From NCBI GenBank assembly GCA_937982115.1, contig CALJNE010000009.1, forward strand, positions 88,582 through 143,626: a stretch of DNA of 55,045 bases, written 5' to 3'. Both the position numbers and the translations under genes were made by a program. Positions 1 through 55,045 of the stretch are shown in pieces. Position 1 is the stretch's first letter. The number at the start of each line of letters is the position of its first letter. This DNA comes from an uncultured Bacteroidales bacterium (lineage in GTDB: Bacteria; Bacteroidota; Bacteroidia; Bacteroidales; ML635J-15). The notes under the pieces are model-generated. The model saw only the letters and a program-made list of their open reading frames with translations, did no database searches and had not been told where the DNA came from.

Positions 1-1
1 A

Positions 2-1105
2 TTTTTCTTCCTCCTCGACACTTACAACCGGATGTTCTTTAATGCATCTTTTGGAATTTTTGTTAAAGAATTTCTGCTGAGAATTTTAAACCTTCTTGGC
101 ATAATTCTATTTTACTTAAAAGTATTTGATTTTCATGAATTTATCATTTTTTACACAATAGCTTACGGGGTGCCAACAATTTTACTTTGTTTGCTTTTAA
201 TAATTAGAGGAGAATTTTCTCTAAAACCGGATTTTAAATTCATTAACTCTAAAATTTTACGTGAAATAATTTCTGTAGCACTTTTTGGAATTGTTTCCGG
301 ATTTAGCGGCTTGGTTGTAATGCAAGTTGACAGATACTTAGTAAACCATTACTGCAGTTTAAGTGATACAGGAATTTATTCAACTGTATTTTTCTTTGGT
401 TCGGTTATACTTATGCCGGGCAGATCTCTTATCCGTATAGCAAGCACTTCCATAGCAGAAGCTTTTAAGAAAGAAAACATTGATGAAGTAAATAAAATTT
501 ATTCCGGTAGTACAATAAATCTTAGTATTATTGGATTGTTGCTGTTTCTTTTGGTATGGATTAACACCGACAATATTTTAATGCTTTTGCCAGATGAATT
601 CAGTTCCGGCAAAATGGTAATCTTTTACATTGCTCTTGGTCATTTACTGCAAATGTATGCCGGGATCAGTGGGGAGATAATTCAATTTGGAAAATATTAT
701 AAGGAGCACAGTTTAATCATGATTTTTCTGATAATTTGCATTGTGGTTTTTAATATTATATTACTTCCTGTTTTCGGAATCACGGGGGCCGGAATTGCTT
801 TTGCTGTCTCTTTTCTTATTTATTGGATAATTCGAGTTTGGTTCGTTTACTCAAAGTACAAACTGTTTCCATATAAAAACAATTTCCTAAAATTGAATTT
901 GATTGGAATTTTATCTCTGATTATTAACGCACTTATTCCAAAAACTCCATTCATTTTTGATGTTTTAATCAGAACAAGTGTAATTACATCTATCTTTTTT
1001 GCTTTAATAATATATTTAAGGATTTCAGAAGATTACAATCAAAAAGCTCTGGCTTTGATAGAACGAATAAAACGATACCTTGCAGATTGGAGAAATCACA
1101 AATAA
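2..1105 (+). CDS. Oligosaccharide flippase (Wzx/MATE-like), 5' partial
   Basis: An integral membrane protein predicted to move lipid-linked oligosaccharide across the inner membrane for O-antigen or exopolysaccharide assembly. The reading frame is open to the left edge, so the N-terminus lies outside the window; the internal ATG at 32 is not the real start. About 367 residues remain, with roughly ten hydrophobic segments. The fragment VMQVDRYLVNHYCSLSDTG resembles the 'D+ (x) G-x-Y' stretch after the middle helices of polysaccharide exporters. The length fits the C-terminal three quarters of a 480-residue family member. The 3' end overlaps the convergent hydF by 10 bp. Family assignment is good; the actual substrate is unknown. 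Confidence 0.8.
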   Translation, partial: FFFLLDTYNRMFFNASFGIFVKEFLLRILNLLGIILFYLKVFDFHEFIIFYTIAYGVPTILLCLLLIIRGEFSLKPDFKFINSKILREIISVALFGIVSGFSGLVVMQVDRYLVNHYCSLSDTGIYSTVFFFGSVILMPGRSLIRIASTSIAEAFKKENIDEVNKIYSGSTINLSIIGLLLFLLVWINTDNILMLLPDEFSSGKMVIFYIALGHLLQMYAGISGEIIQFGKYYKEHSLIMIFLIICIVVFNIILLPVFGITGAGIAFAVSFLIYWIIRVWFVYSKYKLFPYKNNFLKLNLIGILSLIINALIPKTPFIFDVLIRTSVITSIFFALIIYLRISEDYNQKALALIERIKRYLADWRNHK

Positions 1106-2343
1106 TTAAGATCTGCATCATTAGCTTTCACAAAAGGTTCAATTGCTCTATCATATATTCCCTGCACAAAAGCTATGAGCATTCCATAATTAGTAACAGG
1201 CACTCCTGCATCAACAGCAGGTTTTAACCGCGAAATTACTTGTTTGCGAGTAAGAACACATCCACCACACTGAACAACAAGAGCATAATCTGTTATTTTA
1301 CCGGGAATTTCATCAAGTCCGGCAACAACAGTATATTCAAGAGATTTGCCTGTATAATTGCTTAACCATCTGGGAATTTTTACTCTGCCAATATCATCAC
1401 AGGACACATGATGACTACAACTTTCGAGAATCAAGACTTGATCACCATCCTTGAGTTCGTTGATTTTTGGTGTTCCTAAAAGATAATTATCAAAATCTCC
1501 TTTATATCTTGCCAATAAAACAGAAAAACCCGTTAGCGGAATATCTCGTGGGATAGAAGCCGCAGCTTTTAGAAATATTTGAGAGTCGGTGATTGCCAAT
1601 TTGGGTTTTATCCCTGTTTTTTTTAAAAATGTATCAACCTCACGTTCTTTTAAAACAATTGCCACACAATCGTTATCCAGAATATCCCTTATTGTTTGAA
1701 CCTGTGGCAATATTAACCTGCCTTGAGGGGCCTCAATATCTATCGGAGTGATCAGTAAAACTATATCCCCGTAACTTACTAAATCACCAAGCAGAGAAGT
1801 AATTTTCCACGATGACTCGGGAAGCAAATCTTTTATGGCCTTTAACAAAATTTCTGTATTGCCATTAGATTCAACAGAATAATCAATTACCGGACAATTA
1901 AATTTTTCTTGAATTTTCTTTTGTAATTCTTTATTAAGTTTTACAAGGTCTGATTTGTTATGAATGATAAAGAACGGGATTCCTTCTTTTTTAAATTGTT
2001 CGATCAAATTTTCTTCTTCAACATCAAAACTATTTTCGCTTATAACTAGGATTGCAAGATCAATTTCCTTTAGAGTTTTAAGTGATTTTTGAACTCTGAG
2101 TTTCCCCACTTCACCTTCGTCATCAATTCCTGCAGTATCAATCAAAATTACAGGGCCGAATCCTGTAATTTCAAAAGACCTTTTCACCGGATCTGTGGTA
2201 GTCCCTTTAAAATCGGCAACAATAGCTATTTCCTGCCCTGAAATATTGTTTATTAAAGAACTTTTCCCAACATTGCGACGTCCGTAAATTCCGATATGTG
2301 GTTTATTTTCTTTGCCTTTCTTCATTCTAAAAAAGTTTTTCAA
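1096..2343 (-). CDS. hydF: [FeFe]-hydrogenase H-cluster maturation GTPase HydF
   Basis: HydF is the scaffold GTPase on which the 2Fe subcluster of [FeFe]-hydrogenase is assembled before transfer to HydA, working with the radical-SAM enzymes HydE and HydG. The 415-residue protein has an N-terminal Era-like GTPase domain (P-loop GRRNVGKSS, Switch II DTAG, NKSD) and the cluster-binding C-terminal domain. The family signature CxH-x(46-53)-CxxC is intact: C309, H311, C359 and C362, with 47 residues between H311 and C359. Length is normal for the family. Neither hydE, hydG nor a hydrogenase gene is in the window, so the partners must be elsewhere. The gene runs convergent to the flippase and divergent from the cyclase gene. 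Met7 is an alternative start. Confidence 0.95.
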   Translation of the reverse strand: MKNFFRMKKGKENKPHIGIYGRRNVGKSSLINNISGQEIAIVADFKGTTTDPVKRSFEITGFGPVILIDTAGIDDEGEVGKLRVQKSLKTLKEIDLAILVISENSFDVEEENLIEQFKKEGIPFFIIHNKSDLVKLNKELQKKIQEKFNCPVIDYSVESNGNTEILLKAIKDLLPESSWKITSLLGDLVSYGDIVLLITPIDIEAPQGRLILPQVQTIRDILDNDCVAIVLKEREVDTFLKKTGIKPKLAITDSQIFLKAAASIPRDIPLTGFSVLLARYKGDFDNYLLGTPKINELKDGDQVLILESCSHHVSCDDIGRVKIPRWLSNYTGKSLEYTVVAGLDEIPGKITDYALVVQCGGCVLTRKQVISRLKPAVDAGVPVTNYGMLIAFVQGIYDRAIEPFVKANDADLNYL

Positions 2344-2458
2344 TTAATTGTTTTATGCAAATTTTGTTTAGATTCAAATTTTAAATGTAAAATTAATGCT
2401 ATTTTGAAAAACACAACTAAAATAATGTTATTTTTATGGCGATTGTAAAAACCGAAAA

Positions 2459-5400
2459 ATGATGTTCAAAAAGATTTGTGTTTTACTTGTATTTTTACAA
2501 TTGATAACCTTAATTCGAGCACAAGAATACGGGTTACCGATGATTCACAACTTTGCCCCCAAAGACTATAGGCATGAAAATCAGAATTTCAGTATTGCAC
2601 AAGATAAAAATTCGATTATTTATGTTGGTAATGCAAATGGCATAATGGCATTTGATAACAGCACCTGGGATATTATCAAAGTTTCGGGACGCCCTATCAT
2701 AAGAATAAATGAAAAAAACGAAAAATTTTATGCAGGCTACAATCAAGCCGGAAAAATTGTTTACGAAGACGGCAAGATGAATATAAAACCTTTTAAGATT
2801 TTCGAGGAATTTAAACCCGGTCATTTTACAAATATTATTTACTTGAATGATGAATTGTTTTTAACCTCCGCACATCAATTATTTGCTTTAAAGAAAGATT
2901 CGTTAGACATTGAGATATCAAATGCTCCCGGGATTAAAATCTTTAAGATTCACAAAAAACTTTTAATTTACATTCCGCAAAGAGGCTTATATTATTGGGA
3001 TAAAAATAAAATAAAAGAGTTTGAAAACAGCAGTTTGTTCGAGGACCTTCCAATTCTTGATATTATTGATATTACAAATACAAAAAATGATTTCATAGTT
3101 TTAGTTGACGATGGTCAAATCCTTTATAAATATAAAAATAAAAATTTAATTCCGATAAAGAATAATATACAAGATTTTATAAAATCAAACATTTATACCT
3201 GCAGTATTCTCCTTAACGACGGAAGACTTATTATAGGCACGATGCATGGCGGTATAGTGTGTATTGATGAGAACGGAGAATTGTTATTTTCGGTTAATAG
3301 AGAATCCGGGTTAAGAGACAATTACATAACCGACATGATTATTGATAATTATGGTAGATTGTGGGTTTCAACCTACAATGGTATTTCCGTTTTAGAAATT
3401 AATTCTGAATTAAGTTTTTTTAGTTCATCTTTTGGCTTTACCGGAACAGTCTTATCTGTTATCAGATTTAATGGACAACTTTATATTGCAACAGTTAATG
3501 GGGTGTTTATTTACAATTCAAATAATATTTATGATGCAGGAAGGAAAATATTTGACATTAGAAAAAGATTTGAAAAGATTGAAGACATCCGTTCAATATG
3601 CTGGAAACTTACAGAAATCAATAACCATCTTTTTGCCTTAACAACTGATGGACTATATGAAATTACCGGGGAAAAGGCTACTTTAAAAATTAAAGGGTCT
3701 TTTAATTGCTATTCTTCAATGAGCTATCATCCGTCAAAATATCTTTTCGGAACTTCTGAAGGCATTTTAATGGCTAATATTACTAAAAATTCTATTGACA
3801 CTGTAGGATATGTTAAAGATTTTAAATATAGCATTAGAACAATCGCTGAAGATTATTTTGGAAATTTTTGGTTAGGGACAAATGAAGACGGACTATTTCA
3901 AACAGCTTTTCATACCGGATTAAAGAAAGACACAAAAATTTATCATTTTACTTCAGAACAAGGTTTACCTACTGATTTTGAATGGATAGATGTTTATCCC
4001 AGCTTTCAAGGAATTTTATTTTCAACAGACAAAGGAGTTTATAGATATAATTATTCAAAAAACAAATTTGATAAAGATACTCTTCTGGGCTATGACTTTT
4101 CTGACAATAAAAGATATTTATATCCAATAATTGAAGACATTAAAAAAAATATATGGTACAGTTGTATTACCAAAGAAGAATTTGAAAGAGAAACAGGATA
4201 TTTTATTTTTAACGGGGCAAATAAAAAATACACCCCAAATTACAAAAAGTTTGCTTTATTAAAAGAATATGTAATTGAATGCATATATCCAGAAAGTCCC
4301 GAAAAAGTATGGTTAGGAGCTTCTGATGGTCTAATTTTGTATAAACCTCTAAACAAAGGCTTCGACACGTTAAAGTTTGATTGTTTTATAAGAAATATTC
4401 AAATTGGGACTGATACAACCATATATTTTGCACCAGGCGAAAACTTATCTGATCGAAATATTTCATTTCATTTCAACAAAAAACGTATTCGATTTAACTT
4501 CTCGGCTCCCAAATTCGATATGCTTAATAACACAAAATACCAGGTAAAACTTGAAGGATTCGATAAGAATTGGTCTGAATGGACAGATAAAAATTTTAAA
4601 GAATACACTTCACTTTACGAAGGCTCCTATACTTTTAGAGTTCGTGCAATGGACTCTTATGGCAATATCAGCAACGAAGCATATCTCACTTTTGAAATCA
4701 CACCTCCGTTTTATAGGACATGGATTGCTTTTGTAATTTATACCATTATTCTTTCAGCAATAATTTTTGTAATAATTATTTTAGTTAAATACAACTATAA
4801 ACGCGAAGAAAACAAATTAAAAAAGAGAATCGAAGAAAAAACCAATGAACTTGCAAGGCAAAAAGAACAAATAGAACAATTAGTAGCTAAATTAATTCCG
4901 CAAGCAGCAGTTAATGAAATAAGGGATCAGGGTAAAGCAAAAACTCACCGATACGAAATGGTAACCGTGTTATTTGCTGATATACAGGGTTTTACAAAAT
5001 TTGCAGAATCTACAAAACCTGAAGAAGTAATAAAACATTTGAATGTAATTTTTAATTCTTTCGACAACATCATAGCAAAATACAATATCGAAAAAATAAA
5101 GACTATTGGAGATGCCTACATGTGTGCAGGAGGCATGCCCAAAGAAGACAATATAAATCCTATTCAGGTTGTGCTTGCAGCTTTAGAAATGCAAAGAGAA
5201 ATTCAACGTCTTAATGAAGCCGGAAACATAAAACTTGAAATTAGAATCGGAATACATACAGGACCGGTTGTAGCGGGTGTTATCGGAATTAAAAAGTTAG
5301 AATATGATATTTGGGGAGATACGGTAAATATTGCAAGTAGAATGGAGTCTTACGGAATGATAAACAAAGTAAATATCTCCGAACAAACTTATAATCACGT

Positions 5401-6133
5401 TAAAGACTTTTTTGTTTGCCAATACAGAGGCAAAATCGAAATAAAATACAAAGGTGAAATGGAAATGTACTTTGTACATGAAATAAAGAAAAATCTTTCT
5501 GTGGACGGAGATAGACAAACCCCCAATAAGAACTTCTTTATAAAACTTCAACATGTTCAGTTTAAAGATATTCAGGAAAAAACTCTTGAAAAATTGCAAA
5601 AAAGCCTTCCGTCAAACTTATATTACCACAATGTAAAACATACTATTGACATGCTTTACATCGTTGAAAAAATTGGTCGAGAAGAGGGTGTTGATGAAGA
5701 AGAAATGTTATTGTTGAAGTGTGCTGCTTTATTCCATGATGCAGGCTTTATATCACAATACGACAACAATGAAGAAATAGGAGCTAGCATGGCAGAGGCA
5801 GAGCTAAAAAATCACGGATTTACAGAAGAGCAAATCGAAACTGTAAAACGACTGATTTTGGCTACAAAAATGCCTCACAAACCCAAAGATTTATTAGAAA
5901 AAATAATGTGTGATGCCGACCTTGATTATCTCGGAAGACCGGATTTTATCCCAATATCTCAAAACCTTTTCCGGGAGCTATTCGAAAGAGGCAAAATAAG
6001 CACCATCGATCAATGGAATAAACTTCAATACAAGTTCATTGAAAAACATAAATATTTTACTGCAACTGCCCGAAAAGAGCGTGATCCCGAGAAACAAGTT
6101 GTTTTAAAGCAACTTAAGGAAATGTTTGAATAA
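2459..6133 (+). CDS. Propeller-sensor adenylate cyclase with C-terminal HD domain
   Basis: A 1224-residue membrane sensor. Order: signal peptide (1-21); periplasmic two-component-regulator-type propeller repeats (about 25-680, for example the DNYGRLWVSTYNG unit); Y_Y_Y domain (about 690-750); one membrane helix (about 755-777); coiled coil; class III nucleotide cyclase (about 835-1000); HD domain (about 1050-1180). Cyclase residues look intact: metal-binding D841 (FADIQGFT) and D885 (KTIGD), plus N957 and R961 for the transition state. The purine-selecting pair is K881 and D950, as in adenylate cyclases; guanylate cyclases have Glu and Cys. HD residues: H1057/H1061, H1093-D1094, D1152/D1154. 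Inferred role: cAMP made, and possibly degraded, in response to a periplasmic ligand. The HD substrate is unknown. The stop lies 10 bp before the ATG of the glycosyltransferase gene. Confidence 0.88.
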   Translation: MMFKKICVLLVFLQLITLIRAQEYGLPMIHNFAPKDYRHENQNFSIAQDKNSIIYVGNANGIMAFDNSTWDIIKVSGRPIIRINEKNEKFYAGYNQAGKIVYEDGKMNIKPFKIFEEFKPGHFTNIIYLNDELFLTSAHQLFALKKDSLDIEISNAPGIKIFKIHKKLLIYIPQRGLYYWDKNKIKEFENSSLFEDLPILDIIDITNTKNDFIVLVDDGQILYKYKNKNLIPIKNNIQDFIKSNIYTCSILLNDGRLIIGTMHGGIVCIDENGELLFSVNRESGLRDNYITDMIIDNYGRLWVSTYNGISVLEINSELSFFSSSFGFTGTVLSVIRFNGQLYIATVNGVFIYNSNNIYDAGRKIFDIRKRFEKIEDIRSICWKLTEINNHLFALTTDGLYEITGEKATLKIKGSFNCYSSMSYHPSKYLFGTSEGILMANITKNSIDTVGYVKDFKYSIRTIAEDYFGNFWLGTNEDGLFQTAFHTGLKKDTKIYHFTSEQGLPTDFEWIDVYPSFQGILFSTDKGVYRYNYSKNKFDKDTLLGYDFSDNKRYLYPIIEDIKKNIWYSCITKEEFERETGYFIFNGANKKYTPNYKKFALLKEYVIECIYPESPEKVWLGASDGLILYKPLNKGFDTLKFDCFIRNIQIGTDTTIYFAPGENLSDRNISFHFNKKRIRFNFSAPKFDMLNNTKYQVKLEGFDKNWSEWTDKNFKEYTSLYEGSYTFRVRAMDSYGNISNEAYLTFEITPPFYRTWIAFVIYTIILSAIIFVIIILVKYNYKREENKLKKRIEEKTNELARQKEQIEQLVAKLIPQAAVNEIRDQGKAKTHRYEMVTVLFADIQGFTKFAESTKPEEVIKHLNVIFNSFDNIIAKYNIEKIKTIGDAYMCAGGMPKEDNINPIQVVLAALEMQREIQRLNEAGNIKLEIRIGIHTGPVVAGVIGIKKLEYDIWGDTVNIASRMESYGMINKVNISEQTYNHVKDFFVCQYRGKIEIKYKGEMEMYFVHEIKKNLSVDGDRQTPNKNFFIKLQHVQFKDIQEKTLEKLQKSLPSNLYYHNVKHTIDMLYIVEKIGREEGVDEEEMLLLKCAALFHDAGFISQYDNNEEIGASMAEAELKNHGFTEEQIETVKRLILATKMPHKPKDLLEKIMCDADLDYLGRPDFIPISQNLFRELFERGKISTIDQWNKLQYKFIEKHKYFTATARKERDPEKQVVLKQLKEMFE

Positions 6134-6143
6134 TCTTGATAAC

Positions 6144-7142
6144 ATGAATGAAAATGATGTTAAATTTCTTATAATCAGACTTAGCAGTATTGGTGATATC
6201 GTTTTAACCACACCGGTTATTAGATGTCTAAAAGAACAGGTGCCAAACTCAATAGTACATTTTATTACAAAACCTCAATATGTTGAAATATTAAAATTTA
6301 ATCCATACATTGATAAAATTCATGTTTACGAAAATTTTCAAAAAACAATTCAAGAAATAAAAGCAGAAGGCTTTGATTATATTATAGATTTACATAAAAA
6401 TTTAAGGGCTAAACGACTTATAAATAAATTAAAAATACTCGATTTTTCATTTCCAAAATTAAACTTTGAAAAATTCTTAATCGTAAACTTTAAAATAAAC
6501 AAATTACCTGATATACACATAGTTGACAGATATTTTGAAGCTGTTAAATTATTCGATGTTAAAAATGACAACAAAGGACTTGACTTTTTTCTTGATGTTA
6601 ATATTAAACAGGAATTACTTTCAAAATCAATAATCATACCTGAAAAATATATAGCTTTTGCTATTGGGGCTCAACATAATACAAAAAAATTACCCACAGC
6701 AAAAATCATTGAAATTTGCAACAAAATAAACTGTAAAATAATATTATTGGGAGGTAAAGAAGATTCCGCGAATTCATTACTTATAAAAGAATCCTGTAAC
6801 AATACAATGGATTTATGCGGAAAAATAAGTTTACAGGCCTCTGCCTATATTGTTAAAGAGTCATTTGCCGTAATTACACATGATACAGGGCTTATGCATA
6901 TAGCTGCAGCATTTAAAAAGAATATTCTTTCTGTATGGGGAACCACAATTCCGGAATTTGGGATGTCACCATACCTTGCAGGAGAGAGTTCAAAGATTTT
7001 TGAGATAAATGATTTAAAATGCAGACCTTGTTCAAAATTAGGTAAGAAAAAATGTCCTAAAAAACATTTTAAGTGCATGAATGATCAAAATTCAGATGCA
7101 ATTGCAAATTACATAAATCAACTTTTAAAAAACTTGGAATAA
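6144..7142 (+). CDS. Glycosyltransferase family 9 (heptosyltransferase-like)
   Basis: Predicted cytoplasmic, membrane-associated transferase that adds a heptose or related sugar to the lipopolysaccharide core. The N-terminus carries the family signature LSSIGDIVLTTPVIRCLK, and the C-terminal half has the donor-site region THDTGLMHIAAA followed by WGTT. I chose ATG 6144 (332 aa): the frame can be extended to a TTG at 6126, but that adds only six residues and overlaps the previous gene. A cysteine-rich tail (CRPCSKLGKKKCPKKHFKC) near the end may bind a metal or simply be divergent; several GT9 proteins share it. Co-transcription with the upstream cyclase is likely from the 10-bp gap. A strong terminator follows. 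Confidence 0.88.
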   Translation: MNENDVKFLIIRLSSIGDIVLTTPVIRCLKEQVPNSIVHFITKPQYVEILKFNPYIDKIHVYENFQKTIQEIKAEGFDYIIDLHKNLRAKRLINKLKILDFSFPKLNFEKFLIVNFKINKLPDIHIVDRYFEAVKLFDVKNDNKGLDFFLDVNIKQELLSKSIIIPEKYIAFAIGAQHNTKKLPTAKIIEICNKINCKIILLGGKEDSANSLLIKESCNNTMDLCGKISLQASAYIVKESFAVITHDTGLMHIAAAFKKNILSVWGTTIPEFGMSPYLAGESSKIFEINDLKCRPCSKLGKKKCPKKHFKCMNDQNSDAIANYINQLLKNLE

Positions 7143-7146
7143 GAAT

Positions 7147-7164
7147 TTAGTAGCAAACTACTAA
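7147..7164. repeat. Short perfect inverted repeat after the GT9 gene
   Basis: Seven-base arms (TTAGTAG / CTACTAA) around a CAAA loop, 5 bp after the GT9 stop codon. There is no U-run directly after it, so it is more likely an accessory 3'-end stem than a terminator by itself; the true terminator follows 13 bp later. Confidence 0.5.
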
Positions 7165-7176
7165 TAAAGATATAAA

Positions 7177-7207
7177 AAATAAAGCTGCTTGGAGGGCAGC
7201 TTTATTT
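7177..7207. terminator. Bidirectional terminator between GT9 and tsf
   Basis: A perfect 12-bp stem with a 7-nt loop (TTGGAGG); the arms are AAATAAAGCTGC and its complement. The A/T-rich outer part gives a U-tract on both strands. It sits between two convergent genes and can end both the plus-strand GT9 transcript and the minus-strand ribosomal operon. Confidence 0.85.
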
Positions 7208-7225
7208 TCAATATGTTTTTTTTAA

Positions 7226-8053
7226 TTAGTTAGCTAAAGCATAACGAATAAAACCTGTAACAGCTAAATCTTTATCTGTACGTTTAAGATAATCAGCTAC
7301 AGTCATTTTTTCTTCCATTATATATTCTTGATTAACAAGAGTAGATTCTTTTATAAATTTTTGCAATTTACCTTGAGCAATTTTATCAAGAAGATTTTCA
7401 GGTTTTCCTTCGTTGCGAGCTTGTTCTCTTCCGATTTCAAGTTCTTTTTGAATTACATTAGCAGGAACGCTTTGTTCATCAACAGCAATCGGATTCATTG
7501 CAGCAACTTGCATTGCTAGGTTAAAGCTAACTGAAGGATCTACCACTTTATTTAATCCAACAATAGTAGCAAGTTTATTCCCCATGTGTATATATGAGCT
7601 AACTTGAGCAGCTTCAAGTTTTCCGTAGAAAGCGAGTTCCATTTTTTCACCTGTAACCCCACTTCTTTCCATAACTAATTCTTGAACGGTTTTGCCATCT
7701 ACAGAAATATTTTTCAAAGCGTCGAGATTTTCCGGTAAATTTTCAGCTGCAATATCAAGAATTTTCTTTGCTAAATCAACAAAGTCTTGATTTTTTGCTA
7801 CGAAGTCAGTTTCACAGTTTAGAGCGATAATAACTCCAACAGTATTATTATTGGTAGTTCTTGCTAAAACAGCACCTTCAGATGCTTCGCGGTCAGATCT
7901 TTTATTTGCGATAGCAAGTCCACGTTCGCGGATAATTTCTTTAGCTCTTTCAAAATCTCCGTCAGCATCCACGAGAGCTTTTTTGCAGTCCATCATGCCT
8001 GCACCGGTAAGTTGTCTTAATTTGCTAACATCAGCAGCAGTTATATTTGCCAT
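7226..8053 (-). CDS. tsf: Translation elongation factor Ts
   Basis: EF-Ts is the nucleotide exchange factor that recycles EF-Tu-GDP in the cytoplasm. The 275-residue protein opens with the UBA-like segment ending in LRQLTGAGMMDCKKAL, the strongest family signature, followed by LNCETDFVAKNQDF, the segment that contacts EF-Tu. Length is normal for Bacteroidota. It is the last gene of the minus-strand rplM-rpsI-rpsB-tsf cluster, 36 bp after rpsB, and ends in front of a bidirectional terminator. No promoter of its own was found. Confidence 0.98.
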   Translation of the reverse strand: MANITAADVSKLRQLTGAGMMDCKKALVDADGDFERAKEIIRERGLAIANKRSDREASEGAVLARTTNNNTVGVIIALNCETDFVAKNQDFVDLAKKILDIAAENLPENLDALKNISVDGKTVQELVMERSGVTGEKMELAFYGKLEAAQVSSYIHMGNKLATIVGLNKVVDPSVSFNLAMQVAAMNPIAVDEQSVPANVIQKELEIGREQARNEGKPENLLDKIAQGKLQKFIKESTLVNQEYIMEEKMTVADYLKRTDKDLAVTGFIRYALAN

Positions 8054-8089
8054 TTTTATTTTTTTTAAATTGATTAATAATTATTCTAA

Positions 8090-8914
8090 TTATTCGTTAT
8101 CTTCATCTCTGAATTTTTCAGGAATTTCGTTTTCGCTGTTGAATTTTTTAGCTCTGGTTCTTCTTCCCTTTCTTTCAGTTTCTTCGTCTTCATCCTGAGC
8201 AGGAACAGCTTCGGCTTCTTTATCGAGAGCACGTTCGTTTAATCCTTCCTGAATAGCTTCGCACATAGCTCTAACAATGAGTTGAATAGATTTTGAAGCA
8301 TCGTCATTTGCAGGAATAGGATAGTCAATAGGACGAGGATCGGAATTTGTATCAACCATTGCGAATACAGGGATTCCTAATCTTTTAGCTTCGCTGACTG
8401 CAATTTTTTCTTTGAGCACATCAACGACAAAAAGAGCTGCCGGCAATCTGGTCAAATCAGCTATTGAACCTAAGTTTTTTTCAAGTTTTGCACGTTGACG
8501 AAGAATTTGGAGTTTTTCGCGTTTTGATAAAGTGTCGAAAGTTCCGTCGGTCTGCATTTTATCAATTAAAGACATTTTTTTAACAGCCTTACGAATTGTC
8601 GGGAAGTTTGTTAACATTCCGCCCGGCCATCTTTCAGTAACATAAGGCATATTTACTTTTTTAACTTCTTCGGCAACAATTTCTTTTGCTTGTTTTTTAG
8701 TTGCTACGAAAAGGATTTTGCGACCGGATTTTGCAATATTTTTCATTGCATTGGCGGCCTCGTCAATTTTAACTGCTGTTTTGTGCAAGTCAATAATATG
8801 AATTCCATTACGCTCCATAAAAATGTAAGGAGCCATTGCAGGATTCCATTTCCGTCTCAAATGTCCGAAGTGTACTCCGGCTTCAAGTAATTGTTCAAAT
8901 GTTAATCTTGGCAT
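8090..8914 (-). CDS. rpsB: 30S ribosomal protein uS2
   Basis: uS2 binds the body of the small subunit and is needed for bS1 recruitment in many bacteria. The start is ATG at 8914 (274 aa); an upstream in-frame TTG at 8950 would add 12 residues unlike any S2 and would run through the leader structure. The core begins MPRLTFEQLLEAGVHFGH and contains the expected LLVDVLKE-like segment (ALFVVDVLKEK). The last 45 residues form an acidic then basic tail (AQDEDEETERKGRRTRAKK), an extension common in Bacteroidota. A 110-bp gap to rpsI holds a probable autoregulatory leader, described separately. Translationally placed before tsf, as in most bacteria. Confidence 0.97.
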   Translation of the reverse strand: MPRLTFEQLLEAGVHFGHLRRKWNPAMAPYIFMERNGIHIIDLHKTAVKIDEAANAMKNIAKSGRKILFVATKKQAKEIVAEEVKKVNMPYVTERWPGGMLTNFPTIRKAVKKMSLIDKMQTDGTFDTLSKREKLQILRQRAKLEKNLGSIADLTRLPAALFVVDVLKEKIAVSEAKRLGIPVFAMVDTNSDPRPIDYPIPANDDASKSIQLIVRAMCEAIQEGLNERALDKEAEAVPAQDEDEETERKGRRTRAKKFNSENEIPEKFRDEDNE

Positions 8915-8927
8915 TTTTTTAATTTTT

Positions 8928-9003
8928 AAGTTTACATTCTGTAGTAACAATCATCAGGTAGAGCTCCCGAGAGACCTGTCCTGACAATTTAGATACTAAA
9001 CTT
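8928..9003 (-). promoter_or_regulatory. Candidate structured rpsB (uS2) leader
   Basis: The 110-bp gap between rpsI and rpsB folds well on the minus strand. A closing stem pairs AAGTTTA (9003-8997) with TAAACTT (8934-8928), which ends 14 nt before the rpsB ATG. Inside is a long hairpin that starts TCAGG and ends CCTGA, continues with AGG/TCT (one G-U) and CTC/GAG, and is capped by a TCGG tetraloop. A small TTTAG-TAT-CTAAA hairpin overlaps the 5' arm of the closing stem and could compete with it. uS2 autoregulation through its leader is known in other bacteria. The fold here was worked out by eye; regulation is inferred. Confidence 0.5.
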
Positions 9004-9024
9004 TTTATACTCACTAAATAAATT

Positions 9025-9411
9025 TTAACGTTTAGAGAACTGGAACCTTTTACGAGCTTTCTTTTGTCCCGGTTTTTTACGTTCAACAACTCTTGGATCT
9101 CGAGTTAAGAATCCTAAAGGTTTGAGTGTGGAACGATAATCAGGATTAACTTTCAATAAAGCTCTTGCTATTCCAAGTCGCAATGCTTCAGCTTGTCCTT
9201 TAATACCTCCTCCGTCAAGGTTAGCTTTAATGTCAAAGCTTTCTACCTTGTCAATTGCTTCGAGTGGCTGTTTTACTACATATTGATGATGGAGAACAGT
9301 AAAATATTCTTCCAATTTGCGACCATTAACAACAATGTTTCCTTTTCCTTCGCTCAGAAATACTCTGGCTACTGCGGCTTTTCTACGGCCTACTGCATTA
9401 TATACTTCCAT
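9025..9411 (-). CDS. rpsI: 30S ribosomal protein uS9
   Basis: uS9 sits in the head of the 30S subunit and its basic C-terminal tail reaches toward the P-site tRNA. The 128-residue sequence has the opening [14 protein letters not shown], the central [19 protein letters not shown], and ends in the highly basic [12 protein letters not shown] tail, all standard. It starts 5 bp downstream of rplM, the near-universal rplM-rpsI pairing, and is followed by a 110-bp gap before rpsB. Confidence 0.98.
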
Positions 9412-9416
9412 GCTCT

Positions 9417-9872
9417 TTATTTAATTGTATTTAAATTTAACACTGTTGGTTTTTGAGCTTCGTGTTTATGCTCATTTCCAACATACACATATAAATTACC
9501 GAAAATCTTATCGCCCAAACTGTTTTTTGGTAACATCCCTTTAACAGCTTTTTCGATTATGCGACGTGGATCCTTTGCTTTCATTGCTAGATAAGGTATC
9601 CTTTTCTGACCACCCGGATAACCGGAATGCCTGATATAAACTTTTGCATTTTCCTTATTACCGGTAAGTCTTACTTTTTCAGCATTAATAACTATCACAT
9701 TGTCACCACAGTCAACATGAGGTGTGTAAGATGGTTTATGCTTTCCTCTCAGGACATAAGCAACTTTAGATGCTAAACGCCCAAGAATTTCTCCTTCAGC
9801 ATCTACCACAAACCATTGTTTTTCAATGGTTTCTTTATTGGCTGTTAATGTTCTATAACTCAATGTTTTCAC
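9417..9872 (-). CDS. rplM: 50S ribosomal protein uL13
   Basis: uL13 is an early-assembly protein of the large subunit. The 151 residues match the family over the whole length: [19 protein letters not shown], the [19 protein letters not shown] stretch, and MLPKNSLGD near the C-terminus. The start is GTG at 9872; the first residues [12 protein letters not shown] are the usual Bacteroidota N-terminus, so GTG is preferred over any internal ATG. First gene of the ribosomal cluster; a well-formed promoter and a short possible leader precede it. Confidence 0.98.
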
Positions 9873-9904
9873 TTCTCTAATTTTTTAATTAATAAAACTT
9901 TTTA

Positions 9905-9930
9905 CCCATACGGGCGGATGACCAAACGGA
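9905..9930 (-). promoter_or_regulatory. Possible short rplM leader hairpin
   Basis: In an otherwise A/T-rich 5' region, the minus strand has a 26-nt G/C-rich patch beginning about where transcription should start. TCCGT can pair with ATGGG (two wobble pairs), with GG/CC pairing inside. Leaders that bind uL13 exist in several phyla; whether this is one cannot be told from a single sequence. Confidence 0.3.
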
Positions 9931-9933
9931 CTG

Positions 9934-9962
9934 CAAAAATAATACTTTTTTATTTTATGCAA
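9934..9962 (-). promoter_or_regulatory. Promoter of the rplM-rpsI-rpsB-tsf operon
   Basis: The minus strand reads TTG (9962-9960), an 18-nt spacer, then TATTTTTG (9941-9934), a full match to the Bacteroidota TAnnTTTG -7 element. Expected start of transcription is near 9929, about 57 nt before the rplM GTG. Confidence 0.7.
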
Positions 9963-10102
9963 CATTTTTTCAACAATTATTTTTTATATTTTTATTTTAT
10001 GATTTTTTCCTTATTTCCAAGGCTTCTGCGATGATATAAAAATTTCCTGTTAAAAAAATATCAACAATTTTTCTTAATCTTTATCAATAAAGGAACAAAA
10101 TT

Positions 10103-10792
10103 TCATCCAAGTTCACAAATTTTTTTTAGTTTCTTAATGTCTTTCAATGTAATTTTTTTTCCTTCGAGTTTAATTATATTCTCCTTGCTGAATTCCGACA
10201 GTATCCTGATAACATTTTCCGGAGTTAAATCTATGAGCTGAGCTATTTCCTTACGTCTCAATGGAATTTCATAACTGTATGAATATTTGATTTTTTCGGC
10301 AAAAAACAACAAAACATATGCTATTCTTCCTCGCATATTTTTCATACTGAGCATAAGTTTCTGTAACATTATTTCATCGGTATTTTTGCTCATTTTCTCA
10401 ATTAGTGCAACTGCAAATTGCCCGTTATTTAAAGCAATGGATTTTATTTTATCCATTCTAATGCAACAAATAACTGAATCTGTAAGAGCAGAAACTCTAT
10501 ACTTATGATAAGGCTCAGAAAAAACCGTAAGCAAACTTACAAAATTCATTGGAGTACCAATACTGATTATTTGTTCTTTACCGATTTGATTATAAAAATA
10601 GTTTTTTACTAAACCTGATTTTAAGTAGAAAAAATCAACTACCGGATCTCCCTCTTTAACAATAATTTCTCCTTTTTTATAAAACTTCTCTTTTTTGAAA
10701 TCGCACAAGGAGTTTATTTCTTCATCTTTCATATTAGTAAGAACTAATTCGCGGTATTTGCAATTCTGACAATCGCAAGTTGTACTTCCCAT
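10103..10792 (-). CDS. Crp/Fnr-family transcriptional regulator with N-terminal Cys cluster
   Basis: A 229-residue regulator with a cyclic-nucleotide-binding-fold domain (about 35-130), a dimer helix and a winged helix-turn-helix (about 165-225; recognition region LTPENVIRILSEF). The N-terminus carries C6, C8 and C11 plus C30, and C109/C110 lie where FNR has its fourth ligand region, so an oxygen- or redox-responsive metal or Fe-S site is possible. The phosphate-binding cassette lacks the GE..RxA pattern of cAMP receptors, which argues against cAMP binding even though an adenylate cyclase is encoded nearby. It is divergent from the dus gene across 66 bp, so the two may share control. Fe-S binding is inferred from cysteine positions only. 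Confidence 0.85.
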   Translation of the reverse strand: MGSTTCDCQNCKYRELVLTNMKDEEINSLCDFKKEKFYKKGEIIVKEGDPVVDFFYLKSGLVKNYFYNQIGKEQIISIGTPMNFVSLLTVFSEPYHKYRVSALTDSVICCIRMDKIKSIALNNGQFAVALIEKMSKNTDEIMLQKLMLSMKNMRGRIAYVLLFFAEKIKYSYSYEIPLRRKEIAQLIDLTPENVIRILSEFSKENIIKLEGKKITLKDIKKLKKICELG

Positions 10793-10858
10793 TTATGAAT
10801 AATTACTTTTTTGTAAAATTAAAACTTTATCTTCACAGTCTAAAATTTTTTTAAAACT

Positions 10859-11842
10859 ATGTGTCCGGATATTTTTTTCGCACCGATACAGGGAATAACT
10901 GAGGCTGAATTTATAAATACTTATGATAAATTTTTTGGAGAGGATATTTTTAAATATTTTACTCCTTTCATGAGAATGGAATCTGATGAAAATAAGATCC
11001 GAAAAAAAGACTTGAAAAAAATTCATACCATTAATATTATTAATATAAAGCAAAAAGTTATACCACAATTTGTCGCAAATAATTATAACGATTTAGCAAA
11101 TTTTGCATCTCAACTTTCAGCAGAAGGATTTAATGAAATAAATTGGAATCTCGGTTGTCCTTTTCCTATGCTTGTGAAAAGAAAATTAGGCGGAGGATTA
11201 TTAGGAGATATAAATTTGATTACCAGATTATTAGATCAATTTTTCTCTCAAGCAGTTTCGGTAGTAGAGCTTTCCGTAAAAACCCGAATTGGAATAGAAA
11301 GTCCGGACGAAATTTTTAGACTCATTGAAATATTTAACCAATTTCCCTTAAAATACATAATCATTCATCCGCGAACAGTAATGCAGCAGTATTCCGGAAT
11401 CCCCCATAAAGAAATTTTTTATGAATGTATAAATATTTCAAAGAAGCCATTAATTTACAACGGAGATATCTTAACAAAAGACGACTATAATCAAATAATC
11501 AATTTATTACCGGATAATTACGAAAGAAAAATAATGATTGGAAGAGGTATATTAAAAAATTTGTTTTTGCCTGCGATTATAAAAGGTAATTTTCAAGAAT
11601 CAAATAATTTTGAAATTGTTTTAAAAATTCAAAATTTTCATTCCGAACTTCTTGAACAATATTGTCAAAGGCTTTGTGGAGATAAAAACATAATATTAAA
11701 GATGCTTCAACATTGGGAATATTTTTCTCTGATGTTTAATAATTCCGCTAAGATTTATAAAACTATCAAGAAATCACGAAATTTGAATCATTATATTGAA
11801 AACGTGAACAAAATATTTATGGAATACGACCTGAAATTTTGA
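10859..11842 (+). CDS. tRNA-dihydrouridine synthase family protein
   Basis: An FMN enzyme that reduces uridines in the tRNA D-loop using NADPH. The 327-residue TIM-barrel begins with the family segment FFAPIQGITEAEF, has the catalytic loop NLGCPFP with the proton-donor cysteine, then KTRIGI, the IIHPRT histidine region and the FMN phosphate-binding IGRGIL near residue 235. Which Dus subgroup it belongs to, and so which uridine it modifies, cannot be told. The gene stands alone: divergent from the Crp/Fnr gene, ended by a hairpin, and followed by a separately promoted bactofilin. Codon use is markedly A/T-rich like its surroundings. Confidence 0.9.
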   Translation: MCPDIFFAPIQGITEAEFINTYDKFFGEDIFKYFTPFMRMESDENKIRKKDLKKIHTINIINIKQKVIPQFVANNYNDLANFASQLSAEGFNEINWNLGCPFPMLVKRKLGGGLLGDINLITRLLDQFFSQAVSVVELSVKTRIGIESPDEIFRLIEIFNQFPLKYIIIHPRTVMQQYSGIPHKEIFYECINISKKPLIYNGDILTKDDYNQIINLLPDNYERKIMIGRGILKNLFLPAIIKGNFQESNNFEIVLKIQNFHSELLEQYCQRLCGDKNIILKMLQHWEYFSLMFNNSAKIYKTIKKSRNLNHYIENVNKIFMEYDLKF

Positions 11843-11868
11843 CAACTTAGTTAAACAAAATATTACTA

Positions 11869-11900
11869 AATAAGCTAATTGTCGAGACAATCTTATTTTA
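11869..11900 (+). terminator. Terminator after the dus gene
   Basis: AATAAG pairs with CTTATT and, inside a CTA bulge, ATTGTC pairs with GACAAT around a two-base centre (in practice a slightly larger loop). A short U-rich tract follows. It lies 27 bp after the dus stop and before the bactofilin promoter. Confidence 0.55.
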
Positions 11901-11945
11901 TATAGAATAACAATTCAAAATGTTTTAAATATAATAAATGAAAAT

Positions 11946-11953
11946 TATATTTG
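11946..11953 (+). promoter_or_regulatory. -7 element for the bactofilin gene
   Basis: TATATTTG is an exact TAnnTTTG match 22 bp before the bactofilin ATG. No convincing -33 TTG lies at the right distance, so strength is uncertain. Confidence 0.5.
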
Positions 11954-11975
11954 TAGAAACAAATTTTTAATCAAT

Positions 11976-12332
11976 ATGGCAAAGAATTACGAAGAATCAG
12001 TAAATAGCCTGAACATTATTGGTAATGGCACAGACATAACAGGAGACCTTATTTCAAACGGAGATATAAGAATTGACGGAAGCTTAAAAGGCAATTTGGT
12101 TACTCAAGCAAAGTTTGTATTAGGACAAACAGGAAAAATAAAAGGAGAAATTAAATGTAAAAATGCAGAAATTTCCGGAGTTATAGAAGGAGTTTTAAAT
12201 GTTGAAGAGTTGTTAGTATTAAAAAGCACTGCTCAGGTTTACGGAGATATTTTCACAGGAAAACTTTCAATTGAAGTTGGAGCTGTTTTTTCAGGTAACT
12301 GTAACATGGGGGGAAATATTAAAACAGAATAA
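11976..12332 (+). CDS. Bactofilin (polymer-forming cytoskeletal protein)
   Basis: Bactofilins form nucleotide-independent filaments as right-handed beta-helices and help organise cell shape or polar complexes. The 118 residues are almost entirely one bactofilin domain: IIGNGTDITGDLISNGDIRI at the start, then glycine/valine-spaced rungs (GSLKGNL, GKIKGEI, GVIEGVLN, AQVYGDI). There is no signal peptide or membrane helix. The gene sits four bases before the AtpZ-like gene, so it probably shares a transcript with the ATP synthase set, an arrangement also seen in other Bacteroidota; a functional link is not established. Confidence 0.93.
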   Translation: MAKNYEESVNSLNIIGNGTDITGDLISNGDIRIDGSLKGNLVTQAKFVLGQTGKIKGEIKCKNAEISGVIEGVLNVEELLVLKSTAQVYGDIFTGKLSIEVGAVFSGNCNMGGNIKTE

Positions 12333-12335
12333 TCA

Positions 12336-12551
12336 TTGAAAAAACCTGATAACAATTTTAATAAATTTATAAAATATTCTTCTTTAGCCATTGAAATGGC
12401 AATTCTAATTACAGGATGTGCCTTCTTGGGAAAATATCTTGATAAGCAAGTAGAAACTTCAAAACCTTTTTTCACTATAGGATTATCTCTTTTTGCAGTT
12501 ATTGGGTCGGTATATCTTATTATAAAACGTTTGCTTGATGATAATAAGTAA
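12336..12551 (+). CDS. AtpZ/AtpI-family F0F1 ATPase-associated membrane protein
   Basis: A 71-residue protein with two membrane helices (about 14-33 and 43-62) joined by a short polar hairpin, the shape of the AtpZ 'ATPase gene 1' family found at the head of atp operons. The pattern G.AFLGKYLDKQ between the helices fits the family. Members are thought to help c-ring assembly or cation uptake. The start is TTG at 12336, four bases after the bactofilin stop; no earlier start is possible and the first ATG is well inside helix 1. Confidence 0.8.
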   Translation: MKKPDNNFNKFIKYSSLAIEMAILITGCAFLGKYLDKQVETSKPFFTIGLSLFAVIGSVYLIIKRLLDDNK

Positions 12552-12933
12552 AAGGAATTTTCGATATTTCATTTATTACACGATTATAGGATTATTTCTA
12601 TTTGTTGTTCATTATTTTTTAATTAGATTTTTACCACAAATTTTTTATCCTGTTAAAATTTTAGAATCTCATTTATTCATATATTTAATCACACTAATTT
12701 TCCTGATAAGTTCAAAAATTATTACCAAGAAAGTAAAAAAAGAACTTGTTGGATATGTTTTTCTTGCTGCTGGATTATTAAAAATGTTTATTTGTGTGTT
12801 TTACTTGTTCCCTATAATACTTTCGTCCTTTGATTATAGGAAAGTGTATATAATACAATTTTTTGTGATATATTTCATTTATCTGTTTTTAGAAATTTTT
12901 TATTTTGCTTCCGAAAATAAAATGAAAGATTAG
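12538..12933 (+). CDS. Small four-helix membrane protein in the atp cluster
   Basis: A 131-residue, strongly hydrophobic protein with four predicted membrane segments (about 10-30, 43-62, 74-96, 103-122) and a lysine-rich loop (KIITKKVKKE) after the second. It starts at ATG 12538, overlapping the AtpZ-like gene by 14 bp; a TTG three bases earlier is also possible. Its place between atpZ and atpB is where other bacteria keep AtpI, so it may be a divergent AtpI analogue. I do not recognise the sequence itself, and the role is inferred from position. Confidence 0.7.
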   Translation: MIISKRNFRYFIYYTIIGLFLFVVHYFLIRFLPQIFYPVKILESHLFIYLITLIFLISSKIITKKVKKELVGYVFLAAGLLKMFICVFYLFPIILSSFDYRKVYIIQFFVIYFIYLFLEIFYFASENKMKD

Positions 12934-12945
12934 TAAAAATTTTTA

Positions 12946-12974
12946 TTGTTTTTTATTTTATAAAATTAAATTTG
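12946..12974 (+). promoter_or_regulatory. Promoter in front of atpB
   Basis: TTG (12946-12948), 18 nt, then TAAATTTG (12967-12974), a full consensus match. The expected transcript starts near 12979, giving a leader of about 17 nt before the atpB ATG. The structural ATP synthase genes can thus be expressed apart from the bactofilin/AtpZ part. Confidence 0.7.
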
Positions 12975-12995
12975 TAGCTGAATAAAACATTAGAT

Positions 12996-14117
12996 ATGAT
13001 TCGATTTTTGGCTTTGATAGCAGCGGGAGTATTTTTAACAATAAACCTTTATGCAGGAGTTCATACAAATGCTTCCCATGATGAAGAAGAAAAAGATTTC
13101 GATGTCAACGAATTAATAATGCATCACATCAAAGATGCTCATGAATGGCATATTCTTGATTATAAAAAATCTGACGGAACAATAAAATCGGTTTCCATTC
13201 CTTTACCAATTATTGTCTATTACAAAGGAAAAATAGATATTTTTCTATCCTCGGAATTTGAACATGGTCACAAAATTGTAACAAAAGGCAATAACAGCTA
13301 CATACTACATCACGAAAAAATATACATTGCCGATCCTGAATCAGAAACCGGATTAAAAATCGAAGAAAAAGACGGTGAACATGTAATTTTAAACGAAAAA
13401 CCTTTAGACTTTTCCATTACCAAGAATGTTTTTGCGATGTTTATAGTGGCAATTTTAATGATTTTTATTTTCACAAAAGTTGCTCGCTCATATCAGAAAA
13501 ATCCGGGTCGTCCTCGCGGTTTACAAGCATTTCTGGAGCCTTTAATTGTTTTTGTACGTGATGACATAGCCTACCCGAATTTAGGGAGTAAAGCCAATAA
13601 ATTCTTACCGTATTTATTAACCGTTTTCTTTTTCATCTTATTTAACAATCTTTTAGGAATTGTTCCTTTCTTTCCGGGAGGAGCAAATGTAACAGGGAAT
13701 ATTGCAGTTACAATGACGCTTGCAACATTTACATTTTTAGCAATAAACCTTAACGGAAACAAACATTATTGGCAACACAATTTTTGGATGCCCGGAGTAC
13801 CGGTATTTGTAAGACCTATTCTGGCTGTTGTGGAGTTAATGGGGATGTTTGTAAAACCTATAGCTCTTACAATCCGTCTTTTTGCAAATATTACCGCAGG
13901 TCATATTATCATTTTAAGCTTAGTTTCCTTGATATTTATTTTCAAATCATTAACGATGTCGCCGGTATCGGTAATATTTGTATTATTTATGAATTGTATG
14001 GAATTATTAGTTGCATTTCTGCAAGCATATATATTCACAATTTTATCGGCATTATTTATAGGCATTGCAGTTGAAGATCACGAACATCACGAAGCTCACG
14101 AACATGTATCACATTAG
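12996..14117 (+). CDS. atpB: ATP synthase F0 subunit a
   Basis: Subunit a forms the proton half-channels next to the c-ring. At 373 residues it is longer than the E. coli protein (271): the first 20 residues look like a signal peptide and residues 21-145 form a polar, His/Asp/Glu-rich N-terminal region, a layout typical of Bacteroidota. The membrane part holds the essential arginine in TIRLFANITAGH and the conserved MELLVAFLQAYIF segment. The tail ends in a His/Glu cluster (EDHEHHEAHEHVSH). First gene of the structural atp set, with its own promoter; atpE follows after 42 bp. Confidence 0.96.
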   Translation: MIRFLALIAAGVFLTINLYAGVHTNASHDEEEKDFDVNELIMHHIKDAHEWHILDYKKSDGTIKSVSIPLPIIVYYKGKIDIFLSSEFEHGHKIVTKGNNSYILHHEKIYIADPESETGLKIEEKDGEHVILNEKPLDFSITKNVFAMFIVAILMIFIFTKVARSYQKNPGRPRGLQAFLEPLIVFVRDDIAYPNLGSKANKFLPYLLTVFFFILFNNLLGIVPFFPGGANVTGNIAVTMTLATFTFLAINLNGNKHYWQHNFWMPGVPVFVRPILAVVELMGMFVKPIALTIRLFANITAGHIIILSLVSLIFIFKSLTMSPVSVIFVLFMNCMELLVAFLQAYIFTILSALFIGIAVEDHEHHEAHEHVSH

Positions 14118-14159
14118 TATTAAAATATTTTTTATGTTTAACTTTAATAAATTAGTATT

Positions 14160-14360
14160 ATGGTAGGAATTCCGGCAATTGGTGCTGCATTAGCAGTTAT
14201 TGGAGCCAGCTACGGCATTGGCAAAATTGGTAGCTCTGCAATGGACGCAATCGCAAGACAACCCGAAGCAGCAAAAAATGTTCAAACAGCTATGATTATT
14301 GCTGCTGCTTTAGTGGAAGGTGTTGCTCTTTTTGGCGTTGTTGTTGCTTTGTTACAGTAA
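14160..14360 (+). CDS. atpE: ATP synthase F0 subunit c
   Basis: The 66-residue hairpin protein whose ring turns during proton flow. Helix 1 carries the glycine-rich stretch GASYGIGKIGSSAM, the polar loop is ARQPEA, and the ion-binding carboxylate is E53 in helix 2 (ALVEGVALFG). Residues after E53 are Gly-Val, not the Ser/Thr seen in sodium-binding rings, so proton coupling is expected. Lys22 in helix 1 is a usual feature of the phylum. The protein is at the short end of the family. A strong hairpin separates it from atpF. Confidence 0.96.
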   Translation: MVGIPAIGAALAVIGASYGIGKIGSSAMDAIARQPEAAKNVQTAMIIAAALVEGVALFGVVVALLQ

Positions 14361-14367
14361 AATTTTT

Positions 14368-14400
14368 AGGTTTCTGTTGCGATTGGCAACAGAAACCTTT
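14368..14400 (+). terminator. Hairpin between atpE and atpF (attenuator-like)
   Basis: A perfect 13-bp stem (arms begin AGGTTTC and end GAAACCT) with a five-base loop GATTG, followed by only a short T-tract (TTTTAT). It lies 7 bp after the atpE stop and 29 bp before atpF. It could act as a partial terminator or as a 3' stabiliser that raises atpE mRNA relative to downstream genes, which need far fewer copies. Confidence 0.65.
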
Positions 14401-14426
14401 TATGGTAAACTTAAAAATTTAAAAAT

Positions 14427-14921
14427 ATGGATCTTGTAACCCCGGGTATAGGATTAATTTTCTGGACAGGAATTATATTTCTGACCTTATTGCTTATCTT
14501 GGCCAAAGTTGCATGGAAACCAATCAATAAAATGATTGAAAACCGCAACCAAAGCATTGAAGATGCTTTAAAAATGGCAGAAAAAGCCAGAGAAGAAATG
14601 AAACAATTACAGGCCGACAATGAAAAGATTCTCGCCGAAGCTCGTGCTGAAAGAGATAAAATGCTAAAAGAAGCCAGAGACATGAAAGAGCAAATTGTTG
14701 CTCAGGCTAAGGAAGAAGCAGTAAAAGAAATGGAAAGAATTCGCAAAAATGTCGGCATGGAAATCGAAGCTCAAAAAGCCGCAGCTATCGAAGAAATGAA
14801 AAATACAATTGTTGATTTATCAATAGAAGTTGCAAAAAAAGTTATCAGAAAAGAGCTTAAGTCCGACAACGAACATCAACAATTGGTTGAAAGCATGTTA
14901 AAAGACATTAAATTTAACTAA
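14427..14921 (+). CDS. atpF: ATP synthase F0 subunit b
   Basis: Subunit b is the membrane-anchored stator stalk. The 164 residues comprise one N-terminal membrane helix (about 8-28, GLIFWTGIIFLTLLLILAKV), then WKPINKMIENRNQSIEDAL, the usual start of the stalk, and a long charged helix rich in Ala, Glu and Lys to the end. The C-terminal VDLSIEVAKKVIRKEL is the segment that meets subunit delta. Only one b gene is present, as expected outside cyanobacteria. atpH follows with a one-base gap. Confidence 0.96.
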   Translation: MDLVTPGIGLIFWTGIIFLTLLLILAKVAWKPINKMIENRNQSIEDALKMAEKAREEMKQLQADNEKILAEARAERDKMLKEARDMKEQIVAQAKEEAVKEMERIRKNVGMEIEAQKAAAIEEMKNTIVDLSIEVAKKVIRKELKSDNEHQQLVESMLKDIKFN

Positions 14922-14922
14922 A

Positions 14923-15480
14923 ATGAATAAAGGCAAAATTGCTGTTAGATATTCTAAAGCTTTGTTTGAACTTGCTTTGGAAAAAAATGTTGTTGATGAA
15001 GTTTACAACGATCTTATGTATATTACCGACAGTATCGGATCTTATTCTAATTTTATGGCTCTATTCAACAACGTTATAATAACAAAAGAAGAGAAATTAA
15101 AAATTTTAAGCAGAGCTTTTGAAGAAAAAATTCATGAAATTACATGGAAGTTTTTGTGGTTTCTTATCGAACAACAAAGAGACAACCAACTTTATGAAAT
15201 TTTCATAAGTTTTAAAACACTATACAGAAAGCACAAAAACATAAAACTGGTAGTTATCACTACAGCGTATCCTCTAAGTGAAAATTTGAAAAATGAAATT
15301 ACAGAAATTTTCGCCAAAAAATTAAGCTCAAACATTGAATTAAAAACTGAAGTAAACTGCAATTTATTGGGAGGTGCTATTGTACGGATAGATAACAAGC
15401 AACTGGATTTAAGTGTAAGCACTCAATTAAACGAATTAAAGAAAGTTCTAAAATCAAAAGTATATACCAAAGATTTATAA
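14923..15480 (+). CDS. atpH: ATP synthase F1 subunit delta
   Basis: Delta joins the top of the F1 head to the b stalk. The 185 residues show the family's N-terminal helical domain (RYSKALFELALEKN) and the C-terminal signature LLGGAIVRIDNKQLDLSVSTQL. Length and position between atpF and atpA are standard; the gaps are one base upstream and 12 bases downstream. Confidence 0.96.
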   Translation: MNKGKIAVRYSKALFELALEKNVVDEVYNDLMYITDSIGSYSNFMALFNNVIITKEEKLKILSRAFEEKIHEITWKFLWFLIEQQRDNQLYEIFISFKTLYRKHKNIKLVVITTAYPLSENLKNEITEIFAKKLSSNIELKTEVNCNLLGGAIVRIDNKQLDLSVSTQLNELKKVLKSKVYTKDL

Positions 15481-15492
15481 AATTTTATAATT

Positions 15493-17076
15493 ATGATAAA
15501 AGATCTCAAACCATCGGAAGTTTCGAAAATAATTAAGCAGCAACTAGAAGGACTTACTGCAAAAACCAATCTCGAAGAAGTGGGTATTGTTTTACAGGTT
15601 GGAGATGGAATTGCTCGTATTCATGGTCTGGAAAATGTTCAAGCAAACGAACTTATCGAATTTGAAAATGGTACAAAAGGTATAGTTCTCAATCTTGAAG
15701 AAGATAATGTTGGTGCTGTATTGCTTGGTTCAAGTGAAGGTCTAAAAGAAGGCAATATTGTAAAAAGGCTTCGCCGCATTGCTTCGATTATGGTTGGTGA
15801 ATCAATGCTTGGTAGAGTTGTAAATACAATTGGTGAACCTGTTGACGGCAAAGGTCCTATTGAAGGAGAACTATTTGAAATGCCTCTCGAAAGAATAGCT
15901 CCAGGAGTTATTTTCAGACAACCTGTAAACGAGCCTTTACAAACCGGGATCAAAGCTATTGATTCTATGATTCCTATCGGCAGAGGACAAAGAGAGCTTA
16001 TTATCGGAGACCGTCAAACCGGAAAAACTTCAATAGCTATTGATACAATAATCAATCAAAGACAAAATTACGAAAAAGGGCAACCTGTTTATTGTATTTA
16101 CGTTGCTATTGGTCAAAAAGGTTCCACTGTTGCTACTATTGCAAAAACACTAGAAGACAATGGGGCAATGCCATACACAATTATCGTTACAGCATCTGCA
16201 TCTGATCCTGCAGCGATGCAATTCTATGCCCCTTATGCAGGTTGTGCTATTGGAGAATACTTCCGCGATACCGGACGTCCCGCTCTTATTATCTATGATG
16301 ATCTATCAAAACAAGCTGTAGCCTATCGTGAAGTTTCTTTATTGCTTAGAAGACCCCCAGGACGCGAAGCATATCCGGGCGATGTTTTCTATTTACATTC
16401 AAGATTGCTGGAACGTGCTGCTAAAATAATTCAATCAGATGAAATCGCAGCAAAAATGAACAATTTACCCGAATGTTTAAAAGGTAAAGTTAAAGGAGGT
16501 GGTTCTCTTACTGCTCTTCCAATAATTGAAACTCAAGCCGGAGACGTTTCAGCTTATATTCCTACCAATGTAATCTCAATTACAGATGGGCAGATTTTCC
16601 TGGAATCTTCTTTATTTAATTCCGGTATTCGACCTGCAATAAATGTCGGAATTTCTGTCTCTCGAGTTGGTGGAAATGCTCAAATCAAGTGTATGAAAAA
16701 AATTGCAGGAACGTTGAAGATTGACCAAGCTCAATTCAGAGAATTGGAAGCTTTTGCAAAATTTGGTTCCGACCTCGATGCTGCTACTCTTGCTATTATT
16801 GATAAAGGAAGAAAAAATGTTGAAATTCTTAAGCAAGAAGAAAGAGCTCCTGTAGCTGTTGAAAATCAAGCTGCGATAATTTTCTGCGGAACAAATTACT
16901 TGCTTAAAAATGTCCCTATCGATAAGATACGAGATTTCGAAGAAGAATACATCAGCTACTTAAATCTAAATCATAAGGACATTATGCAACGCCTTGCAAA
17001 AGGTGATTATGACGACGAAATAATTACTGTTCTAACAAATGTTGCTAATGAACTAACAAAAAAATACAACAATTAG
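15493..17076 (+). CDS. atpA: ATP synthase F1 subunit alpha
   Basis: The non-catalytic nucleotide-binding subunit of the F1 hexamer. The 527-residue protein has the beta-barrel domain ([15 protein letters not shown]), P-loop GDRQTGKTS, the [20 protein letters not shown] Walker B region, and the arginine-finger loop [10 protein letters not shown]. Full length with no irregularity. The partner subunit beta (atpD) and epsilon (atpC) genes are not in the window, so this locus alone cannot make a complete F1. Confidence 0.98.
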
Positions 17077-17082
17077 TGAAAT

Positions 17083-17961
17083 ATGGCAGGTCTTAAGGAA
17101 ATACGAAATAGAATTGCTTCTGTTAAATCTACCCGACAAATTACCTCGGCGATGAAAATGGTTTCGGCAGCAAAATTAAAGAAATCTCAAGATAGGATTA
17201 CTCAAATTAAACCCTACGCTGCCAAACTTGTAGACGTTTTGCTCGAGGTAAGCTCTTCACTCGATCAAGAACACAAAGGAATTTTCAACGAAGAAAGAAA
17301 TCCTGAAAATGTTCTTATAGTTCTTATGGCATCAAATAGAGGACTTTGCGGAGCTTTCAATTCAAACATTTGCAAGGCAGCTATATCTCATATTCAAAAT
17401 AAATATCCTGAACAAGCAAAAAACAATAAAGTAAAATTTTTTACTATTGGAAAAAAGGCAGGAGAATTTATTAAAAAGCAAAATTTCGAAATAATAAAAT
17501 CTGCTGATTACATTTATGACAATTCTAATTTTGAATCAGTTGCAAAAATTTCTGAATATTTAATGAAACTTTTTGCTGATAAAGTGTTTGACAGAATTGA
17601 TCTTGTGTATAACAGTTTCAAAAATGCTGCAATGCAAATTCAAACAGTTGAACAATTTTTACCTATGACTGTCAACAGAAACGAAAGAAGTAATCCTTCT
17701 GAATACATTTTTGAACCAAATCTTAATGAAATTCTCGAAGAAGTAATACCCAAAGCATTAAAAATTCAATTCTTTAAAGCTATTCTCGATACAAGCGCTG
17801 CCGAACACGGAGCTAGAATGACTGCTATGCATCAAGCTACTGATAATGCCACAAATATGATTCATGAGCTAACACTTGAATACAATAAAGCTCGTCAGGC
17901 TTCCATTACAAAAGAAATTTTGGAAATTGTTAGTGGTGCAGAAGCTTTAAAATCTAAATAG
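17083..17961 (+). CDS. atpG: ATP synthase F1 subunit gamma
   Basis: Gamma is the rotating central shaft. The 292 residues begin KEIRNRIASVKSTRQITSAM, the N-terminal coiled-coil helix, carry MASNRGLCGAFNSN in the middle domain, and close with the C-terminal shaft helix around ATDNATNMIHELTLEYNKAR. Last gene of the atp set here; in most bacteria atpD and atpC would come next, but instead a convergent gene and a terminator follow. Confidence 0.97.
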   Translation: MAGLKEIRNRIASVKSTRQITSAMKMVSAAKLKKSQDRITQIKPYAAKLVDVLLEVSSSLDQEHKGIFNEERNPENVLIVLMASNRGLCGAFNSNICKAAISHIQNKYPEQAKNNKVKFFTIGKKAGEFIKKQNFEIIKSADYIYDNSNFESVAKISEYLMKLFADKVFDRIDLVYNSFKNAAMQIQTVEQFLPMTVNRNERSNPSEYIFEPNLNEILEEVIPKALKIQFFKAILDTSAAEHGARMTAMHQATDNATNMIHELTLEYNKARQASITKEILEIVSGAEALKSK

Positions 17962-17966
17962 AAATT

Positions 17967-19865
17967 TTATATTTTCAGAATTTTATAACTGATGATAAGA
18001 TTATCATCAGTTTTTATTTTTATAAAATAAATTCCTTTTTCAAATTCTCTTAATGAAAAACTACTAATATTTTCAACATTAGAATCAAAAATTAGCCTAG
18101 CTAAAGAATCATAAATAATAATTCTTCCACATAGTTGATTATTAAAATAAATTTCTTCACTATTGATATCATAAAATAAATAAAAATTACGCTCACTAAA
18201 TGTTTTATTGATATCACTAATCAAAAAATAAATACATTCAGAGGTGTCAGAACAATTATTTTCTGTAACAATAACTGCATAATTACCACTATAATAAGGA
18301 TAAAAAAATTGATTAGTCTCTCCATAAATCTCTTGATTTAAATCGCAGCTAAACCATTGATATGAACAATTATTGTTCAAAGTAAATAAATAATCATCAT
18401 AGGTTTCTATTTCAGTATTTGGAATAGTAATATTAAAACTAATAATTTCAGTTGTATCTTTTGATAAACAAGGACCCCATGCTATACATCTCAGAAGAAG
18501 ATCTTCAAAATCACTTGTAATAATGTTGATAGTAATATCCGATGAATAAACATTATTAAAATTTTCATTTTCTTCTATATCCTGCCAGATAATATTATCG
18601 TAGCTAAATTGCCACATAAAAATAGAAGCACTTGTTACCTCAATTGAGATTGTTTCTGTTGAATTAAGACAAGTGTTGATTATTTCTGGTTGAAAAACAA
18701 TCTCAACAGGATAAATGATGGGATAACAACTAAAAACAGAATCAAACTCTGTATAATAACATCTTCCAAATTGATGTGCCTCATCAACTCCAGTGATACA
18801 GTAATTTTCGCCAACAGAATCTAAAACAATCGTATAATCCAACCCAGCAAAAATTTTCTCATAATGATTATCATTAACTTTAACAGGAGAATAGCGATTT
18901 TGAGTATCATTTAATCCAAGACTACCACGATGATTACGTCCCCATGTCCAGATGGTACCGTCAGTTTTTAAAGCAATGTTATGACAGCTACCTGCATATA
19001 TTTTTGACCAATCTGCATCTGTACCAATTTGAACCGGTGTTTGTTGTATAAAACCATCTGGTGCATCTATTCCTAAAACACCAAATAAATTTCCTCCCCA
19101 AGTCCATAAAGTACCATCTGATTTTAGTGCCAATACATGATAGTTCCCTAACGAAATTTCAGACCATACACAATTATCAGAAATAAAAGTTGGATAACTA
19201 ATAACTTCACTAGAGGGTAATCCAAGAGTACAATAATAATTAAATCCCCATCCCCAGAGAGAACCGTCAATCTTTTTAGCAATCACAGTTGATCCTGAAA
19301 CAATAATTGTATCCCAATCGTAATCAGAACCAACCATTTGTGGATGATCCACAACTAAATTTATATCGTTCGAGCCAACTCCCAAGCATCCATAGGTATT
19401 TAAACCCCACGACCATAAGCTACCATCATTTTTAATAGCAAAACCTGAATAAATACCTGCAGCAATAATTTTCCAATCATTATCATTCCCAATTTGCACA
19501 GGCAAAAGAACATCATCTCCTGCCATTACACCTACCTGCCCAACTGAATTCATTCCCCAACCCCAGATTGTGCCATCAGATTTTTTTGCAAGTGTATGCA
19601 TATAACCACAACTAACTGTTTCCCATTCAATATCTTCAGTAATTATAGTAGTAATGTATCCACCCCAATAATTACCAGTTCCTAATTGACCATAACCATT
19701 GTATCCAACACCCCATAATCTACCGTCGGAAGTATTAAAAATCCAATGTTTTCCTCCTGGAAAAACTTTTTGTATCTTAACTTGAAAATCTTGAGAATAA
19801 AGTGTAGAAAATAAAAAAAAGAATGTTACAAAAAACATTAAATTCTTTGATTTAATCTTTTTCAT
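17967..19865 (-). CDS. Secreted RCC1-repeat propeller protein with T9SS-like C-terminus
   Basis: A 632-residue exported protein. After a signal peptide (1-24), six clear RCC1 units with the core DGx(L/I)WxWGxNxxGxLG lie at about 47-62, 97-112, 147-162, 200-215, 250-265 and 302-317; a weak seventh at about 350-368 would complete a seven-bladed propeller. Next come two Ig-like/PKD-like modules with paired cysteines (about 385-560), then an 80-residue end (about 553-632) with the features of a type A type IX sorting domain: IYDSLARLIFD, FEKGIYFIKIKT and a final basic strand. Probably a cell-surface or released adhesion or binding protein. The ligand is unknown. PorQ of the same export route is encoded at 53.2-54.3 kb. 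Confidence 0.82.
   Translation of the reverse strand: MKKIKSKNLMFFVTFFFLFSTLYSQDFQVKIQKVFPGGKHWIFNTSDGRLWGVGYNGYGQLGTGNYWGGYITTIITEDIEWETVSCGYMHTLAKKSDGTIWGWGMNSVGQVGVMAGDDVLLPVQIGNDNDWKIIAAGIYSGFAIKNDGSLWSWGLNTYGCLGVGSNDINLVVDHPQMVGSDYDWDTIIVSGSTVIAKKIDGSLWGWGFNYYCTLGLPSSEVISYPTFISDNCVWSEISLGNYHVLALKSDGTLWTWGGNLFGVLGIDAPDGFIQQTPVQIGTDADWSKIYAGSCHNIALKTDGTIWTWGRNHRGSLGLNDTQNRYSPVKVNDNHYEKIFAGLDYTIVLDSVGENYCITGVDEAHQFGRCYYTEFDSVFSCYPIIYPVEIVFQPEIINTCLNSTETISIEVTSASIFMWQFSYDNIIWQDIEENENFNNVYSSDITINIITSDFEDLLLRCIAWGPCLSKDTTEIISFNITIPNTEIETYDDYLFTLNNNCSYQWFSCDLNQEIYGETNQFFYPYYSGNYAVIVTENNCSDTSECIYFLISDINKTFSERNFYLFYDINSEEIYFNNQLCGRIIIYDSLARLIFDSNVENISSFSLREFEKGIYFIKIKTDDNLIISYKILKI
17987..18021 (+). 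terminator. Terminator of the atp operon, inside the convergent gene
   Basis: A 12-base arm (AACTGATGATAA) and its exact complement around a central GA, followed by TTTTTATTTTT on the plus strand. The realistic fold is a 10-bp stem with a six-base loop. It lies 26 bp after atpG but within the last codons of the RCC1 gene, so those codons are shared with a transcription signal. Confidence 0.8.
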
Positions 19866-19881
19866 AGTTTTCGGTTTTATA

Positions 19882-19889
19882 CAAATATA
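19882..19889 (-). promoter_or_regulatory. -7 element for the RCC1 gene
   Basis: The minus strand reads TATATTTG, an exact TAnnTTTG match, 16 bp before the RCC1 ATG. No TTG lies at the usual -33 distance; a long A-tract sits there instead. Confidence 0.5.
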
Positions 19890-19921
19890 CTTTTTTTTTT
19901 AATATTATTTATTAAAATATT

Positions 19922-19929
19922 TAATTTTG
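19922..19929 (+). promoter_or_regulatory. -7 element abutting the dehydratase start codon
   Basis: TAATTTTG matches TAnnTTTG and ends only four bases before the ATG at 19934. If used, transcription would begin at or next to the start codon, giving a leaderless message. No clear -33 element is seen. Confidence 0.45.
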
Positions 19930-19933
19930 CTAA

Positions 19934-21817
19934 ATGAAACTAAACATAAACATATTACGAAGAATAACTCCAAGATGGCTGGTTTTTCTTATTGATCTCT
20001 CAATTTGTTTTTTGTCTATTTTTTTATCTTACTATTTAAGATTCAATTTCGTTATCCCCGAAAAAGAAATTGACGCTATTCCGCTTGCTATTCTTACGGT
20101 TTTAATTATCAGGATTATTTCCTTCTTACTTGGAAAGACATATACCGGGATGGTTAGATATACCGGAACTAAGGACATACTCAGAATTTTTGTTACAATG
20201 TTTTTGGGAAGTGTTCTAATTCTAATTATAAGTATTTCCTACCTGGCTTATAAAGATCGCTATTTAATACCTATATCCATAATTATTATTGATTTCTTTG
20301 TTAGCACTTTTGTTCTGGCATTTTCTCGCCTTTTTGTAAAGACATTGTTTCTGGAATTCAATACTCAAAAAAAGCAATTGGAGAATATTCTCATTTATGG
20401 AACGGGCGACTTAGCTCTTATTACAAAAAAGGCTCTTGATAGAACTCAGAAAAACAATACCAGAGTGGTCGGATTTATTGATCATCATAAAAAACTAATT
20501 GGAAATAAAATTGATGGCGTAAAAGTTTATCATATAAATAATATAGAAAAAGTTATTAAGGATAAGAATGTTTCTGCACTAATTATTTCAGAAAAGGGTA
20601 TTCCTACTTCTAGAAAAAGATTTCTTGTAGATATTTGCATTGAAAAAGATGTTGTTGTTAAAACAATTCCAAATATAAATTCATGGATAAACGGAGAACT
20701 TACAATTAACCAATTAAAAAATATAAAAATCGAAGATTTGCTTGAACGTCCGGAAATTGTGATGGATAAAGACAAAATTTCAGCACAAATAAAATATAAA
20801 AATATACTCGTAACTGGAGCTGCCGGATCAATTGGAAGTGAAATTGTAAGACAACTTACAAGCTTATTACCAAAGAAAATTATTCTTCTCGATATTGCTG
20901 AATCCCCGCTTTATGATATTGAACTTGAATTAAAAGATTGTTTAAATTTCGGATCTTTTGAAATAGTAATTGGTGATATTCGTAATAAGGAATTCATAGA
21001 AAAAGTTTTTGAAGAACAAAAACCTGAAATAGTATTTCACGCTGCGGCTTATAAGCATGTGCCAATGATGGAAAACCATCCTCATCAAGCAATTATAACT
21101 AATGTATTAGGAACAAAAATAGTTGCCGATGCCGCAATTAAATATAATGTAGAAAAATTTGTAATGATTAGCACCGATAAAGCGGTAAATCCCACTAATG
21201 TCATGGGGGCTAGCAAACGTATTGCTGAAATATATATTCAATCTTTATCGAAAATCTCAAATGTTAATTTTATTACTACAAGATTTGGCAATGTTCTTGG
21301 ATCAAATGGCTCTGTTATTCCTCGTTTTCGCAAACAAATTGAAGCCGGTGGTCCTGTAACCGTGACTCATCCAGACGTTACAAGATATTTTATGACAATT
21401 CCCGAAGCTTGTCAGTTAGTACTTGAAGCGGCCGGTATGGGAAAAGGAGGCGAAATTTTCATTTTTGATATGGGAGAATCTGTTAAAATTGTTAATCTGG
21501 CCGAAAAAATGATATATCTTGCAGGATTGAAACCCAATAAAGATATTAAAATCTCATTCACAGGATTACGTCCCGGCGAAAAACTCTATGAAGAATTATT
21601 AGCAAATAAAGAAAACACTATCCCGACATACCATTCTCAAATTATGATTGCTACAGTTCGTGATTATGATAATGACGAAGTTTGCAAACAAATTCACGAG
21701 CTGATCGAAATTGCTAAAACTTATGATAAATTCAAAATTGTCAGAAAAATGAAGGAAATTGTTCCTGAATTTATAAGTAAAAATTCGATTTATGAAGGAT
21801 TAGATACTAAAAATTAA
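19934..21817 (+). CDS. Membrane-bound nucleotide-sugar 4,6-dehydratase (CapD/WbpM/PglF-like)
   Basis: Predicted UDP-HexNAc 4,6-dehydratase that starts synthesis of a modified deoxysugar for capsule, O-antigen or glycoprotein glycans. The 627-residue protein has four N-terminal membrane helices (about 14-145), a first Rossmann-like domain (about 150-270), and a C-terminal catalytic SDR domain with the NAD motif VTGAAGSIGSEIVRQL, the substrate region HAAAYKHVPMMENHP and the atypical active site STDKAVNPTNVMGASKR, in which Met replaces the classical Tyr as in FlaA1/WbpM. RPGEKLYEELL near the end is also typical. Full length. It stands alone, ending in a 4-bp overlap with a convergent methyltransferase gene. 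Confidence 0.92.
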   Translation: MKLNINILRRITPRWLVFLIDLSICFLSIFLSYYLRFNFVIPEKEIDAIPLAILTVLIIRIISFLLGKTYTGMVRYTGTKDILRIFVTMFLGSVLILIISISYLAYKDRYLIPISIIIIDFFVSTFVLAFSRLFVKTLFLEFNTQKKQLENILIYGTGDLALITKKALDRTQKNNTRVVGFIDHHKKLIGNKIDGVKVYHINNIEKVIKDKNVSALIISEKGIPTSRKRFLVDICIEKDVVVKTIPNINSWINGELTINQLKNIKIEDLLERPEIVMDKDKISAQIKYKNILVTGAAGSIGSEIVRQLTSLLPKKIILLDIAESPLYDIELELKDCLNFGSFEIVIGDIRNKEFIEKVFEEQKPEIVFHAAAYKHVPMMENHPHQAIITNVLGTKIVADAAIKYNVEKFVMISTDKAVNPTNVMGASKRIAEIYIQSLSKISNVNFITTRFGNVLGSNGSVIPRFRKQIEAGGPVTVTHPDVTRYFMTIPEACQLVLEAAGMGKGGEIFIFDMGESVKIVNLAEKMIYLAGLKPNKDIKISFTGLRPGEKLYEELLANKENTIPTYHSQIMIATVRDYDNDEVCKQIHELIEIAKTYDKFKIVRKMKEIVPEFISKNSIYEGLDTKN

Positions 21818-22683
21818 TTTATCCCTCTTTTACACCTAATAAAATACCCATGATCAATTAAATTCCCGGTTGATGATTGACCATAAATTTTATCAAAAAA
21901 CAACTTATTTAAATCTGAAAAAATATTATCAAAAATTTTAATTAGAGTTTTTTCGCTTATTTCATGCGAATAAATATTCATCACAAGGAAAGATTCTTCA
22001 TCTAACAACTCTCTTATATCCAACAGTAAATCCTCGAGCATATCATTTAATATCCATTTTTCATTTTTCACGCCTAGTCCAATTGCCGGTGGATCTAAAA
22101 TTATCATCCTATATTTTTTTTGCCTTTTAATCTCTTTTTTTACAAACCTCACAGCATCATCAACAATAAATCGAATGTTTGAAACTCCAGAATTTTGAGC
22201 ATTTAATCTGGTCCGATCAACAACTTTTTTTACCGAATCCACATGCGTAACTCTACCCGCAAAATTTGCCGCAAATACACTTGTTGAACCCGTATAGCCA
22301 AATAAATTTAGTACCTCACAATCATTAAGATATTTTGAATTTTCTAAAATAAAATTCCAATTTAATACTTGCTCAGGGAATAACCCTGTATGTTTTGACC
22401 CGGTTAGGGCCAGACTTAAAATAATTTCCACAGAATTATAAAATGAAATCTGCCAGGTATCTGGCATTTCTTTTATCTTTTGCCAATATCCGAGTGTTTT
22501 GCCGGTTTCTAAAAATTCTGCATGTGCAATATTTTTCCATTCGTCATAACTTAATTTTGCATGATCTTTTGCAGTTATTTCTGGACGTATAAGAACATAA
22601 TTGCCAAATTGTTCCAATTTTTTACCTGAACCACAATCTATTAGTTTATACTGTGGAAATAATGAATTTATTTCAATTTTCAT
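21814..22683 (-). CDS. Class I SAM-dependent methyltransferase (RlmI/RlmK-like)
   Basis: Predicted RNA methyltransferase. The start ATG at 22683 (289 aa) is chosen over one 16 codons upstream because it begins the conserved region and reduces overlap with the preceding gene to 11 bp. Features: the substrate-side motif KHTGLFPEQVLNW, SAM motif I LNLFGYTGSTSVFAA, the acidic HVDSV loop, and motif IV LDPPAIGLG. There is no PUA domain, unlike full RlmI. The target, probably an rRNA base, cannot be named from sequence. Third gene of a minus-strand operon with a U32 protein and a flavin-fold protein. Confidence 0.8.
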   Translation of the reverse strand: MKIEINSLFPQYKLIDCGSGKKLEQFGNYVLIRPEITAKDHAKLSYDEWKNIAHAEFLETGKTLGYWQKIKEMPDTWQISFYNSVEIILSLALTGSKHTGLFPEQVLNWNFILENSKYLNDCEVLNLFGYTGSTSVFAANFAGRVTHVDSVKKVVDRTRLNAQNSGVSNIRFIVDDAVRFVKKEIKRQKKYRMIILDPPAIGLGVKNEKWILNDMLEDLLLDIRELLDEESFLVMNIYSHEISEKTLIKIFDNIFSDLNKLFFDKIYGQSSTGNLIDHGYFIRCKRGIN

Positions 22684-23128
22684 TTTCAGAATTTGAATTT
22701 GTTTCTCGGTACCAATATAACTTTTTCCCAAATCCCAATCTGTTATCGGTCATTTTTATCATCTTAAGATCTATTTTCCATAAATCTGTTTTATGTAAGA
22801 TTGCAAAAGGAAAGCGAGAAAGATATTTTTTTGTGTATTTTGAATTTTCTGAGTTTTCAACTTTTTTTAATTCACCGGTAAACTGTATTCCCCTGATTTT
22901 TCCAATTACTGAAGTTTCAAGAACTACACTTCCGGAAACTTTAGCATTTAATGTAGCCATACGGATATGCTTGGTATCTGAATCAGAAGTAAACAAAAAA
23001 GAATTTTCGTCTTCTATATATACGTAAAAGCAATTACAACACCAAGACTCATTCTCTACACAGGTAGCCATCGTAAGAACATGATGTTTTTTAATAAATT
23101 CGATTATTCTTTTATGCGGAGCTGTCAT
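22673..23128 (-). CDS. Pyridoxamine 5'-phosphate oxidase-fold protein (YhbP/UPF0306-like)
   Basis: A 151-residue split-barrel protein of the FMN-binding PNPOx superfamily. Visible family features are HHVLTMATCVENESWCCNCF, FLFTSDSDTKHIRMATLN and GIQFTGEL. The resemblance is closest to the small UPF0306/YhbP group, whose reaction is unknown. The start overlaps the U32 gene's stop by four bases (ATGA type) and the end overlaps the methyltransferase gene by 11 bases, so the three are tightly coupled in translation. Cysteines at about 18, 25, 26 and 28 are unusual for the fold; their meaning is unknown. Confidence 0.78.
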   Translation of the reverse strand: MTAPHKRIIEFIKKHHVLTMATCVENESWCCNCFYVYIEDENSFLFTSDSDTKHIRMATLNAKVSGSVVLETSVIGKIRGIQFTGELKKVENSENSKYTKKYLSRFPFAILHKTDLWKIDLKMIKMTDNRLGFGKKLYWYRETNSNSENEN

Positions 23129-24393
23129 TTATGTTTTTTCTTTTTAAGTTCTTCTGTATCAACTAATTTAAACAATTTATCGCCTCGCCGTACTAATCCC
23201 ACTGTTTTTATCGAAAAAATATCCGACTGTAGAACCTTATCAACTGCAACAAAATCTTTTCGAATTTCTTCAACAAATTGCTGTACAACTCCTGTAGTGG
23301 GGCCGATAAATATTATCTCATCTCCTACTGAAAGTTCCTCGGCAGTATCAATTTTTATTTCGGCAACACCAATTTTTGAAAAAAAATTTCTTACTAAGCC
23401 AAGATAAACCTTTGTCTTGGTTGCTTTCGACCCATAACTCTTTGACCATTCTCCAAGTTTTTGTCCCAGATAATAACCATCCCAGAAACCTCTGTTAAAT
23501 ACTGTGCTCAAACGATCAGTCCATTCTTTAATTTTCTCTTGTGTATAACTTCCTTCCAAAACAGCTTCAATAGCCTCATTATAACATTCTACTACTGTCT
23601 TTACATATTCCGCACTCCTTGCCCTACCTTCAATTTTCAGTACACTAACGCCGGCTTCAATAATTTTATCAATAAAGCCTATAGTGCAGAGATCTTTCGG
23701 AGACATCAAATATTCATTATCAACTTCAATTTCCGCTCCGGTTTCTTTGTCAGTGAGAATGTATGGACGACGACAGTTCTGAAGGCAGGAACCCCTGTTA
23801 GCTGAATAATAATACTCATGCAAACTCAGATAACACTTTCCGGAAATAGCCATACATAGTGCCCCATGAGCGAATATTTCAATTTGAACTAAATTCCCTG
23901 ATGGACCTGTAATATTTCGTTCCTTTATTTGTTTGCAAATATCTGATACCTGATCAAGACTCAATTCTCTGGCAAGTACCATTACATCGCAATACTTTGA
24001 AAAATATTCAACTGCTTCTATGTTCGAAATATTAAGCTGTGTCGAAGCATGAATTTCGATATTTTTTTTGTAAGCATAATTTAAAACGGCAATATCAGTT
24101 GCTATTATGGCACTAACACCTGCAGCAGCAGCAGCAGCAATAATCTCACGCATTTTGGACAATTCATTATCGTATATTATTGTATTTACGGTGAGATATG
24201 TCCTAACATTATTTTGTTTACAAATCGAAACAATATTTCTTAAATCTTCAATTGTAAAATTATTTGAAGACCTTGCCCTCATATTTAATTTCTCAATCCC
24301 GAAATAAACAGAATTAGCTCCGGCTTGTATTGCTGCCATTAGAGATTCATAAGAACCAACTGGAGCCATCAAATCTATAGTTTTTCTTAGCAT
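23125..24393 (-). CDS. Peptidase U32-family protein (TrhP/YegQ-like)
   Basis: A 422-residue U32 protein. Members once called collagenases are now known in E. coli to hydroxylate RNA: TrhP (YegQ) acts on tRNA U34 and RlhA on 23S rRNA. The N-terminal TIM-like domain has LMAPVGSYESLMAAIQAGANSVYFG, ASTQLNISN and ARELSLDQVSDI; the cysteine set AHGALCMAISGKCYLS...NRGSCLQNCRRPY probably holds the metal or Fe-S site; a small beta-barrel domain with VGDEIIFIGP closes the protein. Length and the single U32 domain fit TrhP better than RlhA. First of three overlapping genes; a -7 element lies 18 bp upstream. Confidence 0.85.
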   Translation of the reverse strand: MLRKTIDLMAPVGSYESLMAAIQAGANSVYFGIEKLNMRARSSNNFTIEDLRNIVSICKQNNVRTYLTVNTIIYDNELSKMREIIAAAAAAGVSAIIATDIAVLNYAYKKNIEIHASTQLNISNIEAVEYFSKYCDVMVLARELSLDQVSDICKQIKERNITGPSGNLVQIEIFAHGALCMAISGKCYLSLHEYYYSANRGSCLQNCRRPYILTDKETGAEIEVDNEYLMSPKDLCTIGFIDKIIEAGVSVLKIEGRARSAEYVKTVVECYNEAIEAVLEGSYTQEKIKEWTDRLSTVFNRGFWDGYYLGQKLGEWSKSYGSKATKTKVYLGLVRNFFSKIGVAEIKIDTAEELSVGDEIIFIGPTTGVVQQFVEEIRKDFVAVDKVLQSDIFSIKTVGLVRRGDKLFKLVDTEELKKKKHK

Positions 24394-24410
24394 ATATTTT
24401 AAAATTGTTG

Positions 24411-24418
24411 CAAAATTA
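24411..24418 (-). promoter_or_regulatory. -7 element for the U32 operon
   Basis: The minus strand reads TAATTTTG, matching TAnnTTTG, 18 bp before the U32 ATG. The -33 region is weak. Confidence 0.5.
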
Positions 24419-24511
24419 GAAAATAATCCATTAACAGTACATTCGAACAGCCTCAGAAATATACAGATTTTTGGTAAGGACTATAAAATAAGAATTTGTG
24501 TTTAAAAAAAA

Positions 24512-25741
24512 TTACAAAGCAGCAAGCAGCAAATCTATATCTTTTGAAAACAATCCGTGATATAATCCAATGTGTTCGTCGGTTAGTACTCCATTAAAAA
24601 TATATACACCCGATCTTATTCCGGGATTTTGTTTAAGATATTGTATTAAACTACCGCTCTTGTGAAATCTTAATAATTCTTCGGCCAAAACATTGCTGAT
24701 TGCATAAGAGGCTGTCCTCGCTACACGAGAAGCAATATTCGGAACACAATAATGAACAACTCCATGCTTTATATACACCGGATTTTTATGAGTAGTCGGT
24801 CTTCCGGTTTCAAAAATTCCTCCCTGGTCTATCCCAATATCTATAATTACAGAATTTGTCTTCATCATTTTAACCATTTCTTCTGTAACAATAATATTCG
24901 GCATTCTATCGGGATTTCTAACGGCACCGATAACAACATCGGCTGTTTTTATTGCGTTTAACAAAACTTTAGAATGTATGGTACTTGTAAAAACATTTGC
25001 CCCAACAGTTTGCTGCAGTTTGGACAAATTAGTTACTGAATAGTCAAAAACTTTAACTAAAGCACCAAGACTATATGCAGTTTGTGCAGCAAAAGTTCCT
25101 GCAACTCCTGCCCCGATAATAACAACTTCACTAGGAGAAACTCCTGTTATACCTCCTAACATTTCACCTTTGCCTTTATGAACATTACTTAAATACTCCG
25201 AGGCTATCAGAATCGAACTTCTTCCTGCTATTTCGCTCATTGATTTTACAATAGGATTTGATCCTTGATTATCCTGCATGGACTCAAAAGCTATGGCTGT
25301 AACTTTTTTACTCATCAGTTCGATGAAATAGTTTTTATCTTGAGTATTTGTATGCAATGAAGTAATTATTATCTGATTTCCGGAAATTAGTGCGATTTCC
25401 TCTTTAGTTAGAGGAAATATCTTCAGGATTATATCGGCCGAATAAATTTCAGCTTTATCTTCGGTTATTCTTGCTCCATATTCTGAATATTGATGATCGG
25501 AGAAGTTTGCTCCCTTTCCAGCTCCTCTTTCAATTATAATTTCAAAATCTCCTCCTTTTTTTAATAACATCTCTACAGCTAAGGGTGCTAACGGAACTCT
25601 ATGTTCAATACCCGAATTATCTGCCGGAATACCTATTTTTATTATTTTACTGTCTTTCTTAATATCCAACATTTCTTCCTGAGGCATTAAAGAGACTTTA
25701 TTCAGCATTACTTGCTTTACCGATGTTGTTGAAGATGTCAT
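24512..25741 (-). CDS. ald: Alanine dehydrogenase
   Basis: Predicted NAD-dependent L-alanine dehydrogenase interconverting alanine and pyruvate plus ammonia. The 409 residues hold the N-terminal AlaDh/PNT domain (IPADNSGIEHRVPLAP; the lysine in LKIFPLTKEE and the histidine in SLHTNTQDK correspond to catalytic residues), the NAD fold VVIIGAGVAGTFAAQTA, and the C-terminal VPNIASRVARTASYAISN. A 30-residue N-terminal extension precedes the normal start region. Transhydrogenase alpha subunits share the fold but are followed by beta genes, which are absent here. Single-gene unit with its own promoter. Confidence 0.88.
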   Translation of the reverse strand: MTSSTTSVKQVMLNKVSLMPQEEMLDIKKDSKIIKIGIPADNSGIEHRVPLAPLAVEMLLKKGGDFEIIIERGAGKGANFSDHQYSEYGARITEDKAEIYSADIILKIFPLTKEEIALISGNQIIITSLHTNTQDKNYFIELMSKKVTAIAFESMQDNQGSNPIVKSMSEIAGRSSILIASEYLSNVHKGKGEMLGGITGVSPSEVVIIGAGVAGTFAAQTAYSLGALVKVFDYSVTNLSKLQQTVGANVFTSTIHSKVLLNAIKTADVVIGAVRNPDRMPNIIVTEEMVKMMKTNSVIIDIGIDQGGIFETGRPTTHKNPVYIKHGVVHYCVPNIASRVARTASYAISNVLAEELLRFHKSGSLIQYLKQNPGIRSGVYIFNGVLTDEHIGLYHGLFSKDIDLLLAAL

Positions 25742-25769
25742 AATGATAGTTTTTATTTTGTAAAATTAA

Positions 25770-25796
25770 CAAATTTACATTTATCTTGTTTTTCAA
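25770..25796 (-). promoter_or_regulatory. Promoter of the alanine dehydrogenase gene
   Basis: Minus strand: TTG (25796-25794), 16-nt spacer, TAAATTTG (25777-25770). The -7 match is exact; the spacer is slightly short. Confidence 0.55.
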
Positions 25797-25815
25797 CTCT
25801 TTAATTAGTTATCAT

Positions 25816-27954
25816 TTATTCTCCTTCAGCTAGTTCTAAATCTATGTGTTTACGTTGCATATTAACTTTCACGATTTTTACTCTTACTTCGTCGCCCAAA
25901 GAATAGATTTTTTTTGTATAGGTTCCGATTATGCTGTACTCTTCACCACTATAAAAATAGAAATCATCGTTCATTGAACGAATATGTACCAAGCCTTCGC
26001 AAGCGTTCTCTTTCATCTGTACAAAAAGCCCCCATTCTGTAACTCCCGATATCACTCCATCAAACTCTTTTCCAATTTTATCAGCCATAAATTCCACCTG
26101 CTTATATTTTATCGAAGCTCTTTCAGCAAGTGTCGCTTGTTGTTCCATAAATGAACAATGCTTGGCTTTTTCCTCAAGACCCTGTTGCTTGTTATTTTTC
26201 TTTTGAATATAATCAAAACACAACCTGTGTACAATTAAATCGGGATAACGTCGTATAGGTGAAGTAAAATGAGTATAGTAATCAAAAGCTAATCCGTAAT
26301 GCCCAATATTTTTTGTTGAATAAATAGCTTTAGCCATGGTTCTGATTGCAAGATTTTCAATAATATTTTGATGAGCCTGCCCTTTAACTTTGTCTATCAT
26401 CTCATTCATAGAGCGTGAAATTGTAATTTTATTACTAGTATCTATTTTCAATCCGAATCTGGTTATAAAATTTGAAAACTGCTCAAGTTTGTCATGGTCA
26501 GGTTGTGCATGCACGCGATAAACAAAATCATTGCCTTGATAATTCTTACCTATAGCTTCGGCAACTTTTCTATTTGCCAAAAGCATAAACTCTTCTATAA
26601 GATTATTTGATTCTTTTGTTTCCTTAAAATAAACTCCTGTTGGTTCAGCTTTTTCGTTCAAAATGAACTTTATTTCAGAATGATCAAATGCAAAAGCTCC
26701 GTTTTTCAACCTTTGTGAGCGTAACTTTTTAGCAATTTCATTTAAAATATTTAATTCATAGGCAAAATCTCCTTGTTTGTTATCTATTATTTCCTGTGCT
26801 TCATCGTAGTTAAATCTTCTGTCTGAATTAATTATTGTTTTAACAATTCTGTAATCATGAATTTTTGCATCAATATCAATGCTGAAAATCACGGAATAAC
26901 ATAATTTATCTTCATTTGGACGAAGCGAACATACAAAATTCGATAATTTCTCCGACAACATTGGCACTACCCTGTCAACAAGATATACTGAGGTTGCTCT
27001 TGAATATGCTTCTTTATCAAGTAAAGATCCTTCCCTCACATAAAATGAAACATCAGCTATATGAACACCAATTTCGAACAAATCCTCCTTTAGTTTTTTT
27101 ATTGAAAGAGCATCGTCAAAATCTTTTGCATCGGCCGGATCAATTGTAAATGTTGTTACGTTCCGAAAGTCTTCGCGAGTTTCGTACTCTTTTTGAGGAA
27201 TTGTTTCGGAAATTCTTTCAGATTCCGCAATAACTTCATCATTAAATGAATATGGTAAGCCGAACTCTTCGAGTATAGCATGAATTTCTACTTCATTTTC
27301 TCCGGGTTTTCCTAAAATTTTGACAACCTCGCCTGTAGGATTTTTAGATTTCTTTTTCCACTCTGTTATTTCAACAACAACTTTTTCTCCATCAAGAGCT
27401 CCATTAAGTTTATCGTAAGGAATAAAAATATCATAAAGCATTTTAGGATTATCTGGTATTAAAAAGGCATAACTTCCAGACATTTCCAATGTTCCAACAA
27501 ACCTGAGTGTAGCTCTTTCAATAATTTCGACAACCTCCCCTTCCATCTTTCCGCCTTTTCTCATTGCATAGAGCCTTACACGAACCTTATCGCCATGCAA
27601 AGCAGTATTTAGATTTGCAAATGGGATAAATACCTCATCATGCAAATCTGCACTTATTAATGACGCTGTTCCTTTTTTGCTTAAGTCTATTGTACCAACA
27701 ACAAAACCGGTCTTTGATATTAACTGATACTTTCCTTTGTCAACCTCAGCAATAATACCGGCATGAACCAAATCCTTCAATATTGATTTTACGACATCTT
27801 TATCAACATCTCCTCCTAATCTTGCTGAAATCTGTTTATAATTAAACTGCTTCTTTGGTGATACAGAAAAAATAGTTAAGATCTCAGATGTTAAACTCGA
27901 CTTATTCAAATCAGTTTTTTTTGGTAAATTTTTCTTGTTTTTCATTTTTGGCAC
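25816..27954 (-). CDS. rnr: Ribonuclease R
   Basis: A 3'-to-5' exoribonuclease that degrades structured RNA. The 712 residues follow the family layout: lysine-rich start, winged-helix domain (about 25-85), two cold-shock domains (about 85-230), the RNB catalytic domain with metal-binding aspartates in DPADAKDFDDALS (about 275), the ATRSVYLVD-like segment and FTSPIRRYPDLIVHR, and a C-terminal S1 domain ending near the stop. The lysine-rich C-terminal tail of E. coli RNase R is missing, as in many Bacteroidota. The gene is divergent from the lipoprotein gene across about 105 bp. Confidence 0.96.
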   Translation of the reverse strand: MPKMKNKKNLPKKTDLNKSSLTSEILTIFSVSPKKQFNYKQISARLGGDVDKDVVKSILKDLVHAGIIAEVDKGKYQLISKTGFVVGTIDLSKKGTASLISADLHDEVFIPFANLNTALHGDKVRVRLYAMRKGGKMEGEVVEIIERATLRFVGTLEMSGSYAFLIPDNPKMLYDIFIPYDKLNGALDGEKVVVEITEWKKKSKNPTGEVVKILGKPGENEVEIHAILEEFGLPYSFNDEVIAESERISETIPQKEYETREDFRNVTTFTIDPADAKDFDDALSIKKLKEDLFEIGVHIADVSFYVREGSLLDKEAYSRATSVYLVDRVVPMLSEKLSNFVCSLRPNEDKLCYSVIFSIDIDAKIHDYRIVKTIINSDRRFNYDEAQEIIDNKQGDFAYELNILNEIAKKLRSQRLKNGAFAFDHSEIKFILNEKAEPTGVYFKETKESNNLIEEFMLLANRKVAEAIGKNYQGNDFVYRVHAQPDHDKLEQFSNFITRFGLKIDTSNKITISRSMNEMIDKVKGQAHQNIIENLAIRTMAKAIYSTKNIGHYGLAFDYYTHFTSPIRRYPDLIVHRLCFDYIQKKNNKQQGLEEKAKHCSFMEQQATLAERASIKYKQVEFMADKIGKEFDGVISGVTEWGLFVQMKENACEGLVHIRSMNDDFYFYSGEEYSIIGTYTKKIYSLGDEVRVKIVKVNMQRKHIDLELAEGE

Positions 27955-27994
27955 TATGTTTGAAAATTAATAGGCAATAACGTTCTAAAAAGTT

Positions 27995-28022
27995 TTGAAT
28001 TTACAAAAATTTTTTAATTTTA
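27995..28022 (+). promoter_or_regulatory. Possible promoter of the lipoprotein gene
   Basis: TTG (27995-27997), 17 nt, TAATTTTA (28015-28022). The last base departs from the consensus G. It lies 37 bp before the ATG. Confidence 0.4.
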
Positions 28023-28059
28023 CAGAAAATTTAATATTAATTAACTAAATTTTATTGCC

Positions 28060-28650
28060 ATGAAAACAAAGACTTTATTAAGATCTAGCGTTTTGGTTAT
28101 GATTGCTTTCGCAACAGTACTTTCTTTCAGTTCTTGCAAAAAGAAAAAAGATGTAATTAAACCAGACAAAAACGCAAAAGAAATTATCATCCCTTGTAAG
28201 AATGAAGGTCGTTCCGACAAAAACTTCTTCAGAGCAGACGCACAAGCTACTTCTCAAGACATGAGCCTCTCAAGAGAAAAAGCTTTGACTGCAGCAAAAC
28301 AAAGACTAGCAGGTTTGATTGAAACCAAAATTAAATCTGTTACCGATCGTTATGTTAACGAAACTGAAGTTGGTAAAAATTCTGAATTCGAACAAAAATT
28401 CGAAAACTTAACTCGCGAAGTTATTAACCAAACTCTTGTTGACATTGCCATAGTTTGTGAAAAGAACTTCCAGGAACAAAATGGTAAATATACTACTTAT
28501 ATTGCCATCGAAGTAAGCAAAGATGCAATGTTAAACGGAATCAACAACAAAATTACTAAAGACCAAAAGTTAAGAGTTGATTACGACAAAATGAAATTCG
28601 AACAAATCTTCAATCAAGAAATGGAAAAACTTGAAAAAGAAGGCAGATAG
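28060..28650 (+). CDS. Lipoprotein of the LPP20-like type
   Basis: A 196-residue exported lipoprotein. The signal peptide ends in a lipobox with Cys26 (LSFSSC) followed by four lysines. The mature part has the look of LPP20/flagellar-assembly-like domains: a repeated EKALTAAKQRLAGLIETKIKS helix, NQTLVDIAIVCEKNF, and a strand YTTYIAIEVSKDAM. Function is unknown; related proteins are periplasmic or outer-membrane anchored. Codon use is somewhat richer in preferred codons (GAA, AAA, AAC) than its neighbours, which may mean high expression. Own promoter and a strong terminator make it a single-gene unit. Confidence 0.75.
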   Translation: MKTKTLLRSSVLVMIAFATVLSFSSCKKKKDVIKPDKNAKEIIIPCKNEGRSDKNFFRADAQATSQDMSLSREKALTAAKQRLAGLIETKIKSVTDRYVNETEVGKNSEFEQKFENLTREVINQTLVDIAIVCEKNFQEQNGKYTTYIAIEVSKDAMLNGINNKITKDQKLRVDYDKMKFEQIFNQEMEKLEKEGR

Positions 28651-28670
28651 AAAAAGTCCAACATTAAAAG

Positions 28671-28702
28671 AAAAAGGCCATCGAAATGATGGTCTTTTTT
28701 TT
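28671..28702. terminator. Bidirectional terminator between the lipoprotein gene and rnhB
   Basis: Stem GGCCATC/GATGGTC (one G-U pair), extended by A5/T5 pairing, around loop GAAAT. Eight Ts follow on the plus strand and five on the minus strand. Confidence 0.85.
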
Positions 28703-28743
28703 ACTCTATTTTAAAACATTAAAACTCAGTTGCATTTTTAGAA

Positions 28744-29340
28744 CTAAAACAGCTTTAGCTGTGGATCAAAAAGTTTAAATGATTTTCGATGATATTTACA
28801 AATACCATGCTCTAAAATTGCCTTTCGATGATCAGCTGTTGGGTACCCCTTATTTTTTTGCCAATGATATTGAGAAAACTCTTCATGCAGTTTATTCATG
28901 TAATCATCTCTGTATGTTTTGGCTAGTATTGATGCCGCCGCTATTGACATATATGTAGCATCTCCTTTAACAACACACTGATATTTGAAGTCTCCAAAAG
29001 ATTTAAACCTATTTCCGTCTATCAATAAAAATTCAGGTTTGACGCTAAGTTTCTTCACAGCTTCTTGCATGGCTTTAATTGATGCATTTAAAATATTGAT
29101 TTTATCAATTTCAATATTATCAATCATTACTACAGCAAAGGCTAGGGCAGATCTTTCAATTTCTTCACGCAAAAAATACCTGTTTTTCTCCGAAAGTTTT
29201 TTTGAATCATTTAATAATAAGTTTTCAAAATCTTGTGGTAAAATAACTGCTGCAGCAAAAACAGGCCCTGCCAAACAACCCCTTCCGGCCTCATCACAGC
29301 CGGCTTCAATTTGATTGCTTTTAAAAAATGGTTTTAACAT
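28744..29340 (-). CDS. rnhB: Ribonuclease HII
   Basis: Removes RNA from RNA-DNA hybrids and single ribonucleotides from DNA. The 198 residues show the active-site loop AGCDEAGRGCLAGPV (Asp-Glu pair), LLIDGNRF and the AAASILAKTYRD segment with the fourth acidic residue. Length is typical. Last gene of kdsB-glycosyltransferase-rnhB, five bases after the glycosyltransferase gene. Confidence 0.96.
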   Translation of the reverse strand: MLKPFFKSNQIEAGCDEAGRGCLAGPVFAAAVILPQDFENLLLNDSKKLSEKNRYFLREEIERSALAFAVVMIDNIEIDKINILNASIKAMQEAVKKLSVKPEFLLIDGNRFKSFGDFKYQCVVKGDATYMSIAAASILAKTYRDDYMNKLHEEFSQYHWQKNKGYPTADHRKAILEHGICKYHRKSFKLFDPQLKLF

Positions 29341-29345
29341 TAAAT

Positions 29346-30476
29346 TTAATTTTTATTGGCAGCCGTTTCAACGCATTTCCACAAATTATCGGCAGAAATA
29401 TCCCATGAAAACTTTTCTCTCTGAATTCTACCTTTATTTATTAGACTATTTCTTAATTTATCATCTTCAGAAATTTTTGTCATATATTCAGCAACGAGTT
29501 TGTGATCGGTGGGGCTACATATCAAAGCAGCATCTCCAACCACTTCAGGAAGAGATGTAGTATTTCCTGATATTATAGGCACATCACACGACATTGCTTC
29601 GACCAATGGAATACCAAATCCCTCAAAAAACGGAATATATACCAAAGCAATTGCCGAAGCCAAAACAAGATGAAGCTCATTAACGGGTAATCTACCTAAA
29701 AAAATCACGTCATCTTTAAACCTCATCTCCGACAAAGTTTTGTTTATCTCATCGGTTAGGTGCATCGCTGCTCCTACAATTACAAGCTTTTGATCAAATT
29801 TGGTATTTTGTCTGAATATCTCATAAGATTTCAATAATCCGGGAATATTTTTTCGGGGATTTAATGCTCCGATAAAAATAAAATACTCTTTTCCGCCGGT
29901 TATTCTTTGTTTAGTCTGAAGTTTTATTTCATCTTTTATTGGAGTGTAAAGTTCATTTGTGCTATTGTAACAAACAGTAATCTTTTCCGGCTTTATATTA
30001 AAAATCTTAGAAATATCTTTGCGTGAATATTCTGATACTGTGGCGATATTATCAGCAATTTTTGCAAACTTCGGAAAATACCGACAATAAAAGTTCCTCA
30101 CAAAAAAAGGTAATTGTTGAGGATTATACATAAAGTTAATATCATGAATCACAGGAACTTGAGGCACTTTTGTATAAAGCGAGAGCATCCCGTCAGGCGA
30201 GAGAAAAACATCAGCTTTAATTTTCTTTAAAGCTACGGGTATCATAAAATTAAACCAAATATACCATAAAATCGGATGCCTTGTAGGAGGAGGCAAAACA
30301 ATTGGAGTAATATTTTTACTGAAAATAAATTCATCTGAATAAGACCTGTCGAAAATGAAAAAGAAATTATGTTCGGGATGATTATTGCAAATTCTTTTCA
30401 AGGTTTGGTACGTAAACCAGCCTATGCCTTCGAGACGATTTGGAAGAAGCAACCTTGTATTTACAGCAATATTCAT
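29346..30476 (-). CDS. Glycosyltransferase family 4 (GT-B fold)
   Basis: A retaining glycosyltransferase, probably acting on cell-surface polysaccharide. The 376-residue protein has the N-terminal acceptor domain and a C-terminal donor domain with FIGALNPRKNIPGLL and the E-x7-E motif in FEGFGIPLVEAM. No membrane helix. It begins on the last base of the kdsB stop (TAATG overlap), so the two are translationally linked, which suggests work on the Kdo-containing lipopolysaccharide core. The sugar is not predictable. Confidence 0.88.
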   Translation of the reverse strand: MNIAVNTRLLLPNRLEGIGWFTYQTLKRICNNHPEHNFFFIFDRSYSDEFIFSKNITPIVLPPPTRHPILWYIWFNFMIPVALKKIKADVFLSPDGMLSLYTKVPQVPVIHDINFMYNPQQLPFFVRNFYCRYFPKFAKIADNIATVSEYSRKDISKIFNIKPEKITVCYNSTNELYTPIKDEIKLQTKQRITGGKEYFIFIGALNPRKNIPGLLKSYEIFRQNTKFDQKLVIVGAAMHLTDEINKTLSEMRFKDDVIFLGRLPVNELHLVLASAIALVYIPFFEGFGIPLVEAMSCDVPIISGNTTSLPEVVGDAALICSPTDHKLVAEYMTKISEDDKLRNSLINKGRIQREKFSWDISADNLWKCVETAANKN

Positions 30477-31225
30477 TAAAGTAATCCCAATTGTTTAACT
30501 TTTTCAAGATCTTTTGGTGTATCTATAGAAATGCTTTCGTGTTCGGTAAAAGCAACATTAATAGTAAAACCGTTTTCTAACCATCTAAGTTGTTCAAGTG
30601 ATTCGGCAATTTCGAGAGGAGTTTGACTCAGTTTAGTTATTTTTAACAAAACATCTTTTCTGTATGCGTACAAACCTATATGTTTATAAAATAGATGTTT
30701 AGCAATCCATTTTTCTCTCACCACACCTCGTATATAAGGAATTGGTGAGCGGCTGAAATATAAGGCCTCTTTTTTAGAGTTTACAACAAGTTTCGGTTTA
30801 TTTGGATTAAAAATATCTTCAATATTATTTATTGGTTTAGCTAGTGTAGCAATTTGTGTACGCTTACGACTAAAACACTTCTTTATTTCTAGTAATTGTT
30901 CGATTTTAATAAACGGCTCATCTCCCTGAACATTAACAATTACATCAAAGTTCATATTTTCGAGCACTTCAATTTTCTCGATGGCTTCGGCACACCGATC
31001 GGTACCGCTTTTATGTTTCTTTTTGGTCATTACATATTTTCCGCCAAAACGTTCAATCTCTTGAGCTATTCTTTCATCGTCGGTTGCAACGTACACATAT
31101 TCAAAAACTTTTTTCGCCTGTATATAAACATTATGAATCATGGATTTCCCGTTAATCTGAATCAAAGGTTTACCGGGAAACCTTGTAGAAGCATATCGTG
31201 CCGGTATAATTGCAATAAAATTCAT
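30476..31225 (-). CDS. kdsB: 3-deoxy-manno-octulosonate cytidylyltransferase
   Basis: Activates Kdo as CMP-Kdo for the lipopolysaccharide inner core. The 249 residues start with the nucleotide-binding FIAIIPARYASTRFPGKPL, then KSGTDRCAEA, VNVQGDEPFI, and HIGLYAYRKDVLLK, all diagnostic. It shows that the organism makes Kdo lipopolysaccharide. First gene of a three-gene operon. Confidence 0.97.
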   Translation of the reverse strand: MNFIAIIPARYASTRFPGKPLIQINGKSMIHNVYIQAKKVFEYVYVATDDERIAQEIERFGGKYVMTKKKHKSGTDRCAEAIEKIEVLENMNFDVIVNVQGDEPFIKIEQLLEIKKCFSRKRTQIATLAKPINNIEDIFNPNKPKLVVNSKKEALYFSRSPIPYIRGVVREKWIAKHLFYKHIGLYAYRKDVLLKITKLSQTPLEIAESLEQLRWLENGFTINVAFTEHESISIDTPKDLEKVKQLGLL

Positions 31226-31242
31226 TTACAAAATTTTTGTAA
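31226..31242. repeat. 17-bp palindrome directly upstream of kdsB
   Basis: TTACAAAA-T-TTTTGTAA, arms of eight bases, immediately before the kdsB start codon. It could be an operator, a 5'-UTR stem or chance in A/T-rich DNA. Confidence 0.4.
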
Positions 31243-31358
31243 AAATACAATTTTTTGTTTTGTTAATATCCAATCCATTAAATTAACCTTAATTTTAATC
31301 TAAAAAATTAAATATTTGGCTAATTTTATTTTCTTTGTGAGTAATTATAAAATTCACG

Positions 31359-32450
31359 TTGGTGGATGAATCTTTAAATAGCAAGGAACTCAAAAAACTC
31401 AAACCTGTAAGAATCATATTACCGGCTGTTCTGGGGCTGGGAATAGTAGCTATTCTTTTTTACCGTGATTATAACAAAATTGACTTTAACCTATTAAATT
31501 TCACTCTTTTATCAGGATTGTTTTTGTTTTTTGCCGTATTGATGGTTGTATTTAGAGATTTAGGATACATTCTCAGGATAAGAATACTTTCATCAGGTGA
31601 ATTAACATGGATTCAGTGCATTAAAATTGTTTTTCTATGGGAGTTTGGCTCGGCAATAACTCCTTCTGCAATTGGAGGTACGGCTCTTGCAACAATTTTT
31701 TTATGGAAAGAGGGACTAAGCATCGGAAAAAGTACTTCAATAGTTCTGTCAACCTCTTTTTTGGATGAATTATACTTCAGCTTGATGTTCCCTTTTATGT
31801 TTATTATTTTTTCAAAAACCGAGCTGTTCAACACTTTCGAAAAAGGTAGTCTTTATAACAATTTATTTTTATTTGCAATCTCGGGATATTCTTTAAAATT
31901 GCTGTGGACTCTACTTGTTGGATATTCATTATTTATAAATCCAAAGTTTTTTGCTGTGTTTATAAAAAATTTATTCAAACTGAGATTTTTAAAGAAATGG
32001 AAAAATCAAGCTGATAAAATGGCAATAGACTTTGAAGTTGCAAATCGAGAATTGAAATCTAAAAGTTTTCTTTTCTGGATAAAATCATTTTCTGCTACTT
32101 TTATTTCATGGACAGGACGATATTTTGTTTTGAACTTTATTTTTGTTGCAATAATTTTATCCACCAATTCTGTTTCAGAGGATTTTCTTGGAGTTAAAGA
32201 ACATTTGATGATTTTTGCTCGACAATTAATAATGTGGATAATGATGATAGTATTACCATCACCGGGAGGCAGTGGATTTGTCGAAACAATATTTGCTGGA
32301 TACATGGCAGATTTTGTTCCTATTGCAGGATTTTCTATTGTTGCCGCTCTAATCTGGAGATTATTAACATATTACCCATATTTATTAATAGGTTCAATTA
32401 TAGCTCCCTCATGGATAAATAAAAAGTTAAGAAAAAACATAAAAAAATAG
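31359..32450 (+). CDS. Lysylphosphatidylglycerol synthase-type flippase-fold membrane protein (UPF0104)
   Basis: A 363-residue integral membrane protein with about eight hydrophobic segments and the UPF0104/YbhN layout: KIVFLWEFGSAITPSAIGG in the first half and VLPSPGGSGFVETIF in the second, both conserved glycine/proline turns. Related domains translocate lipids in MprF; stand-alone members are poorly understood. The start is uncertain: TTG 31359 or GTG 31362, with no ATG nearby. rpiB follows three bases after the stop. Confidence 0.78.
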   Translation: MVDESLNSKELKKLKPVRIILPAVLGLGIVAILFYRDYNKIDFNLLNFTLLSGLFLFFAVLMVVFRDLGYILRIRILSSGELTWIQCIKIVFLWEFGSAITPSAIGGTALATIFLWKEGLSIGKSTSIVLSTSFLDELYFSLMFPFMFIIFSKTELFNTFEKGSLYNNLFLFAISGYSLKLLWTLLVGYSLFINPKFFAVFIKNLFKLRFLKKWKNQADKMAIDFEVANRELKSKSFLFWIKSFSATFISWTGRYFVLNFIFVAIILSTNSVSEDFLGVKEHLMIFARQLIMWIMMIVLPSPGGSGFVETIFAGYMADFVPIAGFSIVAALIWRLLTYYPYLLIGSIIAPSWINKKLRKNIKK

Positions 32451-32453
32451 AAT

Positions 32454-32897
32454 ATGACAAAAATTATTGGTTTTGCATGCGATCATGCAGGTTATGATTT
32501 AAAAAACAAGTTAATGGAATATCTTAAATCAAAATCTTTTGATATTATGGATTTTGGGACATATTCCCAAGAAAGCTGCGATTATCCGGATTTTGCACAT
32601 AAACTTGCCGAAGCTGTAGAAAATAAAGATTGTGAAATTGGAATTGCAATTTGTGGCAGCGGAAACGGAATTAACATGACAGTTAATAAACATCAACTAA
32701 TAAGAAGTGCTTTATGCTGGAATGCTGAAATTTCAAAATTAGCACGTCTCCATAATGATGCAAATATTTGTGCCTTGCCGGCAAGATTTATTTCATTCGA
32801 AGAGGCAAAAGAAATTGTTGATATTTTCTTAAGTACAGAATTTGAAGGCGGACGACATATTAATAGAATCAATAAAATTCCCGTTAGGAGACCATAA
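32454..32897 (+). CDS. rpiB: Ribose-5-phosphate isomerase B
   Basis: Interconverts ribose 5-phosphate and ribulose 5-phosphate in the pentose phosphate pathway. The 147 residues show the RpiB features GFACDHAGYDLK, DYPDFAHKLAEAV, the catalytic cysteine in ICGSGNGI, and HNDANICALPARFI. Allose-6-phosphate isomerases share the fold, but no allose genes are near. The 3' end overlaps the convergent LuxE-like gene by 14 bp. Confidence 0.94.
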   Translation: MTKIIGFACDHAGYDLKNKLMEYLKSKSFDIMDFGTYSQESCDYPDFAHKLAEAVENKDCEIGIAICGSGNGINMTVNKHQLIRSALCWNAEISKLARLHNDANICALPARFISFEEAKEIVDIFLSTEFEGGRHINRINKIPVRRP

Positions 32898-33873
32898 GAT
32901 TGCAACCTCTGACTTCAGCCTCATCAAAACGACCTAAAACCTTAAAACTACCGTCGGGGTAAACTTCTCCAAGATCCGAAGTCGAAATAAAACAACAGGA
33001 ATCAATATTGGCAAGATCAATGATATTAAAGGCTCCTTTGCCGAAAATTCTGGTATGTAAAGGGTCTCTTGTGTCTCTCACCAAAACTTTCATCTGTGGA
33101 GAACAACGATAAATTCCGTTTTCAAATGAATACGCTTGAGAAAGCAATTCCGTCATTCCATATTCAGAGTGAACAGACTTAAGGCTAAACGCTTCACAAA
33201 TAATATTGTGTAATTGTTCTCTTGTAATTTCTTTTCTACGCCCTTTCATTCCTCCGGTTTCCATTACGATTCCATTCTTTATTGGGATTTTATATCTGGC
33301 AGCAAAATCCAGCAAGGCAAAACTCACTCCAAGTAGAATATATTTTTTCTTCTCCTGTTCAAGAAATTCAATTTTTTTAAATAATCCTTCAAAATCATAC
33401 AAATAAAATCCATTGTGATTAGATGGGGAATTATCCATCAATTTTTCAACCATATAAACCAGACTTGATCCTTGTCTCTCAAGGTACGAAGGTAATAATG
33501 CAAGGATTGTGTATTCTGAAGGATTTCCGTAAAAATATTCAAAATTGAAGATTAAGGATCTTTCATACAATTCAATATCCTTTACAAAATGATGAGATGG
33601 GTGCTGGCCGGTTGTAGAACTGGACGTAAAAATTCGTTCAACATTTTTGCTACCGGAAACTACTTTTCGATTTTTGAAAATATTTACAGGTAAAAAAGGA
33701 ATATCAGTTAATTGATTTATTGCTTTAGGATTTATTTTTAACAAATCACAAAATTCTCTATAGACTTCATTTTGCTTATATTGATAATTAAAAGCATAGA
33801 TTGCTAAATCGGTAAAATGCCGATAATTTTTAATTTCAAAAATTTCCCGTTTAAATTTAACTAAAGATTCCAT
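32884..33873 (-). CDS. LuxE/PaaK-like acyl-protein synthetase family protein
   Basis: A 329-residue ANL-type adenylating enzyme related to LuxE, the acyl-protein synthetase of bacterial luciferase systems. The ATP-binding loop is FTSSSTTGQHPSHH; other features are METGGMKGRRKEI, HSEYGMTELLSQAYSF (the YGMTE motif of the superfamily) and STSDLGEVYPDGSFKVLGR. It lacks the large C-terminal lid of full acyl-CoA synthetases. No luxC, luxD or luciferase gene is nearby, so the acyl acceptor is unknown; surface-glycan or lipid modification is a possibility only. Its start is 12 bp past the upstream gene's terminator, so a very short promoter or read-through must serve it. Confidence 0.82.
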   Translation of the reverse strand: MESLVKFKREIFEIKNYRHFTDLAIYAFNYQYKQNEVYREFCDLLKINPKAINQLTDIPFLPVNIFKNRKVVSGSKNVERIFTSSSTTGQHPSHHFVKDIELYERSLIFNFEYFYGNPSEYTILALLPSYLERQGSSLVYMVEKLMDNSPSNHNGFYLYDFEGLFKKIEFLEQEKKKYILLGVSFALLDFAARYKIPIKNGIVMETGGMKGRRKEITREQLHNIICEAFSLKSVHSEYGMTELLSQAYSFENGIYRCSPQMKVLVRDTRDPLHTRIFGKGAFNIIDLANIDSCCFISTSDLGEVYPDGSFKVLGRFDEAEVRGCNLMVS

Positions 33874-33884
33874 TTTGCAAGATT

Positions 33885-33916
33885 ACAAAAAAAAGAGGTA
33901 CAAAAATGCACCTCTT
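33885..33916 (-). terminator. Terminator of the 34.7-33.9 kb secreted-protein gene
   Basis: On the minus strand a 9-bp stem (AAGAGGTGC / GTACCTCTT, one G-U pair) with loop ATTTTT is followed by eight Ts. Confidence 0.85.
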
Positions 33917-33939
33917 AGCATAAACATCCCTTTGTCTTA

Positions 33940-34743
33940 TTATCTTTTCTTAAAAACAACGTATTCATTTTCAAAATTCAGGAAATACTCTCCTTTTTTC
34001 AGATTTGAAACATCTATGGAGGTACCAACACCAGTAATAAGTTCTTCGCCAAACTGATTTACCACGGCATAGGCTGTTAATCCGCTAAAAACAATTTCTT
34101 TACCTACTTTAGATAGTTTTGTCATCACTTTCACCGGTTCTTTATCTATATTAAAAACAAATTCTTCAGAATAATGTCTGCGGCCAAGATGGTCAACTTG
34201 ATAAACTCTGAACTTATTTTCTCCTGCAAAAGGATAAATTTTTACTGAATAATTTCTATTTCCAGGACCGCCTTCTCCCATAATTTTAGCTCTTTCAATC
34301 CAACGATTCCATCTGTATTCTTCTACATAAAAAGTGAGTTTTCCCGACTCATTTGTAGTTGTAAATCTTAAAAGATCATTATAGCCAAGTTCGTAATTAA
34401 TAATTTCATAGGTAGCTAAAGGTTTCAATACTTCAGGATTTACCAATTTCGGAGTACAATCGCTTCTATGTTTAATAACGACTTCGAATTCTTCTCCATA
34501 TTTTAAATTCAAAAAATCCAGCGAAATTTTGAATGCACTCGAACGAATTTCGTCATCATATTTGATATTGTTAACCAAAATTTCGTAAGCACAGTATTCT
34601 TCACCTATATCTATCATTGGGTTGATAATAAATAAATCCTTCCCTTGGTAAACACCTTTAAAAACAAGTTCATCTGCTTTTGTAGTCTGAAAAGACACTA
34701 TTAAAAGCAGAACTATTCCAAAAATTAACTTGTTGTTTTTCAT
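33940..34743 (-). CDS. Secreted protein of unknown function with T9SS-like end
   Basis: I do not recognise a named family. The 267 residues begin with a signal peptide (1-23, ending QTTKA/DE) and look all-beta: YEILVNNIKYDDEIRSSAFKI, a fibronectin-like middle (LTFYVEEYRWNRWIERAKI, YSVKIYPFAGENKFRVYQVD) and a C-terminal segment (about 205-267) with VVNQFGEELITG, VSNLKKGEYFLNFEN and a basic last strand, close to a type A type IX sorting domain. Probably exported to the surface or periplasm. Single-gene unit with a clear terminator. Confidence 0.65.
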   Translation of the reverse strand: MKNNKLIFGIVLLLIVSFQTTKADELVFKGVYQGKDLFIINPMIDIGEEYCAYEILVNNIKYDDEIRSSAFKISLDFLNLKYGEEFEVVIKHRSDCTPKLVNPEVLKPLATYEIINYELGYNDLLRFTTTNESGKLTFYVEEYRWNRWIERAKIMGEGGPGNRNYSVKIYPFAGENKFRVYQVDHLGRRHYSEEFVFNIDKEPVKVMTKLSKVGKEIVFSGLTAYAVVNQFGEELITGVGTSIDVSNLKKGEYFLNFENEYVVFKKR

Positions 34744-34774
34744 TGTTTTACAAATTTTATTAACAATTTATCAA

Positions 34775-34782
34775 CAAAAATA
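34775..34782 (-). promoter_or_regulatory. Possible -7 element for the 34.7-33.9 kb gene
   Basis: The minus strand reads TATTTTTG, matching TAnnTTTG, 32 bp before the ATG; no clear -33 element. Confidence 0.4.
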
Positions 34783-34886
34783 ACACATAATTTCACTTTT
34801 TCCAAATTTTTTTAACATTTTTTTTTCAAAAAATTAAAAATTTTTCTGTTATTAAAACTTATGTGCCTGATTTATAAGCAATTACG

Positions 34887-34950
34887 AATTATAATTATTT
34901 TTAGTTTTTATTAAAAAGTTTATGACAAAAAATTGTTTGTAATTATAATT
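34887..34950. repeat. Two identical AATTATAATT palindromes 54 bp apart
   Basis: The 10-bp palindrome occurs at 34887-34896 and 34941-34950, each followed by a T-rich stretch ending in TTTAG or TTTTAG. They lie upstream of the MORN-repeat gene promoter in a 264-bp gene-free region that otherwise holds only A/T-rich DNA and the two promoters listed. Paired operator sites are possible; chance is also likely in such DNA. Confidence 0.3.
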
Positions 34951-34958
34951 TTAGTCTA

Positions 34959-34988
34959 TTGTATTGAGTTATACAAATACTAAATTTG
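34959..34988 (+). promoter_or_regulatory. Promoter of the MORN-repeat/OMP/glyS unit
   Basis: TTG (34959-34961), 19 nt, TAAATTTG (34981-34988), 19 bp before the ATG: a full Bacteroidota match. Confidence 0.65.
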
Positions 34989-35007
34989 TAACCATAAAAA
35001 TAAAGAC

Positions 35008-36807
35008 ATGAAAAGTTTACCGATTTTTATATTTCTAACGGCACTTGCTGTAATTTCGTATACACAGGAATTTAAGGAAGAAAAGTTATATTACAAGAAC
35101 GGAAAAATTAAAGAAGAAGGTCTGCTTCAAATGGGCCAAAGAACCGGTACATGGACATTTTACACACCTGAAGGTAAAAAAAGTGCCGAAATTGATTATT
35201 ACAAAGACATGCTACATGGCTTGAACAAAGTTTATTACGATGATGGCAAAACTGTAATGGAAGAATATAATTATTGGGCAAATCAACGTCATGGTTGGTT
35301 TGCAGAATATTATGAAAATTCTTTACCAAGATTAAAAGGATTTTACCATTCGAATCAAAAAGACAGCATCTGGCAATATTTTTATGAAGACGGGAAATTA
35401 AAATCTGAGGTAAAATATAAAAAAGGCATTCTTGAAGGAATAATTAGTTTTTACACTCCCAAAGGAGAACAAACGGTAAAAAATGGATTTGGGGATATTG
35501 TCAATTATCACGATAACAATGTAAAGAAATCTGAAGGTAAGGTTGAAAACGGTTTGGAACAAGGTCTATGGACTTATTATTTTCCAAACGGTAAAAAATC
35601 TTCTGAGGGACACTACCTAAATGGAGAACGTACCGGAACCTGGTATGAATGGTATGAAAACGGCAATTTGAAAAGCGAAATTAACACTGAATCCGGCATG
35701 AACATTTATTATACCTACGATGGAAAAAAAGAAATGGAAGGAAAAATGATTGACGGCAAAAGAGAAGGGACATGGACATATTGGTATCCATCAGGGCAAA
35801 TTAGAAGTATCAATAACTATAAAGAAGACTTAAGACACGGAGTACAAATAAAATATTACGAAAACGGGAACAAACAATCCGAAATTTATTTTGAAAACGG
35901 GAAAAGAGAAGGTTCTGCTTATTTTTGGTTTGAAGATGGCAAAAAAGACATTGAAGGGAATTTTAAAAACGACCTTCAAAACGGATTATGGACATACTGG
36001 AGAACTGATGGACAAAAAGGAAACGAAGGATATTTTGTTGACGGCAAAATGAATGGAGTTTGGGCATACTGGTACGGAAACGGGCAAATTTGGAAAGAAG
36101 TTGAATATAAAATGGGAGAAAAACACGGTAAGTGGATTATATATTATGAAAATGGAAATCTTTTCAGGCAAGGACAATTTCAAAATGATAAAGAAACAGG
36201 GCTGTGGAAAGAATGGTACGATGACGGTCAACTTAAACTAGAAGGGAGCTTCGAAAATGGAGTCATGACCGGAAAATGGACAGGTTATCACGAAAACGGA
36301 GAGAAAAAATCTATTGTAGAATATAAAAACGGACTGATTAACGGCAAAAGTTATTTCTGGTTTCCAAATGGGAAACCACAAACTTTCGAAAATTATAAAA
36401 TTATTGTACGAGAATCTAAAGATACTCCTGAGAAAAGACTTGTTGAAACATCTGTTCTTCACGGAAAATATCAAGTATTTAACATTAAAGGCATTGAAAT
36501 GATTTCCGGTGAATACTATCAAGGTCTTCGAAATGGTAAATTCGTTTACAGAAATGAAAACGGAGGAATTATAAGAGAAGAAACATACAAGATGGATAAA
36601 CCTGATGGAGTTTGGAAGACCTACTACGATTTCGGAAGGTTGGAATCTGAGGTTAGCTATAAAAATGGAGTTAAAGAAGGCAAAGCAACATATTACGATC
36701 ACAGAGGTAATATGACCTTTCAGGCGATTTACAGAGCAGGAAGACAAACCGACATTTTGTTCGACAGCAGTGTAAAGCAACGTGATAATAATCCTGTAAG
36801 AAAATGA
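35008..36807 (+). CDS. Exported MORN-variant (YwqK-type) repeat protein
   Basis: A 599-residue protein with a signal peptide (about 1-20) followed by an unbroken array of about 23 units of 22-25 residues, each near the form W-x-Y-Y-x-N-G-x-(K/L)-x-x-E-(G/V)-x-Y-x-N-G-x-x-x-G. This is the MORN_2 type of repeat, which folds as a long beta-meander. The unit around residues 465-490 is interrupted by a charged insert (RESKDTPEKRLVE). Many database entries call such proteins 'YwqK antitoxin', but no toxin gene is present and export makes that unlikely. Its stop overlaps the next gene's start (ATGA), so the small outer-membrane protein is probably a partner. Confidence 0.85.
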   Translation: MKSLPIFIFLTALAVISYTQEFKEEKLYYKNGKIKEEGLLQMGQRTGTWTFYTPEGKKSAEIDYYKDMLHGLNKVYYDDGKTVMEEYNYWANQRHGWFAEYYENSLPRLKGFYHSNQKDSIWQYFYEDGKLKSEVKYKKGILEGIISFYTPKGEQTVKNGFGDIVNYHDNNVKKSEGKVENGLEQGLWTYYFPNGKKSSEGHYLNGERTGTWYEWYENGNLKSEINTESGMNIYYTYDGKKEMEGKMIDGKREGTWTYWYPSGQIRSINNYKEDLRHGVQIKYYENGNKQSEIYFENGKREGSAYFWFEDGKKDIEGNFKNDLQNGLWTYWRTDGQKGNEGYFVDGKMNGVWAYWYGNGQIWKEVEYKMGEKHGKWIIYYENGNLFRQGQFQNDKETGLWKEWYDDGQLKLEGSFENGVMTGKWTGYHENGEKKSIVEYKNGLINGKSYFWFPNGKPQTFENYKIIVRESKDTPEKRLVETSVLHGKYQVFNIKGIEMISGEYYQGLRNGKFVYRNENGGIIREETYKMDKPDGVWKTYYDFGRLESEVSYKNGVKEGKATYYDHRGNMTFQAIYRAGRQTDILFDSSVKQRDNNPVRK

Positions 36808-37382
36808 GAATTAAAAGCTTCTTTTTCTTTATTTTATCAATTACAACTTTTCTAAATGCTCAGGAAAATGCAAATCTTTATAGCGGCGGCATGCTGATTT
36901 TACAGCCCGGATATACAATTGCACAGAATAATCATCAAGAAATACGAACAACAGGATTAGGTGTTGGCGGCATATTGCGGTTTTATGTTTACGAAAATCT
37001 AACTGTTGGCATTACAGGAGGAAATCAAAAAACCAGATACCTTTCAACAGCTTCACAAAATTCTTTTATCAGTCTTGGATACGGCGGACCTTTCGTAGGA
37101 TACACCACAAAAGGAAAGGCTTTCAGATTTTGTGCTTCAATAGGATTTGCAAAAGGCAGAATAAAAAATTTGCATATAGAATCGCAGCAGGATGAAATTT
37201 TGAACGAAGCATACTTATATAATTATAAAGCTAACGTTATATTTCCGATGCTCAGCTTAGACTATTTAATGACAAAAAAAATTGTACTGACATCTCAGTT
37301 TATTTTTCTAACAGCAAAATATAATCAAAATGATTTGTATTTTTGTCCGGTTTTTCAAGTAGGAATTTTGTTTAATAGATAA
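36804..37382 (+). CDS. Small outer-membrane beta-barrel protein
   Basis: A 192-residue protein with a signal peptide (1-19, ending LNA/QE) and alternating hydrophobic strands with glycine/tyrosine turns (FISLGYGGPFVGYTTKG, FRFCASIGFAKGR), ending in FQVGILFNR, as outer-membrane barrels do. Predicted eight-strand barrel of the OmpA/OprF-like size. It starts inside the MORN gene's stop codon (4-bp overlap) and ends four bases before glyS, so all three are probably on one message. Ligand or function unknown. Confidence 0.72.
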   Translation: MRIKSFFFFILSITTFLNAQENANLYSGGMLILQPGYTIAQNNHQEIRTTGLGVGGILRFYVYENLTVGITGGNQKTRYLSTASQNSFISLGYGGPFVGYTTKGKAFRFCASIGFAKGRIKNLHIESQQDEILNEAYLYNYKANVIFPMLSLDYLMTKKIVLTSQFIFLTAKYNQNDLYFCPVFQVGILFNR

Positions 37383-37386
37383 TATT

Positions 37387-38922
37387 ATGAATCAAGAAGA
37401 TCTTTTCAAAAAAATTGTAGCCCACTGTAAAGAATACGGTTTTATTTTTCCATCCTCAGAAATTTACGACGGATTAAGTGCTGTTTATGATTATGGTCAG
37501 AATGGAGTGCAATTAAAAAACAATATTAAAGAATACTGGTGGAAAGCAATGACACAGCTAAACGAGGAAGTTGTAGGAATTGATTCTGCCATTTTTATGC
37601 ACCCAACAGTTTGGAAAGCATCCGGACACGTGGATGAATTTAACGATCCTTTAATTGATAATAAAGATTCCAAAAAAAGATATCGTGCCGATGTTTTAAT
37701 AGAAGAACATATTGAAAAGATACGGGAAAAAATTGCCAAAGAGGTTGAAAAAGCAAAAAAACGCTTTGGAGACAGTTTTAACGAAGAAATGTTTGTTTCC
37801 ACCAATCCGCGTGTTTTGGAGTATAAGGAGAAAATAGACAAAATTACACAGCGATTCACAAAAGCTCTTGAAACCAACGATCTAGAAGATTTAAGAAATA
37901 TAATTATAGAAGAAGGGATAATATGTCCGATTTCAGGCAGTAAAAACTGGACAGAAGTCAGACAATTTAATCTGATGTTCGACACAAAACTTGGTTCTGT
38001 AGCTGAAGGAGCAAATACAATTTATCTTCGTCCCGAGACAGCTCAGGGTATTTTTGTAAATTATCTTAATGTTCAAAAAACCGGCCGCATGAAGATTCCT
38101 TTTGGAATTGCTCAAATCGGGAAAGCTTTTCGAAACGAAATAGTTGCTCGTCAGTTCATTTTCAGAATGCGTGAATTTGAACAAATGGAAATGCAATATT
38201 TTGTTCGTCCGGGCGAAGAGTTACAGTGGTTCGAATATTGGAAAGAAAAACGTCTGAAATGGCATCTTGCTTTAGGATTTCCTGAAACAAAATATCGCTG
38301 GCATAAGCACGAAAAATTAGCTCACTACGCAAATGCCGCTTATGACATTGAGTTTGAATTTCCGTTTGGTTTCAAAGAACTCGAAGGAATACATTCACGT
38401 ACAGATTTCGACCTGTCGCAACACGAAAAATTCTCCGGTAAAAAAATCCGATATTTCGATAATGAAACCGAAGAAAGTTATGTTCCTTACGTAGTAGAAA
38501 CATCTATCGGATTGGATCGTACATTTTTAGCTGTTTTATCAGCTTCGTACAAAGAAGAAAACCTTGGCGAAGAAAGCCGAGTAGTTTTGAGCATTCCACC
38601 GGCATTAGCTCCTATTAAAGCAGCAGTTTTGCCATTGGTAAAGAAAGACGGACTCCCCGAATTGGCAAGAGAAATTATGGACATCCTTAAATATGAAATG
38701 AATTGCATGTACGAAGAAAAAGACTCCATCGGCAAAAGATATCGCAGACAAGATGCCATAGGAACACCATACTGTATCACAGTTGACCATCAATCTCTCG
38801 AAGACAGTACGGTTACTTTACGCTACAGAGACACAATGCAACAAGAAAGAATAAGCATTGACAAACTCTTCGACATAGTAAAATCTAAAACCGACATGAA
38901 TACTCTTTTAAAAAAACTATAA
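37387..38922 (+). CDS. glyS: Glycyl-tRNA synthetase (class II, single-chain)
   Basis: Charges tRNA-Gly. The 511-residue protein is the alpha2 single-chain type, not the two-subunit glyQ/glyS type. It has the N-terminal YGFIFPSSEIYDGLSAVYDY, class II motif 2 (GKAFRNEI...MREFEQMEMQYF), motif 3 (VETSIGLDRTFLAVL) and the C-terminal anticodon-binding domain (RRQDAIGTPYCITVD). Length is normal for Bacteroidota. Placed four bases after an outer-membrane protein gene, an odd partner for a housekeeping gene. Confidence 0.97.
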   Translation: MNQEDLFKKIVAHCKEYGFIFPSSEIYDGLSAVYDYGQNGVQLKNNIKEYWWKAMTQLNEEVVGIDSAIFMHPTVWKASGHVDEFNDPLIDNKDSKKRYRADVLIEEHIEKIREKIAKEVEKAKKRFGDSFNEEMFVSTNPRVLEYKEKIDKITQRFTKALETNDLEDLRNIIIEEGIICPISGSKNWTEVRQFNLMFDTKLGSVAEGANTIYLRPETAQGIFVNYLNVQKTGRMKIPFGIAQIGKAFRNEIVARQFIFRMREFEQMEMQYFVRPGEELQWFEYWKEKRLKWHLALGFPETKYRWHKHEKLAHYANAAYDIEFEFPFGFKELEGIHSRTDFDLSQHEKFSGKKIRYFDNETEESYVPYVVETSIGLDRTFLAVLSASYKEENLGEESRVVLSIPPALAPIKAAVLPLVKKDGLPELAREIMDILKYEMNCMYEEKDSIGKRYRRQDAIGTPYCITVDHQSLEDSTVTLRYRDTMQQERISIDKLFDIVKSKTDMNTLLKKL

Positions 38923-38940
38923 TTCCAAGACAATTTTTCA

Positions 38941-39852
38941 ATGAATTTTGATAAAAAACTGATTAAAGTTTATATATTATTAATCTGCTCCATGATACTG
39001 TGGGGCAGCTCTTTTGTATGGGGAAAAATAGCACTGGATTTTTACGGGACTAATACCATAGTTTTTTTAAGGTTAATGGTTTCAACTATTGTTTTATTGC
39101 CGATATTGATAATCTTAAAAAAGTTGAGAATTCCAAAACTCAAAGATTTACCATTATTCTTACTGCTTGCCTTCTTTGAACCATTTCTATATTTTCTGGG
39201 AGAAACAAACGGATTGAGATATTTAAGCCCCTCCATTTCTGCTGTTTTTATTGCAGTAATTCCATTATTTACACCATTTATTGCCTGGTATTTTCTTAAA
39301 GAGAAGATTTCCATGGTAACACTTACCGGAATTATAATTTCTATATTAGGAATTTGCGTGCTTGTTTTAGGGAAAAATCTCAATCTGGAAGTAAGTCCGA
39401 AAGGAATATTATTAACAATGGTTGCAATATTGGCAGCAAACGGATACAGTGTAATGATAAAAAAAATTCCCGACGAATATTCTATTTTCACTGTAATTTT
39501 TTGGCAAAATATTTTAGGATTGATTTTCTTTTTACCGCTGTTTTTAATAACGGGAGCTAAAGATATTTTTGAAACCGGACTGTTAAGAGAGCCTTTGATT
39601 GCAATAGTAAATCTTGGGATTTTTGCTTCAACTTTAGCTTTTCTGTTTTACATGTATGGTTTAAAGTTTATGTCCATCAGTAAAGTAAATGTTTTCACCA
39701 ACACAATACCGATATTTACGATTTTTATTTCGTGGCTTTTATATGGCGAACCTTTAACTGCAAAAAAACTAATTGCAGTGTTGATTGTTGTTGCAGGGGT
39801 AATAATTTCCCAATTAAAACTTAAATCAGAAAAAAATTCTGCAGATATTTGA
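38941..39852 (+). CDS. DMT-superfamily exporter (two EamA domains)
   Basis: A 303-residue inner-membrane protein with ten predicted helices in two EamA repeats. Family marks are SMILWGSSFVWGKIA in helix 1 and the second-repeat segment NVFTNTIPIFTIFISWLLYGEP. Such proteins export amino acids or other small metabolites; the substrate is unknown. It starts 18 bp after glyS and ends convergent with pepP. Confidence 0.88.
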   Translation: MNFDKKLIKVYILLICSMILWGSSFVWGKIALDFYGTNTIVFLRLMVSTIVLLPILIILKKLRIPKLKDLPLFLLLAFFEPFLYFLGETNGLRYLSPSISAVFIAVIPLFTPFIAWYFLKEKISMVTLTGIIISILGICVLVLGKNLNLEVSPKGILLTMVAILAANGYSVMIKKIPDEYSIFTVIFWQNILGLIFFLPLFLITGAKDIFETGLLREPLIAIVNLGIFASTLAFLFYMYGLKFMSISKVNVFTNTIPIFTIFISWLLYGEPLTAKKLIAVLIVVAGVIISQLKLKSEKNSADI

Positions 39853-39893
39853 TGAAATAATACGTTTCTGCTTTATAAAGATAAAAGCCAAAA

Positions 39894-41162
39894 TTACTTC
39901 TCTATATCATCAATTTCAATTGGAATATTTTTACAAAGGTCCACAGGTTCATTATCGGTGATAAGAATATCATTTTCGAGGCGAATCCCGAATCCCTCTT
40001 CACGAATGTAGATAGCAGGTTCGCAAGTTAATACCATACCGGGTTTTAGAACAACATCCTTCTTTCCAACATCATGAACATCGAGACCAAGAAAATGAGA
40101 CAGTCCGTGCATAAAATACTTCTTAAAAGCCGGAGCACTTTCGTTTTGATTTTTAATATCCTCTAAAGATAGTAATCCGAGTTTTAGCAATTCTTCCTGA
40201 ATAAGTTCCTCACATTTCGAGTTCAATTCATTAATTGTAATTCCGGGTTTGATCATCGGAATCATCATTCTTTGAACCTTTAATACAGAAGAGTAAACAT
40301 CAGCCTGACGTTTGGAAAATATTCCCGAGACAGGTATTGTTCGAGTTAAATCTGCTGCATAATAATCATATTCAGCTCCAAAATCCAGCAATAACAAATC
40401 TCCGTTATTACAAATACTTCGATTGTCAATATAGTGCAAAATACAATTATTTTTTCCTGAAGCAACAATAGGCAAATATGCCGCATCATTAGCTCCGTTA
40501 CAAATAAATTCTTTATAAATCAAAGCTTCAATCTCGTATTCAAAAATTCCGGGTTTCAGAATATCTCTAATTTCATTAAAACAATTTCCTGTAATTTCTA
40601 TTGCCTTTTTAATTTTATTTAATTCCTCATCGGTTTTGCAAAGCCTTAATTCCATGAATTGAGGATCTGCATCAAGAATAGCCTTTTCGGAATATAAGGA
40701 TTTTATTTTTTCAATGTATTGATTGACTTTTGGATGAGAATATTTTATCCCTCGCACATTGCTTTTGAAACTGAAATAAATATTTTCGGAACTTTTAATT
40801 CGTTCTTCAAGCACAGAATCAAACTCATACAGAAACGATACTCTTTCGATACCTGATAATTCCGAGACATCGGATTTTGAATATTTTGATCCTGTCCAGA
40901 TGATAATGTAATCTGTTGGTTCAATAATAAATGCATGTTCGTAAACGATTTGCTTATTATTATCAGTTTGAATAAAAAAGCAGGTTTCAGTTTGAGTAAG
41001 ACCGCTGAAATAAAAGGTATCGGAATTTTGTCTGTATTTATAACTCTGATCACCGGTTCTGGGATAAGCTTCCGCTGAAAAGAACATTACCATAGAATTA
41101 GGTTCGATAACCGAAGCCAGTCGTTTTCTGTTGTTGATGAAAAATTCTTTTTGAAAACCCAT
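39894..41162 (-). CDS. pepP: Xaa-Pro aminopeptidase (aminopeptidase P family)
   Basis: Removes N-terminal residues that precede proline. The 422-residue protein has the creatinase-type N-terminal domain (RTGDQSYKYRQNSDTFYFSG) and a pita-bread catalytic domain whose metal ligands are all visible: the two Asp in LLLDFGAEYDYYAADLTRT, His in HGLSHFLGLDVHD, Glu in TCEPAIYI and Glu in RLENDIL. No signal peptide, so cytoplasmic. Single-gene unit with an excellent promoter. Confidence 0.94.
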   Translation of the reverse strand: MGFQKEFFINNRKRLASVIEPNSMVMFFSAEAYPRTGDQSYKYRQNSDTFYFSGLTQTETCFFIQTDNNKQIVYEHAFIIEPTDYIIIWTGSKYSKSDVSELSGIERVSFLYEFDSVLEERIKSSENIYFSFKSNVRGIKYSHPKVNQYIEKIKSLYSEKAILDADPQFMELRLCKTDEELNKIKKAIEITGNCFNEIRDILKPGIFEYEIEALIYKEFICNGANDAAYLPIVASGKNNCILHYIDNRSICNNGDLLLLDFGAEYDYYAADLTRTIPVSGIFSKRQADVYSSVLKVQRMMIPMIKPGITINELNSKCEELIQEELLKLGLLSLEDIKNQNESAPAFKKYFMHGLSHFLGLDVHDVGKKDVVLKPGMVLTCEPAIYIREEGFGIRLENDILITDNEPVDLCKNIPIEIDDIEK

Positions 41163-41188
41163 ATAATTGATTTAAAAATTAGTTTTTA

Positions 41189-41217
41189 CAAATTTAAAAA
41201 TGCAAATTAAAAATCAA
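41189..41217 (-). promoter_or_regulatory. Promoter of pepP
   Basis: Minus strand: TTG (41217-41215), 18 nt, TAAATTTG (41196-41189), ending 26 bp before the ATG. Both elements match the consensus. Confidence 0.7.
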
Positions 41218-41267
41218 TAGTTTTTTCTATTTAATGCCATTAGCTTTTTATCTTTAGCAGCAAATAT

Positions 41268-41275
41268 TATCTTTG
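41268..41275 (+). promoter_or_regulatory. -7 element for the 41.3-42.4 kb gene
   Basis: TATCTTTG matches TAnnTTTG. Its last base is the first base of an in-frame GTG at 41275, which therefore cannot be the start codon if this element is used. Confidence 0.45.
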
Positions 41276-41286
41276 TGAAAAAAAAT

Positions 41287-42399
41287 ATGAAAAATCTTTT
41301 ATTATCACTTATAATATTTTTTGGACTAGTTGCCATTAGTTATTCCCAGGAAACAAATTCCCCTTCGATTTATCAGGAATTTGCACTGTTTGTCAGCGGA
41401 AAAGAAATTCCGGTCACCGTGCGAGAAAAGCTAACCGACACAACATTTTGGGTAAATTATCAGAAAAAAATTAACGAAGACTGGCCTAATCTGGACTCCA
41501 CACGTCTAAAAGTAATAGCAAAATGGAGAGAAACTGAGATAGCTCCTTATATTACAGAAAACTTAACGGTATTTTACCCTTTTTCTGGTCCGGACTTTTT
41601 GCACTGCTGGAGTTTTTTCCCAAATTCCGACAACTATATTTTCCTTGCTCAGGAAATGCTCGGAAAAATCCCTGATTTCTCAAAAATGAATCAAAAATCA
41701 ATATCAGAATATCTTGATAAGTTTTATTACTCGATCCGAGACATTTATATGAGAAGTTATTTTATCACAGCAAGAATGAATACTGATCTTCATAATGAAA
41801 AGATTTCAGGAGTTTTACCCGTGATTCTGTTTTTTATGTCAATGACTAACCATGAAATAATTGATGTAAAATATGAATACGTTGACAGTAAGGCAGAAAT
41901 AAAACCTCTTGCAAGAATTAGCGGAAGGTTTTCGGCTTCGGAATGTGTAACAATCAAATTAAAAGAATACAACAGCGATATTACAAAAACACTGAGATAT
42001 TTCAGATGTGATCTATCTAATGACGGCTTAAATGCTGCTCCGGGATTCAAAAAGTATCTCGAAAATATAGGAGATCGTAATACTTATGTAAAATCGGCAT
42101 CCTATCTGCTTCATTACGAAACATTTTCTACTATTCGCAATATAATTTTAAAATACTCAAAATCAATTTTACAGGACGATACAGGAATACCATACAAATA
42201 CTTTACTGCCGACAAATGGGAAGTAAGTATCTATGGAAAATATGTTAAACCTATAGCAGATTTCCCAAATCCAGGACTTTTCCAAAAAGATTTAGATAAA
42301 TATTACCAGGAATCCGAAAATCTCAAGCCTTTACCATTTTCAATAGGTTACCATTGGCGAACCGGAGATCAGAATCAATTATTTATTATCAGGAAATAG
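41287..42399 (+). CDS. Exported protein of unknown function
   Basis: I do not recognise a family. ATG 41287 (370 aa) is chosen because the GTG at 41275 lies inside a -7 element. A signal peptide (1-20, ending ISYSQ/E) is followed by a compact alpha/beta-looking protein without membrane helices. Notable segments are FYPFSGPDFLHCWSFFP (about 88-104) and SKSILQDDTGIPYKYF (about 289-304), and the end YHWRTGDQNQLFIIRK. The mature protein lacks a type IX sorting domain, so it is probably periplasmic. It stands alone, divergent from pepP and convergent with era. Confidence 0.65.
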   Translation: MKNLLLSLIIFFGLVAISYSQETNSPSIYQEFALFVSGKEIPVTVREKLTDTTFWVNYQKKINEDWPNLDSTRLKVIAKWRETEIAPYITENLTVFYPFSGPDFLHCWSFFPNSDNYIFLAQEMLGKIPDFSKMNQKSISEYLDKFYYSIRDIYMRSYFITARMNTDLHNEKISGVLPVILFFMSMTNHEIIDVKYEYVDSKAEIKPLARISGRFSASECVTIKLKEYNSDITKTLRYFRCDLSNDGLNAAPGFKKYLENIGDRNTYVKSASYLLHYETFSTIRNIILKYSKSILQDDTGIPYKYFTADKWEVSIYGKYVKPIADFPNPGLFQKDLDKYYQESENLKPLPFSIGYHWRTGDQNQLFIIRK

Positions 42400-42409
42400 G
42401 CAGTAAAAT

Positions 42410-43285
42410 TTAATAATACCCAAAATTATTCAATGCAGTATCACTATTTCGCCAGTCTTTTCGAACTTTAACAAAAAACTCCATAAATACTTTTTTGCCG
42501 AAAAATTTTTCAGTGTCAATTCTGGCTTCGGTAGCAGTTTTTTTCAAGGCAGCACCTTTATTTCCGATAATTATGCCTTTTTGAGTTTGTCTTTCTACAA
42601 CAATTACCACGCGAATGCGAATAATATTTTCATCCTCTTTAAATTCTTCAACATAAACTTCGGAGGAATATGGAATTTCTTTATGATAATTTTGTAAAAT
42701 CTTTTCCCTTACAATTTCTGAAACAATAAATCTTTCTGTTTTATCTGTTAGTTGATCCTTTGGAAACCAGGCCGGTCCTTCGGGTAATAACTCGATAATT
42801 CTGTCGAACAAGTGCGAAATGTTATATTTCAACAAAGCTGAAATTGCATATATCTCTGCCTTAGGAAGTTTTTCTCTCCAGAAACTTTCCAATTCTTTAA
42901 CTTTTGCCGGTTCTGCAAGATCAATTTTGTTAATTAAACAAATAACGGGTACTGTTACTTTGTTTAATTTTTCGATATACTCGGGATTTTTATCAGGAGA
43001 CTCAACAACATCGGTCATGTAGAGAAATACATCAGCATCTTGAAAAGATTCGCTGACATAATTCATCATTCTTTCTTGCAATTTATATTTAGGTTTTATT
43101 ATTCCGGGAGTATCACTGTAAATAATCTGAAAATTTTCACCGCTCACGATACCTAAAATTCTGTGCCGAGTAGTTTGTGATTTGGAAGTAATAATTGATA
43201 TACGTTCCCCAACAAGTTCGTTCATCAATGTAGATTTTCCTACATTTGGATTCCCAATAATATTTACAAAACCTGATTTATGCAT
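42410..43285 (-). CDS. era: GTPase Era
   Basis: Essential ribosome-assembly GTPase that binds the 3' end of 16S rRNA. The 291 residues show G1 GNPNVGKST, the T in TTRHRILG (G2), DTPG (G3), NKID (G4) and a C-terminal KH domain with the loop GIIIGNKGAALKKTATEAR. Normal length. Divergent from the small YjbR-like gene. Confidence 0.97.
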   Translation of the reverse strand: MHKSGFVNIIGNPNVGKSTLMNELVGERISIITSKSQTTRHRILGIVSGENFQIIYSDTPGIIKPKYKLQERMMNYVSESFQDADVFLYMTDVVESPDKNPEYIEKLNKVTVPVICLINKIDLAEPAKVKELESFWREKLPKAEIYAISALLKYNISHLFDRIIELLPEGPAWFPKDQLTDKTERFIVSEIVREKILQNYHKEIPYSSEVYVEEFKEDENIIRIRVVIVVERQTQKGIIIGNKGAALKKTATEARIDTEKFFGKKVFMEFFVKVRKDWRNSDTALNNFGYY

Positions 43286-43309
43286 AATTTTTTTTGCAAA
43301 AATGCTAAA

Positions 43310-43330
43310 TTTATCCGAATTTTGGATAAA
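43310..43330. repeat. Inverted repeat between era and the YjbR-like gene
   Basis: TTTATCC, seven-base spacer, GGATAAA, centred 20 bp upstream of ATG 43340. It may be a binding site for a regulator of one of the divergent genes. Confidence 0.3.
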
Positions 43331-43339
43331 AAGTTTTTC

Positions 43340-43663
43340 ATGAATGTAGAAGATTTAAGAGAATATTGCCTTTCGAAACAGAATTCAACGGAATGTTTCC
43401 CGTTTGACGAAGAAACGCTTGTTTTCAAAGTGAATGGAAAAATGTTTGCTTTAATTGCACTTGAAAAACCTGTAAATATCACATTGAAATGCCTTCCCGA
43501 AAAATCCATTGAGCTCAGAGAACAATTTTCAGGTATAACTAAGGCCTACCACATGAATAAAACTCACTGGATCAGTTTAGATTTAACAAGCTATATCCCT
43601 AAAGAATTAGTTTATGAATTGATTGATCTTTCATATAGTTTAGTAGCTAATGTAAAAAAATAG
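43340..43663 (+). CDS. MmcQ/YjbR-family protein
   Basis: A 107-residue member of the MmcQ/YjbR group, whose fold resembles a double-wing DNA-binding domain; function is not settled. Start at ATG 43340 gives the normal N-terminus NVEDLREYCLSKQNSTECFPF; the frame opens 20 codons earlier but overlaps the era start and the inverted repeat. Other family marks: VFKVNGKMFALIAL, INLK-like NITLKCLPEKS, and MNKTHWISLDL. Stand-alone gene. Confidence 0.88.
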   Translation: MNVEDLREYCLSKQNSTECFPFDEETLVFKVNGKMFALIALEKPVNITLKCLPEKSIELREQFSGITKAYHMNKTHWISLDLTSYIPKELVYELIDLSYSLVANVKK

Positions 43664-43665
43664 AA

Positions 43666-43694
43666 AATGACTTCCACACAAGGCGGAAGTCATT
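43666..43694 (-). terminator. Terminator of the efflux operon
   Basis: A perfect 10-bp stem (AATGACTTCC and complement) with a 9-base loop. On the minus strand it is followed by TTTTC and a run of seven Ts, 22 bp after the PII-like gene's stop. It also lies directly after the convergent YjbR-like stop. Confidence 0.75.
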
Positions 43695-43715
43695 CGTTGA
43701 ACCTGCACAGAAAAA

Positions 43716-44009
43716 TTAATACATGCGTTCTATATTCCAGACAAAAGCACGTATTCCTACTCTTTTATCAATTTCATCAATTTTTTGTATTTTTTCGAGG
43801 AGAATATCCACCTTCTCATCTTCGACAATACATAAAGTGGCGGTATTAATTTCGGGCCAGGTGTGAGTTCCATAGTGAGGGTCTCCATCCACAGATCCTC
43901 TTCCCTGCAATCCATCCCATTGAGTAAAACCGCGAATATTCAATTTATCAATCATATACTCAACTTTATCGGTTAAGGCTGTATTAAAAATAATAAGTAC
44001 TGCTTTCAT
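43716..44009 (-). CDS. PII-like transporter-associated protein (PG0541 type)
   Basis: A 97-residue protein of the PII-like superfamily, the kind named after Porphyromonas PG0541 and found next to RND pumps in Bacteroidota. Predicted ferredoxin-like fold: strand AVLIIFNTAL, helix VEYMIDKL, the exposed loop GRGSVDGDPHYGTHTWPEIN in place of the PII T-loop, strand ATLCIVED, helix, strand AFVWNIERM. His45- and Trp-containing loop residues might bind metal or nucleotide. Twelve bases after the RND gene, so it is co-expressed and probably reports on or tunes the pump. Confidence 0.8.
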   Translation of the reverse strand: MKAVLIIFNTALTDKVEYMIDKLNIRGFTQWDGLQGRGSVDGDPHYGTHTWPEINTATLCIVEDEKVDILLEKIQKIDEIDKRVGIRAFVWNIERMY

Positions 44010-44020
44010 AATTTTACTAT

Positions 44021-47000
44021 TTAATCCATGAAACTAAAATCTTTTCTGTGAGCTAAACGTCTTTTGCGGCGTGTTCCACTTCGTTCAAACACTGCGTAAG
44101 CCACAGGAACAACAATTAAAGTAAGGAATGTAGAAAATATCAAACCACCAATAACAGAAATTCCCATAGGAGACCAAATTTCCGAACCTTCACCGCTACT
44201 TAAAGCCAGAGGCAACATGCCAAGTCCGGTTGTAAGAGCTGTCATAAGCACAGGGCGCAATCTTGATTTTCCGCTTATTGCAATTGCTTCGCATAAATTA
44301 TATCCTCTATCTCGCATAAGGTTGATATAATCCACCAACACAATGGCATTTTTTACTACAATACCAATCAATAACACTGCTCCCAAAGCCGAAATTATGT
44401 TCAAATTTGTTCCTGTTAACCAAAGAGCAATTACAACACCCGAAAATGAAAACGGTATTGAGAACATAATAATCAAAGGTATCTTGAATGATTCGAACTG
44501 AGAAGCCATTACAATATAAACCAACAGAATTGACAATAAGAGCAATAATCCCAAATCCATAAATGAATCCTGCATATCCTTATATGCTCCGCCAATTTCA
44601 ACCAACACACCTTGAGGCTTTGGAATATCATTCATTACTTTTTCTATTTCACCGGCTAAAGTTCCCAAAGAAACCCCTTGCGGTACGGCAGAAACTTTAA
44701 CAATACGTTCACGACGCTTGTGTTCTATTGTAGGAGGAAGCCAGGTTTCCTGTACTACACCAATATCTCCCAAACAAACTTTGAGTCCTTGAGAATTTTG
44801 AACAACAATATTCTCTATATCAGAAATTGAGCTTCTGTATTTTTCGTCAAGTCTAACTACAATATTATATTCTTCACCTGATTCACGGAATTTTGTTGCT
44901 GTTAAACCTGTAACTCTATTTCTAAGAGCTAAAGAAACACTTGCTACATTTAGCCCGTAAATAGCCATTTTTTCTCTGTCGGGGACAAATTCGAGTTCAG
45001 GCTTCATCTCGGCTCTTGATATTTGCACATCTCTGGCAGAAGGGATTTTCTTTATTGCATCTGCTAATTGAGCTGCATAAATGTTAGTAGTATCAAAATC
45101 ATATCCGTAAATTTCGATTACCACTGAATTATCCCCTCCTCCCATCTGAAATCCTTGAGAATATGTTATTTTATAATTTTTTATTTCCGGAATTTGGGCA
45201 AGATCTTTCCTGAATTCATCACCAATATCCCAGCAAGTTCTATTACGAGCGGATTTGGGTTCAAGACGCATAATAATATTGATAATATTCGATCCGGATG
45301 TTCCGAAAATTGAGGAAATACTTCCCGTATCATCAGAACCGGAAGATACCGACAATAAAGTTACTTCTGGATATTTTTCTTTTATAATTTTTTCCAAAAG
45401 TCTCGCTACTTTTTTAGTTTCTTCAACTCGAATACCAGTTTGCAACTCTATCGTTGCACTAACTCTACTTTGATCGGAATCAGGCATAAATTCTGTTCCT
45501 ACTTGAGTTATCAGTAGCATACTCGATCCAAATATCAAGAACGAAACTAATAATGCAGAAACTTTATGCCTCAAAACATAACGTATTGACCTTTCGTAAA
45601 AATTATCTAATTTTTCTAAGAATTTTTGAATGGTATTATCCCAGCTTAATTTACTCTTACGTGGCGGTAACAATTTTAACATTTTTGAGCTCAACATTGG
45701 AGTTAAAGATATAGCAGCCAAAGTAGATGTAGTAACGGTTATAGTTACAATCCATCCCAATTGTTTAAACAATACTCCCGTTAAACCGGAAACTAAAGTA
45801 AGAGGGAAAAATACGGCAACAACAACCAGAGTAGTTACAATTACAGCCAACCAAACCTCATTTGTAGCATAAATAGCTGCTTCACGCGGTGTTGCACCTC
45901 TTTCTATGTGCTTGGTGATATTTTCCAAAACGACTATTGCGTCGTCAACCACCATACCAATTGCAATAGAGAGTGAAGTCAAAGAAATAATGTTTATTGA
46001 GCCTCCTGATATTCCAAGGAATATGAACGCCACAATCAAGGAAATAGGTATTGTTAAAATTATTATAAAAGTTGCTCGCCATCTTCCAAGGAAAAACAAA
46101 ACAACCAGAATTACAAACAGAAAGGCGTACATTAAAGTCTCTGTGAGATTATTAATTGAATTTGAAATAAAATCGGAAGAGTCAAAAATAGTTTCAATTT
46201 TAACATCGGGAGGAAGAGTTGGCTTTATCTTTTCGATTTCGGCTTGAACAGACTTCGCTACTTTAACCGTATTACCGCCTGATTGTTTTTGAACAAACAT
46301 TCGCACTCCGGTTTTCCCGTTAAGTTTTTCATCAATATTTGACTCACGAATGGTATCGCGAACTTGTGCAATATCTTTTATTCGAATAGTTTGTCCAAAG
46401 AAATTTCCGAGTATGATATTTTGAATCTGATCGCTTGAATAAAACTCTCCCTGAATTTTTAATTGATAATCCATGTCCCCCATTTTAACATTTCCTGCAG
46501 GTAGGTTAAAGTTTTCGGCTTGTATTATGCCGCCAATCATTTCTACTGTAATGCCCATAGCTTCAGCCTTAACCGGATCAACTTCTACGTAAATTTCCCT
46601 TTTGGGAAGACCTGCCAAACCGATCTGACCTATGCCATCAATTCGGTTAAGAGGATTTATAACCTTTTCCTCCAGAATTTTTTCCAAGCCAGGATAAGAT
46701 TCTTCTGCGGTAACAGCATAAAATACTATTGGCATCAAACTCGAATTGAACTTAAAGATCTGAGGATTATCAGCACCTTCGGGCAACCGTTGTTTAACAA
46801 ATTCCAGAGCATTTCTGATGTCGTTTGCTGCCTCATCGAGATTTGTTCCCCATTGGAACTCAAGTGTAACAACAGATATATTATCACGAGATACTGAGGT
46901 AATTTGCTTAAGATTACTTAAAGTATTTAATTGATCTTCGACAATTTTGGTAATGTTTTTTTCTATTTCACCGGAGTTAGCTCCACGATAAACTGTTAAT

Positions 47001-47140
47001 ACTGTAATTGCCGGTAGTTCAATTTCCGGATACAAATCAACCGGAAGCTTGGTTAAAGAATACAACCCGAACACAATGATGGCAGTAAATACCATCAATG
47101 TTGTAATAGGTTTTTTTACGGCACTTCTATATATACTCAT
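44021..47140 (-). CDS. RND efflux pump inner-membrane transporter
   Basis: A 1039-residue HAE-type RND permease that uses the proton gradient to expel drugs, bile salts or other toxic compounds from the periplasm. It has the N-terminal helix (KPITTLMVFTAIIVFGLYS), large periplasmic domains after helices 1 and 7, and the proton-relay aspartate pair in helix 4 (IAIGMVVDDAIVVLEN, near residues 401-402). The C-terminal RLRPVLMTALTTGLGMLPLA is the other strong signature. Full length. Lies between the adaptor and PII-like genes of the operon. The substrate is unknown; heavy-metal pumps carry different helix-4 motifs. Confidence 0.94.
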   Translation of the reverse strand: MSIYRSAVKKPITTLMVFTAIIVFGLYSLTKLPVDLYPEIELPAITVLTVYRGANSGEIEKNITKIVEDQLNTLSNLKQITSVSRDNISVVTLEFQWGTNLDEAANDIRNALEFVKQRLPEGADNPQIFKFNSSLMPIVFYAVTAEESYPGLEKILEEKVINPLNRIDGIGQIGLAGLPKREIYVEVDPVKAEAMGITVEMIGGIIQAENFNLPAGNVKMGDMDYQLKIQGEFYSSDQIQNIILGNFFGQTIRIKDIAQVRDTIRESNIDEKLNGKTGVRMFVQKQSGGNTVKVAKSVQAEIEKIKPTLPPDVKIETIFDSSDFISNSINNLTETLMYAFLFVILVVLFFLGRWRATFIIILTIPISLIVAFIFLGISGGSINIISLTSLSIAIGMVVDDAIVVLENITKHIERGATPREAAIYATNEVWLAVIVTTLVVVAVFFPLTLVSGLTGVLFKQLGWIVTITVTTSTLAAISLTPMLSSKMLKLLPPRKSKLSWDNTIQKFLEKLDNFYERSIRYVLRHKVSALLVSFLIFGSSMLLITQVGTEFMPDSDQSRVSATIELQTGIRVEETKKVARLLEKIIKEKYPEVTLLSVSSGSDDTGSISSIFGTSGSNIINIIMRLEPKSARNRTCWDIGDEFRKDLAQIPEIKNYKITYSQGFQMGGGDNSVVIEIYGYDFDTTNIYAAQLADAIKKIPSARDVQISRAEMKPELEFVPDREKMAIYGLNVASVSLALRNRVTGLTATKFRESGEEYNIVVRLDEKYRSSISDIENIVVQNSQGLKVCLGDIGVVQETWLPPTIEHKRRERIVKVSAVPQGVSLGTLAGEIEKVMNDIPKPQGVLVEIGGAYKDMQDSFMDLGLLLLLSILLVYIVMASQFESFKIPLIIMFSIPFSFSGVVIALWLTGTNLNIISALGAVLLIGIVVKNAIVLVDYINLMRDRGYNLCEAIAISGKSRLRPVLMTALTTGLGMLPLALSSGEGSEIWSPMGISVIGGLIFSTFLTLIVVPVAYAVFERSGTRRKRRLAHRKDFSFMD

Positions 47141-47154
47141 GGCTAAAAATTTTA

Positions 47155-48222
47155 TTATTCAACAACCTTGATTTTTGCTCCGTCAACAAGCCCGACATGA
47201 CCGGTTACAACAAGTTCATCTCCGACTTTTATTAAATCCGAAATAATTTCAATTTTATCGTCAAAGCGTTTTCCGACTTTAACTTCGATACGTCTGGCTG
47301 TACCGGCATTATTCACAAATACATATCTAATGTTTGTTCCCATTTGCTGCAATACTGCCGAAGCAGGTACAACTATTGCATTTTCTTTTGCAAATTCAAA
47401 ATTTGCTCTCGCATACATTCCCGGACGCAAAAGTTCCTCTCTGTTCGGAACTTCGATTTCAACATTAAAAGTCTTTGTCTGGGCGTTAATAGTAGGATAA
47501 ACCAATTTAATAGTTCCTACAAATTCTTTATCCGGATAAATATCTGATTTAATCTTAACAGGCATACCTTTTTTCACAACAGGATAATATCTCTCCGAAA
47601 CGGAAATAACTGCCTTTAAAGGATTGATTTGCTGTATAACTAATATTGCAGGTTTTCCGGCTTGATTATTAGGAGCTCCTGTATATAATTCCCCGTTTTC
47701 AAAGAATTTTGCAGTAACAACACCACTAAAGGGGGCTGTCAGTTTTGTATTAGACTTCAGAAGCTCCACATTTGCTTGAGTTACTTGTAACTGTGTATTA
47801 AACTGATCATATTGTTGTTTACTTATACCTCCGTACAGAATTAAAGTATCGAAACGTGCTTTGTCTTTTTCCAGGCTATTTAATTGAATTATTGCATTAT
47901 TTAATTGCGTTGGATCCATTTCGATTAGTAATTGGCCTGCAGCAACTTTATCACCTACGTAGGCATTTACTCTAATAATTCGTCCCGGTGTTGAAGGAGC
48001 TAAATAAACTTCCTGATTAGGTAATAAATTTGCAGGATAATCTATCTCTCTGCCTATTTCCTGTTCAGAAATTTTTAATACTTTGACAGTTTTTACATTT
48101 TCTTTTGATGATTCGTCAGCTTTGGTTTTAGCATCGGAATTTTTTCCGCAGGAATAGAATAGTATCAAAGCTGATATTCCTATTAAAACTAAATTTAATC
48201 TTCCGGTTTTCATAACTTTCAT
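47155..48222 (-). CDS. RND efflux periplasmic adaptor lipoprotein (MFP)
   Basis: A 355-residue membrane-fusion protein linking the RND pump to the outer-membrane channel. The signal peptide ends in a lipobox (ILFYSC, Cys25), so it is lipid-anchored. Then come the lipoyl half-motifs (PGRIIRVNAYVGDKVAAGQLL and LTAPFSGVVTAKFFENGELY), a short coiled-coil hairpin between them, a beta-barrel domain and the membrane-proximal domain with VGKRFDDKIEI. The hairpin is short compared with AcrA. Second structural gene of the operon. Confidence 0.93.
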   Translation of the reverse strand: MKVMKTGRLNLVLIGISALILFYSCGKNSDAKTKADESSKENVKTVKVLKISEQEIGREIDYPANLLPNQEVYLAPSTPGRIIRVNAYVGDKVAAGQLLIEMDPTQLNNAIIQLNSLEKDKARFDTLILYGGISKQQYDQFNTQLQVTQANVELLKSNTKLTAPFSGVVTAKFFENGELYTGAPNNQAGKPAILVIQQINPLKAVISVSERYYPVVKKGMPVKIKSDIYPDKEFVGTIKLVYPTINAQTKTFNVEIEVPNREELLRPGMYARANFEFAKENAIVVPASAVLQQMGTNIRYVFVNNAGTARRIEVKVGKRFDDKIEIISDLIKVGDELVVTGHVGLVDGAKIKVVE

Positions 48223-48233
48223 TTTTATAATGT

Positions 48234-49613
48234 TTATATTTTATTTAACAATTTATCGAATTTAAGTTTTGCTTGTAAAAGCTCCATAGCAGCCGAAATA
48301 TAAGAACTCTGAGCCTGTAGCAACGAGGCATTTGCTTGAGTCAGTTGAAACCCTGTAGCTACTCCCTGACTGAATTTGAATTCGGTTTTATCATATACTC
48401 TTTGAGCAAGCTCCAAATTTTTCTTTTGATTTTCGAATTGTTCAAGAGCTGATTTCAAATTGTATCTTAATTGTTTTTCCTGCATTTTAAGCTGATCTTT
48501 AAAAATATCTTTGTTATTCTGGAATTGATAATATTCTAATTTCCTTTGTTCAAGTTTAGATTGTCTCAATCCGCTGGAAAATATAGGAACTGACATGCTG
48601 AAAGCAACTAAATTTACAGGTGTCATATCAAAATCTGTTTTTACAATTTTGATATTTCTATTATATACAGCCGCAATTGTTGGAGCGAATGACCATCTTT
48701 CGAGATCAACCATTTTTCGAGTAAGTTCTTCTTGTTTTTCGAGCATTTGCATAGTGATATTCTGAGATATCTCGAATTGCTCAACGATTAATCCACTTAT
48801 ATCAATATTGTTAATTATATTATCAAAATCTTCTGTCAATTCAATATCAATATCCTCGTCAATCCCTAATTGAAATTTTAAAATATTTTTATTTAATTCT
48901 GAATTTCTCAGCAAGTTATTTTTTGTAGTTTCGAGAGCAAGAATACTCATTTGTAATTGTTCAAGGTCAGTATCTTCAATCATTCCGGCTTTAAATAAGG
49001 CTTCGGTCTTTACCTGAGTTTGTTTCAGGTTTTGAATATTTGCTTCAATAAGTTCTATTGATTTGTTTGTTAAAAGTCCTAAATAATAGATTGAAATTAC
49101 CGATTCACGCACATCTATCTCAGACTTAACGACGTTCATATCGGCGAGCATTTGACCTATTTTTGCAAATTGAATTCCCGTTATGTATTGCCCGCTGAAT
49201 ATTAACTGAGTTGCCTGAACTTTGGCAGTAGAAGAATTTTTCATTTTAATCGTTGTTGGACCGCTCCCCATTGTTTGTTGTAAAAAAGACAATATTTGAA
49301 AATCGCCTTCATCTAATTTTGTAAAATCAATATTTGGGGTATTGTTTCCTCCTCCAAAAGAAAACTCAATTTCATAATTAAAGAAATTTGTATAATCCAT
49401 AGAGCCAGAAACTTGCGGCAAACCTTGTGCAACGGACTGACGTAATTTCTGCTTGGAAATAGCTACATCGGTGCGGACATTTTTTAAACTCTTATTATGT
49501 TCTAGAGCGTACTGTTGAGCTTGCTGCAAATTCAATCCCAAAACATTTCTTTCCTGAGAAATTGAATATCCGCTGATTAACAAAAATATCAATAAAAATC
49601 TCAATCCTCTCAT
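48234..49613 (-). CDS. TolC-family outer-membrane efflux channel
   Basis: A 459-residue outer-membrane factor forming the exit duct of the pump. After a signal peptide (1-19) it shows the two OEP repeats: NLQQAQQYALEHNKSLKN at the start of the first helical hairpin and FKFSQGVATGFQLTQANASLLQAQ in the second, the latter being the strongest family mark. Usual length. Follows tetR by four bases and precedes the adaptor by 11. Confidence 0.93.
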   Translation of the reverse strand: MRGLRFLLIFLLISGYSISQERNVLGLNLQQAQQYALEHNKSLKNVRTDVAISKQKLRQSVAQGLPQVSGSMDYTNFFNYEIEFSFGGGNNTPNIDFTKLDEGDFQILSFLQQTMGSGPTTIKMKNSSTAKVQATQLIFSGQYITGIQFAKIGQMLADMNVVKSEIDVRESVISIYYLGLLTNKSIELIEANIQNLKQTQVKTEALFKAGMIEDTDLEQLQMSILALETTKNNLLRNSELNKNILKFQLGIDEDIDIELTEDFDNIINNIDISGLIVEQFEISQNITMQMLEKQEELTRKMVDLERWSFAPTIAAVYNRNIKIVKTDFDMTPVNLVAFSMSVPIFSSGLRQSKLEQRKLEYYQFQNNKDIFKDQLKMQEKQLRYNLKSALEQFENQKKNLELAQRVYDKTEFKFSQGVATGFQLTQANASLLQAQSSYISAAMELLQAKLKFDKLLNKI

Positions 49614-49617
49614 AACT

Positions 49618-50223
49618 TTACTTTTGATTGTTATTACTAAAATATTTTTCTACTAAAATTCTTCCCTTTTCAGTTGATACTCCAATTATAAACGGAATAA
49701 AAACTGTTTTCAAAATTTCATCATTATCATAAACTTTTAAATCATCATCGTGAATAATATCAATCAACTTGTGAATGATAATATTCAATAAATCAATGTT
49801 TATATCAGTTCTTATGATTCCTTCTTGTTTTCCTTTTTCAAATAAAGTACGAGTAAGTTCATAATCTTTTAAATCCCCGTTTTGATGAAATTTATTGTAA
49901 ATCGAAAAATGATATTTCTTTAAGTCCTCGAAAAATAATGGATTTATTTTAGCAAAAAGCTCATGATTAAATTTAGCTATTTTATAAATTGCCTCAATTA
50001 TATTAGAGCTTTCGCTTATTATATTCTGACACATCTTACGATGTTCTTTTGTGCCTTCGATGATTGCCTGATAAACAAGATCATCTTTGTCTTGAAAAAT
50101 TTCGTACAATGTTCGTTTCGAAACTCCAAGTTCAGAAGCAATATAATCCATTGTTATGCTTCTGATACCATATTTCGAGAACATCATCCCGGCCTCTTTC
50201 AATATGTGTTGTTTAAGTTCCAT
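49618..50223 (-). CDS. TetR/AcrR-family regulator of the efflux operon
   Basis: A 201-residue regulator with an N-terminal TetR helix-turn-helix (ILKEAGMMFSKYGIRSITMD, then IASELGVSKRTLYEIFQDK) and an all-helical ligand domain. Start ATG 50223 is used: the longer reading from TTG 50235 would place the start codon inside the promoter's -7 element. It is the first gene of the operon, so it probably represses itself and the pump until a ligand binds. Ligand unknown. Confidence 0.9.
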   Translation of the reverse strand: MELKQHILKEAGMMFSKYGIRSITMDYIASELGVSKRTLYEIFQDKDDLVYQAIIEGTKEHRKMCQNIISESSNIIEAIYKIAKFNHELFAKINPLFFEDLKKYHFSIYNKFHQNGDLKDYELTRTLFEKGKQEGIIRTDINIDLLNIIIHKLIDIIHDDDLKVYDNDEILKTVFIPFIIGVSTEKGRILVEKYFSNNNQK

Positions 50224-50232
50224 TTTTTCTTG

Positions 50233-50262
50233 CAAAACTATAAAACTTTTTCCGTTTTCAAA
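50233..50262 (-). promoter_or_regulatory. Promoter of the tetR-efflux operon
   Basis: Minus strand: TTTG (50262-50259), 18 nt, TAGTTTTG (50240-50233). Both elements fit. The expected transcription start is only about five bases before ATG 50223, so the leader is nearly absent and any TetR operator must overlap or flank these elements. Confidence 0.7.
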
Positions 50263-50390
50263 GTTTTTTATTTTCCATTAACAAATTATTAATCATTTTG
50301 TTTTATTCAATGCGAAAATAAATTGAAGGATTTTTTAGGAAAAATCAAAATCGGTGAAAAGGATAAATTACAGGATGAATAAAAGAAAAA

Positions 50391-50423
50391 CGGCGTTAAA
50401 GCAAAAAAAACTTTAACGCCGTA
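50391..50423 (-). terminator. Terminator of sppA
   Basis: A perfect 12-bp stem (ACGGCGTTAAAG and complement) with a nine-base loop, followed on the minus strand by TTTTTCTTTT. It lies 26 bp after the sppA stop. The rest of the 213-bp gap to tetR holds only the tetR promoter and A/T-rich DNA. Confidence 0.88.
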
Positions 50424-50448
50424 AGAGTATTTTTAAAACATAAATAAA

Positions 50449-52218
50449 CTATTGAATATCAATTACATATTCCATTCTTGCCTGAATACCTGTCATTTTT
50501 TCGATATTCTGTAACATTTTGAACAATTTGTAATTTTTCCCTAGAGCTTTATTCATAGCTTGTTCGGATGCATTTTCGGAAAAATCGGTTAAAAATTTCT
50601 GGAAGAAATCTTGTTTTTCGGGATATTCTTTTATTTTATAATCCTCAAGTTTTGCAAGTTCTGCAGCTTTTTTGACTGCATCGTTAAGTCCGCCTATTTG
50701 GTCAACTAGTCCGATCTCAATTGCATTCAGCCCACTCCAAACTCTACCCTGACCTATTGAATCAACTTGAGCTTTAGTTAAACCTCTACCGTCAGCTACA
50801 CGAGTAATAAACAAATCATAAAAGTTTTCGATTTGTAACTGAATAATAGCACGTTCATTTTCGTTAAAAGGACGAACAATAGTTCCGAAATCGGAATATT
50901 TATTTGTACCAACACCGTCGTAGGTAATGCCGAGTTTTTCGTTCATAAGCTTTTGAAAATTAGGTATCAAGCCGAATACTCCAATAGATCCGGTGATTGT
51001 GTTTGGAAGGGCAAAAATATATGAAGCCGGACAAGAAATATAGTATCCCCCCGAAGCAGCTAAATTTCCCATTGAAACAACAACAGGTTTCTTTTCATTT
51101 GTAAGTTTAACTTCTCTCCAGATAATTTCACTTGCCAGTCCCGAACCGCCGGGAGAATTTACTCTCAGAACAACAGCTTTAATATCATCATTTTCTCTAA
51201 CTTTACGAATTTGTTCTGCCATCCAATCACCGCCAATACTACCTTCTTGCTCGCTACCATCAACAATGTCGCCTTCTGCAAAAATCACGGCTATCAAATT
51301 TTTTGAAGTATTTTTATTTTTAACTTCAACTTTTGCTTTACTATACTTATTAATAGTAATAAACATTTCATCCTTGTCGTCGTTTCCGGACATTTCAGTG
51401 AGGACTTGTAGAAACTCATCGTAATAAATCAGGCTGTCAACAAAACCGTATTTTAGAGCACTTTCGGCAGTCATAACCAGCATGCTGTCGGCAATTTCGT
51501 TTAATCTTTGAGGTGTAATATTGCGAGCCTCACCAATTTTCTTGGTAATATCATTCCAGATACTATTTAATAAAACAGAGGTCTGCAATTTATTTGCTTC
51601 ACTCATTTTATCAGAAATAAAGGGTTCGATGGCGGATTTAAACTGTCCGTGTCTGAATATTTGTGCTTCAATCCCTAATTTTTCCAATGCTCCTTTAAAG
51701 AACATCACTTGAGAATATAATCCTTTCCATTCCATTCCGCCTTGATGAGTAAGAAAAATTTTATCGGAAACCGAAGCGAGGTAATATGCTTTCTGAGTAA
51801 GAACAGAAGTATAAGTTACGATAAATTTTCCGCTCGATTTGAAGTCTATGAGTTTGTTTCTTATTTCTTCAAGAGTTGCCAAACCTGCAGGAACAGAACT
51901 TATATCAAGGTATATTCCTTTAATTCTGTCATCTGTTTTTGCTTTTTCAATTGTTTTAAGGATATCGTTTAAACCTAAAACTTTTGTAGTTTTAAACGTT
52001 CCGAAATCCATATTGCTAAAAGGATTATCTGAGGTTTTGTCGGGAATTTCGTAGTTAAGACTTATCTTTAAAACAGAATTATCGTTTACCACAACTTCTT
52101 GCTCTCCAAAACCTGAAAGCATAACACCGAAAATTCCAAATAGAATTCCGAGAATCAAGATAAATGTTAATAAACTGCCGACTATCGTGGCCAGAGTATA
52201 TTTCCAAAATGATTTCAT
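50449..52218 (-). CDS. sppA: Signal peptide peptidase SppA (67K type)
   Basis: A membrane-bound serine protease that cuts leftover signal peptides. The 589 residues have one N-terminal membrane helix (about 8-33) and two ClpP-like repeats. The Ser-Lys dyad is present: Lys194 in GQFKSAIEPF and Ser389 in GNLAASGGYYIS, matching Lys209/Ser409 of the E. coli enzyme. Long tandem form as in E. coli, unlike the short Bacillus type. Single-gene unit with a strong terminator; an unusual repeat cluster lies upstream. Confidence 0.95.
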   Translation of the reverse strand: MKSFWKYTLATIVGSLLTFILILGILFGIFGVMLSGFGEQEVVVNDNSVLKISLNYEIPDKTSDNPFSNMDFGTFKTTKVLGLNDILKTIEKAKTDDRIKGIYLDISSVPAGLATLEEIRNKLIDFKSSGKFIVTYTSVLTQKAYYLASVSDKIFLTHQGGMEWKGLYSQVMFFKGALEKLGIEAQIFRHGQFKSAIEPFISDKMSEANKLQTSVLLNSIWNDITKKIGEARNITPQRLNEIADSMLVMTAESALKYGFVDSLIYYDEFLQVLTEMSGNDDKDEMFITINKYSKAKVEVKNKNTSKNLIAVIFAEGDIVDGSEQEGSIGGDWMAEQIRKVRENDDIKAVVLRVNSPGGSGLASEIIWREVKLTNEKKPVVVSMGNLAASGGYYISCPASYIFALPNTITGSIGVFGLIPNFQKLMNEKLGITYDGVGTNKYSDFGTIVRPFNENERAIIQLQIENFYDLFITRVADGRGLTKAQVDSIGQGRVWSGLNAIEIGLVDQIGGLNDAVKKAAELAKLEDYKIKEYPEKQDFFQKFLTDFSENASEQAMNKALGKNYKLFKMLQNIEKMTGIQARMEYVIDIQ

Positions 52219-52254
52219 AATTTATTTTTTTGGTTAATGATGTTGTAAAATTAA

Positions 52255-52280
52255 TAACTATTAGTTATGGCATTAACTAA
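52255..52280. repeat. Triple TAACTA/TAGTTA repeat upstream of sppA
   Basis: TAACTA-T-TAGTTA forms one palindrome, and TTAGTTA, six bases, TAACTAA forms a second that shares the middle arm. The cluster lies 37-62 bp before the sppA ATG, where a regulator could meet the promoter. Confidence 0.4.
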
Positions 52281-52299
52281 TTAACAGTTTATTAAGATT

Positions 52300-53130
52300 T
52301 TATTTGCAAACTTTATCATAACCAATCAAAGTTTTCTTTTTATTTTCCACAGCAGAAAGTTCTTTATCTTTTGGCAGCGAAGTTTCCCATTTTCCATACA
52401 TCGGATTTGGTAAGATTACATAGTAGAATCCAAATAAATCTTTATCATTATCAACATTTCCAAAGCCTAAATCTTCACCGCGTTTTTCGTATTCGCCGCT
52501 AAAATCGGCAAGATTATCGCCAACTAATAAAACTATATTATATTTTTCTCCAACTGCATTTCTTCTTTCAATTTTACTACTTCCTTTACTTTCATCCATA
52601 AAATATAGATTTTCATTTTTCACATCCGGGAAGCCGAGCTTTTTCATATTTCGTATTGTTCCTTCTTTTTCAGATTCAAGTCTGTTTGAAATATAAACTA
52701 CTTCAACTCCAAGAGAATTTACATAATTTACAAATTCCACGGCTCCGGGAATAGCAGTCGCACACTCTTTTTCTGACCATTCCTTCCATGATTCCGGAGT
52801 ATATGACATTTTATTTTCTATTAAATAAACTTCATAATAACTATTATCGAGAAGAGTTTCGTCCAAATCAAAAACTACAGCAGCAGGTTTATCTTTTTTT
52901 GCAGCTTTCAAGTTATTTCCAAGAGCTATTTTCGCATAATTAAAAGCCTGATAACAACATGCACGATACTCTGCAGAAGATTGAACCCATAATACTGCAT
53001 TAATTAAATAGTCGGAATTTTGTTCCTGAGTTGTTTCCTGCTTAACTACTTCTTCTTTTTTAACTTCATTTTTACAACTAACAACAAAAACAAAAGCAAG
53101 CAAAAGACTTAAATACACGAGATTTTTCAT
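52300..53130 (-). CDS. 5'-nucleotidase, lipoprotein e(P4) family
   Basis: An outer-membrane-anchored HAD-type acid phosphatase that, in Haemophilus, dephosphorylates NMN and other nucleotides during cofactor uptake. The 276 residues have a lipobox with Cys19 (FVVSC), a short charged linker, the catalytic VFDLDETLLDNSYY (nucleophile Asp in DLDET), motif II VVYISNR and motif III VGDNLADF. The segment AVLWVQSSAEYRACCYQAFN is typical of the e(P4) group. Single gene with a -7 element upstream. Confidence 0.92.
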   Translation of the reverse strand: MKNLVYLSLLLAFVFVVSCKNEVKKEEVVKQETTQEQNSDYLINAVLWVQSSAEYRACCYQAFNYAKIALGNNLKAAKKDKPAAVVFDLDETLLDNSYYEVYLIENKMSYTPESWKEWSEKECATAIPGAVEFVNYVNSLGVEVVYISNRLESEKEGTIRNMKKLGFPDVKNENLYFMDESKGSSKIERRNAVGEKYNIVLLVGDNLADFSGEYEKRGEDLGFGNVDNDKDLFGFYYVILPNPMYGKWETSLPKDKELSAVENKKKTLIGYDKVCK

Positions 53131-53153
53131 AGCTTTAAAATTTAATTTATAAA

Positions 53154-53161
53154 CAAATTTA
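53154..53161 (-). promoter_or_regulatory. -7 element for the e(P4)-type gene
   Basis: Minus strand TAAATTTG, an exact match, 23 bp before the ATG; the -33 region is a T-tract without a clear TTG. Confidence 0.45.
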
Positions 53162-53206
53162 TATGAAACAAAGGTAAAAAAATAAATGGTAAATTACACA
53201 AAAAGC

Positions 53207-54259
53207 TTATATTCTTTTATAAAACTGATTCAAATTTAGGCAAATGCTAAAATGATTTGAGATACCGGCAAGATGATATGAAGCAATCCCATAAGAAATG
53301 CTGAACTTGGAAAGATTAAGTCCAAATCCGGCAGAAAAACCGATGAGTTTAGGGGCTGTGGGAATAACCATTTCGGTACGTCTTCGGTAATTATATCCAA
53401 AACTTAAATAAAAAGCATCTGAAGGTACTATTTCAAAACCAATAACCACATGGCGGATAAATTCATCTCCAATTTTTCCAATCTTATCAATAAATTTTTC
53501 GGATGTTTCCTCTCCCTGTAAAAGATTATAGTTTGGAGAAAATACACTTTTAAAAGATAAATCCCAACGTGTTAAATCTTTTGCAGTTATAGAAAATCTC
53601 AAAGGAGCATGCCTGAATTTTTTTGTTACTCCAATTTGAACATCAAAAGGCAAAGGTTCACGATTACCTTTAACATAAGGTTTTAACTGAAACCCCGCAT
53701 TTTTTATCACTAAACCTGCAGAAAACAAGTTAGCTGTATCTGTGTAAGCAATACCTAAATCTAAAGCAAGACCGGATGAAAAATATTGCCAAAAACTTGA
53801 ATAAATCGTTTTCAAGGATGCACCGGCATTTAACTTTTCTTTAATCGCATAGGAATAAAACATATTAAAAGAATATTCTGCAGCAGAAAAATTTCCAAGA
53901 ATCTCACCAGTTTCATCAGCATGAATAAACTTGCCGTAATTGATGTATTGAATACCTGTACCAAACATCCCAACATTTTCAATATTTTTTGAATATGAAA
54001 TATACCCAAAATTAATATCGCTTATATAGTTAATATAATTCAAAGATAATTTTTCATCAAAAGCTGTTCTTAAAAGTGCCGGATTAGAGTTCACCAGAAC
54101 AGGGTCGTTCTGATAATGTGAAACATTTGTTCCCCCTAACGAAGCAATATAAGGACTGTTTGGTAAATTCAAAAATTCATAAGTATTTCTTCCCCCGGAC
54201 TGAGAAAAGGCAAATAACGAAATTACAGTAAGAAAATATATAATTACAAACCTACGCAT
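53207..54259 (-). CDS. porQ: Type IX secretion system protein PorQ
   Basis: PorQ is an outer-membrane beta-barrel of the type IX system that, with PorU, PorV and PorZ, attaches cargo to the cell surface. Start ATG 54259 (350 aa) gives a clean signal peptide (MRRFVIIYFLTVISLFAFSQ); an upstream start would add ten residues in front of it. Diagnostic segments are GRNTYEFLNLPNSPYIASLGG, NDPVLVNSNPALL and GYNYRRRTEM near the end. It explains export of the RCC1 protein and others with T9SS-like C-termini. No other por genes are nearby. Confidence 0.88.
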   Translation of the reverse strand: MRRFVIIYFLTVISLFAFSQSGGRNTYEFLNLPNSPYIASLGGTNVSHYQNDPVLVNSNPALLRTAFDEKLSLNYINYISDINFGYISYSKNIENVGMFGTGIQYINYGKFIHADETGEILGNFSAAEYSFNMFYSYAIKEKLNAGASLKTIYSSFWQYFSSGLALDLGIAYTDTANLFSAGLVIKNAGFQLKPYVKGNREPLPFDVQIGVTKKFRHAPLRFSITAKDLTRWDLSFKSVFSPNYNLLQGEETSEKFIDKIGKIGDEFIRHVVIGFEIVPSDAFYLSFGYNYRRRTEMVIPTAPKLIGFSAGFGLNLSKFSISYGIASYHLAGISNHFSICLNLNQFYKRI

Positions 54260-54328
54260 AATATTTTTGAACAAAATAATACATTTCAAACGAATATTAC
54301 AAAAAAATATTGTTTACCGGAATTAGTA

Positions 54329-54336
54329 CAAATGTA
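54329..54336 (-). promoter_or_regulatory. Possible -7 element for porQ
   Basis: Minus strand TACATTTG fits TAnnTTTG about 70 bp before the porQ ATG. The rest of the 200-bp gap (54260-54461) shows nothing else I can support. Confidence 0.3.
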
Positions 54337-54461
54337 ATAAATTAAAATCTGGTGAATTGTTTATTAGTTCATGACCACAGAGCATACTGATTAATTTCAA
54401 TTTATTTATAATGAATTATTTTTCAGCAAAATCATAATAATTTATCCTTTTTTTTACAGCG

Positions 54462-55045
54462 TCACATTAAGGTATAATTATTTATCAAATTCTCATAAAA
54501 ATTAACATTAAATCTTCTATTATTTGATTTCCATTTTCGTTTTATCGCAACATATTCATCCAGAAGTAAAGAATTTTTGCGAAGAAAATCCTGATATAAA
54601 ATCTCCATCTTCAAATATTTTATCCAAGCCAACCTCACCTCCAAAAGTTTATAATAACTTGGAACAGGCTTTAAACTCTGTAAAAATGAATAAAAATTTG
54701 CATACACCTGTAGATACTTCGTTGCTACTCCTCGCATAAAACGATTTATAAATTCTTTGAATTCCTCTACCTTGTACCTGTGCATTTTCAAACTTTTCTC
54801 TAAACTCTTTATTTTTACTCGTCTATTTTTCTCTTTATTTAAATTTTTTAAATCATCAATTAAAATTTTTTCATCATCCTTAAAAAATAATAACGATTTA
54901 TTCGCAACTCTGCCAGAAAACCGTTCGTGAAAATCTTTACTTATACTGTCTCCAACGTTAACAAACTTAAACTCTGTCAATCGGCTATCAGTAATAGAAC
55001 ACAAATTAACTTTCTGTAATTTTTTCTTGATGCTCAGAGTAGCTT
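54462..55045 (-). CDS. Transposase-like protein (IS1595/ISXO2-like C-terminal part), partial
   Basis: The frame is open to the right edge, so the N-terminus is missing; about 194 residues are present. The stretch INRFMRGVATKYLQVYANFY resembles the 'FRGVSTKYLxxYLxWF' region near the end of IS1595-type DDE transposases. The final 60 residues (from about SYYKLLEVRLAWIK) are charged and unlike the usual end. No terminal inverted repeat could be paired because the other end is outside the window. Codon use is rougher than in the neighbouring core genes. Assignment rests on this one motif. Confidence 0.45.
   Translation of the reverse strand, partial: ATLSIKKKLQKVNLCSITDSRLTEFKFVNVGDSISKDFHERFSGRVANKSLLFFKDDEKILIDDLKNLNKEKNRRVKIKSLEKSLKMHRYKVEEFKEFINRFMRGVATKYLQVYANFYSFLQSLKPVPSYYKLLEVRLAWIKYLKMEILYQDFLRKNSLLLDEYVAIKRKWKSNNRRFNVNFYENLINNYTLM

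Follow-up and report, generated by a model that had tools for sequence, protein, structure and literature searches.

The HTCS glycan sensors, such as BT4663 (PDB 4a2l) and BT3049 (3v9f), consist of Reg_prop propellers and a YYY domain followed by phosphorelay domains, according to a published account (PMC3243724). Among them, BT4663 is the heparin sensor of Bacteroides. The class III adenylate cyclases, for example the mammalian AC8 and AC9 and the mycobacterial 5o5k and 4p2f, have a catalytic domain with a metal Asp pair and the residue pairs K/D and N/R, of which the K/D pair marks the use of ATP. For the class I phosphodiesterases (PDEs), one source describes a conserved Gln for purine binding and, at a distance of three residues, a Phe that serves as a clamp, Gln443 and Phe446 in PDE4B (PMC11820465); cCMP and cUMP are named as the Pycsar signals in another (PMC9117128).

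A gene from an uncultured Bacteroidales bacterium, located at positions 2459-6133 of the forward strand in the window (the whole stretch of 55,045 nt analysed), starts with ATG and encodes 1224 aa, in which a periplasmic sensor, a transmembrane segment, a class III cyclase and an HD domain follow one another. Each of these domain types is of a known kind; what is new is the family-wide evidence for the cyclase and the HD domain as one functional unit, together with a candidate switch residue. No paper on such a cyclase-HD sensor architecture was listed in searches of an open-access library with few subscription journals, and NCBIfam holds no curated family for the protein, its HD domain or the relatives. 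The protein is predicted, with a probability of about 0.55, to perform both the synthesis and the hydrolysis of cAMP under the control of its sensor.

Sensor and cyclase of the predicted receptor protein

The Pfam domain search confirmed the make-up of the original prediction, with Reg_prop, Y_Y_Y, Guanylate_cyc and HD arranged from the N- to the C-terminus and each exceeding its own cut-off. By hydropathy, the N-terminus is signal-peptide-like (residues ~1-21, positions 2459-2521, with a putative peptide end) and one later hydrophobic segment, in the 19-residue windows starting at 751-763, corresponds to the transmembrane segment (residues ~751-781, 4709-4801), which places the sensor in the periplasm and the output in the cytoplasm. 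The sensor as modelled by AlphaFold with a 13-row alignment covers residues 20-752 (2516-4714; mean pLDDT 88.6) and combines the propellers, with the sole significant Reg_prop stretch in Pfam at residues 284-307 (E 1.2e-12), and the Y_Y_Y domain at residues 687-747 (4517-4699; PF07495, E 8.7e-10). The best PDB match of this model in Foldseek is the whole periplasmic domain of BT4663 (E 2.2e-32, TM 0.73), followed by BT3049 and BT4673, so that the input of the HTCS type, as had been proposed, is supported by both the profiles and the structural model. The output, in contrast, is a cyclase with an HD domain instead of the histidine kinase, receiver and AraC-type domain of HTCS; none of these three has a Pfam match anywhere in the 1224 aa, and therefore the protein is not an HTCS. 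The membrane segment is followed by a coiled-coil-like stretch recognized from the sequence (residues ~780-828, 4796-4942), presumably a cytoplasmic linker, and the alignments with PDB cyclases start at residues 752-801.

The class III cyclase domain (residues 829-1007, 4943-5479; PF00211, E 1.8e-59) reaches 200.8 bits against the Guanylate_cyc cut-off of 21.9. All six residues expected of it are present, which we take, by the mammalian enzymes, to serve metal binding (D841, D885), purine binding (K881, D950) and the transition state (N957, R961). The stretches KIKTIGD (879-885) and EYDIWGD (948-954), containing K881 and D950, respectively, are aligned by HMMER with PDB entries of adenylate cyclases 8 and 9 of the human type; hence the core is not misaligned, and the ATP-type pair claimed for the protein stands in register with the mammalian enzymes. 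The domain is predicted to make cAMP, with ATP as the putative substrate suggested by these residues. The likeness to AC8/AC9 and 5o5k/4p2f is that of the catalytic domain, whereas the propeller sensor and the C-terminal HD domain distinguish the protein from them. This gene is the only PF00211 match in its own genome (2.7 Mb, 90.65% complete), and the long sensor proteins in genome_contigs keep the six residues without exception (17 of 17).

The architecture is not unique to this genome, being a conserved Bacteroidales module. Thus, the gene was found in 24 of the 25 same-genus genomes, with G010 as the exception, and is uninterrupted in 21 of them; near full-length matches were obtained in 22, including G011 with two in-frame stops, and in two further genomes, G007 and G019 (contig edges in the latter), the gene is in two pieces. 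Near full-length matches are also present in all five other genomes of the family and, for the remaining families of the order, in 8 of 69 genomes. Neither the cyclase residues nor the HD ligands vary in the 13-row alignment. As for the neighbouring genes, a comparison of 109 loci, some of which are one gene fetched twice, showed an adjoining divergent hydF in 14, and GT9 is located downstream, within the fetched flanks, in the nearest relative L009 only; these neighbours gave no clue to the function.

The HD domain among nucleotide phosphohydrolases

The HD domain (residues 1021-1224, 5519-6130) was delimited by the PF01966 match at residues 1060-1154 (E 3.3e-10), which the module exceeds, by conservation and by the AlphaFold model, built on the 90-row alignment described below, with a mean pLDDT of 96.9. 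It has H1057, H1061, H1093, D1094, D1152 and D1154, none of which varies among the 18 rows of the first HD alignment; they include the four metal ligands H1061, H1093, D1094 and D1154, in agreement with the original view of an intact metal site. In the Foldseek comparison with PDB, 2pq7 is the best match (E 3.1e-4), PDE5 (7far, 4.9e-4) the second and YpgQ (5dqw, 8.2e-4) the third, and the matches below YpgQ are mostly entries of PDE5, PDE4 and PDE10. The modelled fold lies between the small HD hydrolases and the class I PDEs, being equally near to both, and does not discriminate between them.

The class I PDE profile PDEase_I (PF00233) has no Pfam match in the HD of the 1224-aa protein and matches some of its HD relatives weakly, over the start motif, with scores below the cut-off save for one borderline sum (25.1 versus 24.8). 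A search with PF00233 in 395 Bacteroidota genomes gave seven weak matches, including three fusions of an HD with PycTM and at least two members of this HD family (G477, G359). An HD alignment of 90 rows, made of 15 of the 18 HDs of the first alignment and 75 of 94 cyclase-HD proteins, with at least one gene entered twice (L032 and L070), was aligned by hhalign with PDE4D over 42 columns (probability 10.6, E 0.0029), which comprise the first motif block alone, with the YHNxxH start motif. The residues Q1190 and F1193 form an invariant Q-x2-F pair spaced as the PDE4 pair Gln443/Phe446 in the source cited above (PMC11820465), a likeness by spacing in a region outside the PDE4D columns aligned. 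Accordingly, the domain resembles the class I PDEs (PDE4, PDE5) in the predicted fold, the start motif and the Q-x2-F spacing, and differs from them in its length of ~200 residues, the lack of a PDEase_I match in Pfam, the bacterial origin and the fusion with a cyclase. The small HD hydrolases of the YpgQ/2pq7 type are similar to it in size, HD ligands and fold, whereas the linkage to cyclases and the invariant Q1190/F1193 set it apart from them.

The HD domain is predicted to act, probably, as a cyclic-nucleotide phosphodiesterase. The first place of 2pq7, by profile (E 6.2e-7) as well as by fold, and the third place of YpgQ would also suit another nucleotide phosphohydrolase, either a YpgQ-like NTP/dNTP pyrophosphohydrolase or an enzyme of linear nucleotides, fused with the cyclase for the handling of substrates or by-products, so that the cyclase alone makes the signal; such an enzyme is considered rather unlikely, since HDs of this family are linked to the makers of cyclic nucleotides, those of some relatives to PycTM, a cyclic-nucleotide effector, and the fold is just as near to the class I PDEs.

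Linkage and loss of the two catalytic halves

A scan of genome_contigs with the first HD alignment gave 564 confirmed loci, of which the best 80, all from Bacteroidota by their record titles, were considered. In 80 of these 80 loci one ORF encodes a cyclase with the HD on its C-terminal side, and the N-termini range from ~60 aa to the full sensor. Since fused proteins made up most of the query alignment, this set favours close relatives. Elsewhere in Bacteroidota, the HD also exists as a standalone protein of ~195 aa, in fusion with a YitT membrane protein (L157-L159) or a TPR protein (L160, L161), and downstream in a kinase-GAF-cyclase protein (L162). Among the HDs of other Bacteroidota with Gln at position 1190 (Q-type) that lack the cyclase fusion, a cyclase ORF is located within 1.25 kb in 10 of 22 distinct cases, versus none of 36 for the non-Q HDs, most being viewed with flanks of ~1.2 kb. 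This neighbour is an ORF of ~345 aa in several cases, and the one scanned with Pfam (L149) consists of Response_reg and Guanylate_cyc. On the genome level, PF00211 is present in 23 of 23 genomes with a strong HD match, compared with 195 of 395 genomes of the phylum overall, and in 22 of 22 when the own genome is excluded (hypergeometric 9e-8, kinship ignored). The threshold of 160 bits for this subfamily was chosen after inspection of the data, and the subfamily contains one non-Q member (G223, L221), without which PF00211 is found in 22 of 22 genomes.

The 94 cyclase-HD proteins of the 80 loci include 38 that keep all the residues tested, 14 in which the HD ligands are lost behind a full cyclase, and 42 with changed cyclase residues and a full HD, divided equally between changes at the metal or transition-state positions (21) and those at K881/D950 only (21); the loss of both halves was found in none of them. 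The Fisher p of 1.8e-4 for this pattern ignores kinship and is not a fair probability, because the 94 proteins share ancestry and a quick tree of the HDs shows a single HD loss. On the same tree, the cyclase losses at metal or transition-state positions require at least nine changes. The pattern is read as selection that permits the loss of either half and never of both. A strict reciprocity between paired genes was considered and rejected: of 14 loci with two genes, 11 have an upstream cyclase with all six residues and 3 have one with K881 replaced by R. Odd-looking cyclase motifs in the short protein led to a selection, by eye, of 14 genomes, and a residue is indeed changed in 11 of them and in 3 it is not; another PF00211 gene is present in 10 of the 11 genomes with the change, and it keeps all six residues in 8 of these 10 and has R961 changed in one.

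The clade of paralogues that as a whole retains a degenerate HD behind an intact cyclase (the 14 proteins above) indicates that the HD fold alone is useful, which gives some ground for a mainly regulatory or scaffolding HD that would bind a nucleotide and tune the cyclase, with weak or absent catalysis. For the protein considered here this is improbable, as all four ligands are kept in it and in 80 of the 94 relatives, even where the cyclase residues are lost (42 of 94). The earlier idea that the HD acts on the product of the cyclase gains partial support: the fusion with and neighbourhood of cyclases, the lack of proteins with both halves lost and the class I PDE-like fold speak for it, whereas the fold match would suit an NTP pyrophosphohydrolase (for example YpgQ) as well as a PDE, and the alignment of profiles with PDE4D is confined to the first motif block.

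Position 1190 and the proposed mechanism

A contrast between the cyclase-linked and the PycTM-fused HDs, which was unlooked-for, concerns position 1190. Gln is present there in 104 distinct HDs, 82 of them cyclase-fused with L162 counted; the tally comprises 81 of 81 intact fused HDs and 23 further distinct ones. In the PycTM-fused HDs it is found in 0 of 22, the residue being N in 13, S in 5, T in 3 and D in 1. The proteins in question (L164-L166 and L201-L220 except L216) carry an N-terminal HD of the same family, with metal ligands identical to those of the Q-type, and differ in the fusion with the PycTM membrane effector and in the residues at 1190 and 1157; PycTM was assigned by Pfam for L164-L166 and by a profile built from these three for the rest. 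Among the 33 columns conserved to at least 95% in the Q group, only three lack the conserved residue in all or nearly all of the PycTM-fused HDs, namely Q1190, Y1157 (with His instead, 22 of 22) and L1091 (with Trp instead, 19 of 22). On the HD tree, Q and non-Q are separated by just one change, and 14 further HDs are non-Q, with no PycTM fusion seen.

Judging from these alignments, position 1190 is possibly a purine/pyrimidine switch. A bolder and tentative proposal, which may well prove wrong, is that the HD represents a bacterial clade, so far undescribed, of phosphodiesterases for cyclic mononucleotides, in which the choice of base would depend on few residues: the cyclase-linked members would accept the purine cAMP by means of Q1190, together with Y1157 and L1091, and the PycTM-linked ones the pyrimidine cNMPs of Pycsar by means of N/S/T/D, together with His and Trp. 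The cyclase fusion of Bacteroidales would then be a make-and-break unit, whose labour could be divided between paralogues with a dead cyclase and those with a dead HD.

The cNMP_binding domain is found in five proteins of the genome. The cAMP motif of the E. coli CRP is GE[L]..R[ST], and since none of the five CRP-like proteins has this E. coli-type motif, no cAMP receptor was identified; the nearby CRP-like gene at 10103-10792, also without the motif, was considered for this role and rejected as unproven. The PADLOC profiles of the Pycsar cyclase PycC match the cyclase (best E 8.4e-22), which reflects class III kinship only, as such profiles would match any class III cyclase, and the Pycsar arrangement, in which a Pyc effector adjoins the PycC cyclase, was not found here, with no PycTM among the 20 proteins of the window scanned with Pfam. 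The production of cGMP or a pyrimidine cNMP in a pathway other than cAMP signalling, to which the PycC match and the missing CRP motif could point, is quite improbable given this broad class III kinship, the ATP-type K881/D950 pair aligned to mammalian adenylate cyclases and the lack of PycTM in the proteins scanned.

On the preferred reading, in which one protein both makes and hydrolyses cAMP, it would be an inner-membrane receptor-enzyme of Bacteroidales. The double-propeller/Y_Y_Y sensor would bind a periplasmic ligand, perhaps an oligosaccharide by analogy with HTCS, and the binding would be relayed through one transmembrane helix and a parallel coiled coil to alter the packing of a homodimeric class III cyclase converting ATP to cAMP. 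The HD, as a metal-dependent phosphodiesterase, would hydrolyse the same cyclic nucleotide to 5'-AMP, and one protein would thereby set and clear the signal; ATP as the substrate of the cyclase, cAMP as that of the HD, the homodimer, the ligand control and the balance of the two activities are what we infer in this scheme.

If this is true, the periplasmic sensing of the HTCS type in Bacteroidota reaches a cyclic nucleotide besides histidine kinases, and the level of the signal is set both ways by a single make-and-remove protein. Moreover, if position 1190 chooses between purine and pyrimidine, housekeeping cAMP signalling would be linked to the shut-off of Pycsar immunity via one enzyme family.

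Neighbouring genes and CRP-type regulators

The cyclase-HD gene (2459-6133, plus strand) is divergently adjoined by hydF, for hydrogenase maturation (1096-2343, minus strand), as is its counterpart in several relatives, and an RCC1-repeat protein of 632 aa is encoded further along the window (17967-19865, minus strand). The CRP/FNR-like regulator at 10103-10792 (minus strand) carries a CxC..C cluster at its N-terminus, is without the E. coli-type cAMP motif (GE[L]..R[ST]), and resembles rather a sensor of redox state or of some other cue. The whole genome holding the window has a single cyclase of class III; of its five CRP-type proteins, none carries the E. coli-type cAMP motif.

Paired cyclase-HD genes

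Among the Bacteroidota loci with an HD domain of this family (L numbers), cyclase-HD genes occur in pairs with a few kb between them (L085, L094, L098, L103, L107, L110, L117, L120, L122, L123, L126, L131, L134, L137), the upstream gene having an intact HD domain and the downstream one a degenerate HD domain, its metal ligands lost, together with an intact cyclase. Between the paired genes, in the loci with genes listed (L094, L107, L117, L126, L131, L137), lie two further genes, one for a propeller protein resembling PorZ and one resembling RdgB, both named by eye.

HD domains fused to membrane proteins

The same HD family is fused to a YitT/DUF2179 membrane protein (L157-L159, L236; assigned by Pfam for L157), and a small cyclase gene adjoins each fusion gene. 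In many Bacteroidota genomes, the PycTM domain, a Pycsar membrane effector, is preceded by a fused HD domain (L164-L166, L201-L220 except L216), which may allow the fusion protein to switch off the immune signal by itself.
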